This document shows positions 1-64,000 of a stretch of 64,000 bases of DNA, piece after piece. A program made the translations under genes and the position numbers. The stretch is from assembly GCA_027311945.1 (NCBI GenBank), contig DAICXZ010000018.1, forward strand, positions 1 through 64,000. Direction: 5' to 3'. The notes below the pieces were generated by a model. It was not told the origin of the DNA. It saw nothing but the letters and a program-made list of their open reading frames with translations, and made no database searches. This DNA is from Erythrobacter sp. Its GTDB lineage: Bacteria > Pseudomonadota > Alphaproteobacteria > Sphingomonadales > Sphingomonadaceae. Each line of letters begins with the position of its first letter. Positions within the stretch are counted from its first letter, which is position 1.

Positions 1-31
1 GCGAGCGGATCAGGGCAACAGTCCATTCACG

Positions 32-826
32 TCAGGCAAAGGCGCGCAGCTTGAGCGGCTGGGGCGCGGCCTCGGTCACGGTCGCATCGGCATCGTCGGG
101 CATCCGCGACCAGCCATTGGGGCCAAGCACTTCCATCGGCCGGTACCGCGTCTTGTACGCCATCCGGTCGCTGCCCTTCACCCAATAGCCCATATAGACA
201 TAGGGCAACCCGGCGCTGCGGGCCCGGACGATATGGTCCATGATGATGAGGTTGCCCAGGCCCTGCCGCTCGGGATGATCGGCGGCAAAGAAGCTGTAGA
301 TCATCGACAGCCCATCGCCCTGCCGGTCGGTCAGGCAGGCGGCGATCAGGCGGCCCGGGCCGCCATCGTCGCGCGGCTCGCGATATTCGATCACCACCGA
401 GCTGACCGAGGTGTGCTCGACCATGTCGGCAAAGTCGATCTCGTCCATCGCCGCCATGCCGCCGCCGGGGTGCCGGTGCGACAGATAGCGCTGCAATAGC
501 GAGAACTGCTCGGCCGTGGCCCAGGGTCGGCATTCGCTCACCACCAGGTCAGCGTTGCGCTTCTCGGTCCGCTTCTGCGAGCTGGAGGGGCGGAATTCGC
601 CCGCGACCACGCGCACCGACACACAGGCGCGACAATCGGCGCAGCTGGGGCGATAGGCGACGTTCTGGCTGCGGCGGAAACCGATCCGCGAGAGGGCGTC
701 GTTCAGCGCGTCGGAGTTCGGACCGTTCAGCTCGGTGAACACCTTGCGTTCCGTCTTGCCCGGCAGATAGGGGCACGGCGCAGGGCTCGTCACGAAGAAG
801 CGGGGGAAACGCACGGGTGCGGTCAC
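32..826 (-). CDS. bpt: Aspartate/glutamate leucyltransferase (Bpt-type R-transferase)
   Basis: This 264-residue protein belongs to the bacterial branch of arginyl-tRNA-protein transferases. In the N-end rule pathway the family transfers Leu from Leu-tRNA to proteins with N-terminal Asp or Glu, marking them for ClpS/ClpAP. The N-terminal ATE domain shows '[13 protein letters not shown]' (residues 18-30) and the cysteine cluster C62-x2-C65-x2-C68. The C-terminal acyltransferase domain covers about 110-235 and includes 'SMIYSFF' and '[20 protein letters not shown]'. Length and both domains are normal, so it is complete. The start is GTG, with an AGAGGA-like ribosome site about 10 bases upstream. 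The gene stands alone, with 170 bases to the next gene on its strand. Confidence 0.93.
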
Positions 827-996
827 TGTGAGGCGATCCTCTCATCATGGCAGCGGCTGCCGCATGGCAGCGCCAATGCACCGGACCATGCCGACGGGAA
901 TCGCCCGGTTAAAGCATATTAACCATGTTTGAACGGCTGCGTAGCGTTAATTTCGCTCGCCAAACCGCCTGTCCGACGAGGTTGCCCCGTTCCGGG

Positions 997-2247
997 TCAG
1001 TTCAGTTCGACGTGACTAACCGAATAGCCCTTCGCCCGCAGCTGCGCGACCAGCGCTTCGAGCTGCGCACTGTCGCGCGCCTCGCACTCGATATCGGTGA
1101 CGAGGCCCTTGGCGGGCAGGTTGGTGAAGATCCGCTGGTGCGAGATTTCGAGGATGTTGACGTTCGCCTCGGCGAACTCGTGCATCACCTTCATCAGCGA
1201 GCCAGGCCGGTCCTGCAGCGTGATCCGCAGCCGCGCGAGGCGGCCCGAACGGGCCAGATCGCGCAGCAGCACATTGGCAAGCAGGCGGGTGTCGATATTG
1301 CCGCCGCACAGCACGAGGCCGACATTGCGCCCGGCAAACCGCTCCTTGTTGGCGAGCACTGCGGCCAGCCCTGCCGCACCTGCACCTTCGACCACGGTCT
1401 TCTCGATCTGCAGCAGCAGCGCGACCGCCGTTTCGAGATGCGGCTCGTCCACCAGCACGATGTCGTCGACCAGCTTCTCCACCACCTTGCGCGTGAATTG
1501 CCCCGGCTGCTTAACCGCGATGCCTTCGGCCAGCGAATCGCCGCCGCTCGGCAGCTCCACGCCCTTGGTGCAGGCATACATGCTGGGATAGAGCCGCGCC
1601 TGAACGCCGATTACCTCGATGCGGCGATCTTCCCGCGCGGCCAGGTCCTTGGCCACGGTGGCCATGCCCGAGATCAGCCCGCCGCCGCCGATGGGGACCA
1701 CCAAGGTGTCGATCTCGGGCGCGTCGGCGAACATTTCGAGCGCCACGGTGCCCTGCCCCGCTGCCACGTCCGGATCGTCGAACGGATGGACGAAGGTGAG
1801 GCCGAGTTCGGCCTCCAGCTTGCGGGCATGGGCATAGGCCTCGTCGAAATTCTCGCCTTCGAGCACGACCTTGCCGCCCACGCTTTCGGTCTGCATCACC
1901 TTCACCGTGGGCGTGGTGCGCGGCATCACGATGGTGACCGGCACGCCGAGCCGGGTGCCGTGGTACGACAGGCCCTGTGAGTGGTTGCCCGCCGAGGCGG
2001 TGATGACGCCGCGCTTGAGGTCGGCCGGATCGAGCAGCAACAGCTTGTTGAGCGCGCCGCGCTCCTTGTAGGCTGCGGTGAACTGCTGGTTCTCGAACTT
2101 GAGCCAGATGTTCGCGCCAGTAATCTTCGACAGCGTCTTGGAGGGGAGCGTAGTCGTGCGCACCACCGCGTCACCGATGCGGGCGGCAGCGGCGCGGATC
2201 GTGTCGATGGTCAGGGCGTTGTCGGTGTCGGAGGCGCTTTCGTTCAT
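997..2247 (-). CDS. ilvA: Threonine ammonia-lyase with C-terminal ACT domain
   Basis: This is a PLP enzyme that deaminates L-threonine to 2-oxobutanoate, the first step towards isoleucine. The 416 residues show the Schiff-base lysine in 'FTAAYKERGALNKL' (K61), 'SAGNHSQG' (85-92), the phosphate-binding glycine loop GGGG (187-190) and a single ACT domain (about 335-416) that could bind an amino-acid effector. The start at 2247 (MNESASD) was preferred over an upstream in-frame one because the extra residues have no family resemblance. Fold-II relatives such as serine racemase are less likely, given the ACT domain. It is divergent from the dehydrogenase at 2349, so the roughly 100-base gap should hold both promoters. 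Confidence 0.92.
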   Translation of the reverse strand: MNESASDTDNALTIDTIRAAAARIGDAVVRTTTLPSKTLSKITGANIWLKFENQQFTAAYKERGALNKLLLLDPADLKRGVITASAGNHSQGLSYHGTRLGVPVTIVMPRTTPTVKVMQTESVGGKVVLEGENFDEAYAHARKLEAELGLTFVHPFDDPDVAAGQGTVALEMFADAPEIDTLVVPIGGGGLISGMATVAKDLAAREDRRIEVIGVQARLYPSMYACTKGVELPSGGDSLAEGIAVKQPGQFTRKVVEKLVDDIVLVDEPHLETAVALLLQIEKTVVEGAGAAGLAAVLANKERFAGRNVGLVLCGGNIDTRLLANVLLRDLARSGRLARLRITLQDRPGSLMKVMHEFAEANVNILEISHQRIFTNLPAKGLVTDIECEARDSAQLEALVAQLRAKGYSVSHVELN

Positions 2248-2348
2248 GTGTGAGCGCCTAGACCCAAAATGCGGACAAAGGAAAGAGGTGAGCGCATGGA
2301 GCAAGGCAAAGATTGCGCATTCGGGCGAAGCGCGGCAGGGCTGTGGGC

Positions 2349-3239
2349 ATGAGCAAAGTCGCCTTTCTGGGCCTCGGCGTGATGGGCGCGCCGATGGCAG
2401 CCCACCTCGCCCGCGCCGGCCATCAGGTCACCGTTTACAACCGCACCGCCGCCCGTGCCGAGGCATGGCAGGCGAAACTTGCTGACGAAGGCTTTGCCGC
2501 CAGCGTCGCCGCTACGCCTGCCGAGGCCGCGCGGGGGCAGGACGTTGTGCTTGCTTGTCTGGGCAACGATAGCGATCTCGCCGCCGTCATGCTGGGTGAT
2601 AATGGCGCGCTGAATGCAATGCATGCGGGCGCGGCCTTCGTCGATCACACCACCGTTTCGCCAGCCATTGCCCGCATTATTGCGCAGGCAGCCGAGGGGC
2701 GTGGGGTGCTGGCACTCGATGCGCCCGTGTCTGGCGGACAGGCAGGCGCGCAGAACGGCAAGCTCTCGATCATGTGCGGCGGAACGGAGGCGGCGATGGC
2801 CACCGCGCGCCCGGTGATCGAGGCCTATGCCGCGCGCATCGTCCACGTGGGCGCCGCGGGTGCGGGTCAGGCGACCAAGGCGGTCAACCAGATCTGCATC
2901 GCGGGCGTGCTGGCGGGCCTGTCCGAAGGCGTGCGGCTGGCGCAGGCCGAGGGGCTGGCGATGGACAAGGTGCTCGAAGCGATCTCCGGCGGCGCGGCGC
3001 AGAGCTGGCAGATGGAAAACCGCTGGGCAACGATGGCCGCAGGCGAATTCGACTTCGGCTTCGCCATCGACTGGATGCGCAAGGATCTCGCCATCGCGCT
3101 GGCCGAGGCGAAGGACGCTGGCCTGTCGCTGCCGATCACCGCGCTGGTCGATCAGTTCTATGCCCAGGTTCAGGCCCAGGGCGGCGCGCGGCAGGATACC
3201 AGCGCGCTGATCCGTCATCTGCCCGAGGCGAAGGCATGA
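2349..3239 (+). CDS. NAD(P)-dependent beta-hydroxyacid dehydrogenase (3-hydroxyisobutyrate dehydrogenase family)
   Basis: This 296-residue enzyme oxidises a beta-hydroxyacid. The substrate may be 3-hydroxyisobutyrate, tartronate semialdehyde or succinic semialdehyde, and the sequence alone does not decide. It begins with a Rossmann dinucleotide site 'GLGVMGAPMA' (8-17), followed by the substrate motif 'DAPVSGG' (124-130) and the catalytic helix 'GAGQATKAVNQ' with K177 and N180. The ATG at 2349 places the Rossmann strand six residues from the N-terminus, as is usual; an in-frame start at 2313 would add an unrelated basic stretch. Its TGA overlaps the ATG of the amidohydrolase (ATGA), so the two are probably translated together. 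Confidence 0.88.
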   Translation: MSKVAFLGLGVMGAPMAAHLARAGHQVTVYNRTAARAEAWQAKLADEGFAASVAATPAEAARGQDVVLACLGNDSDLAAVMLGDNGALNAMHAGAAFVDHTTVSPAIARIIAQAAEGRGVLALDAPVSGGQAGAQNGKLSIMCGGTEAAMATARPVIEAYAARIVHVGAAGAGQATKAVNQICIAGVLAGLSEGVRLAQAEGLAMDKVLEAISGGAAQSWQMENRWATMAAGEFDFGFAIDWMRKDLAIALAEAKDAGLSLPITALVDQFYAQVQAQGGARQDTSALIRHLPEAKA

Positions 3240-4891
3240 AGCGTCTGCTTCTCGCGAGCGTCTTCGCACTGGCCCTCGCCCCCTCCCCCGCGCTGGCCGA
3301 CACATTGTTCGAGAATGTCGATGGCATCTCGATCACGCCCGAGGGCAAGGTGAAGCGCTTCGCCGCCATGGTCGTGGACGACGAAGGCCGGATCACCGAG
3401 CTGCTCGACTTCGGCGACGGGCCTGAGGGCAAGATAGACTATCTCGAAGACATGAAGGGCGCGCACGTCGTGCCCGGCTTCGTAGACAGCCACGCCCATG
3501 TGATGGCGCTCGGCCTCGGCACGATGACGCTCGACCTCTCGCAGACGCGCTCGCTTGACGAGGCGCTGGCGCTGATCGCAGACTATGCCGCCAAGTATCC
3601 CGAGCGCCCCTGGCTGCTCGGGCACGGCTGGAATCAGGAGCAATGGGGCCTCGGTCGCTTTCCCACCGCCGCCGAACTCGACGCCGTGGTGGGCGATCGC
3701 CCGGTCTGGCTGAGCCGGGTGGACGGCCATGCCGGGTGGGCGAACTCGGCTGCACTCGCCGCCGCCGAGATCACCGCGCAAACGCGCGATCCGGCGGGCG
3801 GGCGCATCCTGCGTGTGGGCAATGGCCGTCAGCCAGCAGGCGTGCTGATCGACGCAGCCATGGCCCCGGTCGACCAGGCCGTGCCCCCGCCGCTGCCCGA
3901 AGACCGTGAGCAGGCGCTGTTCGCGGCGCAGAAGATCTTTTTCGAGAACGGCATCACCGCCGTCGCCGACATGGGCACCAGCCTGGCCGACTGGATGAGC
4001 TATCGCCGCGCGGGCGATGCTGGGTGGCTGCAGATGCGGATCATGGCCTATGCGGGCGATCTCGACGAGATGCTGCTGATCGGCGGCACCGGGCCGACGC
4101 TCTGGCTCTATGACGACAAGCTGCGGATGGGCGGAATCAAGGTCTGGCTCGACGGGGCTCTCGGCTCGCGCGGGGCACGATTGAAGGCGGGCTATGCCGA
4201 CGATCCGGCCAATCTCGGGATCGACGTGACCAGCGGCACGCAATTGCGCAACATCATGAGCCGCGCCGCGCTCGACGAGTTTCAGGTCGCCATCCACGCC
4301 ATCGGCGATGCCGCCAACGACGAGGCGCTGGCCGCCATCGACGAACTCGCCGCCGAATATCCGGGCGAGAGGCGCTGGCGCATCGAACACGCGCAGATCG
4401 TCGACCCGGCGGACATAGCCCGGTTCGGCGAGCACGGCGTGATCGCGTCGATGCAGCCGGTGCACATGGCCTCCGACCGTCTGATGGCCGAGGCGCGGCT
4501 CGGCCCGGACCGGCTGGCCGGAGCCTATGCCTGGCGCTCGCTCGCCGACGCGGGCGCGCTGCTTGCCTTCGGCAGCGATGCGCCGGTCGAACCGGTCGAC
4601 GTGATGGCGGGCCTTGCCACGGCGATCTCGCGGCAGGATGCAGCAGGCGAACCGGCAGGCGGCTGGATGCCGCAGCAGCGCGTGACTCGCGAGCAGGCGC
4701 TCGCCGCCTACACCGCTGCCGGAGCCTTTGCCGGCTATGCCGAGGGCCGTTTCGGCAGCCTGCAGGTGGGCGAACGGGCCGACTTCGTGGTGCTGGAGAA
4801 CGACCCGCTGCTGACCTCGCCCGAAGAGCTGCGCAACACCCGCGTGTTGCAGACCTGGGTGGCGGGCCGCCGCGTGTTTCCCGCGCAGTAA
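3236..4891 (+). CDS. Exported amidohydrolase (Amidohydro_3, YtcJ-like)
   Basis: This 551-residue metal-dependent hydrolase has a clear signal peptide (MKRLLLASVFALALAPSPALA), so it acts in the periplasm or at the outer membrane. Metal-binding and catalytic motifs are 'VDSHAHV' (HAH at 86-88), 'GGIKVWLDGALGSRG', 'IHAIGDAAND', 'IEHAQIV' and, near the C-terminus, 'FGSDAPVEP'. These fit the Amidohydro_3 group, which cleaves N-acyl or amide bonds of unidentified substrates. The start was chosen because it begins the signal peptide and overlaps the preceding stop as ATGA. The frame is open far upstream, but that part overlaps the dehydrogenase and is not coding. Confidence 0.87.
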   Translation: MKRLLLASVFALALAPSPALADTLFENVDGISITPEGKVKRFAAMVVDDEGRITELLDFGDGPEGKIDYLEDMKGAHVVPGFVDSHAHVMALGLGTMTLDLSQTRSLDEALALIADYAAKYPERPWLLGHGWNQEQWGLGRFPTAAELDAVVGDRPVWLSRVDGHAGWANSAALAAAEITAQTRDPAGGRILRVGNGRQPAGVLIDAAMAPVDQAVPPPLPEDREQALFAAQKIFFENGITAVADMGTSLADWMSYRRAGDAGWLQMRIMAYAGDLDEMLLIGGTGPTLWLYDDKLRMGGIKVWLDGALGSRGARLKAGYADDPANLGIDVTSGTQLRNIMSRAALDEFQVAIHAIGDAANDEALAAIDELAAEYPGERRWRIEHAQIVDPADIARFGEHGVIASMQPVHMASDRLMAEARLGPDRLAGAYAWRSLADAGALLAFGSDAPVEPVDVMAGLATAISRQDAAGEPAGGWMPQQRVTREQALAAYTAAGAFAGYAEGRFGSLQVGERADFVVLENDPLLTSPEELRNTRVLQTWVAGRRVFPAQ

Positions 4892-4908
4892 GCCAGCGCG
4901 CAGCGAAT

Positions 4909-5754
4909 TTACTTGAGGTCGCGGTCCCCGAATTCGGGGGCTGGCTGCTCGGCGCTTGCAGCGGGCGTTTCGGGCTCGGATTCGGCCTCGGGCTCCTCCA
5001 CCCGCTTTTTCTCGACCATGCGCATCAGCAGCAGGGAGCCTTCGAACAGTATCAGCAGCGGAATCGCCAGCAGCAGCTGCGAGCCGGGATCGGGCGGCGT
5101 GATGATCGCGGCCACCGCGAACACCGCCACGATCACATAGCGGCGCGCCTTGATCAGCTGCGCGCGTTCGATGATGCCTGCCGTGTGCAACAGCATCAGC
5201 AAAACCGGCAGCAGGAAGCTCGCCCCGAAGGCGAGGATGAACTGCATCACCAGCGAGAGGTATTCGTTGGCGCTAGGCAGCGCCTCGATCCTCATGCCGC
5301 CCGCCTCGCCCTCGAAGCCGAGGAACCAGGTGAAGGCCGTGGGCATAACCACATAATAAGCCAGCGCCGCGCCCATGATGAACAGCACCGGGGTGGCAAT
5401 GAGAAACGGCAGGAAGGCCTTCTTCTCGCGCGCATAAAGCCCCGGTGCCACAAAGGCCCACAGCTGGTTGGCGATGACCGGGAAGCTAAGGCAGAAACCG
5501 GCGAACACCGCCACCTTCAGCTCCACGAAGAACACCTCGTAAAGCTTGGTGAAGATCAGCTGGCCCTCCCCCTCGGGGAAGGCATTTTTCAGCGGCTGGA
5601 TCAGAAAGCCGAGGATCGGATCGGCAAAGTAGAAGCAGATCGCAAAGGCGATGCAGAAGGCGACAAGCGCCCGCACGAGCCGCCCGCGCAGCTCGATCAG
5701 GTGTTCGAGCAGCGGAGCCTGCGTTTCGTCGAGATCCTTGATCGAAAACGCCAT
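4909..5754 (-). CDS. tatC: Sec-independent protein translocase TatC
   Basis: TatC is the multi-spanning receptor of the twin-arginine translocase, which exports folded proteins across the cytoplasmic membrane. The 281-residue product starts with the conserved 'LLEHLIELRGRLVRAL' cytoplasmic segment and has six hydrophobic spans between about residues 28 and 245, including the typical 'FLPFLIATPVLFIMGAALAYY'. The C-terminal 35 residues are acidic and probably disordered. It is the last gene of tatABC, two bases after tatB, and ends the long argS-to-tatC run. It is convergent with the amidohydrolase. Confidence 0.96.
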   Translation of the reverse strand: MAFSIKDLDETQAPLLEHLIELRGRLVRALVAFCIAFAICFYFADPILGFLIQPLKNAFPEGEGQLIFTKLYEVFFVELKVAVFAGFCLSFPVIANQLWAFVAPGLYAREKKAFLPFLIATPVLFIMGAALAYYVVMPTAFTWFLGFEGEAGGMRIEALPSANEYLSLVMQFILAFGASFLLPVLLMLLHTAGIIERAQLIKARRYVIVAVFAVAAIITPPDPGSQLLLAIPLLILFEGSLLLMRMVEKKRVEEPEAESEPETPAASAEQPAPEFGDRDLK

Positions 5755-5756
5755 GG

Positions 5757-6173
5757 TCAGGCCTGATTACCGGGCTTGGCGGGGCTGTCAGTGGTGGGAT
5801 CGGGAGCAGAAGCAGGGGCCGATTCCACCGGCTTGGCGGCGCTTTCCGCAGAAGCCGGGGCGGGCGCCGATGTTGGCGCTGGCGTTGCTGCCGGGGGCGG
5901 ATAGGCGCCGGTCGGCTCCATCTCCGTGGGGCCGCCCTGCGGATGCTCACGCATGATGCGGGCGTTCTGCTCCTTCCACTTCTTCTCCATGTCCTCCAGT
6001 TCGGCCTCGCGCACCATCGCGTCGATTCCGCTGCGGAAATGGCTGGAAAGCTTGCGCATCTTGCCGATCCACCGGCCCGCCGTGCGCATGGCAAGCGGCA
6101 GGTCCTTGGGACCGATGACGATCACCGCCACAATGACGATGACGAGCAATTCTGCAGCACCAATGTCGAACAT
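5757..6173 (-). CDS. tatB: Sec-independent protein translocase TatB
   Basis: TatB partners TatC in twin-arginine signal recognition. The 138 residues show one N-terminal transmembrane helix with the conserved early acidic residue and hinge ('MFDIGAAELLVIVIVAVIVIGPKDLPLAMR'-type arrangement, given here in part), followed by an amphipathic helix to about residue 75. After that comes a Pro/Ala/Ser-rich tail with no recognisable fold. The GPKDLP hinge and the long cytoplasmic helix distinguish it from the shorter TatA encoded 30 bases upstream. Confidence 0.93.
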   Translation of the reverse strand: MFDIGAAELLVIVIVAVIVIGPKDLPLAMRTAGRWIGKMRKLSSHFRSGIDAMVREAELEDMEKKWKEQNARIMREHPQGGPTEMEPTGAYPPPAATPAPTSAPAPASAESAAKPVESAPASAPDPTTDSPAKPGNQA

Positions 6174-6202
6174 GTCAGCGGACCTTCATGCCGCTTCGCA
6201 AA

Positions 6203-6445
6203 TCAGGACGCCGTCTTGTCGGTCGCCTTGGCGCTATCGACCGGTTCTCCGGCGCTATCGGCAGAAGGCGCGCCGATCTGGCCAGCGGGCTTTTCCGCCG
6301 GCTTGTCGGTCTCTTCGTTCATGCCCTTCTTGAAGCTGGAAATGCCCTTGCCGAAATCCCCCATCATTTCGGAAATGCGGCCACGCCCGAACAGGACGAG
6401 CACGACAACGGCGATGATGGCAATCTGCCAGACACTAAGACCCAT
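6203..6445 (-). CDS. tatA: Sec-independent protein translocase TatA
   Basis: TatA polymerises to form the translocating element of the Tat machine. The 80-residue protein has one transmembrane helix (about residues 4-20), the diagnostic '[17 protein letters not shown]' hinge and amphipathic helix, then an acidic/Ser-rich tail. The ATG at 6445 (MGLSVWQIA) is the family-typical start; an in-frame start about 70 bases earlier would put a cysteine-rich, charged stretch in front of the membrane helix. It is the first of the three tat genes and follows scpB by 73 bases. Confidence 0.94.
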
Positions 6446-6518
6446 GACACAACTCTTCGGTTTGAGGACGCCTTCTCCTATAGAGAGGCGAAAGCGGCAT
6501 GGCCAGCACTGCAAGTGC

Positions 6519-7121
6519 TCAGGATGAAGAATCCTCGCCCTCTTCGCTTTCCTCGTCCGAAGCCATCATCTCGTCGTAGGCCTCGTCGACCGGATCGAGC
6601 AGACCCGCTGCCTTCAACTCGTCGATGCCGGGCAAATCACGGCGGCTGGCGAGGCCAAAATGGCTGAGAAATTCAGGAGTCGTCGCATAGATCAGCGGCC
6701 GGCCCGGCACCTCGCGCCGGCCCACCGAGCGCACCCAGCCCGCCTCCATCAACACGTCGAGCGTGCCCGAGGAGGTCTGCACCCCGCGGATCGCTTCGAT
6801 CTCGGCGCGGCTGACCGGCTCGTGGTAGGCGACAATGGCGAGCAGCTCGGTTGCCGCGCGACTCAGGCGGCGGACCTGTTCGCGCTCGCGCCGCAGGAGA
6901 TGGGCCAGATCGGGCGCGGTCTGGAACTGCCAGCGCCCGCCCCGCTCCACCAACCGCACCCCGCGCTGGGCATAGTGCTCGGCCAGTTCGGCCAGCGCCG
7001 CGCCGACCTCGGCCCCTTCGAGGTGGGTCGATATCTGGTCCTTGGTCAGCGGTTCTTCCGCCGCAAACAGGCAGGCTTCCACGGCGCGAATGAGGTCGTC
7101 CGGGGCGCTATCCTCGCTCAT
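6519..7121 (-). CDS. scpB: SMC-Scp complex subunit ScpB
   Basis: ScpB is the winged-helix subunit that dimerises and binds ScpA in the condensin-like SMC complex for chromosome organisation and segregation. The 200 residues contain the two winged-helix modules ('[17 protein letters not shown]' at the start, '[21 protein letters not shown]' in the middle), then '[21 protein letters not shown]', which is very typical of the family. An acidic C-terminal tail (EDSSS) follows. Its start overlaps the scpA stop by four bases (ATGA), implying coupled translation in stoichiometric amounts. Confidence 0.94.
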
Positions 7122-7918
7122 GAGGCCATCCGCCGCAGGTGGATCGGGCCGAAGGTCGCCTCCTGCCGCAGTTCGGCCCGGCCCGTGCGCGCCAGCTCCA
7201 GCGCGGCGACGAAGCTGGAGGCAAGCGCCGAGCGTTTGAGGCGCGGATCGGCATGGGCGGGCAGCATGCTGCGCAGTTCGAGCCAGTCGCGCGTCACCCC
7301 GAGCATCGCGGCCACCCGCTCGATGGCAGCGTCGAGGCTCATAACCGGGCGTTCGCGCACCATGTGGACCACCGGCTGGTTGCGCAGCTTGACCTGGCCA
7401 TAGGCGTTGATGAGGTCGTACCAGTCACAGGTCCAGGCGCTCTTGGTCAGCACGCGCAGTCCCTCGGGCGCACCGCGCGCGAACACATCGCGGCCCAGCC
7501 GGTCGCCCGCCATCAGCCGCGCCGCCGCCTCGCGCATCGCGCCCAGCCGTTGCAGCCGCAGTTGCAGCCTTAGCGCCAGTTCCTCGGGGCTCGGGTCTTC
7601 CTGCTCCTCGCGCGGGAGCAGCAGCGCGCTCTTGAGATAGGCCAGCCACGAGGCCATCACCAGATAGTCGGCCGCAATTTCCAGCTTCAGCGCCTCGGCC
7701 TGCTCGATATAGGCGATGTACTGGTCGACCAGTTCGAGGATCGAGATCGCCTTCAAATCGACCTTCTGCCGGCGGGCGAGGTCTAGCAGCAGGTCGAGCG
7801 GGCCTTCCCAGCCATCGAGTTCGAGGTAGAGCGCGTCTTCGTTGTGGGCGGGCGCTGCTGCGGGGCCTGCCCAGTCGCCATCGGCTGTGGCGGTGGTAGC
7901 GGCGCCCTCTTCGTTCAC
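7118..7918 (-). CDS. scpA: Segregation and condensation protein ScpA (kleisin)
   Basis: ScpA is the kleisin that bridges the SMC heads. The 266-residue product carries the family hallmark 'LDGWEGPLDLLLDLARRQ' (about 32-49), then 'ISILELVDQYIAYIE', a middle variable region and a C-terminal winged helix ending at about residue 260. The first 25 residues are Ala/Gly-rich and poorly conserved. It overlaps both neighbours by four bases (nagZ upstream, scpB downstream). That arrangement, with tatABC following, is familiar in alphaproteobacteria. Confidence 0.93.
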   Translation of the reverse strand: MNEEGAATTATADGDWAGPAAAPAHNEDALYLELDGWEGPLDLLLDLARRQKVDLKAISILELVDQYIAYIEQAEALKLEIAADYLVMASWLAYLKSALLLPREEQEDPSPEELALRLQLRLQRLGAMREAAARLMAGDRLGRDVFARGAPEGLRVLTKSAWTCDWYDLINAYGQVKLRNQPVVHMVRERPVMSLDAAIERVAAMLGVTRDWLELRSMLPAHADPRLKRSALASSFVAALELARTGRAELRQEATFGPIHLRRMAS

Positions 7919-8931
7919 GCGTTCGCCTCGGCCAGCGAAAGCAGACTATCGCGCTTGGCCAGCAGTTCGTCCCGGCGCGTGAAATCGGCCACTTGCGGCA
8001 CGGCCAGCGCCGCATCGAGCCGCCCGCGCACCACTTCGCTCATGGTGGGCAGCCGCTCGGCAATGCCGACCATATCGTCCATCTTCGCCCAGCAATTCAG
8101 CACAACGTCGCAGCCCGCGGCAATCGCGCGCTCGGAACGTTCGGGCACACTGCCCGACAGTGCTTCCATGTCGATATCATCGGATAGCAGCAGGCCGGTA
8201 AAGCCGATTTCGCCGCGAATGATCTCGGCGATCACCCTGCGCGAGAGCGTGGCGGGATTGTCAGCGTCCCACGCGGTGTATCGGATATGGGCCGACATCC
8301 CGATCGGCGCATCGGCCAGGCGGCGGAAGGGCGCGAGGTCGGTTTGCAGCTCCTCGGCGCTTGCCACAACCACCGGCAGATCCTTGTGGCTGTCAACCAT
8401 GGCGCGGCCATGGCCCGGCATATGCTTCACGCAGCCCGTCACCCCTCCGAGCGAGAGGCCATCCAGAATCGCGCGGCCCAGTGCGGCCACCCGCAGCGGC
8501 TCGCTGCCCAGCGCACGGTCGCCGATCACGTCGTGCGCGCCCTCCTGCCGCACGTCGAGCAAGGGCAGGTAATCGACCGTTATTCCAACCTCAGCCAGAT
8601 CGAGCGCCAGCGCCTCGGCATTGGCGCGGGCTGCCTCGATCGCGCTGGCGGGGGCGATCTCGTAAAGCTCGGCAAAGCGGGCGCCCGGCGGAAATGCAGC
8701 CCAGACCGGCGGCTTCATGCGCGCCACGCGCCCGCCTTCCTGATCAATGGAGATGAGCAACTGGTCGCGCCCGTGAAGGGCGCGCAGATCGTCGGTCAGC
8801 GCGCGCAATTGCTCGCGGCTTTCGACGTTGCGGCCGAACAGGATGTAGCCCGCCGGGTCGCAGTCGCGGAAGAAAGCGCGTTCGTCATCGGTCAAGGTGA
8901 GACCGGAACAGCCGAAAATAGCCGGAGTCAT
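7915..8931 (-). CDS. nagZ: Beta-N-acetylhexosaminidase NagZ (GH3)
   Basis: NagZ removes N-acetylglucosamine from cytoplasmic muropeptides during peptidoglycan recycling. The 338 residues show the GH3 site 'KHMPGHG' (169-175) with the nearby 'DSH' (180-182) and the nucleophile region 'DDIDMEALSG' with D251. No signal peptide is visible, as expected for the cytoplasmic enzyme. Its stop overlaps the scpA start by four bases. A link to cell-wall turnover fits the SPOR-domain protein encoded just before it. Confidence 0.94.
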   Translation of the reverse strand: MTPAIFGCSGLTLTDDERAFFRDCDPAGYILFGRNVESREQLRALTDDLRALHGRDQLLISIDQEGGRVARMKPPVWAAFPPGARFAELYEIAPASAIEAARANAEALALDLAEVGITVDYLPLLDVRQEGAHDVIGDRALGSEPLRVAALGRAILDGLSLGGVTGCVKHMPGHGRAMVDSHKDLPVVVASAEELQTDLAPFRRLADAPIGMSAHIRYTAWDADNPATLSRRVIAEIIRGEIGFTGLLLSDDIDMEALSGSVPERSERAIAAGCDVVLNCWAKMDDMVGIAERLPTMSEVVRGRLDAALAVPQVADFTRRDELLAKRDSLLSLAEANA

Positions 8932-9016
8932 GCCGCCAGCTTACGCACAAAAGCGCCTCTTTCGGCAAGGGGGCAGGCGGTGCGGGCGGGGAAAACTCCC
9001 CCGCCCTACACGGTGC

Positions 9017-9847
9017 CTAGCGCTTAACCTGACAATCGCCGCCAGCGGCGCGAACCGACCGGCAAACCTCATCGGCAGCCGATGCCGAACCCGCCAGCGC
9101 CTGCAGGCGATAGACGGTCGCCCCGTCGACAACCGCTTCTTCGATCCGGTGGTTAAGGCCGCTCAGCGCCTCGTAGCGGCCTCGAACCTCGTTCCAGCCC
9201 TGCTCGGCACGGGCGCGGCTGGAATAGGCGGCGACCTGGATCGGCACGCCGCCGGCGGTGCTAGCCGAAGCGCTGGGTGATGGCGTCGGGCTCGGCTTGG
9301 GGCTGGGCGTCGCCTCGCTTTGCGTACGGTCGATGCTCGGCGTCGGGCTATCGGAGCTGGCGAGCTGCGAATCGCGGCTCTGCCCCTCGCCCACTTCGAA
9401 GCTCATATCGCCGGTGCCAGCGACCTCGGTGCCGCCGGGATCTTCGGGCGCGGTGCGATAGGGCTCTTCCGGGGCCTCGATCGTGCTGCCTTCTGGTTGC
9501 AACCCGGCCTCGTCAGCGGGCTTCGAAAGGAACCACAAGAGGGCAAGCAAGCCAACGAGCGCGGCCAGCGCGACCACTACGAGCGCGACCAGCCGACCAA
9601 CGTCGACCCCGCCATGGTCATGATCCTCATCCGATTCGAGCCACGGCAGACGCTCGTCCATATCGGCGAGCATCACCGGCTCTTCGGTAAGGTCTGCGCG
9701 ATCCTCAGGCTGGTCCAGCGATTGCTCGGGCAACTGATCCTGTGCGGTCACACCCGCACTGGTGTTCTCACCGGCGTTCTCACCGGCACCATCGCCCAAA
9801 TGATCGGGAACCCCGTCCCTGTTCCGATCATCACCACCGCTTTGCAT
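9017..9847 (-). CDS. SPOR-domain membrane protein
   Basis: This 276-residue protein is predicted to cross the inner membrane once: a hydrophobic helix of about 20 residues ('VALVVVALAALVGLLALLWF') lies near residue 105. The C-terminal 75 residues ('VPIQVAAYSSRARAEQGWNEV' onward) form a SPOR domain, which binds denuded glycan strands at the division septum. A Ser/Pro/Thr-rich linker joins the two. The short N-terminal cytoplasmic part begins with a calcium-loop-like motif, D7-x-N9-x-D11-G12-x-x-D15. The start at 9847 follows the argS stop by four bases; an earlier in-frame start would lie inside argS. Confidence 0.82.
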   Translation of the reverse strand: MQSGGDDRNRDGVPDHLGDGAGENAGENTSAGVTAQDQLPEQSLDQPEDRADLTEEPVMLADMDERLPWLESDEDHDHGGVDVGRLVALVVVALAALVGLLALLWFLSKPADEAGLQPEGSTIEAPEEPYRTAPEDPGGTEVAGTGDMSFEVGEGQSRDSQLASSDSPTPSIDRTQSEATPSPKPSPTPSPSASASTAGGVPIQVAAYSSRARAEQGWNEVRGRYEALSGLNHRIEEAVVDGATVYRLQALAGSASAADEVCRSVRAAGGDCQVKR

Positions 9848-9851
9848 TGCC

Positions 9852-11600
9852 TTACAACTCCTCGACCGCCTCAACCCCCAGAATGGCGAGACCATTGCGA
9901 ATAATCTGCCCGATCTGCAGGGCGAGGAAAAGCCTTGCCCCCGAAACGGTTAATTTCTGTGCCACAATGATGCGTTTTTGCGGATCGTCGTTGCCCATGT
10001 TCCACCAGCCGTGGAGCGCTCCGGCCAGCTCGTAGAGGTAGAAGGCGATGCGGTGCGGCTCACGCGCACGCGCCGCCGCCTCGACCTCGCGCGGGAACTG
10101 CGCGGCGAGCTTGATGAGCGCCAGTTCGTCCTCACCCAGCAGCGCGGCCTGATCGGATCGCGGCGCAATGCCCTCTTCTGCCGCACGGCGCAGGATCGAA
10201 CAAATCCGCGCATGGGCATACTGGACGTAGAAGACCGGGTTGTCCTTGCTGGTCTCGACCACCTTCACGAAGTCGAAATCCATCTGCGCATCGGGCTTGC
10301 GGGTCAGCATCGAGAAGCGAACCACGTCCTTGCCCACTTCCTCCACCATATCGGCAATGGTGACGAAGTTGCCGGAACGCTTGGACATCTTGGCCGGTTC
10401 GCCGTTGCGAAGCAGCTGCACCATCTGCACCAGCTTGACGTCGAACGGGATGACCTTCCCTTCGCCTTCAGCGAGCGCCGCGACAGCAGCCTTGATGCGC
10501 TTGACCGTGCCCGCATGGTCGGCGCCCCAGATGTCGATCAGCGCGTCGGCGCTTTCGGCCTTCTGCATGTGATAGGCGAGGTCGGCCCCGAAATAGGTCC
10601 ACTTGCCGTCGCTCTTCTTGATCGGGCGGTCCTGATCGTCGCCGAACTTCGTGCTGCGGAACAGCGGCAGCTCGACCGGCTCCCAGTCTTCAGGCGGGGC
10701 CTTGCCCTTGGGCGCTTCGAGTACGCCATCGTAAACCAGATCGTGCGCACGCAGCCACGCTTCAGCCTGCTCAGGCTTGCCCGCCGCCTGCAATTCCGCC
10801 TCCGAAGAGAACACGTCGTGCTTGATGCCCAGCATGGCGAGGTCGGCGCGGATCTGATCCATCATCGCGGCGACCGCCTTGCCGCGGAACAGCAGCAGCC
10901 ATTCGCTTTCGGGCGCATCTCGATAAGTGTCGCCAAATTCCTCGGCCAGCAGCTTGCCGATCGGCTTGAGGTATTCGCCCGGATACATCCCAGCCGGGAT
11001 TTCGCCGATGTCCTCGCCCAGCGCCTCGCGATAGCGCAGGTGCGCCGAGCGGGCGAGCGTGTCGACCTGGCTGCCGGCGTCGTTGACGTAGTATTCCTTC
11101 GTCACCGCGTGCCCGGCATATTCGAGCAGGTTGGCAAGCGCATCGCCCACCACCGCACCCCGGCAGTGGCCCATGTGCATCGGCCCGGTCGGGTTGGCCG
11201 AGACATATTCGACGTTTACCCGCGTGCCATCGCCCATTACCGAGCGGCCATAGTCTGAGCCCAGCGCAGCGATCGCGGCCAGTTCTTCTTCCCAGACCTT
11301 GCGGTCGAGCCGCAGGTTGATGAAGCCCGGCCCGGCAATCTCGGCCGAGACGATGGCCGGATCGCGGCTCAGATGCTCGACGATCTTCTCCGCCAGCGAG
11401 CGCGGATTGGTCGCGGCGGGCTTGGCCAGCACCATCGCGGCATTGGTGGCAAGATCACCGTGCGAGGGATCGCGCGGCGGCTCTACCGCGACATTGGCGC
11501 GGCTTACGCCAGCGGGCAGCACGGCCTCGGCTTCAAGCGCCGAGAGCACAGCATCGATACGGGCCGCAAAGGCGGCATAGAGCGTTTGGATATCCGACAT
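9852..11600 (-). CDS. argS: Arginyl-tRNA synthetase
   Basis: This class I synthetase charges tRNA-Arg. The 582 residues include the N-terminal tRNA-contacting Add-1 domain (about 1-110), the signature '[19 protein letters not shown]' with HMGH at 142-145, a KMSK loop '[12 protein letters not shown]' (near residue 400) and a C-terminal DALR anticodon-binding domain ending at about 580. It is complete and of normal length. It heads the minus-strand run to tatC, so the promoter for that operon is probably in the 56-base gap before it (11601-11656). Confidence 0.96.
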
Positions 11601-11656
11601 GGCGCGCCGTTAGCCCAACCGCGCGCCCATATCCAGCGGGCGTTAGCGCCCAGGCC

Positions 11657-12307
11657 CTATCGAGTAGCGTTGTAGGCGAGCTGCTCTTCGGTCAGCTGGA
11701 AGCCGATCAGCAGCTCGAACGTGGCCTTCGCCACGGCGGAGCGCACATCGGGTTCGGTCAGCGGATCTATCGCGGCGTCGGCCTCGCCGGCGCTGCGCTT
11801 GCGGGTGATACGCTCGCGTATGTCAGCAGGCAGAGTGGCCTCGGCGCGATCAACCCACGCCTCGGCACTGCCACTGGCCTGCGCGCGCGCCTGGCCATCG
11901 GCAAAACTGACCTGAACCGTGCCCACACGCTTGGCCACGACATTGTCGCCCCCGCGGACGATGGTTGAATAATATGGCAGCTCGACCGTGCGCGCGCCCG
12001 CCGTATCCTCGCGGCTGGCGACCACGTCGAAGGTGGCCGAGGTGAACACCTCACCGCCATTCTCGTCGCAGGTGGAGCGGACATTGGTGATATAGGCGGT
12101 CACGTCCATGGCATCGAGCGTGCGCGCATCGGCTGGTGTGAACGTCGTGATGTCGCCGGTGTAAATCGGTACACCTACAGCAGGGCAGGTCGTGCGCAGC
12201 GCGGTGATGCCCACGCCCTGCTCGACCACGATATCGCCTTCGCTCCGGCAACCGGCCAGCGCCAGAAGTGTGGCCAAAGCGCCGGTGGCGATAATCCTCG
12301 GGTGCAT
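11657..12307 (-). CDS. Predicted lipoprotein of unknown function
   Basis: This protein of about 216 residues starts with a lipoprotein signal peptide ending in the lipobox 'LALAGC', so it is probably anchored to the periplasmic face of a membrane. The rest is a compact, mostly beta-rich sequence with two further cysteines (in 'TTCPAVG' and 'STCDENGG') that could form a disulfide. I do not recognise a family with certainty. ATG at 12307 was chosen (MHPRII); five more residues from 12322 are possible. It is divergent from ispH, sharing an upstream region of about 75 bases. Confidence 0.7.
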   Translation of the reverse strand: MHPRIIATGALATLLALAGCRSEGDIVVEQGVGITALRTTCPAVGVPIYTGDITTFTPADARTLDAMDVTAYITNVRSTCDENGGEVFTSATFDVVASREDTAGARTVELPYYSTIVRGGDNVVAKRVGTVQVSFADGQARAQASGSAEAWVDRAEATLPADIRERITRKRSAGEADAAIDPLTEPDVRSAVAKATFELLIGFQLTEEQLAYNATR

Positions 12308-12383
12308 CAAAAGTCCTCGCATATCCTTGTGGCGGGAGCCCTAACCCTTTCCCAGCGCGGTCACAAGCGCTAGAGGCTCCGAT

Positions 12384-13367
12384 ATGAACGCCCCCTTTCC
12401 AAGCAACTCGCCCGATGATGCAGCAAAGCTGCCGTTGACCGTGCTGATCGCCGCCCCGCGCGGTTTCTGCGCCGGGGTCGACCGGGCGATAGAGATCGTC
12501 GAGCGGGCGCTCCAGCGCTATGGCGCCCCGGTCTATGTCCGCCACGAGATCGTCCACAACAAGTATGTGGTCGAGAGCCTGCGCGCCAAGGGCGCGGTGT
12601 TCGTGGAAGAGCTGGACGAGGTCCCCGCCGATGGCCACGTGGTGTTCAGCGCACACGGCGTGCCCAAGTCCGTCCCCGCCGAGGCCGAGCGGCGCGAGCT
12701 GACCTGGCTCGATGCCACCTGTCCGCTGGTGAGCAAGGTCCACCGCCAGGCCGAACGCCAGATCGAGAAGAATCGGCATATCATTTTCATCGGCCACGAG
12801 GGCCATCCCGAGGTGATCGGCACCATGGGGCAGGTCGAGCCGGGGCAGATGACGCTGGTGGAAACGGTGGAAGACGTGGCCGCACTGCCCTTCACGCAGG
12901 ATGTTCCGCTTGCCTATCTCAGCCAGACCACGCTTTCGGTCGACGACACTGCCGAGATCATCGCCGCGCTCGAAACGCGCTATCCGAAGATCGCCGGACC
13001 AAAGGCGGAAGACATCTGCTATGCCACGTCCAATCGGCAGGCAGCGGTCAAGCGGATTGCTCCGGCAAGCGATCTGGTGCTGGTGATCGGCGCGCCCAAT
13101 TCTTCCAATTCGCTGCGGCTGGTCGAGGTGGCAGAGCGCTGCGGCACCACGGCGAAGCTGATCCAGCGCGCGAGTGAAATCGCGCCAGAGTGGCTCGATG
13201 GCGTGGGCACTGTCGGCGTCACCGCCGGCGCCTCGGCGCCCGAACGGCTGGTGCGCGAAGTGATCGAGCAGCTGCGCGAATGGCGCGCGGTGGAAGAGCG
13301 CACGCTCGTCTCCGCCGAGGAAAAGATGGTGTTCAAGCTCCCGCGCGAACTCGCCGACAGCGAATAG
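12384..13367 (+). CDS. ispH: 4-hydroxy-3-methylbut-2-enyl diphosphate reductase
   Basis: IspH is the last enzyme of the MEP isoprenoid pathway and reduces HMBPP to IPP and DMAPP using a [4Fe-4S] cluster. The three cluster cysteines are visible as 'GFCAG' (C29), '[11 protein letters not shown]' (C113) and '[11 protein letters not shown]' (C212). The 327-residue length is normal, with a short 15-residue N-terminal extension. An AGAGG ribosome site lies about 8 bases before ATG. It is followed nine bases later by thrB. Confidence 0.96.
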
Positions 13368-13376
13368 GGCAGCACC

Positions 13377-14351
13377 TTGGCCGTTTACACGCAGCTCTCT
13401 GCCGAGACGCTTGCCGAGCTGATCGCGCACTACGACGTGGGCGAACTGGTGTCGGCCAAAGGCATTGCCGAGGGCGTTTCCAATTCGAACTGGCTGATCG
13501 ACACGACCGGCAAGGACGGCGTCGGTGCGCGCTTCATCCTGACCATGTACGAGAAGCGGATAGAGCTTTCGGACCTGCCGTTCTTCCTCGACCTGCTTGA
13601 TCATCTGGCCGCACAAGGCTGCCCCGTGCCGCGCACGATCCATGATCGCGAGGGCGCTTCGTTCCGCTGGCTTGACGGCAAGGCGGTGGCGCTGATCGAG
13701 TTCCTGCCCGGTGTCTCGGTCGACCATCCGACGCAAGGGCAGGCTTTCAATGTCGGCGCGGTGCTGGCCGAGATGCACCTTGCCGCTGGAAATTTCACCG
13801 CCAGCCGCGCCAACACGCTCGGTCCCGCAACCTCCGCACAGGTGCTGGCCGAATGCGGCGAGGCGGCTCTGGGCGAAATCGACCCGGCTCTGCCCGCCAC
13901 GATTGCCGAAGCGCGCGGCGTGGCCAAAGCCTGGCCCACCAACCTCCCCCGCGCCATCATCCATTCCGATCTCTTTCCCGATAACGTGCTGATGCGCGGC
14001 GACGAGGTCTGTGCGCTGATCGACTTCTACTTCGCCTGCACCGACGCCATGGCCTACGATCTGGCAGTGACCCATGCGGCCTGGAGCTTCTCCGCCGACG
14101 GACGCGCCTATCGCGCCGAAATTGGCCGTGCGCTGGTCGAAGGCTATGAAAGCGTGCGCAAACTGAGCAAGGATGAGCGGGACGCCCTGCCGCTGCTTGC
14201 GCAAGGGGCGGCGCTGCGGTTTGTGTCCAGCCGCGCGCAGGACTGGATCGACACGCCCGCCGATGCGTTGGTAACGCGCAAGGACCCGATGGCCTTTGTG
14301 CGCCGACTGGATTTCTACCGGAGCGAAGGCGGAGACGTGTTTACGGCATGA
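13377..14351 (+). CDS. thrB: Homoserine kinase, type II (choline-kinase fold)
   Basis: This ATP-dependent enzyme phosphorylates homoserine in threonine biosynthesis. It is the aminoglycoside-phosphotransferase-fold type common in alphaproteobacteria rather than the GHMP type. The 324 residues show '[11 protein letters not shown]' at the N-terminus, the catalytic loop '[12 protein letters not shown]' (H196, D198, N203) and the metal-binding '[17 protein letters not shown]' (D216). The start is a TTG at 13377, giving the family-typical MAVYTQ beginning. Its TGA overlaps the rnhA ATG (ATGA). Together with ilvA earlier in the window it belongs to the threonine-isoleucine branch, though the genes are not linked. 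Confidence 0.93.
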
Positions 14352-14782
14352 AAGAAGTCGAGATTTTCACCGATGGCGCCTGCAAGGGCAACCCCGGCCC
14401 CGGCGGCTGGGGCGTACTCCTGCGGATGGGTGTCCACGAAAAAGAGCTGTCGGGCAGCGAGCCCGATACCACCAACAACCGCATGGAAATGACTGCCGTC
14501 CTGCGCGCGCTCGGGGCGCTGATCGAGCCGTGCCGCGTGCGTCTGCACACCGACAGCCGCTATGTGATCGACGGCATGACCAAGTGGATTCACGGCTGGC
14601 AGAAGCGCGGGTGGATCAACGCCAGCAAGAAACCGGTGCGCAATGCCGACCTGTGGCATGACCTGATCGAGGCCGCCAAGACTCACGATATCGAGTGGAT
14701 CTGGGTGCGCGGCCACTCGGGCCATGAGGAAAATGAGCGGGTCGACCGCCTCGCCAGCGATGCGGCCGAATCCGCCCGGTAA
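14348..14782 (+). CDS. rnhA: Ribonuclease HI
   Basis: RNase HI cuts RNA in RNA-DNA hybrids during replication and R-loop removal. In 144 residues all catalytic positions are present: D9 ('IFTDGAC'), E47 ('NNRMEM'), D69 ('LHTDSRY'), H123 ('GHSGHEENE') and D133. These lie one position from those of the E. coli enzyme. The basic handle '[16 protein letters not shown]' is present. It is the third gene of the coupled ispH-thrB-rnhA unit and ends convergently with the YegP-like gene. Confidence 0.96.
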
Positions 14783-14788
14783 ACCGGA

Positions 14789-14971
14789 TCAGGCGTCGGA
14801 GTTGTCGACCACCTCGGCCTTGGGGCCGTTCTGCTTGATCGATTCGATGGCGTTCTTGGCGCTCGCCTTCGAGGCATAGCCTTCGGTCGAGAACATGATT
14901 TCCGAATTGTACTTGAAGCGAACCCGGAACTCTCCGGCCTTGTCCTTGTAGATTTCGAAGTGGTGAGACAC
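14789..14971 (-). CDS. YegP/DUF1508-family small protein
   Basis: This 60-residue protein consists of one DUF1508 repeat: 'HFEIYKDKAGEFRVRFKYNS' followed by 'EGYASKASAKNAIESIKQN'. This is the typical beta-beta-beta-alpha unit of E. coli YegP, which has two repeats whereas this copy has one. The biochemical role of the family is unknown. It is six bases from the convergent rnhA stop and is probably monocistronic. Confidence 0.85.
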   Translation of the reverse strand: MSHHFEIYKDKAGEFRVRFKYNSEIMFSTEGYASKASAKNAIESIKQNGPKAEVVDNSDA

Positions 14972-15028
14972 GAACTGGTCCTCTCGTTGCTAAAGGCCAG
15001 CCAACTATAACAAATCGCAAGCCGCTGA

Positions 15029-16147
15029 CTAGCCGAAGCGGGCGGCTGCGTAAGGTGCCGGATCGATGTTTTCGGTCATCGCATCGGCCCCGCGGCCCAG
15101 CAGCAGTTGCGCACCCAACCGGGCCCCGGCGGGCGAGGTCTGGATGCCGTAGCCGCCCTGCCCCGCGTACCAGAAGAAACCATCCTGCCGCGGGTCGAAG
15201 CCGTAGACCGGCGCACGGTCGGGGGCGAAACTGCGCAGGCCCGCCCACTTGTGCTCGACCGCCTCGATCCGCCAGTCGACCACATGCTCGAACCGATCGA
15301 TGGCGAGCGCCACGTCCAGTTCCTCGGGCGCGGCGTCGCAGGGTTCGCTCGGCGTCTCGTCTTGCGGGCTCAGCCACAGCTTGCCAGCCTCTGGCTTGAA
15401 ATAGAACTGCCCCGAAATATCGAGCACCAGCGGCAGGTCTTGCGGCACCGCCGGGTTGCAGCGCACCTGCGCGATGGTGCGGCGCAGCGGCGTGATCCCA
15501 AGCGGCCGGGCACCGCAGGCGCGCGCGACCTCGTCAGCCCAGGCCCCGGCGGCATTGACAATCACGCCTGCCCGCATCTCCCCGGCAGGGCCGAGGTCGA
15601 CCAGCCAGCCGGCCCCGTCGCGCTCGGCGGCGCGCAGGCGATGGTGTGTGCGTATCTCCACCCCGGCGGCGCGTGCGCGAGCGAGGAAATGCTGGTGCAG
15701 GCTCGCAACGTCGATGTCCGCGCAATGCGGCTGGGTGATCGCCAGGTTCCATTCGGGCCGCACGCCAGGCACGATGTCGCGGATCGCCTCACCCTCGATC
15801 CGCTCGATGGTCACGCCGCTATCGGCAAATCGCTCCATGAAGGCGTCGACCTCGGCCCGGTCCTGCTCGCGCGACAGGTAAAGCGCGCCGCGCGGGGTGA
15901 GAAAGCCCCCTTCGCGCAGCGCCGTGCCCGAGGCCATGGTCAGCGGCACGATTTCCGGCCCGCCATAGCACTCCTCCCAGAACGCGGCAGAGCGCCCGGT
16001 GGTGTGATAGCCCGGCTGGCTCTCGGCCTCGACCGCCACCACCCGTCCAGCGCCGTGCTCGGCCGCCTCGGCAGCGATGCTCGCCCCGGCAATACCGGCT
16101 CCTACGACCAGAACGTCGCAATCCTGCGCACCCATATCTGCTGTCAT
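15029..16147 (-). CDS. FAD-dependent oxidoreductase (DAO family, D-amino-acid dehydrogenase-like)
   Basis: This 372-residue flavoprotein has an N-terminal dinucleotide-binding site 'VLVVGAGIAGASIAAEA' (about 10-26), the sequence 'GYHTTGRSAAFWEECYGG', and a C-terminal FAD closure 'GFFWYAGQGGYGIQTSPAGA'. These place it in the DAO superfamily with glycine oxidase and D-amino-acid or 2-hydroxyglutarate oxidases. The substrate is not evident. Its start overlaps the stop of the alpha/beta hydrolase by four bases, so the two are a coupled pair. Confidence 0.86.
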   Translation of the reverse strand: MTADMGAQDCDVLVVGAGIAGASIAAEAAEHGAGRVVAVEAESQPGYHTTGRSAAFWEECYGGPEIVPLTMASGTALREGGFLTPRGALYLSREQDRAEVDAFMERFADSGVTIERIEGEAIRDIVPGVRPEWNLAITQPHCADIDVASLHQHFLARARAAGVEIRTHHRLRAAERDGAGWLVDLGPAGEMRAGVIVNAAGAWADEVARACGARPLGITPLRRTIAQVRCNPAVPQDLPLVLDISGQFYFKPEAGKLWLSPQDETPSEPCDAAPEELDVALAIDRFEHVVDWRIEAVEHKWAGLRSFAPDRAPVYGFDPRQDGFFWYAGQGGYGIQTSPAGARLGAQLLLGRGADAMTENIDPAPYAAARFG

Positions 16148-17121
16148 TCTCCGTTCGTCGTGTACCGCGCGAGAAAGTCGTCGATTGCCGCCAGCGCCTT
16201 GTCGCGCACCGCATCGACCTCGCGCAGGATCTCGTGGTTTGCCTCGGCCCCGAATTCGAGCAGCTCAGCACCGGGCAGTCGCCGCGCGGCCACCCGGATC
16301 GCTGCCGGGCTGACGAGCTTGTCCACCGCAGTCGACACGATCATCACCGGCACTTCCACGCTCTCAAGCGCGCCCGGTGCGAACAGCTTGCCGGTCGAGC
16401 GCGTGGCTGCCGCCAGCCAGCCCCAGCTGCCCGGCCCCAGTTTCAGTTCCGGGCGCGCCTCGCGCCAGAAGCGTTCATCATCGTAGCGCGCATTGTCATG
16501 CGTGAGCAGCGACTGGCGCGCGCTCGGCCTGCTGCCGGGCTTCTCGCTCATCTTCCAGGCCGCGCGGCCCGGATTGCCAAGCCGCACCATGGCATCGGCC
16601 ACCAGCCGCTTGGCAAACAACGGCAAATGCTCGGGGAAAATATCCAGCATCGGTGCCGACAACACCAGCGCCGCCGGGCGCGGGGCCAACACCTGTTCCA
16701 GCGCCGCGCGAAGCACAAGATGGCCGCCCATCGAGTGCCCGAGCAGCACCAGCGGCCCCTCGCGGCCCTCAGCCCAGTCCGCCCATAGTGCGGCAAGGTC
16801 CGCCACCCAGACCCCGAAATCGTCGATATGCCCGGCATCGCCCAGGCCCAGCCGGCCCGAACCGCCCTGCCCGCGCCAGTCCGCCGCGCTGACCTGCCAG
16901 CCCGCCAGCCGCCAGTGCTCGAAACTTTCGAGATACTTCTCATAAGCATCGCCGCGCCCGGCCATGAACAGCATGTGCCCGCGCGGCTTCACCCCGGCCG
17001 GAGGCTCGGGCCAGTCGATCCGGCGGATGGCATGGCCATCGCCAGCCTGCCACTTGGTCTCGTGCGCAGCGGCCGGAATGGCGCGCCGGTCGAAGGCATC
17101 GGCTTTGGGCGTGTGGTGAAT
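16144..17121 (-). CDS. Alpha/beta hydrolase (lysophospholipase-like), probable ATT start
   Basis: This is a serine hydrolase of the Hydrolase_4 type, with the nucleophile elbow 'LLGHSMGG' (S130 in the numbering used here). The first normal start codon in frame is a GTG at 16992, but it lies only a few residues before strand 1 ('HMLFMAGRGDAYEKYL'). The frame stays open upstream and encodes sequence with the look of a real N-terminus, including 'AFDRRAIPAAAHETKWQ' and 'GDGHAIRRIDWPEPPAG'. No ATG, GTG or TTG occurs before the in-frame stop. An ATT at 17119-17121 sits five bases after a perfect GGGAGG ribosome site. I therefore take ATT as the start (325 residues). If wrong, the gene is 16144-16992. 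Confidence 0.8.
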   Translation of the reverse strand: MHHTPKADAFDRRAIPAAAHETKWQAGDGHAIRRIDWPEPPAGVKPRGHMLFMAGRGDAYEKYLESFEHWRLAGWQVSAADWRGQGGSGRLGLGDAGHIDDFGVWVADLAALWADWAEGREGPLVLLGHSMGGHLVLRAALEQVLAPRPAALVLSAPMLDIFPEHLPLFAKRLVADAMVRLGNPGRAAWKMSEKPGSRPSARQSLLTHDNARYDDERFWREARPELKLGPGSWGWLAAATRSTGKLFAPGALESVEVPVMIVSTAVDKLVSPAAIRVAARRLPGAELLEFGAEANHEILREVDAVRDKALAAIDDFLARYTTNGE

Positions 17122-17192
17122 GGCGACCTCCCGGGCGTGGTTACTGTTTCGTAAGCACTACGAGCTAGCACCCATGCTCAAGGGGAACCCAG

Positions 17193-17693
17193 GTGAGCAT
17201 GATGGTTGACGATCCATTCCAGTACGGACTGCTGTGCGCCTTGGCAATTGCGCTGCTGATTGCCGCCTTCACCGATCTGCGCAGCCGCCGCATCGCCAAC
17301 TGGCTCAACGGAGACATCGCACTCGGCGCGCCGGTCTACTGGTTTGCCAGCGACATGGCGCTGTGGCCCGATGTCGCTTGGCAGATCGGGCTGGCACTGG
17401 TGAGCTTCGCGGTGCTGTCGGGGCTGTTTGCGCTGCGCGCGATGGGCGGCGGCGACGTGAAGCTGCTGACAGCGCTCGCGCTGTGGATCGAGCCGCTCAC
17501 CTTCCTTAACCTGCTGATCATGATGGCGCTGCTGGGCGGTGTGCTCACCATCGCATTTGGCGTGTGGCACATTGCCCGCCGCCAGAAAGACAAGCTGACG
17601 ATCCCCTACGGCGTCGCGATCTCGCTGGCCGGGCTCTGGATTATCTACGGGTTGATATACCCGGCCCTGCCCGCCGCGCAGATGGCCGGGTGA
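17193..17693 (+). CDS. cpaA: Tad pilus prepilin peptidase CpaA/TadV (A24 family)
   Basis: This aspartate protease of the inner membrane cuts and may methylate Flp-type prepilins. The 166 residues contain about five membrane spans and both catalytic aspartates: D28 in 'FTDLRSRRIANWLNG' and D88 in 'AMGGGDVKLL'. GTG at 17193 is used, preceded by AGGGG; the ATG two codons later is equally possible. It is the first gene of the Tad operon and lies divergent from the hydrolase. No pilin gene accompanies it in the window. Confidence 0.88.
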   Translation: MSMMVDDPFQYGLLCALAIALLIAAFTDLRSRRIANWLNGDIALGAPVYWFASDMALWPDVAWQIGLALVSFAVLSGLFALRAMGGGDVKLLTALALWIEPLTFLNLLIMMALLGGVLTIAFGVWHIARRQKDKLTIPYGVAISLAGLWIIYGLIYPALPAAQMAG

Positions 17694-17765
17694 ACCCGAT
17701 TTTAACCAGTCGCCGCGTAAATCCGCGAGAACAAAGCGCAAAGACCTGAAGGGGCGTAAGGCACC

Positions 17766-18851
17766 ATGGACAAGAAGAAGCTCGTATTGCTGGTGGCAGC
17801 ATTGGTTGTCGCGGTGGGGACCGCGCTGGCCGCTCGCAGCATGTTTGCGGGTGCCTCTGCGCCGCAGGCCGAAGCGGCCGTGGTAGAGCCGCAAGGCCCC
17901 AAGGTCCTCGTCGCCAAGCGCAGCCTTCCTGTGGGCACCATCATCACCGCCGATGCCATTGTCTATCAGCAGTGGCCGGAAGAGCTGGTGCAGGATGCAT
18001 ACTTCATCGACGGCGAAGTGAGCATGGAAAACCTGCTCGGCACCGTGGTTCGCAACACCATCACCGCCGGTGAGCCAGTAACCCAGGGCGCACTCGTGGC
18101 GCCTGGCGACCGTGGCTTCCTCGCCGCCGCACTCGGGCCGGGCATGCGCGCCGTGTCGGTGCCCGTTTCGGCGCGCACCGGCGTTTCGGGCTTCGTCTTT
18201 CCGGGCGACCGCGTCGACCTAGTGCTGACCCAATCGGTGCAGGGCGATGCCGATGGCGGGGTGCTGAACACTTCCGAGACCGTGCTGTTCAACCTGCGCG
18301 TACTCGCCACCGACCAGGATACCGAAAGCGTCACCAACGAAGACGGCAAGACGGTGGTTCGCCAGTTCCGCGCGGTCACGCTCGAAGTGACCCCGCGCAT
18401 CGCCGAGAAGATCGCCGTCGCGCAGACCATCGGCACGCTCAGCCTGTCGCTGCGCTCGATTGCCGACAACCAGTCCGAACTCGAACGCGCGCTGGCTTCC
18501 GGCGACATCGACCTGCCCGACAATGCGAGCAAGGAAGAAGAAGAGGCGCTGCTGCGCACAGCGGTTTCGCGCCCGCGTGACAGCTCCACCACCTATGTGA
18601 CCGGCGGCGACGTGTCGCGCTTCCAGCGCAGTTCGATGCCGCGCCGTTCGTCGCCGCAGCCCGCTGGCGACAATGGCAATATGGCCCAGGCGGTGTTCAA
18701 CCCGCTGGGGCAGATGGTCGAGACCGTCAATTCCGCCGTGCCCCAAGGCCCCACCGTCCGCGTGACCCGCGGCAAGGACACCACTGTCGAGCCGGTCGGC
18801 AAGACAGGTGCCATGCTCGATCGCGGCACCGCCGCGACCGGTCAGCGCTGA
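17766..18851 (+). CDS. cpaB: Flp pilus assembly protein CpaB/RcpC (SAF domain)
   Basis: CpaB is a periplasmic component of the Tad secretion system, thought to interact with the secretin. The 361-residue protein has one N-terminal membrane helix ('LVLLVAALVVAVGTALAARS'), then a SAF domain ('VLVAKRSLPVGTIITADAIV', about 50-110). Next comes the CpaB-typical 'GMRAVSVPVSARTGVSGFVFPGDRVD' region, given here in part. The C-terminal 120 residues are low-complexity. It follows cpaA by 72 bases and precedes cpaC. Confidence 0.9.
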   Translation: MDKKKLVLLVAALVVAVGTALAARSMFAGASAPQAEAAVVEPQGPKVLVAKRSLPVGTIITADAIVYQQWPEELVQDAYFIDGEVSMENLLGTVVRNTITAGEPVTQGALVAPGDRGFLAAALGPGMRAVSVPVSARTGVSGFVFPGDRVDLVLTQSVQGDADGGVLNTSETVLFNLRVLATDQDTESVTNEDGKTVVRQFRAVTLEVTPRIAEKIAVAQTIGTLSLSLRSIADNQSELERALASGDIDLPDNASKEEEEALLRTAVSRPRDSSTTYVTGGDVSRFQRSSMPRRSSPQPAGDNGNMAQAVFNPLGQMVETVNSAVPQGPTVRVTRGKDTTVEPVGKTGAMLDRGTAATGQR

Positions 18852-18933
18852 AGACGGAAGCAAAGTGACACCCATGAGCCAGATCATCCCGCAGTCGCAT
18901 CCCAACACGTTCGCCAACCTGAAAGGCCAGTCG

Positions 18934-20508
18934 ATGCACAGCCGCCTTACCAAGATAGCGCTCAGTGCCGCCTGCGCGCTGGCCCCGCTGGCCGCCGTTC
19001 CTGCTGGCCCAGCGCAGGCTCAAGGCACGATCGCCCCGGCGCAGGACCTCGTCCTCTCGATCGGGCGCGGCGAACTGGTCAACGTGCCCGGCTCGATGAC
19101 CGATGTCTTCGTTTCCAACGAGTCGGTGGCCGATGTTCAGGTCAAGTCGCAGCGCCAGCTTTTCGTAATGGGCCTGTCGGGCGGCGAGACCACGATCTAC
19201 GCCAGCAATGCTGCGGGCGACATTATCTGGTCGGCCAATATCCGCGTCGGCTCGAACATCGATTCGATCGATCAGATGCTGGCGCTGGCCATGCCCGAGG
19301 CGAAGGTGAACATCGCCACCATGGGATCGAACACCGTGCTGCTGACCGGCACCGTGGCCGCGCCCGAAGATGCCGCAGAGGCTGAACGCCTCGTCGCGGC
19401 CTTCGTCGGCGAGGACACCAATGTGATTTCGCGGCTGCGCATGGCGACCCCGTTGCAGGTCAACCTGCGTGTGCGCTTTGCCGAGGTGAGCCGCTCACTG
19501 GTCCGATCGCTGGGTGCCAATATCACCACCATCGACAGCACCGACGGCTTCCAGTTCGGCCTCGGTCGAGGAACACCGTTTAGCGAGTTCCGTCCGGGTC
19601 GGTCGCTCGGGACCGGCAACGATGTAATGCAATATGTCATCGACCCGAACGACCCGACCAAGTTGATCGAAGTTCCTGGATCCAGCGCCGTTACGGATGC
19701 CTCCGGAACGACATTGGCGGGCATCGGCCGTCTCCTCGGGCTGGACATCGGCGGAACCCTCGACCTCGCGGAAACCGAAGGCCTAGTCACCACGCTTGCC
19801 CAGCCCAACCTCACCGCGCTTTCGGGCGAAACGGCCGAGTTCCTCGCGGGCGGCGAGTTTCCGATCATCGTGCCGCAGGCACTCGGCACCAATTCGATCG
19901 AATACAAGAAGTACGGCGTCAGCCTGAGCTATGCGCCCACGGTGCTTGCCAATGGCCGCATTTCGATGCGCGTGCGACCGGAAGTTTCGGAGCTGTCCAA
20001 TCAGGGTGCGATCAACCTCAACGGCAATTCGATCCCGGCGCTGACCACGCGCCGCGCCGAGACCACCATCGAGCTGGGTTCGGGCGAAAGCTTCATGATT
20101 GCCGGCCTGCTTTCGAACAACGCGCAGAGCCTGATCGACAAGACTCCGGGCGTGGGCGACCTGCCGATCCTCGGCAACCTGTTCCGCTCGAACCAGTTCC
20201 AGCGCGGCGAGACCGAGCTGGTGATCGTCGTCACTCCCTATCTGGTGAAGCCGGTCAACGACAGCGACATCCGCCTGCCAACCGACGGCTATGCCTCACC
20301 CAATTTCGGCGAGCAGTTCTTCCTCAACCGCGAGACTGCCGGTCGTCCCGGGGCCATCCGCCCGATGCCGCGCGCTGCCGGTGAGGCGGAAGCAAATCCC
20401 TCGGTAAGCGCCGCCGATCAGAGTGGTGCCGTTCGTGCCGACGGCGCGCCTGCTGCCGCCCCTGCCCAATCCGCCGAGGCTGCGCGCCCCGGCTTCAGCC
20501 TGAACTGA
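18934..20508 (+). CDS. cpaC: Tad pilus outer-membrane secretin CpaC/RcpA
   Basis: This is the outer-membrane secretin through which the Flp pilus emerges. Domains in order are a signal peptide (MHSRLTKIALSAACALAPL), the pilus-formation N-domain ('LVLSIGRGELVNVPGSMTDV'), a BON-like region, and the secretin domain with 'PNLTALSGETAEFLAGGEFP' and 'TETELVIVV'-type strands. The C-terminus is Ala/Pro-rich. ATG at 18934 is preferred because it begins the signal peptide and has AAAGG seven bases upstream. An in-frame ATG at 18874 would add 20 residues in front of the signal and has a poorly spaced ribosome site. At about 524 residues it is complete. Confidence 0.9.
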   Translation: MHSRLTKIALSAACALAPLAAVPAGPAQAQGTIAPAQDLVLSIGRGELVNVPGSMTDVFVSNESVADVQVKSQRQLFVMGLSGGETTIYASNAAGDIIWSANIRVGSNIDSIDQMLALAMPEAKVNIATMGSNTVLLTGTVAAPEDAAEAERLVAAFVGEDTNVISRLRMATPLQVNLRVRFAEVSRSLVRSLGANITTIDSTDGFQFGLGRGTPFSEFRPGRSLGTGNDVMQYVIDPNDPTKLIEVPGSSAVTDASGTTLAGIGRLLGLDIGGTLDLAETEGLVTTLAQPNLTALSGETAEFLAGGEFPIIVPQALGTNSIEYKKYGVSLSYAPTVLANGRISMRVRPEVSELSNQGAINLNGNSIPALTTRRAETTIELGSGESFMIAGLLSNNAQSLIDKTPGVGDLPILGNLFRSNQFQRGETELVIVVTPYLVKPVNDSDIRLPTDGYASPNFGEQFFLNRETAGRPGAIRPMPRAAGEAEANPSVSAADQSGAVRADGAPAAAPAQSAEAARPGFSLN

Positions 20509-20522
20509 GAAGGGTTCTGACG

Positions 20523-21173
20523 ATGACCAACAGCCGCAATCGCGCCGCCACCACGGTGCTGGCCCTTTCGCTCGCGCTTGGGCTCGGAGCCTGCGCGGCC
20601 TCCGGCACGTCCACCAACGGCACGCTATATTCGGTTCACGAACCGGTGGTGGAGCGCAACAACTTCACACTCGATCTCGCCACCAACGCAGGCGGCCTGC
20701 CGATCAGCGAACAACAGCGGCTGGCGGACTGGTTCGAGGCGATGGACATCGGCTATGGCGACCGCATCGGGCTCGACGCCGCAATCGACAACCCAGCCGT
20801 GCGCGAGGACGTTGCTGCCATCGCCAGCCGCCACAGCCTGCTGCTGAGCGACGGCGCCCCGGTGACCGAAGGCTTCATCGATCCGGGCAAGGTTCGCGTG
20901 GTAGTTACCCGCGCGCGCGCCTATGTTCCCGGCTGCCCCGACTGGTCCGACCAGGAAGGCACCACCTTCGGCAACAACACCTCGCCCAATTTCGGCTGCG
21001 CGGTCAATTCCAACCTGGCGGCGATGATTGCCGATCCCGAACACCTGCTCGAAGGGGCCAGCGGCACGGGCGAGACCACGGTTATGACCTCGACCCGCGC
21101 CATCCAGTCCTATCGCGAGCAGGCTCCGACCGCCTCCGAAGGCGTCACCGCAAACGCAAGCACGGGGAACTAA
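20523..21173 (+). CDS. cpaD: Tad pilus assembly lipoprotein CpaD
   Basis: CpaD is the outer-membrane lipoprotein that pairs with the CpaC secretin. The 216-residue product has a signal peptide ending in the lipobox 'LGAC', then the CpaD-family pattern: 'YSVHEPVVERNNFTLDL' early, and 'RAYVPGCPDWS' with 'SPNFGCAVNSNLAAMIADP' in the C-terminal half. Two cysteines in those motifs are typical of the family. It follows cpaC by 14 bases and precedes cpaE by five. Confidence 0.9.
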   Translation: MTNSRNRAATTVLALSLALGLGACAASGTSTNGTLYSVHEPVVERNNFTLDLATNAGGLPISEQQRLADWFEAMDIGYGDRIGLDAAIDNPAVREDVAAIASRHSLLLSDGAPVTEGFIDPGKVRVVVTRARAYVPGCPDWSDQEGTTFGNNTSPNFGCAVNSNLAAMIADPEHLLEGASGTGETTVMTSTRAIQSYREQAPTASEGVTANASTGN

Positions 21174-21178
21174 GAGAG

Positions 21179-22468
21179 ATGAGCGCACCCTGGAAGCCCA
21201 GCCCGATGGGGAACCGCGATGCCTTCGCCGCCTATATCTGCGACGAGGCTGCACTCGAAGTGCTGCGCCCGGTCGTCAACGAAATGGGCTGGCAGAGCGA
21301 GAAGTGCAACAAGGGCGGCCTGCGCAACGCGGTCCAGTCGCTGTCGATCTCGGCCAGCCCGGCGATCCTGATGGTCGACCTCAGCGAAAGCGGCGACCCG
21401 CTGAACGACATCAACGCGCTGGCCGAAGTCTGCGAGCCGGGCACGGTGGTGATCGCCATCGGCCAGGTCAACGACGTGCGCCTCTATCGCGACCTGCTTT
21501 CGAGCGGCATCCACGACTATCTGCTCAAGCCGCTTTCGGCCAACCAGCTGCGTGATTGCCTGACCCAGGCGCAGGCCGTGTTCAGCAACCCGCGCGGCGG
21601 CGATCACGGCGAGGAACGCGAACACATCGCCACCGCCGTGGTCGGCACGCGCGGCGGCGTCGGCGCCTCGACGCTGGCGACATCGCTTGCCTGGCTGTGT
21701 TCGACCGAGCACGACCGCACGACCGCGCTGCTCGATCTCGACGTGCATTTCGGCACCGACGCGCTGTGCCTCGATCTCGAACCGGGCCGCGGCCTGACCG
21801 ACGCGATCGAGAACCCCAGCCGCATCGACGGCCTGTTCATCGATCGTGCCGTAATCCGCGCCAACGAGAAGCTGGCGATCATGTCGGCAGAAGCGCCGAT
21901 CAACGCGCCGCTGATGACCGACGGCACCGCCTTCCTGCAATTGCAGGAGGAGTTCCGCGGCGCTTTCGACATGACCATCGTCGATCTGCCGCGCAACATC
22001 CTGATCAACTTCCCGCACCTGCTGGCCGAGGTGAACGTTGTGGCGCTGGTGTGCGAACTGACGCTGGCCTCGGCGCGCGACACGATCCGCATCCTTTCGT
22101 GGCTCAAGACCAATGCTCCCAACGCCCACCCCATGGTGGTGTGCAACAAGGTCCAGCCGGGTGCGGCGGAAATCTCGAAGGCCGATTTCGAAGCCTCGAT
22201 CGAGCGCAAGATCAACTACATGATCCCGTTCGACCAGAAGGCCGCGGTGAATGCCGCGAAGCTGGGCCAGACCTTCGCTGAAGCCAACAAGAACGCCAAG
22301 GCGACGGTTGCGATCACCGAGATCGCCCAGCTCATCGCCGGCATCAGCGAAGATGACGGTGCGGCACTGGTTAGTTCGTCCAAGGCTGGCTCCTCGCTGC
22401 TCGACAAGTTCGATCTCAAGGCGCTGCTCGGCGGTTCGAAGGCCAAGGCAGATGCCGCTGCACGGTGA
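21179..22468 (+). CDS. cpaE: Tad pilus assembly ATPase-like protein CpaE/TadZ
   Basis: CpaE localises the Tad apparatus, often to a pole. It joins an atypical response-receiver domain (about 15-130, ending 'HDYLLKPLSANQLRDCL') to a MinD/ParA-like domain. The P-loop reads 'GTRGGVGAST' (156-165). The lysines of the standard deviant Walker A (KGGxGKT) are replaced by R and A, so ATP hydrolysis may be weak or absent; a loss of this sort is known in some family members. The protein is 429 residues and complete. In related operons the cpaF motor ATPase follows; here tadB follows after 48 bases. Confidence 0.91.
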   Translation: MSAPWKPSPMGNRDAFAAYICDEAALEVLRPVVNEMGWQSEKCNKGGLRNAVQSLSISASPAILMVDLSESGDPLNDINALAEVCEPGTVVIAIGQVNDVRLYRDLLSSGIHDYLLKPLSANQLRDCLTQAQAVFSNPRGGDHGEEREHIATAVVGTRGGVGASTLATSLAWLCSTEHDRTTALLDLDVHFGTDALCLDLEPGRGLTDAIENPSRIDGLFIDRAVIRANEKLAIMSAEAPINAPLMTDGTAFLQLQEEFRGAFDMTIVDLPRNILINFPHLLAEVNVVALVCELTLASARDTIRILSWLKTNAPNAHPMVVCNKVQPGAAEISKADFEASIERKINYMIPFDQKAAVNAAKLGQTFAEANKNAKATVAITEIAQLIAGISEDDGAALVSSSKAGSSLLDKFDLKALLGGSKAKADAAAR

Positions 22469-22516
22469 TCCCCGAAAGGGCGCACGGCGCGCATGACCGG
22501 TGAAAGAAGGTAGACG

Positions 22517-23488
22517 ATGAACATCCTCCAGCTCCTGCTCGTCGGCATAGGCATGATGACGCTGATGGTTCTCGGCTATCTTCTGCTGGCTGGGCCAAAT
22601 CCCGCCAAGGAAAGCGCGCGCCGCCTGCAGGCCGTGCGCTATCGCCATTCCGAAAGCACCAAGGACAAGGTCGAAAGCCAGCTCAAGAAGGCTATCGCCG
22701 CACGCCGCCCCAAGGCGTACCGTATTGCCGGTTCAAGTTCCCGCACCGAGGCGCTGGCTCTGCGCCTCGCCCGCACCGGCATGGGCTGGACGGTCACGCA
22801 ATATGTCTATGCCTCGGCTGGCCTCGCGCTTGTTTTGACCGCGTTGCTCTACCTGCAAACGGGCGCCGGCATGCTGGCCCTGGGCATGGGGCTGATGCTG
22901 GGTGCCGGTGTGCCGCATCTCGTGGTCAGCCATTTCATCAAGAGGCGTATGAACCAGTTCAACGCCAAGTTTCCCGATGCCATCGAACTGCTTGTGCGTG
23001 GCCTGCGTTCGGGCCTGCCGGTGTCCGAGACGCTGGGCGTGGTGGCATCCGAAGTGCCCGGCCCGGTGGGTGCCGAGTTCCGCAGCGTGGTCGAGCGCAT
23101 CAAGATCGGCCGCACGATGGAGGAAGCGCTCCAGGAATCGGCCGACAAGCTCAACACGGCGGAATTCCAGTTCTTCGTCATCACGCTGGCGATCCAGCGC
23201 GAGACGGGCGGCAACCTTGCCGAAACGCTCTCGAACCTCGCCGACGTGCTGCGCAAGCGCGCGCAGATGAAGCTCAAGATCAAGGCGATGAGCTCGGAAT
23301 CGAAAGCCTCCGCCTATATCGTCGGCGCGCTGCCGTTCATCGTGTTCTGCCTGATCTACTGGATCAACCCCAGTTACGTGGGCGGTTTCTTCACCGAGGA
23401 CCGCCTGATCGTCACCGGCATCGGCGGGCTTGTGTGGATGACCATCGGCGGCTTCATCATGGCCAAGATGGTCAGCTTCGAGATCTGA
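22517..23488 (+). CDS. tadB: Tad inner-membrane platform protein TadB
   Basis: TadB is one of two GspF-like platform proteins on which the pilus is assembled and driven by the CpaF ATPase. The 323 residues show an N-terminal membrane helix, a pair of helices around 95-140, and the T2SSF domain ('FPDAIELLVRGLRSGLPVSE' at about 152-171, then 'QRETGGNLAETLSNLADVLR'), and end in two more helices. It is preceded by AGAAGG and starts with ATG. It is adjacent to tadC, 19 bases away. Confidence 0.9.
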   Translation: MNILQLLLVGIGMMTLMVLGYLLLAGPNPAKESARRLQAVRYRHSESTKDKVESQLKKAIAARRPKAYRIAGSSSRTEALALRLARTGMGWTVTQYVYASAGLALVLTALLYLQTGAGMLALGMGLMLGAGVPHLVVSHFIKRRMNQFNAKFPDAIELLVRGLRSGLPVSETLGVVASEVPGPVGAEFRSVVERIKIGRTMEEALQESADKLNTAEFQFFVITLAIQRETGGNLAETLSNLADVLRKRAQMKLKIKAMSSESKASAYIVGALPFIVFCLIYWINPSYVGGFFTEDRLIVTGIGGLVWMTIGGFIMAKMVSFEI

Positions 23489-23507
23489 GCGAGGAAGGAC
23501 AAGGCAC

Positions 23508-24515
23508 ATGTCACAGGGCGGACCCACCCTCCTCGGCGTCGATATCATCCTGGTTGGCTCGATCCTCGCAGCCATCGCCGCGATGGCTGTGATCTTCGCG
23601 ATCTACACCGCCATCACGGTGAAAGACCCGATGGCCAAGCGCGTGAAGGCGCTCAACGCCCGGCGCGACGAGCTGAAGTCGGGCATGATGTCACACACCT
23701 CGCGCAAGCGGCAGAGCCTCGTGCGCCGCTCCGACACGACCGACAAGATGAAAGACACTCTGCAGGGCATGAAGGTGCTGCAGGAAAGCCAGGTCAAGGA
23801 CATCCAGCAGAAGCTGGCGCAGGCGGGCTATCGCAACAAGGAGCTGGCGGTCGTCATCATCTTTGCCCGCATGGTGCTGCCGATCGTGCTCGGCCTCATC
23901 GGCGTGGTGATGTTCTACTGGTCCGACATGTTCCCCGAATGGGGCAGCTTCAAGCGCTTCCTCGGCTTCGCCGCGCTGGTCATCCTTGGCTACAAGGGGC
24001 CGGAACTGTACATCTCGAACATCGCCAGCAAGCGCACCAAGGCGATCCAGAAGGGCCTGCCCGACGCGCTCGACCTGCTGGTGATCTGCGCGGAGGCCGG
24101 CCTCACGGTCGATGCCGCGTTCAACCGCGTCGCCCGCGAGCTGGGCCGGGCCTATCCCGAACTGGGCGACGAATTCGCGCTGACCGCGATCGAGCTGTCG
24201 TTCCTCACCGAACGGCGCCAGGCCTTCGAAAACTTCGCCTATCGCGTCGATCTCGATGCAGTGCGCGGCGTGGTCACCACCATGGTGCAGACCGAACGTT
24301 ATGGCACCCCGCTGGCATCGGCCCTGCGCGTGCTTTCGGCAGAATTCCGCAACGAGCGCATGATGCGTGCGGAAGAGAAGGCCGCGCGCCTGCCTGCGAT
24401 CATGACCGTGCCGCTGATCATGTTCATCCTGCCGGTGCTGTTCATCGTGATTCTCGGCCCGGCGGCCTGTTCGATCGCCGATGCCTTCTCGGGCGGCGGA
24501 CCGGGCGGCAACTAA
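23508..24515 (+). CDS. tadC: Tad inner-membrane platform protein TadC
   Basis: TadC is the second GspF-like platform subunit, normally working with TadB. The 335 residues carry an N-terminal membrane helix, a basic cytoplasmic stretch, two central helices and a T2SSF domain ('LPDALDLLVICAEAGLTVDA', then 'VQTERYGTPLASALRVLSAE'). It ends with a C-terminal helix and a Gly-rich tail. It closes the operon; a weak GC-rich hairpin (24515-24542) follows and could terminate transcription. TadD, TadE/F and the pilin are absent. Confidence 0.9.
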   Translation: MSQGGPTLLGVDIILVGSILAAIAAMAVIFAIYTAITVKDPMAKRVKALNARRDELKSGMMSHTSRKRQSLVRRSDTTDKMKDTLQGMKVLQESQVKDIQQKLAQAGYRNKELAVVIIFARMVLPIVLGLIGVVMFYWSDMFPEWGSFKRFLGFAALVILGYKGPELYISNIASKRTKAIQKGLPDALDLLVICAEAGLTVDAAFNRVARELGRAYPELGDEFALTAIELSFLTERRQAFENFAYRVDLDAVRGVVTTMVQTERYGTPLASALRVLSAEFRNERMMRAEEKAARLPAIMTVPLIMFILPVLFIVILGPAACSIADAFSGGGPGGN

Positions 24516-24542
24516 GCCGCGCCCGCCCCGCCCGCAGCGGCT

Positions 24543-25022
24543 CTATTCGATCCCGAAGTTGTCGCTGACGATATCGTCGGCATCGACAATCTCGGATTGC
24601 CGATGCAGCCGATCGAGCATCGCCCGAAAGGTCTCAAGTTCGGCTTCGCTGAACCCGGCGCATATGCGGCGCTCCATCTCGCGCGCGAGCGGCATGATCT
24701 GGGCATGCATGTCGCGGCCCGATTGCGTGAGGTCGAGCAAGTGCGAGCGGCCATCCTGTTGGTTCGGCGTGCGTTCCACCAGCCCGCGATCCTCGAGCAC
24801 CTTGCAGGCCCGGTTCACCGCCACCTTGTCCATCAGCGAGAGCCGGGTGAGATCGCGCTGGGTAATCGTACCGAAGTCGCCCAGCAGCGCCATCACGCGC
24901 CATTCGGGCACCGACAGCCCCCAGCGGGCGCGATATTCCTGCGCAATCCTGCCGCTCACCGCGTTGGAGGCGATGGAAAGCTGATAGGGCAGAAACCGCG
25001 CGAGAGGAGCCATTTGTTGCAT
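24543..25022 (-). CDS. MarR-family winged-helix transcriptional regulator
   Basis: This 159-residue dimeric DNA-binding protein has helices matching 'WGLSVPEWRVMALLGDFG' and the recognition region 'TQRDLTRLSLMDKVAVNRAC' followed by the wing 'RTPNQQDGRSHLLDLTQSG' (about 50-105). The family usually represses its own gene and neighbours and is released by small ligands. A GTTGC-ATAG-GCAAC palindrome overlaps the start region, consistent with autoregulation. ATG at 25022 was chosen; a TTG two codons upstream is possible. The ligand is unknown. Confidence 0.88.
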   Translation of the reverse strand: MQQMAPLARFLPYQLSIASNAVSGRIAQEYRARWGLSVPEWRVMALLGDFGTITQRDLTRLSLMDKVAVNRACKVLEDRGLVERTPNQQDGRSHLLDLTQSGRDMHAQIMPLAREMERRICAGFSEAELETFRAMLDRLHRQSEIVDADDIVSDNFGIE

Positions 25023-25029
25023 AGGCAAC
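25016..25029. promoter_or_regulatory. Palindrome at the MarR start codon (putative operator)
   Basis: GTTGC-ATAG-GCAAC is a perfect five-base inverted repeat spanning the first codons of the MarR-family gene. MarR proteins bind palindromes of this size over their own promoters or starts. Binding here is inferred, not shown. Confidence 0.45.
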
Positions 25030-25081
25030 TATCCTTCAACAGCTGGCGCAAAATTGCAAGTATCGCTCATCAAGTGTCCCG

Positions 25082-25993
25082 TTACGGCAATGCCTGCAAA
25101 ATTCGCGCGGCAACAGCGTCGAGCTTCGCACCCCCCGCCCCGCGCAGGTTTTCGGGCGCGGAGACGATGGCCGTATCGAGTACGGTGTCGATAAGGCTTG
25201 CCGAGCGCCTCTCGGGCAAAACAGCGGCAAGTTCGGCGATCAGCGTGCGGGCCTTGTCGGCATTGGCGCGCATCACCTTGAGTATCTCGGCCACATCGAC
25301 ATCGGCATTGCTTTCGCGCCAACAGTCGTAGTCGGTTACCATCCCCACCAGCGCATAGGGCAGCTCGGCCTCGCGGGCGAGCCGCGCCTCGGGCATCGCC
25401 GTCATGCCGATCACCTGCCCGCCCCACTGGCGATACATATGGCTTTCGGCGCGGGTGGAGAACTGCGGCCCCTCGATTGCGACATAGGTGCCGCCCTCGT
25501 GGACCTTGGCGCCCGCCTTGCCTGCCGCCTTGCCAGCCAGCTGCGACAGGCGCGGGCAGACCGGATCGGCCAGCGGTACATGGGCGACGACACCGTCACC
25601 GAAGAAGCTGCGCGCGCGGCCCAGCGTGCGGTCGATAAGCTGGTCAACCACCACGAAGTCGCCCGGCGCCATCTCTTCGGCCAGCGACCCAATGGCGCTA
25701 ATCGCGACAACATCGGTGACGCCGCAGCGCTTGAGCGCGTCGATATTGGCGCGGTAGTTCACCTCGGATGGGGCAAGTCTGTGCCCTGCCCCGTGCCGGG
25801 CGATAAAACTGAAGCGGACGCCGCCGATATAACCGGTGGTGATCGGGCCGGACGCTTCGCCAAAGGCGCTGGCTACGCGGATTTCCTGCGCGTCTTCGAG
25901 CACACCAGGCTCATAGAGGCCGGAGCCGCCGATCACCCCGATATGCCATTTGTCGCCGACCTTGATTGTCGTGTTGGGCAACGTAATCTCCAA
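25082..25993 (-). CDS. mtnP: S-methyl-5'-thioadenosine phosphorylase
   Basis: This enzyme phosphorolyses 5'-methylthioadenosine to adenine and 5-methylthioribose-1-phosphate, the first step of methionine salvage. In 303 residues it shows the phosphate loop 'GVIGGSGLYEPGVL' (about 19-32), 'FIARHGAGHRLAPSEVNYRAN' (in part) and the base site 'GGTYVAIEGPQFSTRAES'. These are diagnostic for MTA phosphorylase rather than purine-nucleoside phosphorylase. It is followed on the same strand by the MarR gene after about 60 bases; whether that regulator controls it is open. Confidence 0.92.
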   Translation of the reverse strand: MEITLPNTTIKVGDKWHIGVIGGSGLYEPGVLEDAQEIRVASAFGEASGPITTGYIGGVRFSFIARHGAGHRLAPSEVNYRANIDALKRCGVTDVVAISAIGSLAEEMAPGDFVVVDQLIDRTLGRARSFFGDGVVAHVPLADPVCPRLSQLAGKAAGKAGAKVHEGGTYVAIEGPQFSTRAESHMYRQWGGQVIGMTAMPEARLAREAELPYALVGMVTDYDCWRESNADVDVAEILKVMRANADKARTLIAELAAVLPERRSASLIDTVLDTAIVSAPENLRGAGGAKLDAVAARILQALP

Positions 25994-26298
25994 ATCCGGG
26001 TTTAGGCAACGCTAGAGCGTCCCTCTCTTAGCGGCCTCGGACGGGAAGTTGCCAGCGCGTTTTGGGTTCGGTGAATGGGGCGAGAAAAAGGCAAATTCTG
26101 ACATTGTTGCAAATACACAACATAGCTGAAGCAATCTCGCAATACAACTTGATATGAATTGAAACTAAACCTCTCGTAAAGCAATCATACGTACATCTTA
26201 ACGATGTCTGACTGGTCGCCTTAGCCTGCGTTGAGGTGGGCATTGACTTAACCACCTTACCTCGGGTCACATTGGCCGTTTGCTAGGAACTGCAACCT
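25994..26298. other. AT-rich intergenic region between divergent mtnP and TonB receptor
   Basis: These 305 bases hold no credible reading frame. The middle (about 26085-26200) is clearly more AT-rich than the surroundings and contains a loose inverted repeat TGTTG...CAACA. It should carry the promoters of both divergent genes. Confidence 0.6.
26244..26272 (+). promoter_or_regulatory. Weak candidate promoter for the TonB-dependent receptor
   Basis: TTGACT at 26244-26249 is a good -35 element. The hexamer 17 bases later, TCACAT, matches the -10 consensus at only three positions. It lies about 30 bases before the GTG start. Offered only as the best-looking candidate in the region. Confidence 0.25.
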
Positions 26299-29295
26299 GT
26301 GAATCTTCAATCCATTCTCAAGGGCGCAAGCGCGCCGATCGCCCTTTCCGTCGCATTGGCGGCCAGTCCTGGTCTGGCGCAGGACAACATCAGCACCACT
26401 GCCGAAGATGACGGTGTCATCCTCGTTACCGGCTCTCGTATTGCTCGCCCGGAAGCGGACAATGCTGCACCGGTCACCGCCGTTACTGCCGAGAACATCG
26501 AGCAGTCGGGCCAGATCAACCTTACCGAACTGCTGACACAGACGCCGGCTCTGATCGGTTCGGAGGACAACTATGACGCGGCCGGTTCGCAAGCACGCTT
26601 CGGCGGCGCGGGCGTCAACCTGCTGGATCTGCGAAACCTCGGCGCCAAGCGTACCCTGGTGCTGGTTGACGGGCGTCGCCACGTTGCAGGTGCCCCCGGC
26701 GAAGCCGCTGTCGATATCAACACCATCCCTACCGCTCTGGTCGAGCGCATCGACGTGCTGACCGGCGGCGTGTCCTCGATCTACGGCGCTGATGGCGTTT
26801 CAGGCGTGGTCAACTTCATCATGAAGCGCGACTTCGAAGGCCTCGACATGCGCGCGCAACAGGGCATCTCGGACTTCGACGATGCGGAAAGCACGCTGTT
26901 CTCCGTCACCGCCGGTCGCAACATCGCTGACGGGCGCGGCAACCTTGCCCTTTCATACGAGTTCCGCCGTCAGGAGCGCGTGGGCTTCGGTGATCGTCCC
27001 AATGGTCGCTTCGAATCGCTGCAGCTGGTTCGCAATCCCGACGATCAGCCTGACGATCCCAATATTCCCGACAACATTCCGTTGCCCTACATCGGTTGGG
27101 CCGACAGCTCGCCCGCAGGCAAGCTTTTCACCGGCGGAACCAACTTTCGCGGCGATGGAGAGGTTTACAACGACGGAGTTTTCCTTCCCGGCTCTGGCTT
27201 CGTGTCGACCGGCGGCCCTGACACGGACGATACACCGGTCGCCAGCTACCAGGGCGACTTGCAGGCACAGACGGAATACCACACTGCGAATCTCTTCTTC
27301 AACTATGAGTTGTCGTCGAGCGTGAACTTCTTCGCCGAGGGCAAGTATGTCAGCAGCGAAGCCTTCACCATTGCGCAGCCGTCGTTCGACTTCGGCTACT
27401 TCGTTGGCAACGAGAACCCCTTGATCCCCCAGAATGTGCGCGATGAAGTGACCGCGCTCGGCGCCGATGGTTACGGCGGCGTAGTTGTCTATCGTGACAA
27501 CTTCGATCTTGGCACGCGCAACGAGTATACCAACAGCGAAGTGATCCGTACCGTAGTCGGTTTCAATGGCGACTTGACTGACAATGCCCAGTTCGAACTG
27601 AGCTACACTTTCGGTCGCAATGCCACCAACTACCGCAATACGAACTACCGCCTCGAAGACCGCTTCTACGCTGCTCTCGACGCGGTGGACGAGGGTGAGT
27701 ACCTCACCGGGACGCCCAACGGCAATGTAGTCTGCCGGGTCAGCGTCGACGGCAGTGGCGTGGTCGACAGCTTCAACCAAAACTATGGCGAAGCGCCGCA
27801 GACATTTGCGCCGCAAGACTGCGTTCCGCTCAATGTCTTTGGCGAAGGCGTGGCCTCGCAGGCCGCTCTGAACTTCATCAATGTCGATCTGAATAACAGG
27901 TTCACGATCACCCAGAATGTGATCAGCGGCTACGTTTCAGGCGATCTGTCAAAGCTCTTCGAGCTGCCGGGTGGCCCCATCGGTTACGCTTTCGGTGCCG
28001 AATTCCGGTCCGAGCAGTCCGTCTCGCTGTTCGACCCGATCTCAAAGCAGACCACCGACTTCGATCCAGACAGCGGCGTATTGCAGGATCTCGCGCTGCT
28101 TGCCGACGAGCGCGGTAGTTTCGACGTCAAAGAAGTCTTCGGCGAAATCAACATTCCGCTGCTGGCTGACATGCCTTTTGCCGAATTGCTTGAGTTCTCT
28201 GCTTCGGCACGTTTCTCGGACTATTCGACTTCAGGCTATGCCGATGCCTGGTCGGTTTCGGGTATCTACGCCCCGATCCGGGATATCAAGTTCCGGGCAA
28301 GCTATTCGGAATCGACCCGCGCCCCGAACATCACCGAACTGTTCGCCCCGCGTACCGGGACCTTCAGCTTCATCGATGATCCATGCGATCCGACCAATAT
28401 AGCGAACGGAACCTCCTTCCGCGAGGCAAACTGCCGTGCGCTGATCGAAGGCCTTGGCGTCGATTTTGACACCTATGACTTCAACTCGGATTCGGCTTCG
28501 TCTGCGTCGCTGCCCGGCTTCGTTTCGGGTAATACGAATTTGGATCAGGAGCGGGCCAAGACCTGGACGGCCGGAACGGTTATCAGCCCTTCGTTCATCC
28601 CGAACCTGTACCTGACCTTCGACTGGTTCAACATCGAGCTGAACAACGCGATCAACACCACCACTTTGACCCGGCTGGCCGAGTTCTGCGTCGATTCGCC
28701 GACTATCGAAAATGACTTCTGCGCGCTGATCACCCGCAGCACCGATACCGGCTTCGTAGAGACCTATCAGCTCGCACCGGTGAACGTGGCGTTCTTCGAG
28801 ACCGCTGGCGCCGACATTACGGTGAACTATGCGTTCGACCTTGGTGCCAGCAGCCAGATCGCAGTACGGGGGGCTGTGGGCTATCTCGACAAGCTCAATT
28901 TCCTGCCAGCCAATGGCGGTATTGTGAACGTCGACAAGGGGGAAGAGGGTTCGCCCGAGTGGAACGGCAGTGCCGACGTGACCTGGAGCAACGATAACTG
29001 GGACGTCAATTACGGTCTCCGCTATATCGGTGAAACCAGCCGCTATGCGAACGACGTGATTGCCGGCAACCCGGACATCGCTGCACCTGAGTACATCTAC
29101 TTCGATGCGCGCTTCATTCACGATTTCCGCGTCGAGCATACGATCGGCCAGGAGAAGCGCTTCTCTATCTATGCCGGTGTGAACAACTTCACGAATGAGC
29201 TGCCCGAGCTTGGATCGATCAACGGTCAGGTGGGCTGGCTCGGCCGCTACTACTTTGCGGGCATTCGTCTGCGCACGGACAGCCTCGGCTTCTAA
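26299..29295 (+). CDS. TonB-dependent receptor
   Basis: This large outer-membrane gated channel is driven by TonB and imports an unidentified ligand (a siderophore, vitamin or carbohydrate). The 998 residues start with a signal peptide ending 'ASPGLAQ', then a TonB-box-like 'GVILVTGSRIAR'. The plug domain spans about 50-180 ('LVLVDGRRHVAGAP', 'IYGADGVSGVVNFIMK'). A 22-strand-type barrel follows, ending 'GRYYFAGIRLRTDSLGF' with the terminal Phe used for barrel assembly. The start is GTG. It stands alone, ahead of a strong terminator. Nothing nearby identifies the substrate. Confidence 0.9.
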   Translation: MNLQSILKGASAPIALSVALAASPGLAQDNISTTAEDDGVILVTGSRIARPEADNAAPVTAVTAENIEQSGQINLTELLTQTPALIGSEDNYDAAGSQARFGGAGVNLLDLRNLGAKRTLVLVDGRRHVAGAPGEAAVDINTIPTALVERIDVLTGGVSSIYGADGVSGVVNFIMKRDFEGLDMRAQQGISDFDDAESTLFSVTAGRNIADGRGNLALSYEFRRQERVGFGDRPNGRFESLQLVRNPDDQPDDPNIPDNIPLPYIGWADSSPAGKLFTGGTNFRGDGEVYNDGVFLPGSGFVSTGGPDTDDTPVASYQGDLQAQTEYHTANLFFNYELSSSVNFFAEGKYVSSEAFTIAQPSFDFGYFVGNENPLIPQNVRDEVTALGADGYGGVVVYRDNFDLGTRNEYTNSEVIRTVVGFNGDLTDNAQFELSYTFGRNATNYRNTNYRLEDRFYAALDAVDEGEYLTGTPNGNVVCRVSVDGSGVVDSFNQNYGEAPQTFAPQDCVPLNVFGEGVASQAALNFINVDLNNRFTITQNVISGYVSGDLSKLFELPGGPIGYAFGAEFRSEQSVSLFDPISKQTTDFDPDSGVLQDLALLADERGSFDVKEVFGEINIPLLADMPFAELLEFSASARFSDYSTSGYADAWSVSGIYAPIRDIKFRASYSESTRAPNITELFAPRTGTFSFIDDPCDPTNIANGTSFREANCRALIEGLGVDFDTYDFNSDSASSASLPGFVSGNTNLDQERAKTWTAGTVISPSFIPNLYLTFDWFNIELNNAINTTTLTRLAEFCVDSPTIENDFCALITRSTDTGFVETYQLAPVNVAFFETAGADITVNYAFDLGASSQIAVRGAVGYLDKLNFLPANGGIVNVDKGEEGSPEWNGSADVTWSNDNWDVNYGLRYIGETSRYANDVIAGNPDIAAPEYIYFDARFIHDFRVEHTIGQEKRFSIYAGVNNFTNELPELGSINGQVGWLGRYYFAGIRLRTDSLGF

Positions 29296-29323
29296 GCGCA
29301 CCAGCCTGACAAGATGAGCAAAA

Positions 29324-29361
29324 GAAGAGGGGCGGAAGGTTCAGACCTTCCGCCCCTCTTC
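29324..29361. terminator. Strong bidirectional intrinsic terminator
   Basis: A perfect 17-base stem (29324-29340 with 29345-29361) closes a four-base loop between the convergent TonB receptor and clpB. The minus-strand transcript runs into TTTT directly after the stem; the plus side has TCATTT. It probably ends both genes. Confidence 0.9.
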
Positions 29362-29411
29362 TCATTTGCGGCGGCGACCGGGAAGAGCCGCACTCATTGA
29401 ATTGGCTCAGG

Positions 29412-31991
<2,580 letters not shown>

Positions 31992-32023
31992 GATCTACCC
32001 CTAATCCTTTCCACGCCAAGGTA

Positions 32024-32043
32024 GTGTTGCATAATAGCAACAC
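32024..32043. promoter_or_regulatory. Palindrome upstream of clpB (putative operator or promoter element)
   Basis: GTGTTGC-ATAATA-GCAACAC is a perfect seven-base inverted repeat. On the minus strand its centre reads TATTAT, a plausible -10 for clpB (ATG at 31991). It shares GTTGC/GCAAC arms with the site at the MarR gene, but the spacer is six instead of four bases. Confidence 0.45.
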
Positions 32044-32217
32044 AAGATCGGCACGCAAAAATATCTCCCGCTCCTATCTGGTGCCTCTGGTGCCTGTGCA
32101 AAACCCCCTGCGGCGCGAATGTCGCACGGTATTGTCGCATGGGGGCCGCATCGCATTCTTGCCGTGGTCACACATCTGTCTCCCGGCTGAAACGAAAGGC
32201 CCGCATAGCGCGCCCTC

Positions 32218-32886
32218 ATGGCAAGCAGAGCACAACGCGCAGACCTTCAGACCGGATCGGTCACCGCCGCCTACGATCGCTGGGCACCGGTGTATGACAT
32301 GGTATTCGGCAAGGTCTTTACCCAAGGCCGGCTGGACGCGATCCGCGCCGCCGAGGCCGCCCTGCCCCAGGGCGGGCGCGTGCTTGAGGTTGGCGTGGGC
32401 ACAGGCATTTCGCTGCCGCAGTATCAGCGCACCACGCGGCTGGTGGCGGTCGACCTGTCCGCCGCGATGCTTGATAAGGCGCGCGCCCGCAAGGCCCGCC
32501 TGGGGCTCGACAATGTCGAGGATATCCAGGTGATGGATGCCGAGGCGATGCGCTTTGACGACGATAGCTTCGAGGTGGTGATGGCGCAGTACATCATCAC
32601 CTCTTGCCCCCACCCTGAGGCGGCGCTCGACGAATTCGTGCGCGTGACCAAGCCCGGCGGTGAGATCATCATTACCACCCGCATCGGCGCGAACCTCGGC
32701 CTGCGCGGGCGGATCGAGAAATTCCTGATGCCGCTGACCACCAGACTCGGATTCCGGACGGAATTTCCTTATACTCGTTATGAAAATTGGGCTAAGATAA
32801 ACGGACGTGTCGAGCTGTTAGAGAACACAGCATTGCCACCTCTTGGACACTTTTCGATGCTGAGATACCGCAAACTGGCGGAATGA
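32218..32886 (+). CDS. Class I SAM-dependent methyltransferase (phospholipid N-methyltransferase-like)
   Basis: This 222-residue methyltransferase has the SAM-binding motif I 'VLEVGVGTGIS' (55-65), 'VAVDLSAAMLDKAR' (motif post-I) and 'FDDDSFEVVMAQYIITSCPHPE'-type motif II (quoted in part). The N-terminal 'AAYDRWAPVYDMVFGKVF' and the overall length fit the PmtA/UbiE-like group, which in alphaproteobacteria includes enzymes that methylate phosphatidylethanolamine to phosphatidylcholine. The substrate is inferred only. It is divergent from clpB and 54 bases ahead of an Mpo1-like membrane protein. Confidence 0.85.
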   Translation: MASRAQRADLQTGSVTAAYDRWAPVYDMVFGKVFTQGRLDAIRAAEAALPQGGRVLEVGVGTGISLPQYQRTTRLVAVDLSAAMLDKARARKARLGLDNVEDIQVMDAEAMRFDDDSFEVVMAQYIITSCPHPEAALDEFVRVTKPGGEIIITTRIGANLGLRGRIEKFLMPLTTRLGFRTEFPYTRYENWAKINGRVELLENTALPPLGHFSMLRYRKLAE

Positions 32887-32940
32887 CTTGAAATTTCCCT
32901 GTCACAACTATGACACGGATATTCGGACGGAGTGCAAAGA

Positions 32941-33543
32941 ATGACCGGTTTTCGCGAACAACTGCGCGAACAGCGCTGGGACGACCACCGCTACTATCAC
33001 CAGTCGATCATCAATCAGGCGCTGCACTTCTTCAGCGCCTGCACCTTCCTGCTGAGCTACGCGCTGCTGTGGAACTATCCGTGGCTGGCCGCGCTACTGG
33101 CATGGGGTTTTGCCATGGTGAGCCGGCAGGCCGGGCACTTTTTCTTCGAGCCCAAGGGCTATGACCACGTCAACGAGGCCACGCACGAACACAAGGAAGA
33201 GATCAAGGTTGGCTACAACCTGTTCCGCAAGGTCATCCTGATGGGCCTGTGGGCGATTTCGCCGCTGGTGCTTTATCTGAACCCCACGTTCTTCGGCCTG
33301 TTTTCGGAGCCGTTCACCAGTGCGCGGATGTTCTTCGAAGATCTGGGCATGATCTGGCTCGGCCTCGGCGTGGGCGCGATGCTGTTCCGCATGGTGCAGC
33401 TGTTCTTCATCCGCGACATCGAAACCGGCATCGTGTGGGTGACCAAGATCATCACCGACCCCTTCACCGACTTCAAGCTCTACATGAAGGCGCCGGGTGA
33501 GTGCGCCAAGGCGGCGGTGGCCTGGCGGCCGTCGCGGGGGTGA
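32941..33543 (+). CDS. Mpo1/DUF962-like histidine-motif membrane protein
   Basis: This 200-residue protein has about four membrane spans (30-60 as a pair, 95-115, 135-160). Two motifs resemble the Mpo1 (YGL010w) family of iron-dependent fatty-acid alpha-oxidation dioxygenases: N25-x3-H29 ('INQALHFF') and Q63-x2-G-H66-x3-E70 ('RQAGHFFFEPKGYDH'), followed by further histidines (H76, H82, H84). The resemblance is in motif spacing and topology, not proven homology. ATG at 32941 has GGAG eight bases upstream. A terminator follows, and the protein is cytoplasmic-membrane in any case. Confidence 0.7.
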   Translation: MTGFREQLREQRWDDHRYYHQSIINQALHFFSACTFLLSYALLWNYPWLAALLAWGFAMVSRQAGHFFFEPKGYDHVNEATHEHKEEIKVGYNLFRKVILMGLWAISPLVLYLNPTFFGLFSEPFTSARMFFEDLGMIWLGLGVGAMLFRMVQLFFIRDIETGIVWVTKIITDPFTDFKLYMKAPGECAKAAVAWRPSRG

Positions 33544-33570
33544 TTTGTCTCGCGTGAGTTAAAATTCGAG

Positions 33571-33603
33571 AGGCCGGAGTGCGAGGAGTGCTCCGGCCTT
33601 TTT
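33571..33603 (+). terminator. Intrinsic terminator after the Mpo1-like gene
   Basis: AGGCCGGAG pairs with CTCCGGCCT around an 11-base loop and runs into TTTTT (33599-33603). It ends the plus-strand gene and touches the truncated GIY-YIG remnant on the other strand. Confidence 0.8.
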
Positions 33604-33604
33604 C

Positions 33605-33703
33605 GATGCGTGTGACAAGATCGGCGGTCATGCCAACATACATGGCACCTCGATAGCGGTCCGCCATGATGTAAACCCAGCCGCCTTTTCGCTCACGATC
33701 CAT
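33605..33703 (-). pseudogene. Truncated GIY-YIG endonuclease remnant
   Basis: From ATG at 33703 the first 33 residues read like the start of a small GIY-YIG (UPF0213/YhbQ-like) nuclease: 'GGWVYIMADRYRGAMYVGMT' then 'ADLVTRI'. This covers the GIY and YIG strands. Beyond this the family sequence stops abruptly and the frame enters the terminator of the neighbouring gene and then antisense of it. The catalytic Arg helix is at its end and the Glu half is missing, so the piece is unlikely to work. It looks like a deletion remnant. Confidence 0.6.
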
Positions 33704-33721
33704 TGCGCGAGTTCAAGCGAA

Positions 33722-33755
33722 GCGGGACCCCGGGTCAAGCCCGGGGTGACGGGGC
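33722..33755. repeat. Short extragenic palindrome (CCCCGGG-CCCGGGG type)
   Basis: CCCCGGG (33728-33734) and CCCGGGG (33740-33746) flank TCAAG, followed by GTGACGGGG. This form is a common dispersed palindrome in alphaproteobacterial genomes. It is the only copy seen in the window and sits between the GIY-YIG remnant and the aminotransferase stop. Confidence 0.6.
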
Positions 33756-33758
33756 GGT

Positions 33759-35411
33759 TTAGCTTCGCCTAAACCTCGCCCGCAAACTCTCACGCAGGAT
33801 CTGCCGCTTCAGATCCTTGTTCGTCACGCCCTCGCCGCCCCAGCTCCAGCCATCGGCCTCGAACGCGCGCGCCGCCGCGACATAGCGGTCCGCCACTTGC
33901 GCGAACTCCGCATCGCCATAGGCAAAGGAGAAGATGAACCGCCCCGAGCCGGTCCAGCCAGTCGCCAACCCCTCGGCGCGCAGGTAGTACTGGAACATCC
34001 AGTTGTAGCGTGATGGCTTGGTGTAAAACGTGCTCCACACCGTGCCCAGATTGCCCACCCTCGGGCTCAAACCCTCCGCCTCCAGCCGCGCATTCAACGC
34101 CCCCGCGCGAAGATTCCACTTTTCGTCCACGCCAGCGTAAGCCGCATCGGCCTCGGCGCTGGCGTGCCATTGCAGGAATTGGTCCATCGCCCCCATCACG
34201 CTGGGGTGTGAGTTGAAGGTGCCGCGCGCGAAACAGACATCGGCGGGGCGGTCGTCGCGGTAGCGCTTCATCAGGTCCGCCCGGCCGCACAGCACGCCCA
34301 CCGGATAGCCGCCGCCCAGCGTCTTGCCATAGGTCACGAGATCACCCTGCACGCCGAAGTACTCGCTCGCACCGTGCTTCGCGAGGCGGAAGCCGGTGAA
34401 GACCTCGTCGATGATGAGCACCACGCCCGCCTTCGTGCAGACCTCACGCAGCCGCCCCAGCCAGGCTGAATAGGCCGCCCGATCCACCCGCACGCCGCGG
34501 CTCGAATCGACCAGCGCAGAATCGCCCGGCGCATTGCTGTTCGGGTGCATCGCCTGCAACGGGTTGACCAGCACGCAGGCAATGTCCTTGCGGCTCGCCA
34601 GAACCTTCAGCGTTTGCTCGCTCATATCGGCCAGCGTCAGCGTGCGATCAGCGGAAACGGGATTGCCCACCCCCGGCTGCACGTCGCCCCACCAGCCGTT
34701 GTAGCTTCCGGCAAAGCGCACGATCCGCTGCCGCCCGGTGTGATACTGCGCCAGCCGCACCGCCTGCATCACCGCCTCGGTGCCCGACATGTGGAAGCTC
34801 ACCGCATCGAGCCCGCTGATCGCCTTCAGCCGCTTCACGTTCTGGGCCACCACCGGATGCAGGCCCCCCAACACTGGGCCAAGCGCCGCCACCGTCTCCT
34901 CGCCGCGCTGCATCAAGCCCTTGTAGGCATCGGTGCCGAGCAGGTTCACGCCATAGGAGCCTGTAAGATCATATAAGCGGTTGCCGTCGAGGTCGGTCAG
35001 CATGACCCCGTCGCTGGCGGCATAGAAGTTGCCCGAGGATAAGGCCTCGCGCACCACGCGGCTGAACTGGAACGGTACGCGGTAAGTGCCGGTGAAGGCG
35101 ATGTCGGGGATGGAATCGCGCATTTCAGCCGAGGCCGCCGCGCTCTTGGGGAAGCGCTCCGTGAACAGGGCAGAGAGCCGCGCAAACCCCGCCTCGCGCA
35201 ACGCCACGATATCGGCCGGGGCACCATCGGCGGCGAAGAACTGGTCACGGTCGAAGTCGTAGAACGGCAACAGGCGGCTCATCTGCTTGGCCATGCGCAC
35301 GTGGCCGACCAGCCCCTTGTGCTTGGCGCGGCTCAGTTGCAGCCGCTTGGGCAGCTTCCAGGCGAGGAACGCGAGCGCAGCGGAACCGGCGAGCCAGGGA
35401 GCGAGTGTCAT
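33759..35411 (-). CDS. Membrane-anchored class III aminotransferase (GSA-aminomutase-like)
   Basis: This is a PLP enzyme of fold I, class III, closest in pattern to glutamate-1-semialdehyde aminomutase: 'FHMSGTEAVMQAVRLA' (207-222), 'VVLIIDEVFTGFR' with D335, and the Schiff-base lysine K363 in 'VTYGKTLGGGYPVG'. At 550 residues it is over 100 longer than HemL. The extra length is mostly an N-terminal region starting with a membrane helix (about 5-20) and a basic stretch. Alphaproteobacteria make 5-aminolevulinate by ALA synthase, so a HemL role is unlikely. It is divergent from a phosphatidylserine decarboxylase with 65 bases between, suggesting a lipid-linked substrate. Confidence 0.82.
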   Translation of the reverse strand: MTLAPWLAGSAALAFLAWKLPKRLQLSRAKHKGLVGHVRMAKQMSRLLPFYDFDRDQFFAADGAPADIVALREAGFARLSALFTERFPKSAAASAEMRDSIPDIAFTGTYRVPFQFSRVVREALSSGNFYAASDGVMLTDLDGNRLYDLTGSYGVNLLGTDAYKGLMQRGEETVAALGPVLGGLHPVVAQNVKRLKAISGLDAVSFHMSGTEAVMQAVRLAQYHTGRQRIVRFAGSYNGWWGDVQPGVGNPVSADRTLTLADMSEQTLKVLASRKDIACVLVNPLQAMHPNSNAPGDSALVDSSRGVRVDRAAYSAWLGRLREVCTKAGVVLIIDEVFTGFRLAKHGASEYFGVQGDLVTYGKTLGGGYPVGVLCGRADLMKRYRDDRPADVCFARGTFNSHPSVMGAMDQFLQWHASAEADAAYAGVDEKWNLRAGALNARLEAEGLSPRVGNLGTVWSTFYTKPSRYNWMFQYYLRAEGLATGWTGSGRFIFSFAYGDAEFAQVADRYVAAARAFEADGWSWGGEGVTNKDLKRQILRESLRARFRRS

Positions 35412-35429
35412 CGAACTTACCTTTTCCTA

Positions 35430-35439
35430 GTCTTAAGAC
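35430..35439. promoter_or_regulatory. Perfect palindrome between divergent aminotransferase and psd
   Basis: GTCTTAAGAC is a ten-base perfect palindrome in the 65-base divergent promoter region. It lies about 20 bases upstream of the aminotransferase start. It could be a regulator site serving both genes; a chance occurrence is also possible. Confidence 0.3.
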
Positions 35440-35461
35440 GAATCCCGATGGGGTCGCTCGC

Positions 35462-35467
35462 TACAAT
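35462..35467 (+). promoter_or_regulatory. Candidate -10 element of psd
   Basis: TACAAT matches the -10 consensus at five of six positions and ends only nine bases before the ATG at 35477. No good -35 is visible. If used, the transcript would start within a few bases of the ATG (leaderless). Confidence 0.35.
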
Positions 35468-35476
35468 CGGACTTTT

Positions 35477-36313
35477 ATGAGTCAGGGATATGTCAATTTC
35501 CTGCTGACCAACCGAATCCCGCGCCACGCGCTGACGCGGTTCATGGGCTGGTTCAGCAAGATCGAGTTCGCCCCGGTGCGGAGCGTATCGATTGCGCTGT
35601 GGAAGGCGTTTTGCGCGGTCGACATGTCTGACAGCAAGGAGCGGCGCTTTGCGAGCCTGCATCAGGCCTTTATCCGCCAACTGAAGGATGGTGCGCGCCC
35701 GATCGACCCCGACCACGCCACGCTCACCAGCCCGTGCGACGCGATTGTCGGCGCGTTTGGCCGGGTGGAGCGCGGCATGGCCTTGCAGGTGAAGGGCATG
35801 CCCTACCCCATCGCCGACCTGTTCGGCTCAGGCGAAGAGGCAGCGGCGTTCGAGGGCGGTTGGTACGTCACCTTGCGGCTGACGGCGGGCATGTACCACC
35901 GCTTCCACGCCCCGCACGATATCGTGGCCGAGCAACTGCGCTATATCTCGGGCGACACCTGGAACGTGAACCCGCCCACGCTCGCGCGGATCGAGCGATT
36001 GTTCTGCAAGAACGAGCGCGCCCCGCTCACTGTGCGGCTACAGGCGACGGGCGAGCGGCTGGTATTGGTGCCAGTGGCGGCGGTGCTGGTCGCCTCGATC
36101 CGGCTGCCATGGCTCGACGAGAGCTTCTCCATCCGCCGCGGCGGGGCGCGCACCGAACAGCTCGACCACGCATTCACCAAAGGTGAGGAAATGGGCTGGT
36201 TCGAGCATGGCAGCACCATCGTGGTGTTTGCTCCGTCGAACTGGGCTCCGGTGGCGGGGCTGGAGACGGGACGGACGATCCGGTTGGGTGAGCCGCTATT
36301 GCGTCGACCTTAG
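35477..36313 (+). CDS. psd: Phosphatidylserine decarboxylase family protein
   Basis: This enzyme converts phosphatidylserine to phosphatidylethanolamine through a pyruvoyl group made by self-cleavage. The 278-residue proenzyme has the substrate and catalytic segments 'TSPCDAIVGAFGRV' (canonical SPADG becomes SPCDA), 'AGMYHRFHAPHD' (137-148) and the cleavage site H244-G-S-T247 before 'IVVFAP'. Cleavage at G245-S246 would give a short alpha chain. ATG at 35477 is used; a GTG at 35405 would overlap the divergent start. Many alphaproteobacteria encode a canonical psd-pssA pair elsewhere, so this may be a second paralogue. Confidence 0.87.
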   Translation: MSQGYVNFLLTNRIPRHALTRFMGWFSKIEFAPVRSVSIALWKAFCAVDMSDSKERRFASLHQAFIRQLKDGARPIDPDHATLTSPCDAIVGAFGRVERGMALQVKGMPYPIADLFGSGEEAAAFEGGWYVTLRLTAGMYHRFHAPHDIVAEQLRYISGDTWNVNPPTLARIERLFCKNERAPLTVRLQATGERLVLVPVAAVLVASIRLPWLDESFSIRRGGARTEQLDHAFTKGEEMGWFEHGSTIVVFAPSNWAPVAGLETGRTIRLGEPLLRRP

Positions 36314-36319
36314 GGGGCT

Positions 36320-36348
36320 TTGGGCGCTCACAGAGGCACTGGTATACG
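36320..36348 (+). promoter_or_regulatory. Candidate promoter of the M16 peptidase gene
   Basis: TTGGGC (36320-36325) and TATACG (36343-36348) are separated by 17 bases, 26 bases before the ATG. A nine-base stem-loop (36347-36355 with 36364-36372) overlaps the predicted transcription start and abuts the start codon. Confidence 0.35.
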
Positions 36349-36373
36349 AAATCAACCGTGCTATTGGTTTCGC

Positions 36374-39241
36374 ATGAAAACTGTCTTCCGGCGCAGCCTG
36401 CCGTTCGCTTTTCTCGCCCCCTTCGCGCTCGCCGCCAGCGCCACGCTCGCGCAGACCGCCCCGCCGACCGCCGCCACGACGAGCAGCGACACCTCGCTCT
36501 CCGCGCTCGTCGACGAGGTGCAGATTCCCTACGAGCGCTTCACGCTCGAAAACGGGCTGACCACGCTGGTCCACACCGACCGCAAGGCGCCTATTGTCGG
36601 CGTCACCGTCTATTACCGCGTCGGCTCGCGGCACGAGCCGCGCGGGCGCACCGGTTTTGCCCACCTGTTCGAACACCTGATGTTCGGCGGCAGCGAGAAC
36701 GTCGAGAACTTCGATATCCCGCTCGAAGCGGCAGGCTCCACCTCCACCAATGGCTCGACTTGGTACGACCGCACCAACTACGTCGAAACTGTGCCCACCG
36801 GCGCGCTCGATCTGGCGCTGTTCATGGAGAGCGACCGCATGGGCTATCTGCTCGGCGCGGTCACGCAGGAGAAGCTCGATAACCAGCGCATGGTGGTCCA
36901 GAACGAGAAGCGACAGGGCGATAACCAGCCCTACGGCCTCGTCGACTACCTGATGGCCGATGGGATGCTTCCGGTCGGCCATCCCTATCGCCACGCCACC
37001 ATCGGCTCGATGGCCGATCTGGAAGCCGCCAGCCTCGCCGACGTGCAGAGCTGGTTCCGCGACAACTATGGCCCCAACAATGTGGTGCTGGTGCTGGCGG
37101 GCGATATCGATGCCGCCACCGCGCGCCCGATGGTCGAACGCTGGTTCGGCGACATTCCGCGCGGCCCCGAAGTGGCCGAGGCCGCCGGCGGGCCAGTGAC
37201 ACTCGCTGCCCCGGTTGAGCAGGTGGTGACCGATCAGGTTCCGGCGACGCAGATATACCGCACATGGACCGGTCCGGCGATGACCGACCCCGACGCGATC
37301 CCGCTCACCGTGGGAATGTATATTCTTGGCGGCCTTGCCTCCTCGCGGCTCGATAACGCGATGGTGCGCGGCGACGAGATCGCCACCTCGGTCTCGGCCT
37401 ATGCGTCAGGGTTCGAGAAGATGAGCCAGCTCGTCACCATGGTCGAGGTGAAGGACGGGGTCGACCGCGAAGAGGCCGAGGCCAAACTCGTGGCCGAGAC
37501 CGAGCGACTGATGAGCGAAGGCCCGACCGCCGACGAACTCGAACGCGCGAAGACGACGCTGATTGCCTCGACCGTGGGCGGGCTGGAGCGTGTCGGCGGG
37601 TTCGGCGGCAAGGGCATGGTGCTGGCCGAGGGCGAACTCTACACCGGCGATGCCGAGCATTACCGCAAGGAGCTGGAAGCGATTGCCGCGCTGACGCCTG
37701 CCCAGGTGCAGGGCGCACTGCAGCGCTGGCTCTCGCGCCCGGCCTATACGCTCTCGATCGTTCCGGGCGAGCGTACGCTCGATGGTGCGACCATGGGCGG
37801 CTGGGGCGATGAAGACCTTCACCCCGCGCCCGCGCCCGATGCCCGCGCGCCCTTCGAAGTCACACGCACCGCCCCGCCGCGCGAGGCCCCGCCCGTGCTG
37901 CCGGTGGGCGAACTGACCTTCCCCGAGGTCGAACATGCCACGCTCTCGAACGGGATCGAGGTCGTGCTCGCGCGCCGCGATGCGGTGCCAATGGTGACCA
38001 TGGCACTTACCTTCGCGGCAGGCTCGGTGGTCGATCCGGCCGAGGCGGCTGGCCGTCACAAGACGATGATGGACCTCCTCACCGAAGGCACCACCACACG
38101 CAGCGCGCTGGATATCGCCATCGCGCAGGAAGAGCTGGGCAGCTCGCTCAGCGCCGGTGCCGGCGTGGAAACTTCGCAGGTGACGCTGACCACGCTGGCC
38201 AGCAACCTTGCCCTGTCGGTGGAACTAATGGCCGATGTGACGCGCAATCCTGCCTTCCGCGCGGAGGATGTCGCCCGCGTGAAGGAACAACGGCTGGCCG
38301 AAATCGCGCAGGAACTCGCCTCCCCCGGCAGCCTTGCCAGCAAGGCCTTCATGCCGCTGATCTACGGGGAAGGGCATCCCTATGCCCGCGCCTCATCTTC
38401 GGGCGATCCGGCAGTGGTCGAGGCGCTGACGCCGGACGCGCTCAAGGCCGAGCATGACCGCTGGCTGCGCCCCGACCTTGCGCAGATCACCGTCGTCGGC
38501 GACGTGTCGATGGCCGAGCTGGTCGCCGCGCTCGAAGCCGGATTCGGCGACTGGCATGCCCCGGCCAGCGCCGCACCGACGCGCAACCTTGCCGCCCCCG
38601 CGCCTGCCCCGTATGCGCAGATCGTCGGGGTCGACCGTCCGAATTCGCCATCGAGCTACCTGATGCTCGGCCGTGTCACCCCGCTGGTGGGCGAGCCCAA
38701 CGGCATCGAGATCATTGAGACCGCGAACGAGGTGCTTGGCGGCGGGTTCCTTTCGCGCCTGATGGGCGACCTGCGCGAGACCAAGGGCTGGACCTATGGC
38801 ATCGGATCGAGCATCCCCGCCGCCACCGGCCAGCGCCGCTTCACCATCGCCACGCAGGTGCAGGCCGATCGAACGGGTGATTCGATCGTCGCCATCGTCG
38901 ACCAGCTGAAGGCCTTCCCGGCCACCGCGCCCGTCGACCCGGTCGAACTGCAACGCGTAACCGACGGCAACGTGCGCGGTCTGCCCAACCGCTTCGAGAC
39001 CAATGGGCAGGTTCTCGGCGCACTGGTCAGCAACCGCATTTTCGGCCGTGACATCCGCTATCAGGCGCAGCTGCCCGATATCTATCGCGCCATGGACGCA
39101 GGTGCACTCAACGCCGCCGCCGAGGACTACCTCACGCCCGACAACCTCACCATCGTGGTCGTGGGCGACCGCGAGACCGTTGCGCCGCAGCTCGAACAGC
39201 TCGGCATGGACGTGATCTGGCTCGACGCCGACGCGCTCTAA
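36374..39241 (+). CDS. Periplasmic M16 zinc metallopeptidase (pitrilysin family, two-module)
   Basis: This 955-residue peptidase has a signal peptide (MKTVFRRSLPFAFLAPFALA, cleaved after 'TLAQ') and so acts in the periplasm. The inverted zinc motif H97-L-F-E-H101 lies in 'GFAHLFEHLMFGG' in the first M16 module. The second module (about 520-955) lacks a HxxEH motif, as is usual for the partner half. Repeated 'WGDIP'- and 'GLASSRLDNAMV'-type segments match M16C domains. No ribosome site is visible before the ATG at 36374. It shares its strand with a small gene 18 bases downstream. Confidence 0.92.
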   Translation: MKTVFRRSLPFAFLAPFALAASATLAQTAPPTAATTSSDTSLSALVDEVQIPYERFTLENGLTTLVHTDRKAPIVGVTVYYRVGSRHEPRGRTGFAHLFEHLMFGGSENVENFDIPLEAAGSTSTNGSTWYDRTNYVETVPTGALDLALFMESDRMGYLLGAVTQEKLDNQRMVVQNEKRQGDNQPYGLVDYLMADGMLPVGHPYRHATIGSMADLEAASLADVQSWFRDNYGPNNVVLVLAGDIDAATARPMVERWFGDIPRGPEVAEAAGGPVTLAAPVEQVVTDQVPATQIYRTWTGPAMTDPDAIPLTVGMYILGGLASSRLDNAMVRGDEIATSVSAYASGFEKMSQLVTMVEVKDGVDREEAEAKLVAETERLMSEGPTADELERAKTTLIASTVGGLERVGGFGGKGMVLAEGELYTGDAEHYRKELEAIAALTPAQVQGALQRWLSRPAYTLSIVPGERTLDGATMGGWGDEDLHPAPAPDARAPFEVTRTAPPREAPPVLPVGELTFPEVEHATLSNGIEVVLARRDAVPMVTMALTFAAGSVVDPAEAAGRHKTMMDLLTEGTTTRSALDIAIAQEELGSSLSAGAGVETSQVTLTTLASNLALSVELMADVTRNPAFRAEDVARVKEQRLAEIAQELASPGSLASKAFMPLIYGEGHPYARASSSGDPAVVEALTPDALKAEHDRWLRPDLAQITVVGDVSMAELVAALEAGFGDWHAPASAAPTRNLAAPAPAPYAQIVGVDRPNSPSSYLMLGRVTPLVGEPNGIEIIETANEVLGGGFLSRLMGDLRETKGWTYGIGSSIPAATGQRRFTIATQVQADRTGDSIVAIVDQLKAFPATAPVDPVELQRVTDGNVRGLPNRFETNGQVLGALVSNRIFGRDIRYQAQLPDIYRAMDAGALNAAAEDYLTPDNLTIVVVGDRETVAPQLEQLGMDVIWLDADAL

Positions 39242-39259
39242 ACACAAGGACCACAGGCA

Positions 39260-39565
39260 ATGTCAGTAGCCGGAACTTACGAATTCGCCGTGAGCACCCC
39301 GATGGGCGCGCAGTCGGGCACCATGACCGTGGTGCCCGATGCCAGCGGCACGGCCTTCACCGGCGTAATCGACGGCTCGCTCGGCCATATCGAGGTGGAA
39401 GACGGCGCCATCCTAGGCGACACGCTCAGCTGGTCGATGCGCATGTCCTCGCCGATGCCAATGGGCCTCGATTGCGAAGCCGTGGTGAGCGGCGATAGCG
39501 TGGAAGGCACCGTGCGCGCCGGGATTTTCGGCACGATGTCGCTGACCGGGCGAAAGATCGCCTGA
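39260..39565 (+). CDS. Small conserved-looking protein of unknown function
   Basis: This is a 101-residue protein without signal or membrane helix. The sequence alternates in a way that suggests a small all-beta barrel ('GTYEFAVSTPMGAQSGTMTV', 'FTGVIDGSLGHIEVEDGAIL', 'GTVRAGIFGTMSLTGRKIA'). I do not recognise the family. It has AAGGA before the ATG and follows the M16 peptidase by 18 bases, so the two are probably co-transcribed. It is convergent with trmL, seven bases away. Confidence 0.75.
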   Translation: MSVAGTYEFAVSTPMGAQSGTMTVVPDASGTAFTGVIDGSLGHIEVEDGAILGDTLSWSMRMSSPMPMGLDCEAVVSGDSVEGTVRAGIFGTMSLTGRKIA

Positions 39566-39572
39566 GCCGCGC

Positions 39573-40034
39573 TCAGCCGGTGAACTGCGCGCGCACGGCC
39601 TGATAGGCAGCGGCAGTAACGGTGTTCGCCAGATTGAGCGAGCGCACCTTGTCGCTGCGCATCGGCAGGTTCACCATCTGCGCCCGGTGCGCGGCGACGA
39701 TCTGCTCCGGTAATCCCTTGGTTTCGCAGCCGAACACCAGATAGGCATCGTCGGGATAGGCCGGCTCGTAGAAGCTGCGCTGCGCATATTCCTCGAACAG
39801 GTAGAGCTGGTCATCGCGCGGCGTGCGCTGGGCCAGGAAGGCATCCCAACTGGCGAACTCCGCCAGCCGGATATGCTGCCAATAGTCGAGCCCCGCCCGC
39901 TTAAGCCGCGTATCGGTGATGGTGAAGCCGAGCGGATGGATCAGCACCAGTTCGATATCGAGCGCCACGCAGGTGCGCCCGACCGCGCCGGTGTTGCCGG
40001 GGATCTCCGGGTGAACGAGAACGATAGAGGTCAT
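39573..40034 (-). CDS. trmL: tRNA (cytidine/uridine-34 2'-O)-methyltransferase TrmL
   Basis: This SPOUT-class enzyme methylates the 2'-oxygen of the wobble base in tRNA-Leu isoacceptors. The 153 residues start with 'VLVHPEIPGNTGAVGRTCVA' and have the SAM-binding knot signatures 'LVFGCETKGLPEQIV' and 'SLNLANTVTAAAYQAVR'. It is normal length and complete. It is the first downstream neighbour of gatB on this strand (22 bases), perhaps in the same transcript. Confidence 0.93.
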   Translation of the reverse strand: MTSIVLVHPEIPGNTGAVGRTCVALDIELVLIHPLGFTITDTRLKRAGLDYWQHIRLAEFASWDAFLAQRTPRDDQLYLFEEYAQRSFYEPAYPDDAYLVFGCETKGLPEQIVAAHRAQMVNLPMRSDKVRSLNLANTVTAAAYQAVRAQFTG

Positions 40035-40056
40035 TGGCTGACCGGCCCGCCCTCGC

Positions 40057-41556
<1,500 letters not shown>

Positions 41557-41557
41557 C

Positions 41558-43042
<1,485 letters not shown>

Positions 43043-43050
43043 ACAATTCT

Positions 43051-43141
43051 CCGCTCGTGCTGAGCTTGTCGAAGCACTGCTTTTCTTTGAACGCAGCGCT
43101 GGAAGAAGAAAGACAGCCCTTCGACAAGCTCAGGGTGAGCG
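43051..43141. repeat. Palindromic element A, copy 1 (between gatC and gatA)
   Basis: The left arm has CTGAGCTTGTCGAAG and the right arm CCTTCGACAAGCTCAG, about 45 bases apart. The inner flanks (CTGCTTTTCTTT and AAGAAAGACAG) also roughly pair, so the whole can form one long hairpin of about 90 bases. Four such copies occur in the window. Confidence 0.85.
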
Positions 43142-43165
43142 AGGAAGGGTTGCGGGGATAAAAGA

Positions 43166-43468
43166 TCACTCGATCACCTTGGGTACACCGAAAAAGCCGT
43201 GCTCCGCCACCGGCGCATTGGCCAGCACCTCGGCCTGCTTGCCGCCGCCGGTGAGCGGATCGGCGTCGATCACGTCATCGCGCAGGCGCAGCTTTTGTTC
43301 GATCACGGCGGTCATCGGTTCGACCGAGGAGGTATCGACCTCGCTCAGTTGCTCGACAAAGCCGAGGATCGCGTTGAATTCGGGCACGAAGTGGTCGAGG
43401 TCACCCTCGTCCACCTTGATGCGGGCAAGCGAGGCGATTTTCGCCACCTGTTCACGGGTTACGGACAT
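43166..43468 (-). CDS. gatC: Asp-tRNA(Asn)/Glu-tRNA(Gln) amidotransferase subunit C
   Basis: GatC is the small subunit that wraps around GatA and GatB and stabilises the complex. The 100-residue protein opens with '[19 protein letters not shown]', then '[20 protein letters not shown]' and '[20 protein letters not shown]', all typical. It ends with a divergent FGVPKVIE tail, as in most family members. It is first in the gatCAB order, with the palindromic element A copy 1 before gatA. Confidence 0.95.
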
Positions 43469-43515
43469 GAGGCTGCGTTAGCGCCGGGGCGCGGCGGCTT
43501 CAAGCGGGCGCAGCG

Positions 43516-45210
43516 CTATTTGAACGGCGCACCGACCGGCTTGCCGTCAATATAGACCCGGCGGACCGTCTCCTCGCGCAGTTCCACGGAGCCGTCAGCG
43601 GCGGACGGCGGGTCTACGGCAGGCTCGTCGATACCTGTCAGCGAGGCGAAGATCTGCTCCAGCGCGCCGCTTTCGGTCATGGCCAGGTGCCCCACATCGC
43701 GCCCGTCAATGAGAATGAAACGGCGCCGGCCATCGGGCATCGCTTCCAGCTCGAGCACCCGGCACGTTGCGCGGCAACGCCAGCCTTCCTGACGCAGCAG
43801 CACCGCGAATGCGTCCTGCGCAGGCTTGTCCTCGGGCACCCCGAGCAAATTGGCGCGGCGCTCCTCCGCCGTGGCGGCAGCGAATTCGTACGGGCGCTCT
43901 TTCATCGCTGCGGCCTCCGCGGCCAGCCTCGCGACTTCGCCCTCGCCCCTGGCCAGCTTCGCCAGCATCGCACGCCCGGCATCTCCGAAATCCCAGCGCA
44001 GCGCCGCAAAGTCGAAGTCCTCCGCCGTAACCTCACCTGCCTCCAACCGCGCCACCTGATTACGCGCCGACACCGCACCAAAATCCCACAAGGGCAGCGC
44101 CAGCACCAGCGCCACCACACAAACGCCCGCCGCAAGGTGGAGGTTGGCATCGCGCATCCTTGCGCACCACATAGTCTTGCGGCCGCGCACCAGCGCCACC
44201 CAACAGGCAAGGCCATAGGCGCAGGCCACCGAGACCGCGATCAGCCCCCAGATGCGCTCCGGCGAAAGGCCATGCTGGTCGATGCGGACACCCAGCGAGA
44301 TCGCCGCGAACACCGACAGCGGCAGGATCAGCCCAGCCAGCACCGCCGCCGCGATCTGCATGATCCGGCTTTGCGAGCGCTCCTCGTCCGAATCGCGGAT
44401 AATCGCATTGGCGAGGATGAACGCTCCGGCAGCACAAGTGAGCAGGATCGGAGTCGCCGAATCGGTCGCCTCCCATAGCGCCTTGCCGCCCGAGGCCAGC
44501 AGGATCACGAGGAACACCAACAGGGCCGCCGCAAAGGGCACGGCGAGGATCGCGAAGACCAGCATCACCACCTTTTGCAGCGCACCGATCACCTTGAGGT
44601 TGTTGCGAATCACCCCGAGGCCAGCGCCGAACGCGCCGCCCGACCAAGCGAGGCCGAACGAGTCCTCCCGCATCAGGTCGCCGATGGCGTCGATCCCGAC
44701 GAGGCCGAACAGCCCGTCAAGCAGCAGCAGCGCCAGCCACGAGAGGCCGACAAAGGCCAAGGCCCCGCCCCCACTGACCGCATCGGACCAGACGTGGAAA
44801 TGCGTTGCGCGATAGTCGGTCGCCAACCGTGTGCGGTGGAAGCCCGCCTGGAACAACGGCAGCGCCAGCAGCGAGAAGAACACCCCGGCGGCAAAGGCAA
44901 ATTCGCTGCCCGCGCGGTGCCCCTCGGCGACGCCCACCTGCCAGGCGATGCCGCCCATCACAAGGCCGAGCAGCGCGGAGAAGATCAGCGGCTCGGCCAG
45001 CTTTCGCTCGCGCAGGGTAAAGCCGGCGGCGAGCGCGAAGAAAACGATCAGCGCCGCCAGCCCAGCCGATACCGGATCGTTGCCTGAGAAATCACCTGCA
45101 ACGAGATGAACCAGCAGTCCGGCAACAGCACCAAGCCCGGCAAGCAGCCACGGCCGCGCAGGCCAATCTTCGATCAGATCGGGCTCAGCGTGAGGGGCTG
45201 CGTCGTCCAT
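43516..45210 (-). CDS. DUF4153-family polytopic membrane protein
   Basis: This 564-residue protein has about 10-11 membrane helices between residues 22 and 395, in the DUF4153 pattern, then a soluble C-terminal part of about 165 residues ('RVLELEAMPDGRRRFILIDG'). The function of DUF4153 proteins is unknown. The cytoplasmic or periplasmic tail is rich in Ala/Glu. Neighbours (gatC downstream, FKBP upstream) do not point to a role. It is 47 bases from gatC, with its start 24 bases from the FKBP stop. Confidence 0.78.
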   Translation of the reverse strand: MDDAAPHAEPDLIEDWPARPWLLAGLGAVAGLLVHLVAGDFSGNDPVSAGLAALIVFFALAAGFTLRERKLAEPLIFSALLGLVMGGIAWQVGVAEGHRAGSEFAFAAGVFFSLLALPLFQAGFHRTRLATDYRATHFHVWSDAVSGGGALAFVGLSWLALLLLDGLFGLVGIDAIGDLMREDSFGLAWSGGAFGAGLGVIRNNLKVIGALQKVVMLVFAILAVPFAAALLVFLVILLASGGKALWEATDSATPILLTCAAGAFILANAIIRDSDEERSQSRIMQIAAAVLAGLILPLSVFAAISLGVRIDQHGLSPERIWGLIAVSVACAYGLACWVALVRGRKTMWCARMRDANLHLAAGVCVVALVLALPLWDFGAVSARNQVARLEAGEVTAEDFDFAALRWDFGDAGRAMLAKLARGEGEVARLAAEAAAMKERPYEFAAATAEERRANLLGVPEDKPAQDAFAVLLRQEGWRCRATCRVLELEAMPDGRRRFILIDGRDVGHLAMTESGALEQIFASLTGIDEPAVDPPSAADGSVELREETVRRVYIDGKPVGAPFK

Positions 45211-45234
45211 CCGGCTCGCCTCCCGGCCTTACGC

Positions 45235-45810
45235 TTATTGCGGGGCACCCTGCGGCGCGGGCATCGCGCCCTCAGGCCCGGCCGACGGCATCTGCTGCTG
45301 CATCGCCTGCATCATGCGGTTGTAACGCGCCTCGGCCTCTTCACGGGTCATGAAGTCGACCATCTCGACATCGAACACGAGGTCCGCATTCGGCGGGATC
45401 GGTGCGCCCGGAGGCGGCGATGCGCCATAGGCCATGTCAGACGGGATCTCGACCGTGTACTTGCCGCCCTTCTGCATCTGCACCATCGCATCGCGGAAGC
45501 CGGGAATCACCTGATCCAGCGCCATCGGCGCGCCATCGGGCAGGATGCCGGGAACCGGCCAGGCAGCAGGCTGCGACTGGTCGAACACGGTGCCATCGGC
45601 CAGCTTGCCGGTATATTTCACGAAGACCACATCGGTCGGCCCGGGGCTCTCGCCGCTGCCCTCGGTCACCGTTTCGATAGAAACGCCAGCGGGCATGGCG
45701 GCCCAGGCCACGCCTGCGCCCAGCGCAACGGCGGCGACCACGCCGAGCCAGAGCTTGGTCAGCGAGCCCTTGGCAATCGGCTGCAACGGAACGCGGGTGA
45801 CTTCGGTCAT
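45235..45810 (-). CDS. FKBP-type peptidyl-prolyl cis-trans isomerase, membrane-anchored
   Basis: This isomerase accelerates folding at proline bonds in the periplasm. The 191 residues start with a basic segment and one membrane anchor ('LWLGVVAAVALGAGVAWAA', about 20-38). The FKBP domain (about 50-155) has 'VFVKYTGKLADGTVFDQSQP', 'VIPGFRDAMVQMQKGGKYTV' and 'MAYGASPPPGAPIPPNADLV'. A Met/Gln/Pro-rich tail follows. It reads away from the rpsU terminator. Confidence 0.92.
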   Translation of the reverse strand: MTEVTRVPLQPIAKGSLTKLWLGVVAAVALGAGVAWAAMPAGVSIETVTEGSGESPGPTDVVFVKYTGKLADGTVFDQSQPAAWPVPGILPDGAPMALDQVIPGFRDAMVQMQKGGKYTVEIPSDMAYGASPPPGAPIPPNADLVFDVEMVDFMTREEAEARYNRMMQAMQQQMPSAGPEGAMPAPQGAPQ

Positions 45811-45825
45811 GAATCGGGTGTCCTC

Positions 45826-45866
45826 AAAAGCAAAAGGGCGCGGAGGTTCAGCTCCACGCCCCTTTG
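45826..45866 (-). terminator. Intrinsic terminator of rpsU
   Basis: AAAGGGCGCGGAG pairs (one bulge, one wobble) with CTCCACGCCCCTTT around GTTCAG. On the minus strand, after the stem, the transcript reads into TTTTGCTTTTG. It separates rpsU from the FKBP gene. Confidence 0.8.
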
Positions 45867-45901
45867 GCCCAGCGGGCCGTGCTGTTCAAGCGATCTTGCG
45901 C

Positions 45902-46108
45902 TTAGCGCGAACCGTCACGCTCGGTACGCTTGCGCTCCATCTTGCGGGCGCGGCGCACGGCGGCGGCCTTTTCGCGGGCGCGCTTCTCACTCGGCTTTTC
46001 GTAGTGGCGACGCAGCTTCATTTCGCGATAAACACCTTCCCGCTGAAGCTTCTTCTTCAGGGCACGAAGGGCCTGTTCGACGTTGTTATCGCGGACGACG
46101 ATCTGCAT
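45902..46108 (-). CDS. rpsU: 30S ribosomal protein S21
   Basis: S21 is a small basic protein of the 30S platform that helps initiation. The 68 residues start '[20 protein letters not shown]' and continue '[20 protein letters not shown]' with a very basic tail, exactly as in alphaproteobacteria. The ATG at 46108 is the family start; longer in-frame versions add unrelated residues. It is monocistronic, with its own terminator. Confidence 0.97.
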
Positions 46109-46361
46109 AAATCTGAACCACCTTACAAAAAACGTTTCAACACAAGCGCCGCCCCGCGAAGCGAAAGGCGCGGGCGACACCAGTCAGAAAACCCAATGAA
46201 ATGAGTGCCGAATCCTTACGGAGTCGGCTTTCTGGCGCGGCCACTAATCCAAAATGGGGGGCTTGGCAAGGATTCGCTCCGGTATTCGCACCGGGATGCT
46301 CTTGGCCACTTTGCGCGCACGGCGGGATGACGCGGGGGCGATCTGTCGCTAAGGGCATGCG

Positions 46362-46784
46362 ATGATCTCCACCCCTCCGCCGCTCTATGCCTCGCTGTCG
46401 GTAGCCCTCGGCGGCGGCATCGGCGCGTTGCTGCGTTATCAGATGGGCCGCGCCCTTACCCATCTGGCCGGGCCGCAGACGATGCTCGGTTTCCCATGGG
46501 CCACGCTGATGGTCAATGTCATCGGCAGCCTCGCCATGGGCGTGCTGGCCGGATGGCTGGCCCGCCACGGGCCCGACCTGCGCGACGGCGGGGAACAGGT
46601 GCGGCTGCTGGTCGGCGTCGGCCTGCTCGGAGGGTTCACCACGTTCAGCTCGTTCAGCCTCGAGATGATGCTGCTGATGGACCGGGGCGACAATACGCTC
46701 GCCTTCGTCTACGGCTCGGTCTCGATTATGGCAGGGCTGGCGGGACTTTATATAGGCCTTATTGTAATGCGGTTGTTCGGATGA
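46362..46784 (+). CDS. crcB: Fluoride channel CrcB/Fluc
   Basis: CrcB forms a dual-topology dimer that exports fluoride. The 140 residues hold four membrane helices with 'GGGIGALLRYQMGR', 'GFPWATLMVNVIGSLAMGVL' (conserved Asn) and the Na+/F- site 'GLLGGFTTFSSFSLE'. AAGGG lies seven bases before ATG. No fluoride riboswitch fold was recognised upstream, so regulation by fluoride is not evident. Its TGA overlaps the rluC ATG. Confidence 0.94.
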   Translation: MISTPPPLYASLSVALGGGIGALLRYQMGRALTHLAGPQTMLGFPWATLMVNVIGSLAMGVLAGWLARHGPDLRDGGEQVRLLVGVGLLGGFTTFSSFSLEMMLLMDRGDNTLAFVYGSVSIMAGLAGLYIGLIVMRLFG

Positions 46785-47929
46785 GTACGAGTCAGTCGGC
46801 GGACAATGTCCGCCAGTTTACCATTGCCGAGGATGATGACGGCGTCCGGCTTGACCGCTGGTTCAAGCGGCACCTGCCGCAGGTCGGCTTCGGCACCGTT
46901 TCGCGCTGGGCGCGCACGGGCCAGCTGCGCGTCGACGGCAAACGCGCCAAGCCCGAGAATCGCCTCGCCAAGGGGCAGGTGCTGCGCGTGCCGCCGGGCG
47001 GCGAGGATGCCCCGCGCACCCAGCGCCAGAAGCGCGAGCTGAGCGAGACCGAACGCCACGCGGCCGAGGACATGCTCATCCACCGCAGCAAGTCCGCGCT
47101 GGTGCTGAATAAGCCGCCGGGCCTCGCCACGCAGGGCGGCACCAAGACCCACCACCACGTCGACGGCCTGCTCGATGCCTATATCGAGGGCGAGCAGCCC
47201 CGCCCGCGCCTCGTCCACCGGCTCGACAAGGATACCTCCGGCGTCCTGCTGGTGGCGCGCACTCCGGGAAGCGCGGCGTTTTTCTCCAAGCGGTTCTCGG
47301 GCCGCAGCGCGAAGAAGATCTACTGGGCGCTGGTGGTCGGCGTGCCCGAGGTGTTCGAGGGCACGATCGAGGCCCCGCTCGCCAAGCAGCCCGGCTCGGG
47401 CGGCGAGAAGATGCACATCGACGAGGAGAACGGCCAGCCCGCGAAGACCGTCTACCGCGTGGTCGAACGCGCGGGCAACGCGGCGGCCTGGGTCGAGCTG
47501 CAGCCCTTCACCGGGCGCACCCACCAGCTGCGCGTGCACATGGCGGCGATCGGCCACCCGATCGTGGGCGATGGCAAGTATGGCGGGCAGGATGCGTTCC
47601 TCACCGGTAGCGTAAGCCGCAAGATGCACCTGCACGCGCGCCGCCTGATTATCGACGCTCCCGGCGGCGAGAAGCTCGATGTGACGGCCGATCTGCCCGA
47701 GCACTTCGCCGCCTCGATGGAGCAACTGGGCTTCGACATGTCGCTGAGCGAGGCCGCGCCGGTCGCCGCGCCACCGCCCGAGCGGACCGCTGCGGAAAAG
47801 AAGCAGGCCGCGCGCCAGCATGCCAAGCAATATCGCAAGGCGCGCAAGGGCGAGCGGCGCGGGCGCCGCTCCGCGCCGGTGGGCAAACCGGGCGCCAAGC
47901 CCGCGCCGAAGGGGCGTCCGAAGCGATGA
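46781..47929 (+). CDS. rluC: Ribosomal large-subunit pseudouridine synthase RluC-like
   Basis: This enzyme isomerises specific uridines of 23S rRNA (positions 955/2504/2580 in E. coli RluC; exact sites here are unproven). The 382 residues begin with an S4 RNA-binding domain (about 15-80), then the synthase domain with the catalytic 'LVHRLDKDTSG' (D149) and 'FTGRTHQLRVHMAAIGHPIV'. A Lys/Arg/Ala-rich tail (about 325-382) is an unusual extension that may bind RNA. The start overlaps crcB as ATGA. Confidence 0.92.
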   Translation: MSTSQSADNVRQFTIAEDDDGVRLDRWFKRHLPQVGFGTVSRWARTGQLRVDGKRAKPENRLAKGQVLRVPPGGEDAPRTQRQKRELSETERHAAEDMLIHRSKSALVLNKPPGLATQGGTKTHHHVDGLLDAYIEGEQPRPRLVHRLDKDTSGVLLVARTPGSAAFFSKRFSGRSAKKIYWALVVGVPEVFEGTIEAPLAKQPGSGGEKMHIDEENGQPAKTVYRVVERAGNAAAWVELQPFTGRTHQLRVHMAAIGHPIVGDGKYGGQDAFLTGSVSRKMHLHARRLIIDAPGGEKLDVTADLPEHFAASMEQLGFDMSLSEAAPVAAPPPERTAAEKKQAARQHAKQYRKARKGERRGRRSAPVGKPGAKPAPKGRPKR

Positions 47930-48579
47930 CCGTCCGCCTTGCCGTGTTCGATTGCGACGGCACCCTCGCCGACGGACAGGCGGGCGTCGTGCGCGCAATG
48001 GACATTGCCTTTGCCGAACAGGGGCTTGCCGCCCCCGATCACCACACGGTGCGCCGGATCGTCGGGCTGAGCCTGCCGCAGGCGATGCGCGAACTCGCCC
48101 CGCAGGCCGATGATGACGCCGTGCGCGACCTCGTCGACAGCTACAAGGCCGCCTTTCGCGCCATGCGCGAGGATGGCTCGCTCAAGGAGCCGCTCTACAA
48201 CGGCATTCCCGAACTGCTCCAGCGGCTCCACACGAAGGGCTGGAAGCTGGGCGTTGCCACCGGCAAATCCGACCGGGGGCTTGCCAGCACGCTTGCCGCC
48301 AACGGCCTTGCCCACCTGTTCGGCCCGCTTCACACCGCCGACCGTCATCCGTCGAAGCCCAACCCCGCGATGTTGCAGGCCGCGATGGACGACTGCCTCG
48401 CCGCGCCGGAAAACACCGTGATGATCGGCGATACGGTGTACGACATCGTGATGGCGCGCTCGGTGCAGGTGCGCGCCATCGGGGTCGACTGGGGCTATCA
48501 CGAGGCCGACGAACTGCGCAACGCAGGCGCCGAAGCCGTGGCCTCCACCATGGCCGAACTGGAAGAGATGATCGGATGA
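47926..48579 (+). CDS. HAD-IA hydrolase (phosphoglycolate phosphatase-like)
   Basis: This phosphatase of the HAD superfamily has the nucleophile motif 'FDCDGTLADG' (D8/D10), 'LGVATGKSD' (motif II) and 'MIGDTVYDIVMARS' (motif IV). A four-helix cap (about 15-85) marks subclass IA. The 217-residue size fits phosphoglycolate phosphatase/GPH-like enzymes. Its substrate is not fixed by sequence. It overlaps rluC and the next small gene as ATGA. Confidence 0.9.
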   Translation: MTVRLAVFDCDGTLADGQAGVVRAMDIAFAEQGLAAPDHHTVRRIVGLSLPQAMRELAPQADDDAVRDLVDSYKAAFRAMREDGSLKEPLYNGIPELLQRLHTKGWKLGVATGKSDRGLASTLAANGLAHLFGPLHTADRHPSKPNPAMLQAAMDDCLAAPENTVMIGDTVYDIVMARSVQVRAIGVDWGYHEADELRNAGAEAVASTMAELEEMIG

Positions 48580-48809
48580 CCGAACAGCCCCAACCCGATC
48601 CAGCACCCGATCCAGCTCAGGGCCGCTGGATCATGCTGCAACTGATGCGCCTTGGCGGCGTGCTGCTCGCTGTGGGCGGGCTGGTGATTATCGGTGGCGC
48701 AATCGCCGGGCCGCCCGCGCTCGGCTATGGGTTGCTGCTATTAGGCCTGTTCGAATTCTTCGTGATGCCGGTAATGCTGGCCAAGCGCTGGAAGACGCCC
48801 AAGGAATGA
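48576..48809 (+). CDS. Small two-helix membrane protein of unknown function
   Basis: This 77-residue protein has a Pro/Gln/Asp-rich cytoplasmic-looking start and two predicted membrane helices ('LGGVLLAVGGLVIIGGAIAG' and 'YGLLLLGLFEFFVMPVML'), ending in a basic 'KRWKTPKE'. I do not recognise a function. Its place between the HAD gene and atp12, with ATGA overlaps at both ends, shows it is a real coupled gene. Confidence 0.8.
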   Translation: MTEQPQPDPAPDPAQGRWIMLQLMRLGGVLLAVGGLVIIGGAIAGPPALGYGLLLLGLFEFFVMPVMLAKRWKTPKE

Positions 48810-49501
48810 AGCGGTTTTACAAGGATGCAAGCGCCGTCCGCACCGCTGGCGGCTGGCAGGTGCAGCTCGACGGACGCGGGATCAAAACACAGGGCGGCGG
48901 TCAGCAGATCGTGCCGACCGAGGCCGCGGCCCAGCTGCTTGCCGGCGAATGGGCCGCGCAAGGCGAGAAGATCGACCCCAGGAGCTTCATCTATCGCGAT
49001 CTTGCCGATCTCGCGCTCGACACCATTGCAAGCGACCGCGAGGCGACCATCACCAAGCTGCTCGCCTACGCCGAGACCGACACGCTGTGCTATCGCGGCG
49101 AACCGGGCGAGCCGCTGTTCGAACGGCAGGAGGCGCTGTGGGAGCCGCTGGTGACAGCCTGCGAGGAACGCCTCGCGGTGCGTTTCGAGCGGATCAGCGG
49201 GATCATGCACCGCCCGCAGCCGGAAGCCACCATGGCCACGCTGCGCACCCGGCTGGCGCGCGAAAGCGACTTCACGCTAGCCGCGCTCCTCACGCTGGGC
49301 TCGCTCGCTGCGTCGCTGATCACGGCGCTGGCGGTGCTGGAAGAACTGTCCGAGGCCGAGCGGCTGTTTACCGCCGCCAATGCCGAGGAAGACTGGCAGG
49401 CCGAGCTATGGGGCAGCGATTGGGAAGCCGAGAAAGTGCGCGCCCTGCGGCTGGAGGCTTTTTTGCGCGCGACCGAGTTTGCCGGGGCTGTGCGCGCCTA
49501 A
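48806..49501 (+). CDS. ATP12-family F1-ATPase assembly chaperone
   Basis: ATP12 binds the alpha subunit of F1-ATPase and helps assembly; it is found in mitochondria and alphaproteobacteria. The 231 residues show 'MKRFYKDASAVRTAGGWQV', 'VPTEAAAQLLAGEWAAQGEK', 'YRDLADLALDTIASDREAT' and 'YAETDTLCYRGEPGEPLF', which are hallmark segments. It is complete. It is last of the five-gene unit starting at crcB; the region after it holds palindromic elements. Confidence 0.92.
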   Translation: MKRFYKDASAVRTAGGWQVQLDGRGIKTQGGGQQIVPTEAAAQLLAGEWAAQGEKIDPRSFIYRDLADLALDTIASDREATITKLLAYAETDTLCYRGEPGEPLFERQEALWEPLVTACEERLAVRFERISGIMHRPQPEATMATLRTRLARESDFTLAALLTLGSLAASLITALAVLEELSEAERLFTAANAEEDWQAELWGSDWEAEKVRALRLEAFLRATEFAGAVRA

Positions 49502-49535
49502 CAAACACCCGCTCACCCTGAGCCACTACCAACGC

Positions 49536-49631
49536 CCGCTCATCCTGAGCTTGTCGAAGGATCGTCTTTCCTTCAGGCCTCACGCACACCCGCAAGAAAG
49601 ACAGCCCTTCGACAAGCTCAGGGCGAGCGGA
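49536..49631. repeat. Palindromic element A, copy 2 (after atp12)
   Basis: The left arm CTCATCCTGAGCTTGTCGAAGG and right arm CCCTTCGACAAGCTCAGGG are joined by about 45 bases with pairing inner flanks ('CGTCTTTCC' and 'AGAAAGACAG'). A partial left-arm-like 'GCTCACCCTGAGCC' (49511-49524) precedes it. It lies in the 230-base convergent space between atp12 and the Mla operon. Confidence 0.85.
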
Positions 49632-49731
49632 GTTTGGGATTGGCCAGATGGCTCAGAGCAAGCGTTCGTGGGGACAGGCTCAAAGCGGGCGGGTACGAGG
49701 TTAGCTAAGTCGCTCACCCCACGCTAAAACC

Positions 49732-50370
49732 TTAGCCCACCCACTCCGCAACATCAGCTGCCACCGCATTGGCCGCCTCGTTAAGCGCGCGGCCCACATC
49801 GAGCGCCTCGGGCCGCACACCGCTCACGCGATGCTCGAACCGCTGAGTACGCAGCGCGCCGCTGGCGTCCATCAGCATCGCATCGAACACCACCACAGCC
49901 GAGCTGCTCGGCGCGTCATAGCCCATTTCGACCAGTTCACCGGTCAGCTGAACGGGCGCGGCATAGATAATGTCGCCGCCATCGACCACGAAGCGCTTGC
50001 CGCCCGACCGGATGGTTTCGGCCAGCACGGTGCGAAACAGCTTGGCGGGTTTTTCCACCCAGAAGGCGTTCTGCAGGTAAGCGAGCGAGCTGTCGGTCGT
50101 GCTGACCGGCACCCGGATGACATTGAGGCGCTGCGAGGTGGTCGGCTCCATCACTGCCAGCGCCGCGCCGATGCTGCCTTCACGGTCCGAACCTGCCTCG
50201 ATCCGGCTTTGCGGGGTCAGCGTCAGCAGTTGTTCGGGCGGGTCTTCGCCGAAGCTGATGCAGCCGCTCAGCAGCGCGGCCCCCGCTACGGCTGCCAACA
50301 GTGCTGAAAGCCGCCGGGGCAGCGCAAGACTGTGGCTCATCACCCGATAAGGCATCGCAAGGTCTCTCAT
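49732..50370 (-). CDS. Mla-type ABC transport auxiliary lipoprotein (PqiC/ABC_trans_aux)
   Basis: This protein of about 212 residues with a lipobox 'LLSGC' near residue 37 fits the ABC_trans_aux family, which pairs with MlaD/PqiB-type proteins at the outer membrane. It has 'YLQNAFWVEKPAKLFRTVLAE' and 'LTGELVEMGYDAPSSSAVVVF' in the expected positions. The first start at 50370 overlaps the MlaD-like stop by four bases; ATG at 50355 or 50340 would give a more usual signal length. It is the last gene of the operon. Confidence 0.82.
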   Translation of the reverse strand: MRDLAMPYRVMSHSLALPRRLSALLAAVAGAALLSGCISFGEDPPEQLLTLTPQSRIEAGSDREGSIGAALAVMEPTTSQRLNVIRVPVSTTDSSLAYLQNAFWVEKPAKLFRTVLAETIRSGGKRFVVDGGDIIYAAPVQLTGELVEMGYDAPSSSAVVVFDAMLMDASGALRTQRFEHRVSGVRPEALDVGRALNEAANAVAADVAEWVG

Positions 50371-51314
50371 GGTTCGTAATCCGGCAACTTGGTTCCACCC
50401 ACCAGCGCGCCCGCGCCGTTGTTTTCGAGCCGATCGGTCAGGTTGCGCAGGCTCTCGCTCGTGCGGCGGATATCCTGCAAGGTGGCGTTGGCCGCCGGCA
50501 GGGTGTTGCTCTGCAACTGATTGGTCACCGGCTCGACATTGGCGAGCGTGGTCTGCAGCTGGTCCGCCGCGCCCTTCGCGCTGCGCAAGGTGGCGCGCAG
50601 TTCAGCCGCCAGCGCCTCGCCCTCTTCGCCCATCATGCTGTTCGCGGTGTTGAGGGTGCTTTCAAAGGCGGCGAGCGTGCGGGTCGACTGCGCCAGCGTG
50701 CCCTGAAGCTCGCGCATGGCGACCTGCACTTCAGGCGCGGTCTCGGCGAAATCGGCGCTGATCTGGTTGGTGTTTTTCAGGATGCCCGCAATCGATTCCT
50801 GGTTGTCGTCATCGAGCACGCGGCTGAGGCGATCGGTCAGCGTGGCCAGCCGTTCGAGCAGCAGCGGCGCGCTGGTGAGGATTTCGCCAAGCGCACCGGG
50901 CGCGGGCGGAATCACCGGCACGCCTTCGGGGCAATCGGTCGTCTCGCAGGAGATCGGCGGCTGGTTCGAGCGACCACCATCGAGGCTGATGTTCGAAACG
51001 CCGGTGAAGCTGGCCGAAACGGTGGCCGTGGTGCCGACGAGAATGGGCGTCTGCCCCTGCACGTTGATGCGGACCTTCACGAACTCCGGGTCCTTGTCCC
51101 AGATCGAGATGTCCGCCACCTGCCCCACGGGCACGCCCGAATAGGTGACAGTCGATCCCTTCGCCACGCCGCCGACCGACTGTCCGAAGAAGATGTCGTA
51201 TTCCTTCTGATCAGCCTGATCGAGCCGGGCGAGCCAGACGAAGAAGATCGCCGCCGCTGCCAGTAACAACAGCGTGACGATTCCGACCCAGACGTGATTG
51301 GCTCTTGTTTCCAT
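50367..51314 (-). CDS. mlaD: MlaD-like MCE-domain protein
   Basis: MCE proteins form hexameric rings that shuttle lipids across the periplasm. The 315-residue product has one N-terminal membrane helix ('VWVGIVTLLLLAAAAIFFVW'), then a single MCE domain ('YSGVPVGQVADISIWDKDPE', to 'SNISLDGG', about 40-120). A long helical C-terminal part (about 140-300) is full of Ala/Gln/Thr heptad-like stretches. It sits between the ATPase (nine bases) and the lipoprotein (four-base overlap). Confidence 0.9.
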   Translation of the reverse strand: METRANHVWVGIVTLLLLAAAAIFFVWLARLDQADQKEYDIFFGQSVGGVAKGSTVTYSGVPVGQVADISIWDKDPEFVKVRINVQGQTPILVGTTATVSASFTGVSNISLDGGRSNQPPISCETTDCPEGVPVIPPAPGALGEILTSAPLLLERLATLTDRLSRVLDDDNQESIAGILKNTNQISADFAETAPEVQVAMRELQGTLAQSTRTLAAFESTLNTANSMMGEEGEALAAELRATLRSAKGAADQLQTTLANVEPVTNQLQSNTLPAANATLQDIRRTSESLRNLTDRLENNGAGALVGGTKLPDYEP

Positions 51315-51323
51315 TGCCCGCCC

Positions 51324-52229
51324 CTATGAACCCTGCGGGTCCGTGTTGTCCAAATGTTTCCCCGCGCCTGCGGTTCCCCTTGCCTGCGCCGCCTCTTTGG
51401 TGCTCTGCGCGGCGCGGGCGCGCGGGCCCTTGAAGTACTCCTCGATCCACGGGTGCCCGCTTTCGAGCAACTCCGGGATCGTGCCCACGGCCACCACCTT
51501 GTGATCGGCCAGCACCGCCACCCGGTCGCAGATGGCGTAAAGCGTATCGAGATCGTGGGTGATGAGGAACACCGTCAGCCCCAGCCGATTGGTCAACTCG
51601 CGCGTGAGATCGTCGAACTTGGCCGCGCCGATCGGGTCGAGCCCGGCGGTCGGCTCGTCGAGGAACAGCAATTCCGGGTCAATCGCCAGGGCACGCGCAA
51701 GCCCGGCGCGCTTGCGCATCCCGCCCGACAGCTCCGAGGGATATTTGCTGGTCGCGGTCTCGGGCAGGCCGGTGAACACGACCTTGTAACGCGCGATCTC
51801 GTCGAGCAACTCCTGGCTCAGCTCGGGATAGAACTGCTTGAGCGGCACCTGCACGTTTTCGGCCACGGTGAGCGTGGAGAACAGCGCCCCGCCCTGGAAC
51901 AGCACGCCCCAGCGGTTGCGCACGCCGATCACCTCGTCCGGCTCGGCACTGGTGATATCGTTGCCGAACACCTCGATCGTGCCTGCGGACGGGATCTGGA
52001 GGCCGATGATCGAACGCATCAGCACGCTCTTGCCGGTGCCCGAGCCGCCGACCACGCCGAGAATCTCGCCGCGCCGCACGTCGAGGTCGAGGTCATCGTG
52101 GACGACCTGATCGCCGAAGGCATTGCGCAGCCCCCGGATGCGGATCGGGTACTCGCCCTCGAACCTTTCGGTTTCGGGCAGGTCTTCCGCTTCGGCGGGA
52201 GCCGGGGTGGCGGTTTCCTCTTCGCTCAT
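51324..52229 (-). CDS. mlaF: MlaF-like ABC transporter ATPase
   Basis: This is the nucleotide-binding subunit for phospholipid transport. The 301 residues contain Walker A 'GGSGTGKS' (61-68), the signature 'LSGGMRKRAGLARALA', Walker B 'LLFLDEPTAGLD' and a switch 'LTVFLITHDLDTLYAICDR'. An acidic N-terminal 27 residues and a 40-residue Gln/Ala-rich C-terminus flank the domain. Its ATG overlaps the MlaE stop (four bases). The frame continues upstream within mlaE, but that part is not coding. Confidence 0.93.
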   Translation of the reverse strand: MSEEETATPAPAEAEDLPETERFEGEYPIRIRGLRNAFGDQVVHDDLDLDVRRGEILGVVGGSGTGKSVLMRSIIGLQIPSAGTIEVFGNDITSAEPDEVIGVRNRWGVLFQGGALFSTLTVAENVQVPLKQFYPELSQELLDEIARYKVVFTGLPETATSKYPSELSGGMRKRAGLARALAIDPELLFLDEPTAGLDPIGAAKFDDLTRELTNRLGLTVFLITHDLDTLYAICDRVAVLADHKVVAVGTIPELLESGHPWIEEYFKGPRARAAQSTKEAAQARGTAGAGKHLDNTDPQGS

Positions 52230-53335
52230 CCCCAGCCGATCTCGGTGAAGAACACCGCAAAAAACGCATCGAGCACGATCACCATGAAGATCGCCTGCAC
52301 CACGGCCTGGGTGGTGCGCAGGCCCACTTCCTCGGCATTGCCTTTCACCAGCATGCCCTGATGGCAGCCCGATACCGCCACGATCAGCCCGAACACCGGA
52401 GCCTTGATCATACCGACATAGAAATCGTGCAGCGGCACCACTTCCTGAATGCGGGCGAGGAAAGTGAGGAACGGAATGTCGAGCATGACATCGCCGATCA
52501 CCGCGCCGCCGATAATCGCCACCACGCTGGCAAAGAAGCCCAGCAGCGGCATCATCAGCACGGCGGCAAGGATGCGCGGCAGCACCAGCGCCTCGACCGG
52601 GGAGACGCCGATGGTGCGCATCGCGTCGACTTCCTCGGTCAGCTTCATCGTGCCGATCTGCGCGGCAAAGGCGCTGCCCGAACGGCCCGCGACCATGATC
52701 GCGGTCATCAGCACGCCCAGTTCGCGCATGGTGATGCGGCCCACCAGGTTCACTGTCAGCGTTTCCGCGCCAAACTGCTGCAACTGCACGGCGCCCTGCT
52801 GCGCGATAACGATGCCGATCAGGAAGCTCATCAGGCCGATGATCGGCAGGCTGGATACGCCCACCAGCTCCATCTGCCGCACCAGCGCTTTCACGCGGAA
52901 GCGGCGCGGGTGGCGGATCGATCCCACGAATGCGGCAATCACCGCGCCCAGGAAACCGAGCACGGCAAAGACGCCCTGGAACCACTGAACGACCTTTTCG
53001 CCGGTGAATTCGGGCACACGGGTGAAGACCGGCAGCCGCGGCGGCTTCACATCGGCGGTGGACTGCGCCTCGCGCACCGCTTCCATCAGCACGTGTGCCT
53101 GCTCGCTGGCGCCGACAACCGAGGCGTTATGCGCGTCGACAAAGCGCTGCACCACCCACGCGCCGACCGTATCGACTTCGGTCACCTCGCTGAGGTCCAC
53201 GGTTTGCACCGGATCATCTATGGCGCGCAACTGCGGGTCGAGCTTGCCGATCGAGGACACGCGCAGCGGCCCGCTGATCGCGACGGTCAGGCGCCCCCCG
53301 GCCTCCTCAATCGTAAACTCCGCCCACTCACGCAT
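52226..53335 (-). CDS. mlaE: MlaE-like permease with N-terminal STAS domain
   Basis: This is the permease subunit. The about 369 residues join a STAS-like domain (about 1-95, '[20 protein letters not shown]') to an MlaE domain with five membrane helices ('[20 protein letters not shown]', '[20 protein letters not shown]', '[20 protein letters not shown]'). The STAS domain is often a separate MlaB, so the fusion replaces it. ATG at 53335 is used; GTG at 53341 is possible. It is the first gene of the four-gene operon and divergent from valS. Confidence 0.9.
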
Positions 53336-53429
53336 GGCCACGCTATGCGGCGAAATGCGCGCGCTTACAAGCGCCCCGCGGCGTCATCCCCATTGCCCTT
53401 GCGAAAAGGCGCTGGCAAAGGCTGCCCCC

Positions 53430-56400
53430 ATGACCGAGGAACTGTCCAAGACTTTCGACCCCGCCGCCATCGAGGCGAAATGGTATGCGCACTGGGAAGA
53501 AACCGGCGCCTTCCGGCCCGAGCGCCCGGATGCCGAGCCCTTCACGATCGTCAATCCTCCGCCCAACGTCACGGGCTCTTTGCATATCGGTCATGCGCTG
53601 GACAACACGCTGCAGGACATTGTGATCCGCTACGAGCGCATGAAAGGCAAGGATGCGCTATGGGTGGTGGGCACCGACCATGCCGGGATCGCCACGCAGA
53701 TGGTGGTGGAACGGCAGATGGAAGCCGCGCAGGACAAGCGCACCAACTACACGCGCGAACAGTTCATCGAGAAGGTGTGGGAGTGGAAGCACGAGAGCGG
53801 TGGCACGATCACCCGCCAGCTGCGCCGCCTCGGCTGCTCGATGGACTGGAGCCGCGAACAGTTCACCATGGACGAGCACTTCACCAAGGCGGTGCTCAAG
53901 GTGTTCGTGGACCTTTATAACAAGGGCCTGATCTACCGCGACAAGCGGCTGGTGAACTGGGACCCCAAGCTGAAGACCGCGATCTCCGACCTCGAAGTCG
54001 AGACGCAGAACGTTCAGGGCGGGTTCTGGCACTTCAAGTACCCGCTGGCGGACGGCGTGACCTTGGACGATGGCCGCGACTATATCGAGGTCGCCACCAC
54101 CCGGCCCGAAACGATGCTGGCCGATATGGCCGTGGCGGTGAACCCCGAAGACGCACGCTACAAATCGGTAGTGGGCAAGCATGTGGTGCTCCCGATCACC
54201 GGACGGCGCATTCCCATCGTGGTCGATGAGCATGCCGATCCCGAGCTGGGCTCAGGTGCGGTGAAGATCACGCCAGGGCACGATTTCAACGACTTCGAAG
54301 TGGGCAAGCGCGCGGGGATCAAGGCCGCCGAGATGCTCAACATGCTCGATCAGGATGCGAACGTGTGCCAGACCTCGGACGGTCTCGTGCCTGCGGAGTA
54401 CATCGGCCTGCACCGCTTCAAGCGTGATGGCGAGGATGGCGCGCGCGAGAAGGTCGTGGCGGCGCTGAAGGCCGAGGGACTGCTGATCCCGCATGTGGCC
54501 AAGACCAAGAAGGGCGAAGAGGTCGAACACGACGCTGAGCCGCGCGTGATTGCCACCCCGTTTGGCGACCGTGGCGGCGTGGTGATCGAGCCGTGGCTGA
54601 CCGACCAGTGGTATGTCGATGCCGAGAAGCTGGCTGCCAAGCCGATTGCGGCGGTGAAGAACGGCGATGTCGAGATCGTGCCCAAGAGCTGGGAGAAGAC
54701 CTTCTTCAACTGGATGGAGAATATCCAGCCTTGGTGCGTCTCGCGGCAATTGTGGTGGGGGCACCGGATTCCGGCTTGGTATGGGCCACGCCTTGAGGAC
54801 GACACTCTAAAAATGTCCGTCGACAAAGGCCAACCTGGACGTAATCCTGCACCATTTTCATCTGCTGGCAGAAAGGTTTTCGTCGCGGAGACTGAAGCGG
54901 AGGCATTGCAACAAGCGCGCGAATACTACGGCGATGACGAAATCGACATCGAGATCGGCGAGGTCGCAGGAATCAGGCAGAAGACGACGAGTGACGGATT
55001 GCCGAATTTTTTCGCAATCTCGCTCGCTCGCGACCCAGACGTCCTCGACACATGGTTCTCCTCCGCGCTGTGGCCCTTCGCCACGCTCGGCTGGCCCGAT
55101 ACAGACCCCACCTCCGCTCATCCTGAGCTTGTCGAAGGATCGCCCTTCACTTCCGAAGAAAAGAACAGTGCTTCGACAAGCTCAGCACGAACGGATGTTG
55201 GGGGTGAAAGCTCAGCACGAACGGACTTAGGGGAGGAAAGCTCAGCACGAACGGGTGGCGGGAGCCTGTTCGAAAAGCACTACCCCAACAACCTGCTCGT
55301 CTCGGGTTTTGACATCCTGTTCTTCTGGGATGCCCGCATGATGATGATGGGCCAGCAGATGACCGGGCAGAACCCCTGGCCGCGCCTTTACCTGCACGGG
55401 CTGGTGCGCGCCGCCGATGGCTCGAAGATGAGTAAGTCGAAGGGCAACGTGGTCGATCCGCTGATCCTGATCGACAAGTATGGCGCCGATGCGCTGCGCT
55501 TCTTCATGGCGGCGATGGAAAGCCAGGGCCGCGACATCAAGATGGATGAGAGCCGGGTCGAAGGCTATCGCAACTTCGCCACCAAGCTGTGGAACGCCAC
55601 CCGCTTCTGCCAGTCGAACGGCATCGGGGCTTCGGCCTCGGTCGCGGCGCCTGAAGCCAAGCTAGCGGCAAACCAGTGGATTATCGGCGAGGTCGCGCAA
55701 ACGGTCGAGGCGCTGGAAAAGGCCATGGCCGAGCTGCGCTTCGATGCCGCCGCCAACACCATCTACCAGTTCGCTTGGAGCCGCTTCTGCGACTGGTATC
55801 TCGAGCTGATCAAGCCGGTCTTCAATCCTCCCCGCTCCGGGGAGGGGGACCAGCCGCAGGCTGGTGGAGGGGCCGGTGAGACCGGGAACGAGGTGCCCCT
55901 CCACCGTCCTGCGGACGGTCCCCCTCCCCATTCTGGGGAGGATTGGTCGCCGCTCGCCGAAACGCGCGCGGTCGCCGGCTGGGCGCTCGACCAGATCCTC
56001 GTCATGCTGCACCCGTTCATGCCCTTCATCACCGAAGAGCTGTGGCACGCCCAAGGCGAACGCCCTTACGACCTGATCCTCGCAAAGTGGCCCGCACCTG
56101 AGGCTTCGGTGAGCAGGGAAGCGACCGACGCCATCGACTGGGTGATCGCGCTCACCACCGCCACCCGCGCGGCGAAGAACGAGCTGGGCATTGCGCCCGG
56201 CGCCAAGCTTGCCGCCTTCTGCCCCGCCCCGTCCGACCTTGCCAAGCGCGTGGTCGAGCGCAGCGCGGCGGCGATCGAGCGGTTGGCGCGGCTTACTCCG
56301 GTCGAGTTCGCCGAGGCTCCGGCAGGCGCGGCGATGCAAGTTGCGGCGATGGAAGACGTGTTCCTGATCCCGCTCGAAGGCGTGGTCGATCTCGATGCCG

Positions 56401-56588
56401 AACGCGCGCGGCTGACCAAGGCGCTCGAAGCCTCGCAGAAGGAGTTCAAGAGCCTCGACGGGCGCTTGTCGAACCCGGCCTTTGCCGAGAAGGCCAAGCC
56501 CGAAGCAGTCGACAAAGCCCGCGCCGATCATGCTCACCACGCGGGCGAGATCGAGCGGCTGACGGCGGCATTGGCGCGGTTGGGGTAA
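53430..56588 (+). CDS. valS: Valyl-tRNA synthetase with repeat-derived inserts
   Basis: ValRS charges tRNA-Val. About 1052 residues, some 100 longer than the E. coli enzyme. It shows the HIGH box (H52-I-G-H55 in '[13 protein letters not shown]'), the CP1 editing domain (about 185-330), '[20 protein letters not shown]', the KMSKS loop (666-670), the anticodon domain ('[14 protein letters not shown]') and a C-terminal coiled arm (about 985-1052). Three regions are odd. Residues about 456-535 have lower GC and different codon use. Residues about 562-612 encode a palindromic element plus three 10-residue tandem repeats. Residues about 799-839 encode a different palindrome. The frame is intact and synthetase motifs are unbroken, so it is presumably functional. 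Confidence 0.93.
55116..55265. repeat. Palindromic element A, copy 3, with three 30-bp tandem repeats, inside valS
   Basis: CTCATCCTGAGCTTGTCGAAGG (from 55117) and CTTCGACAAGCTCAG (55171-55185) form an element A copy with a shortened centre. It is followed by the unit 'AGCTCAGCACGAACGG' plus 14 bases, repeated at 55179, 55209 and 55239 with a 30-base period. It is translated in frame as S-A-H-P-E-L-V-E-G, then the decapeptide S-S-A-R-T-D/G repeats. Confidence 0.9.
55826..55946. repeat. Long inverted repeat (CCTCCCC type) inside valS
   Basis: Two arms of about 50 bases are imperfect reverse complements: the left runs from ATCCTCCCCGCTCCGGGGAG, the right ends with CCATTCTGGGGAGGAT. Each arm carries a small inner palindrome (CAGCCGCAGGCTG; CGTCCTGCGGACG). 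It is translated in frame as residues about 799-839 of ValRS, rich in Gly, Pro and charged residues. The arm sequence resembles a known dispersed alphaproteobacterial repeat type. Confidence 0.88.
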
Positions 56589-56923
56589 TGGCTTTAGCGC
56601 CTCAATAACAACATCCCCTCGCCCTGAGCCAAATACCAACCTCGCTCATCCTGAGCTTGTCGAAGGACTGTCCTTATCTTTGTGCGTGATGCCCGAAAGA
56701 AGAAAGACAGCCCTTCGACAAGCTCAGGGCGAGCGGGTGGTGTGGCGAGGCTCAGGAAAAACGGGTGTGGTGCCAGACATTTCCTACAGCCCACCGCCTG
56801 TGGCATGGAAAGCGCCATGACCCGCCCCTCCTCCTTTCGCGCTCCGGCTCAACAGCGCCCACACCCACGCAAAGAATTTCCCCTCAGGACAGTGTCACAC
56901 CTGTCACACCTTGGGGCTGAACC
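56589..56923. other. Intergenic region valS-queE with palindromes
   Basis: These 335 bases hold no credible gene. They contain a partial left-arm copy (CTCGCCCTGAGCC, from 56618), element A copy 4, then about 190 bases without recognisable coding sense. Just before queE lies a perfect tandem of TGTCACACC (56893-56901 and 56902-56910). Confidence 0.7.
56643..56736. repeat. Palindromic element A, copy 4 (valS-queE)
   Basis: CGCTCATCCTGAGCTTGTCGAAGGA at the left pairs with CCCTTCGACAAGCTCAGGGC at the right. The inner flanks ACTGTCCTTATCTTTG and AGAAGAAAGACAG also pair. This copy is the most complete of the four and can fold into one long stem. Confidence 0.88.
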
Positions 56924-57658
56924 ATGCCGCTAGTGCTCGCCACACAGGCCCCCGGAGAGCCCGAGATCTTCGCCTCCCTCCAGGGCGAAGGGCCCAGCAC
57001 CGGGACCCCGGTCGCCTTCGTGCGTCTGTCGCGCTGCAACCTCGCCTGTGTCTGGTGCGACACGCCTTACACCTGGCACTTCGAGGGCGACGATCGCCCC
57101 CATCGCGGCGGCGAGACCTACGACCGCGCGGCCAACCAGCTCACGCTCGACGAAGCAGACGTCGCCGCGCGGATCGCAGCGCTCGGGCAGAAGCGCCTCG
57201 TGATCACCGGCGGCGAACCGATGCTTCAGGGCGCACAGCTCGCGCGGATGCTCGAGCACCTGCCCGACATCGAGGTGGAGATCGAAACCAACGGCACGGC
57301 ACGGCCCCCGGCGCGTCTCGACTTCCGCATCGATCAGTTCAACGTCAGCCCCAAGCTCGCCCATTCGGGCAACCCGGCAAGCCTCGCGCTCAAGCCCGAG
57401 ATGCTCGACTTCTGGGCCAGCGAAAGCCGCGCCGTGCTCAAGTTCGTGATCGGCGCACCCGAGCATATTGCCGAAGTCAAAGATATCGTTCGTAAGCACA
57501 TGATTTCACCCAATAAGGTGTTTCTCATGCCCGAAGGAACCGATAGCGAAACCTTGCGCGAACGCGAAGAATGGCTGGTAGATGCCTGTCTTGCCCACGG
57601 TTTTCGCATGTCGGATCGGATGCACATTCACCTGTTTGGCGATACACGCGGAACTTGA
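56924..57658 (+). CDS. queE: 7-carboxy-7-deazaguanine synthase
   Basis: QueE is a radical-SAM enzyme that makes the 7-deazaguanine ring for queuosine. The 244 residues carry the three cluster cysteines C38-x3-C42-x2-C45 in 'SRCNLACVWCDTPYTW', the substrate segment 'ASLQGEGPSTGTPVAFVR' and the SAM motif 'LVITGGEPMLQG'. It is complete. No queC, queD or queF is adjacent, although these are often neighbours. It is followed two bases later by the MATE gene. Confidence 0.93.
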   Translation: MPLVLATQAPGEPEIFASLQGEGPSTGTPVAFVRLSRCNLACVWCDTPYTWHFEGDDRPHRGGETYDRAANQLTLDEADVAARIAALGQKRLVITGGEPMLQGAQLARMLEHLPDIEVEIETNGTARPPARLDFRIDQFNVSPKLAHSGNPASLALKPEMLDFWASESRAVLKFVIGAPEHIAEVKDIVRKHMISPNKVFLMPEGTDSETLREREEWLVDACLAHGFRMSDRMHIHLFGDTRGT

Positions 57659-57660
57659 CT

Positions 57661-59133
57661 ATGTCCGATTCGCCAACAGAAGTGCCGGCCAAGGCACCAG
57701 CCCGGATGCGCGGTGATCTCACCAGCGGACCGATCCCCAAGACGCTGCTGATGTTCAGCCTGCCCGCGTTGCTGACCAATATCCTGCAGTCGCTGTCAGG
57801 CACGGTGAACTCGATCTGGGTCGGACGGCTGATCGGCGAAGAGGCGCTGGCCGCCACCGCCAATGCCAACATCGTGATGTTCCTCGTCAGCTCGGCGGCC
57901 TTCGGGTTCGGCATGGCGGGTACGGTGCTGATCGGCCAGCGCTATGGCGGACGCGATCTCGACGGGGCGCGCCGCAGCTTCGGCTCGGCGGTGGGCTTCT
58001 GCGCCATGCTGATGCTGGGAATCGCGGCGGTGGGCTATGCCTTTGCCGGGCCACTGCTGCGCCTGCTGGCAACGCCCGAAGCGGCCTATCCGCTGGCTCT
58101 GGTGTACCTCCAGCTGATCTTCCTCTCGATGCCGTTCATGATGGTCTCGATCATCCTCTCGATGGGCTTGCGCGGCACGGGTGATGCGAGCACGCCGCTG
58201 ATCTTCATGGGTGTGACCGTGGCGCTCGACACCGTGCTGAACCCGCTGTTGATCGCGGGCTATGGCCCTTTCCCGCAGCTCGGCATCGCCGGGTCGGCGC
58301 TGGCGACGATCATCTCGGCGATGATCTCGTTCGTCGCGATGGTGGCCTATGTCTATGCCAAGGATCTGCCGCTTCGCCTGCGGGCAAAGGAGCTGCGTTA
58401 CCTCTGGCCCTCGAAGGAGGAGTTGCGCTTCATCCTCACCAAGGGCCTGCCAATGGGCGCGCAGCTGCTGGTGATGAGCAGCGGCGGGATCATCGTGGTC
58501 GGCCTCGTCAACCGCGAGGGGCTGCTGACCACGGCGGCCTATGGCGCGACCATGCAGCTGTTCAACTACATCCAGATGCCCGCCATGGCGATCGGCGGCG
58601 CGGTGAGCGCGATGGCCGCGCAGTACATCGGCGCGAGGAAGTGGGACGGGCTCGACAAGGTGACCAAGGCCGGGCTGTGGCTTAACCTCACCTTCACCGG
58701 CGTGGTGACGGTGCTCTTGCTGCTGTTCGACCGGCCGGTGCTGGTGCTGTTCCTCGGGCCCGACAGCCCGGCGGTGCCGATTGCGCGGCATATCCAGCTA
58801 TTGGCGAGCTGGAACTTCATCCTGTTCGGCGTGACCATGGTCTATACCGCCACGATGCGCGCGGCAGGCGCGGTGTGGATACCGCTGGTGGTGGTGGCCG
58901 TGGCGCTGTTCCCCGTGCGTCTGGGCTTCTACGAGCTGACCTACGGCTGGCTCGAAGCCGATGCGATCTGGCTGAGCTTCCCGGTGGGCGCGGCGGTTGG
59001 CCTATTGCTGGGTTGGTACTTTTACCATCACTTCAACTGGCGCGCTGCGGCAGGCGCGCAGAGCCCCGAGATGGCGGCGGAGGGAGCCCATGCCGAGGGC
59101 CAGCCCACCGGCCGGATGAGCGCTGACCTCTAG
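57661..59133 (+). CDS. MATE-family efflux transporter
   Basis: This is a cation-coupled exporter in the cytoplasmic membrane. The 490 residues have twelve predicted helices in two bundles: 'LLMFSLPALLTNILQSLSGT' starts the first half and 'GLPMGAQLLVMSSGGIIVVG' the second. The substrate could be a drug, a dye or a native metabolite. ATG at 57661 immediately follows the queE stop, so the two may be co-transcribed. It is convergent with the HerA-like gene; their stops overlap. Confidence 0.9.
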   Translation: MSDSPTEVPAKAPARMRGDLTSGPIPKTLLMFSLPALLTNILQSLSGTVNSIWVGRLIGEEALAATANANIVMFLVSSAAFGFGMAGTVLIGQRYGGRDLDGARRSFGSAVGFCAMLMLGIAAVGYAFAGPLLRLLATPEAAYPLALVYLQLIFLSMPFMMVSIILSMGLRGTGDASTPLIFMGVTVALDTVLNPLLIAGYGPFPQLGIAGSALATIISAMISFVAMVAYVYAKDLPLRLRAKELRYLWPSKEELRFILTKGLPMGAQLLVMSSGGIIVVGLVNREGLLTTAAYGATMQLFNYIQMPAMAIGGAVSAMAAQYIGARKWDGLDKVTKAGLWLNLTFTGVVTVLLLLFDRPVLVLFLGPDSPAVPIARHIQLLASWNFILFGVTMVYTATMRAAGAVWIPLVVVAVALFPVRLGFYELTYGWLEADAIWLSFPVGAAVGLLLGWYFYHHFNWRAAAGAQSPEMAAEGAHAEGQPTGRMSADL

Positions 59134-60833
59134 CCGCCCTGTGCGCGCCAGCGCTGGACGGTGCGGTAGACCATCTCCTCCTCGCCGCCGCTGTGGCTCC
59201 ACAGCTCGACGAAGCTGGGGTCATCCGAGGCCGGGCGCTTGGACTCCTCCAGCGCATCGAAGTTGACGCGCATCGGGATCGACACGCCTTCGCCGCAGAT
59301 GATGCACTCGCGGTTGCGCAAGGCCGGCACCGAATCGAGGAACCCGCGTGCGCCCTCGGGCATGGCAGCCTTGACGAACGCCTGGTCGCGCTCGTTGTTG
59401 AGGCGCATCGAGATGATCGTGCCGCACTGCGAGAGCACGCCTTCGGCAAGGTCCGACGGACGCTGCGTGATCAGGCCGAGCGAGATGCCGTACTTGCGGC
59501 CCTCCTTGGCGATGCGCGACAGGATACGGCCGACCGAGTTGCCGTCGGAGTTGCGCTCGTTCGGCACGTAGCGGTGGGCCTCCTCGCAAACGAGCAGGAT
59601 CGGCGTGGTGCGCTCGCCCCGGCTCCAGATTGCAAAGTCGAACACCATGCGGCTGAGCACGGCGACCACGGTGCGGGTGATGTCCGAAGGCACGCCCGAA
59701 ACGTCGATGATCGAGACGGGCTTGTCCGAACTGGGCAGGCGGAACACCTTGGATATGAAGTCGGTCATGGTGTCGCCCACCAGCATGCCGGAGAACATGA
59801 ACTGGTATCGCGGGTCGGCGCGCAGTTCCTCGATCTTGGTCTTGATGCGCATGTAAGGCGCGGTGGTGGTTGCCTTGTCGAGCTTGCCCATCTCGTCCTG
59901 CAGCATGTTGGTGAGGTCGGACAGCAGATAGGGGATCGGCGAATCGACGGTGATCTTGCCGAGGCTCTGCGCGAGCCGGTTCTTCGATCGCGCCGCCAGC
60001 AAGCACTTGGCGAGGATGTCCTTGTCTTCCTGCAGATCGTTACCGGTGGAGCGCAGCAACACCTCGCAGTGTTCCTCGAAGTTCATCAGCCAGTAGGGCA
60101 TCTGCAGGTTGGAAACGTCGAAGATCATGCCGGTGTTGCGGAAGGCAGCGGCATATTCGCCGTGCGGGTCGATCATCGCGATATGGCCCTGCGGCGCAGC
60201 CTCGCAGATGCGGTGCAGGATCAGCGCGGCGCCGGTCGACTTGCCGGTACCGGTCGAGCCGAGCAGCGCGAAGTGCTTGCCGAGCATCGCATCAACGTAG
60301 ATCCCCGCCCGAATATCGCGGGTGGGGTAAACCGTGCCGACCTGGATCGAGCGGCGCCCATCGGAGGCGTAGATCTGCCTCAGATCGTCGGAAGTGGCAG
60401 GAAAGATCTCCGAGCCGGGGATCGGATAGCGCGTCACGCCGCGACGGAACCCGTGAAGCTTGCCGGTCAGCCGCTCTTCCAGCCCCTCGCCGAGGAAATC
60501 GATGTGGGCAACGAGCACATTGCCCTCGCCGCGCCGATCCTGCCGCTGGTCGCGCACCGAACCCAGCAGCCAGCCCTCGTTGGTGCGCACCTTGATCAGG
60601 CTGCCAACCTGCCCTGCCTGCGCGACCGAGCGGTCGGCATCGCCCATGCACGCGTTGAGCCGCTCAAGTTCGAGCGCGATCGCCGAGCCTGCGCCCGATA
60701 CTTCGAGCACACAGCCGATCGGCTGCGCGGCAAGTTCGCTGCCATTGTCCAGCGTATCGGGAGCAAATTGCCGTTCAGCAGCCTCGCCGTGCGGCTGCGC
60801 ACCGTGGGTGAAATTCGGGCGCATTTCGGTCAT
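59130..60833 (-). CDS. HerA-like ATPase (DUF87 domain)
   Basis: This 567-residue protein has the HerA-type RecA fold: a HAS-barrel-like N-terminal part (about 35-170), Walker A 'LLGSTGTGKSTGAALIL', Walker B 'ILLVCEEAHRYVPNE' and 'GRKYGISLGLITQRPSDLAE', the arginine-finger helix region. HerA helps NurA in archaeal end resection; in bacteria the DUF87 proteins act on DNA or in defence, and this one's partner is unknown. No NurA-like or SIR2-like neighbour is present. ATG at 60833 gives the family-like MTEMRPNF start. Confidence 0.87.
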   Translation of the reverse strand: MTEMRPNFTHGAQPHGEAAERQFAPDTLDNGSELAAQPIGCVLEVSGAGSAIALELERLNACMGDADRSVAQAGQVGSLIKVRTNEGWLLGSVRDQRQDRRGEGNVLVAHIDFLGEGLEERLTGKLHGFRRGVTRYPIPGSEIFPATSDDLRQIYASDGRRSIQVGTVYPTRDIRAGIYVDAMLGKHFALLGSTGTGKSTGAALILHRICEAAPQGHIAMIDPHGEYAAAFRNTGMIFDVSNLQMPYWLMNFEEHCEVLLRSTGNDLQEDKDILAKCLLAARSKNRLAQSLGKITVDSPIPYLLSDLTNMLQDEMGKLDKATTTAPYMRIKTKIEELRADPRYQFMFSGMLVGDTMTDFISKVFRLPSSDKPVSIIDVSGVPSDITRTVVAVLSRMVFDFAIWSRGERTTPILLVCEEAHRYVPNERNSDGNSVGRILSRIAKEGRKYGISLGLITQRPSDLAEGVLSQCGTIISMRLNNERDQAFVKAAMPEGARGFLDSVPALRNRECIICGEGVSIPMRVNFDALEESKRPASDDPSFVELWSHSGGEEEMVYRTVQRWRAQGG

Positions 60834-60932
60834 CGATTGTTTCCGCTCCAAGCGACGTAGATGCAAGGCGGATAACAATCGGGTGGTTAAGATCGCGTCA
60901 AAACCAGGTGCTCGTAACTAGGTGTTGCGACC

Positions 60933-61790
60933 CTAGACAATCGCAAACAGGCGGCCCGCCGCCCAACCCATGAACAGCGACATGCTGATCGCAAACAGGC
61001 CGTAGAGGAACGAGTTGTCCTGCGACTGATTGGCGATGGCGAGCTCCACCCCCTCCTTGTGAACGACCAGCTCGCGGCTGTTCGAGGCGATCACCCGGCC
61101 TTTGAGGACCGCGAAGGTTTCCGCCGTATATTCGCCGGGCCGCACGTTCGAGGGGATCGGCAGGCGCACAGAATAAAGCACCCCCTCATCCAGATCGACC
61201 GCACCGTCGAACTGGTTGTAGAGCCCCTGCCGCTGGCGCAGGTCGACCAGGCCGGACGAGAAACGCGCCTGTTCTGCCGGGTCGATGGTGCCGGTGGGCG
61301 AGAGCTGAATATAGTCGAGCCCGAACTCGTAGATCGCCGCCGTGCGCGGATCGACGATATCGGAAACCGGGCTCGACGAGGCCATGGCGTAAAAGCTGGG
61401 CACAGAGCGGTAGTCGGTGCTCGCGGCGTTCACCCAGATGCCCGCGATCTGTTCCTTCTCGCGCAGGGTGATCGGCTCGGTCGGGCCCTTGAGTACGACG
61501 ACGATGTCGTAGTCTTCCGCCGCTCGCCGCCCGCGGGGATCGAGCAGCGCGCCATAAAGCAGCAGTTCGGTGCCCGTGAAGCCCTGCCGCAAGACGATGT
61601 CGGTCTGCGATGCGCCAACGACGAGGATCGGATCGCGCCCCTGCGCATGAGCAGGGCTACAGAGCCCCAAGAGCAAGCCCACAATCAGCGCCAACCAAGC
61701 CAACGGCCCAAAAGGCCGCAAGGCCAAGCGGCCGCTCGCAGGTGCCCCGAAGCCAAAGGCGGAGGGAACAGCGCCGAGGATACCCATCAC
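60933..61790 (-). CDS. TIGR02186-family membrane protein (TSUP partner)
   Basis: This 285-residue protein has a signal peptide-like N-terminus ending 'CSPAHAQG', a beta-rich periplasmic domain ('VVGASQTDIVLRQGFTGTEL' to 'PGEYTAETFAVLKG') and one C-terminal membrane helix ('FLYGLFAISMSLFMGWAAGR'). This arrangement is TIGR02186, which regularly sits next to a TauE/SafE-type transporter. The function is unknown; a periplasmic accessory role for sulfur-compound transport is a fair inference. It overlaps the TSUP gene by four bases. Confidence 0.85.
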   Translation of the reverse strand: MMGILGAVPSAFGFGAPASGRLALRPFGPLAWLALIVGLLLGLCSPAHAQGRDPILVVGASQTDIVLRQGFTGTELLLYGALLDPRGRRAAEDYDIVVVLKGPTEPITLREKEQIAGIWVNAASTDYRSVPSFYAMASSSPVSDIVDPRTAAIYEFGLDYIQLSPTGTIDPAEQARFSSGLVDLRQRQGLYNQFDGAVDLDEGVLYSVRLPIPSNVRPGEYTAETFAVLKGRVIASNSRELVVHKEGVELAIANQSQDNSFLYGLFAISMSLFMGWAAGRLFAIV

Positions 61791-62701
61791 AAGGGCACCA
61801 CCGAATAGACCTCGTCAGGCCGGATGGTGAGACCGAAGGCCATGCGCAGCGCGATCGCCAGCACGATAGAGGCAAGGATCAGGCGCAGAACCTCAGGCTT
61901 GGCGACCTGCGCGATGCGGGTGCCATACTGCGCGCCCGTAACCGAGCCGACCAGCAGCAGCCCCGCCAGCACAATGTCGACCGCGTGGGTGGTGAACGAG
62001 TGGACCATGGTCACCAGCATGGTGATGAACAGGATGTTGAACAGGCTGGTGCCCACGACCACCCGCGCACTCATCCCGAGGATATAGAGCATCGCGGGCA
62101 CCATCATGAAGCCGCCACCCACGCCCATCAGCATGGTGAGAATGCCCACCACCAGCCCCAGAAGCGCCGGCGCGAGCGGCGAGACGTAGATGCCCGAGGC
62201 ATAGAACCGCATCCGGTAAGGCAGCGCGGCGATCATCGGATGGTGCCGGCGCTTGGCGGCTCGCTTCTTGCTGCCGAAGCGGGCGGGCTTCAGCTCGGCC
62301 AGCGCCTCGCGCATCATCAGCCAGCCGATGGTGCCAAGCAGCAGCACGTAAAGCAGGTTGATGACCACGTCGATCTGGCCGATCGCCTGTAACAGCGAGA
62401 ACAGCCCGGCGCCCACCAATGCTCCACACAGTCCGCCCGCGACCATCACCGCGCCGATCTGGAAGTCGACGCCTTTATTGCGCATGTGCCCGAAGACGCC
62501 CGAAACGCTGGCCCCCGTCACCTGCGTGGCGGCGGAAGCGGCAGCCACGGTGGGCGGGATGCCGTAGAAGATCAGCAGGGGAGTGGTGAGGAAGCCCCCG
62601 CCAACCCCGAAAATGCCCGACAGGATGCCCGTGCCAAAGCCGAGCATGACGATAAACAGCCCGTTTACCGACAGATTGGCGATGGGGAGGTAGACATCCA
62701 T
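61787..62701 (-). CDS. TSUP (TauE/SafE) family anion exporter
   Basis: TSUP transporters move sulfite, sulfoacetate or other small sulfur anions. The 304 residues have about eight helices, with the repeated 'GILSGIFGVGGGFLTTPLLI' and 'ILTMLMGVGGGFMMVPAMLY' motifs that mark the family. The central cytoplasmic loop is basic ('FGSKKRAAKRRHH'). It is coupled to the TIGR02186 gene by a four-base overlap. No sulfur-metabolic enzyme is near in this window. Confidence 0.92.
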   Translation of the reverse strand: MDVYLPIANLSVNGLFIVMLGFGTGILSGIFGVGGGFLTTPLLIFYGIPPTVAAASAATQVTGASVSGVFGHMRNKGVDFQIGAVMVAGGLCGALVGAGLFSLLQAIGQIDVVINLLYVLLLGTIGWLMMREALAELKPARFGSKKRAAKRRHHPMIAALPYRMRFYASGIYVSPLAPALLGLVVGILTMLMGVGGGFMMVPAMLYILGMSARVVVGTSLFNILFITMLVTMVHSFTTHAVDIVLAGLLLVGSVTGAQYGTRIAQVAKPEVLRLILASIVLAIALRMAFGLTIRPDEVYSVVPL

Positions 62702-62755
62702 GCCTGCGGCCTATCGCATGGCAGGCCCTAGGCAAAGATGAATGCTGCGCTGCGG

Positions 62756-63937
62756 CTAAAAACCTGCTGACAGTGTGAGCGCAGGGCCACTGGCAGGCGC
62801 GGCATTGCCCGCCACCCGCATCCGGTAGTCAGCAGAGAGGCGACCATAGACTTTGTCGCCGACGCGAAAGCTGGCGTTGATGCTGGGGCCGACGTCGACT
62901 CGCCGTGTGCCCTTTTGCGCGCCGGCCCATGCCCCGCCGCCAGCAGACAGGGCGAAGTCGCGGCTCTGGGTGAGCGCCCGCGTGAGCCGCATCTGCGCAT
63001 CGACGAACCCGGTCGCGAAGTCGCCGCCGACCCAGCCCGCCTGGGCATAGACCTCGCCCGCCATTTGCGCAGGCAGCACAAACGGCGCCAGCTCGGTGAC
63101 GACAAAGGCCGCCGGGCGCAGTTCGTTCGCGCCGTCGCGCAGGCTCAGCCGCGCCTCTGCCGCGAGGCGCACCGGCACATCGGGTAGCGGCCGCGCCGAC
63201 AGGCCAGCAGCCAGATCGCTTTCGCGCGGACCTTCGAGCGCGGTGGTGGCACGGACATAGCCCTGCGGCCGGTGCATGCTTTCGGGTGCCAGCTGGTAGG
63301 CCAGAACGGCCCCCGCCTGGCTGCGGCCATAGTTCGGCGTGGTCGCCGCCTGCCGCCCGCTCTGGCCGTCATCGCGCCAGAACAACCAGCTGCTCGCAAG
63401 CCAGCGCGATGGCGCGCTCGGCATGGGCGCGAACACCGGGTCAGCCATTGCTGCGGCAGAAGCGAGCGCAGTTGCCTGCCGGTCTGCTCGCGGTGCTTCC
63501 CCTCGCTGCGGCGAAGGCGCCGAACAGCGGTCATTGGCCACGCGGCGGAATTCACTGCACCCCAAACCACCTGGCACCGCCAGCGCTACCGACCGGGAGG
63601 GCCCCAGTGTCGATTCCGCCGCAGGATCACTCGGCTCGGTTGCCGTATCGGCCACCCACTCGCGCGCACCACCTTCGCCCAGCCGTGCCAGTTCGATCGT
63701 GACAAGGGGTTGGAAATCACGATCGATGCGCGCGCGACGCTCCGAAAACTCTGCGCCAGCCGCCGAGTATCGGGCCAGCGCCTCGCCCGGGTCGGCAAGT
63801 GCCAGCTCGGAGCGAGCTTCCTGCAACAGCAATGGTGATTGCCAGAACGCCAGCCGCAGCGAGACCCACACGGCCAGAACCGCCACCATGGCGACCACAG
63901 GCCGCCCGCGCGTGGCGCCCGCTTCGTCCGCCGTCAT
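62756..63937 (-). CDS. Outer-membrane barrel-like protein of unknown function
   Basis: This 393-residue protein starts with a basic segment and a hydrophobic helix ('VVAMVAVLAVWVSLRLAF'), then about 170 Ala/Pro/Arg-rich residues. The C-terminal half is rich in alternating strands ('VYAQAGWVGGDFATGFVDAQ') and ends 'LTLSAGF'; a terminal Phe is the usual outer-membrane barrel signal. The pattern resembles the C-terminal domain of NfrA-like polysaccharide export proteins, but this is not proven. Its ATG overlaps the stop of an upstream gene cut by the window edge (ATGA). Confidence 0.6.
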   Translation of the reverse strand: MTADEAGATRGRPVVAMVAVLAVWVSLRLAFWQSPLLLQEARSELALADPGEALARYSAAGAEFSERRARIDRDFQPLVTIELARLGEGGAREWVADTATEPSDPAAESTLGPSRSVALAVPGGLGCSEFRRVANDRCSAPSPQRGEAPRADRQATALASAAAMADPVFAPMPSAPSRWLASSWLFWRDDGQSGRQAATTPNYGRSQAGAVLAYQLAPESMHRPQGYVRATTALEGPRESDLAAGLSARPLPDVPVRLAAEARLSLRDGANELRPAAFVVTELAPFVLPAQMAGEVYAQAGWVGGDFATGFVDAQMRLTRALTQSRDFALSAGGGAWAGAQKGTRRVDVGPSINASFRVGDKVYGRLSADYRMRVAGNAAPASGPALTLSAGF

Positions 63938-64000
63938 TTCCCAAGTTCACCCAGCGTCACCCGCGAACGAAGCTCCGGTTCCTCGAATGCCTTTGCCGGA
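63934..64000 (-). CDS. Partial upstream gene, C-terminal end only
   Basis: The last 21 codons of a minus-strand reading frame ending 'EEPELRSRVTLGELGK' run off the window edge. Its TGA overlaps the ATG of the barrel-like gene in the ATGA form seen elsewhere here, which supports translation coupling. Nothing more can be said about its product. Confidence 0.4.
   Translation of the reverse strand, partial: PAKAFEEPELRSRVTLGELGK

Follow-up and report, generated by a model that had tools for sequence, protein, structure and literature searches.

The analysed window, a stretch of 64,000 nucleotides from Erythrobacter sp., carries the valS gene, and alignment of its product, valine--tRNA ligase (ValRS), with 40 other ValRS (n=41) revealed three long extra segments, designated sites C, A and B. 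The features are given below by position in the window, strand and nature:

43060..43133, no strand assigned: REP dimer of the family found at valS site A; no through-coding frame found.
49545..49621, no strand assigned: REP dimer of the same family; no through-coding frame found.
53430..56588, plus strand: valS, valine--tRNA ligase, 1052 amino acids (NCBIfam NF004349: score 1151 bits, cut-off 704).
54783..55013, plus strand: site C, a variable segment (amino acids 452-528), non-palindromic here and partly folded in the model (alignments; AlphaFold2).
55098..55268, plus strand: site A insert (amino acids 557-613) in the loop between LGWP and KHYP (41-ValRS alignment; empty-site comparison; pLDDT).
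55110..55140, plus strand: left REP monomer in valS, its end reading CCGCTC-ATC-CTGAGCTTGTCGAAG-GAT.
55168..55194, minus strand: right REP monomer in valS, head to head with the left one, with the stem triplet GTG/CAC instead of ATC/GAT.
55178..55254, plus strand: tandem 30-bp units, 2.6 copies, composed of the right monomer's distal part and flank (Tandem Repeats Finder).
55827..55952, plus strand: site B insert (amino acids 800-841), of a palindrome family other than that of site A (41-ValRS alignment; hairpin; pLDDT).
56651..56727, no strand assigned: REP dimer of the site A family, adjoining valS downstream; no through-coding frame found.

At site A, the ValRS of the window's own genome (G000; other G-numbers denote the genomes of relatives) contains 57 residues, compared with 5 in close relatives, i.e. 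approximately 52 added residues between matching flanks in the 41-ValRS alignment; measured from LGW to HYP, the loop comprises 61 residues in G000 and 9 in the relative G026. The DNA of G026, in which site A is empty, agrees with that of G000 in 59 of 60 bases of the right flank and in the nearest 42 bases of the left flank, and in the ValRS of T. thermophilus (1gax) the matched sides of site A are 5 residues apart. The first-pass annotation had proposed a dispersed palindrome translated in frame within ValRS, adding about 51 residues at 562-612; this was essentially right, with regard to the position (557-613 in the alignment) as well as to the gap in close relatives, and the insert is not conserved in distant ValRS, as illustrated by 1gax.

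The core CTGAGCTTGTCGAAG is present twice within the open valS frame (55123-55137, plus strand; 55171-55185, minus strand), the triplet pairing is intact in both monomers (ATC/GAT and GTG/CAC), and the REP pair is calculated to form a hairpin of -37.2 kcal/mol (z -5.35). For the adjoining repeats at 55178-55254, Tandem Repeats Finder reported a period of 30, 2.6 copies, 89% matches and 0 indels; from the earlier description as three perfect-phase 30-base units, the common phase was retained and the three full, identical units were not. The relative G021 carries an insert homologous to that of G000 with two tandem units (by eye), and growth of the units by slippage, from two in G021 to 2.6 in G000, is plausible.

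Site B and site C had been missed in the first-pass annotation. The arms of the site B insert (GGGGAGGGGGACC) are located at 55839-55851 and 55917-55929 and are calculated to form a hairpin of -102.1 kcal/mol (z -8.63); repeat-like inserts at this site were also present in G010, G022, G023 and G035 (41-ValRS alignment). Site C takes the place of a short linker after HRIPAWY in G000 and many related ValRS; a palindrome was called there only in G008, a CGTC-type REP (RHSRAGGNPE..LDPRLRGDD).

The valS frame is open across both inserts (sites A and B), and the matches listed for the own genome include no second valS-like place. On these two grounds we infer that the site A insert is translated, probably as a flexible stretch rich in Pro, Gly, Ser, Thr and Glu. 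The same two observations and the homologous insert in G021 led to the rejection of an assembly artefact (an assembly-error frameshift included) or a dead gene, the probability of which is practically negligible. AlphaFold2, run on 57 ValRS, gave a model with a mean pLDDT of 87.5 and a pTM of 0.83; segments of at least three residues with pLDDT below 50 were amino acids 466-468, 470-475, 565-610, 804-827 and 829-835, all of which, except 466-468 and 470-475, fall within the inserts A and B. Because of the low pLDDT in this model, sites A and B are probably floppy, disordered loops on an otherwise normal enzyme. The insert is presumably neutral for ValRS.

The window contains 8 exact core arms, i.e. 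4 dimers with cores from 43060, 49545, 55123 and 56651 (100 dinucleotide shuffles: mean 0.17 arms, maximum 2). The three dimers outside valS, announced beforehand as intergenic copies, were indeed without a frame that was coding on both sides and open through the element. In the own genome as a whole, 52+43 = 95 exact core copies were counted (reversed control: 0). The triplets flanking the core are complementary in 83 of the 95 copies (1000 shuffles: mean 18.6, maximum 29), and both monomers have the same triplet in only 2 of the 36 dimers in which both cores are exact; because the flanking triplets pair, yet rarely match between partners, each monomer can fold alone, i.e. each arm is a REP-like hairpin. 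The dimers are arranged head to head with an arm span of 72-80 nt in 40 of 60 rows of the own genome. With a self-hairpin of covarying stem and many dispersed, paired copies, mostly outside genes, the element has the properties of a REP dimer. A constant unpaired GTAG/CGTC tag is absent: the letters beside the core are CCGCTC-N3-core-N3'-TG, and only a minority of copies have GTC as N3, so that CGTC is not constant and the family falls outside the GTAG/CGTC superfamily. REPIN/RAYT systems consist of short dispersed inverted pairs of REP hairpins, which the present dimers resemble, with the difference that no RAYT (Y1_Tnp, PF01797) was found in the own genome (0 matches; the control was positive in 5 of 14 genomes) and, in consequence, the element does not appear there as a RAYT-mobilised REPIN. 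The phage search gave no match; the plasmid search returned 9 Sphingobium records of 76-79% identity.

The exact cores of the own genome form 58 clusters (places with at least one exact core), 54 of which have no accepted through-coding frame. The remaining four lie inside genes: valS, glyS (GlyRS beta), carA and truB (names according to NCBIfam). The coding-site script did not flag valS, the left flank of which lies in the variable site C; its assignment rests on the 41-ValRS alignment. A further place flagged as coding (C10:124441) was rejected, since frames on the other strand or in the flanks scored better. Besides the copy inside glyS, a second REP dimer is situated just upstream of this gene (C22:88888, L233 ~3289). 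Another dimer lies between hslV and hslU (C14:14910, L190 ~2011-2073; names by eye), and within its right arm there is an ATG that shares the reading frame of the hslU start region (MSGNWMIMDNLTPK). The arm span of this intergenic dimer is 63 nt, the same as that of the four coding copies; arm span is therefore no mark of coding copies.

All four coding copies of the own genome are read as E(L/P)VE...STSS, and the search of the genome for the ValRS peptide, suggested at the outset, thus recovered the same peptide type in glyS, carA and truB. Of the 116 stop-free six-frame readings of the 44 other dimers, the ELVE+STSS type accounts for 16, and in 57 the left arm reads LSLSK. In a further palindrome family found in valS of relatives (SEVEG), 13 of 13 copies are read in one phase, a count that treats related genomes as independent; the right arm in G168 is read in a different phase. 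The occurrence of four out of four copies in the ELVE+STSS phase, a small sample, points to selection on phase.

In the relatives, two-piece matches (counted by hand) were obtained for truB in 72 of 138, for glyS in 52 of 134 and for carA in 12 of 136 genomes with a match; those of glyS and carA are not all proven inserts. Palindromes above control were present at the glyS site in 10 of 10, in carA in 9 of 10 and in truB in 8 of 20 genomes, proportions that give no frequencies because the 40 sequences were chosen among genomes with two-piece matches; the glyS site of G169 exceeded its control narrowly (11.5 versus 11.0). Since 12 of the 20 sequenced truB loops are without a palindrome, the two-piece counts of this gene overstate the REP inserts, and the TruB site, judged by its sequences, may have been variable before any REP. 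Most of the non-palindromic TruB loops at the REP site (L358, L360, L363-L372) share a SAF-TAGRPDPYDP-type sequence.

G010, a genus relative, has another abundant palindrome (AGGAGG), of which 70 of 73 places were covered; they form 41 clusters, 7 of them inside genes. The positions hit are sites A and B of valS, the glyS loop that is also used in the own genome, and uup, uvrA, metH and a biotin carboxylase-like gene. Three further loci of G010 flagged by the script (L385, L400, L415) were rejected, as the other strand or flanking frames scored better. In uup (L409) and glyS (L417) of G010, a second repeat-like in-frame segment was seen by eye elsewhere in each gene.

Across the family, the site A loop is enlarged (at least 15 residues, palindromic or not) in at least 62 of 298 genomes and 36 of 96 genera, a lower bound, with good-scoring genomes judged empty partly on score alone, approximately 10 of the 298 genomes giving fragmentary valS matches only, and G201, G287, G297 and G339 (weak or broken match) left out. 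Five of the 171 loci examined for the loop were dropped for want of a pattern match (G339 and the outgroups G040, G046, G047 and G059). The family genomes, genus relatives and nine named loci (five of them filled) yielded 74 insert sequences and 92 short loops; 73 inserts are distinct, one being present twice (G129 and the named locus L102). All 74 inserts are open, an open frame having been required for their extraction. Their residues include 13% Pro, 14% Gly and 12% Ser, and Ile, Phe, Tyr, Trp and Met are scarce.

The loop length is bimodal (8-13 versus 19-61 residues), and inverted arms exceeded those of 30 shuffles each in 64 of the 74 inserts; in the other 10 site A inserts no palindrome above the shuffles was found, and the inserts of G312, G231 and G276 resemble ordinary loop growth. 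According to arm sequence, the inserts were sorted into seven classes, including CTGAGCYTGTCGAAG, CGAGCGAAGTCGAG, CCCTCCCGCNNGCGGGAGGG and a CGTC-type REP; as the classes are regex-based and loose for G+C-rich families, the latter were lumped to leave four classes. The re-use of the same loop by unrelated palindromes across the family had not been part of the first-pass annotation. In G082 (L314), the site A insert DTRHSELVSESS..ILKHVQDDE resembles a CGTC-type REP pair, a peptide type known from other alphaproteobacteria. Within the alignment of 166 ValRS, 51 rows have a palindrome call at site A and one row each at sites B and C, and no other position has any; this alignment spreads sites B and C over several columns, so that palindromes are under-called there.

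A palindrome found in valS is often, but not always, common in its genome. The exact SEVEG core, which misses G061 and G302 (their arms begin with another base), has 28 to 105 copies in six of the eight carriers tested, 1 and 2 copies in the other two and 0 copies in four of four non-carriers. The AGGAGG palindrome was located at 73 places in G010, where both valS sites (A and B) and glyS contain pairs of it; it is also present in genomes without it in valS (18 places in G021, 5 in G061) and is rare in some carriers (4 in G031, 3 in G163, 0 in G022).

On a tree of 166 ValRS cores, presence and absence of the enlarged loop cannot be explained by fewer than 28 changes (mean of 54 and minimum of 43 in 200 shuffles of the labels), and four coarse palindrome classes plus the empty state require 40 changes, counted without separating gain from loss. 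The lower number compared with the shuffled mean therefore indicates inheritance plus much turnover. Close pairs differ in state (G031/G034, 96.0% core identity; G304/G064, 94.4%; G021/G020, 93.7%). Core identity between G000 and the empty G026 is 89.1%, and between G000 and G021 86.2%; G020, to which G021 is nearer (see above), is empty as well. That G000 and G021 share a homologous insert, yet each is nearer to an empty relative, suggests for the site A insert of G000 an earlier origin followed by losses in some lineages, or acquisition of valS by transfer, rather than a fresh insertion.

These data could be read as a single ancestral insertion per loop, with the palindrome families later swapped by recombination and often deleted, in which case recurrence would simply be inheritance. 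The clustering of presence and absence on the tree, the insert kind shared by some relatives (G061/G302, 97.6% core identity) and the homologous inserts of G000 and G021, each nearer to an empty relative, are all in line with such a history. However, the families differ in sequence, so that homologous swapping would need the gene flanks and a donor valS; the SEVEG palindrome is common in the same genome in six of eight carriers; the loops are short in order-level outgroups and T. thermophilus; and 40 changes are required even with coarse classes. This history is regarded as unlikely. The probable explanation is instead that palindromes active in the respective lineages inserted again and again, and that a filter left those copies that are read in frame and as hydrophilic peptides in expendable loops.

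The agreement of the ValRS insertion points within few codons across families could also be due to a sequence-specific target, i.e. a preference of the elements for a DNA motif present by chance at these loops. Such a preference is very unlikely: one loop is used by different families, one family uses the loops of unrelated genes, and no common flanking motif was seen by eye.

Alternatively, the inserts may be selected because they alter aminoacylation, fidelity or the amounts of tRNA-related enzymes, or because they form hairpins in the mRNA by which translation is slowed. Indeed, three of the four genes hit in the own genome are tRNA-related (valS, glyS, truB), the hairpins are very stable (as calculated for site B), and gain and loss are frequent. 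In G010, in contrast, uup, uvrA, metH and the biotin carboxylase-like gene are hit as well, the peptides encoded by the inserts vary from family to family, and both inserts of G000 are of low confidence in the model and probably disordered; selection for an effect is accordingly held to be quite unlikely. Against the explanation by repeated insertion and filtering stand the negative search for a RAYT in the own genome, the 10 site A inserts without a palindrome above the shuffles, the insert shared by G000 and G021, the AGGAGG copies in genomes without it in valS and their rarity in some carriers, and the fact that both valS monomers have kept their pairing, as would also suit a role in DNA or RNA.

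According to the explanation preferred here, a head-to-head heterodimer of two REP monomers would have been inserted in frame into a short ValRS loop that is dispensable for catalysis, and part of its right arm would later have been duplicated in tandem to give the 30-bp units. Palindromes active in a given lineage would insert at many places, most insertions within genes being lost by selection; the survivors would be stop-free, in-frame copies that are read in a hydrophilic phase and lie in an expendable loop, such as the putatively permissive loops of ValRS (A and B), GlyRS-beta, CarA, TruB and others. If few loops pass this filter in every lineage, unrelated families would converge on those loops. 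Both the filter by selection and the repeated insertion, as opposed to swapping and loss, would then be responsible for the observed distribution.

The closest parallel in the mode of working, already drawn in the first-pass annotation and holding in this respect, are the Rickettsia palindromic elements, reportedly described by Ogata and co-workers in 2000 and 2002. By analogy, both are palindromic repeats situated in frame in genes of functional proteins as well as elsewhere, with added peptides that appear to be tolerated; the present elements differ in that they are head-to-head pairs of short monomers and in that unrelated palindrome families re-use one enzyme loop across a family. In-frame palindromes within genes of functional proteins are described for Rickettsia in passages of PMC10969869. 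Likewise, passages of Di Nocera et al. 2013 (PMC3733652) mention REPs within 'tRNA synthetases in X. oryzae, E. lithoralis and S. alaskensis' and within tRNA pseudouridine synthase B (truB), and consider that an insertion into a flexible linker or loop may be neutral. The sole shared site reported in these passages is that in recB of two Xanthomonas; where other genes of one functional category contain REPs, the positions differ. As far as described there, the GTAG/CGTC REPs resemble the present elements in being intragenic head-to-head dimers, often heterodimers, and those of the CGTC type in being apparently without a dedicated transposase; unlike them, the valS site A family is without the constant GTAG/CGTC tag. 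In-frame palindromes (Rickettsia) and intragenic REPs in sphingomonad tRNA synthetases and truB are thus already in print in these passages (PMC3733652 for the latter), whereas no report of a family-wide re-use of one loop by unrelated palindromes was found in the open-licence PMC literature.

For the family, the inserts constitute a natural replicated experiment, in which one loop of an essential enzyme is filled, empty or otherwise filled over dozens of genera, with close relatives as controls. This makes it testable how often mobile DNA supplies new segments of bacterial proteins, and whether these segments acquire a use or are no more than tolerated. The loops of ValRS, GlyRS, CarA and TruB may accept long foreign inserts, and genome annotation should take into account that REP-derived residues can belong to real proteins. 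A more far-reaching and rather improbable reading is that few enzyme loops (ValRS A and B, GlyRS-beta, TruB, CarA, UvrA and MetH) are a standing landing place for successive unrelated REP families, some of the donated disordered peptides having been kept for the tuning of charging, fidelity or partner binding. If true, mobile palindromes would time and again supply essential proteins with new intrinsically disordered segments.
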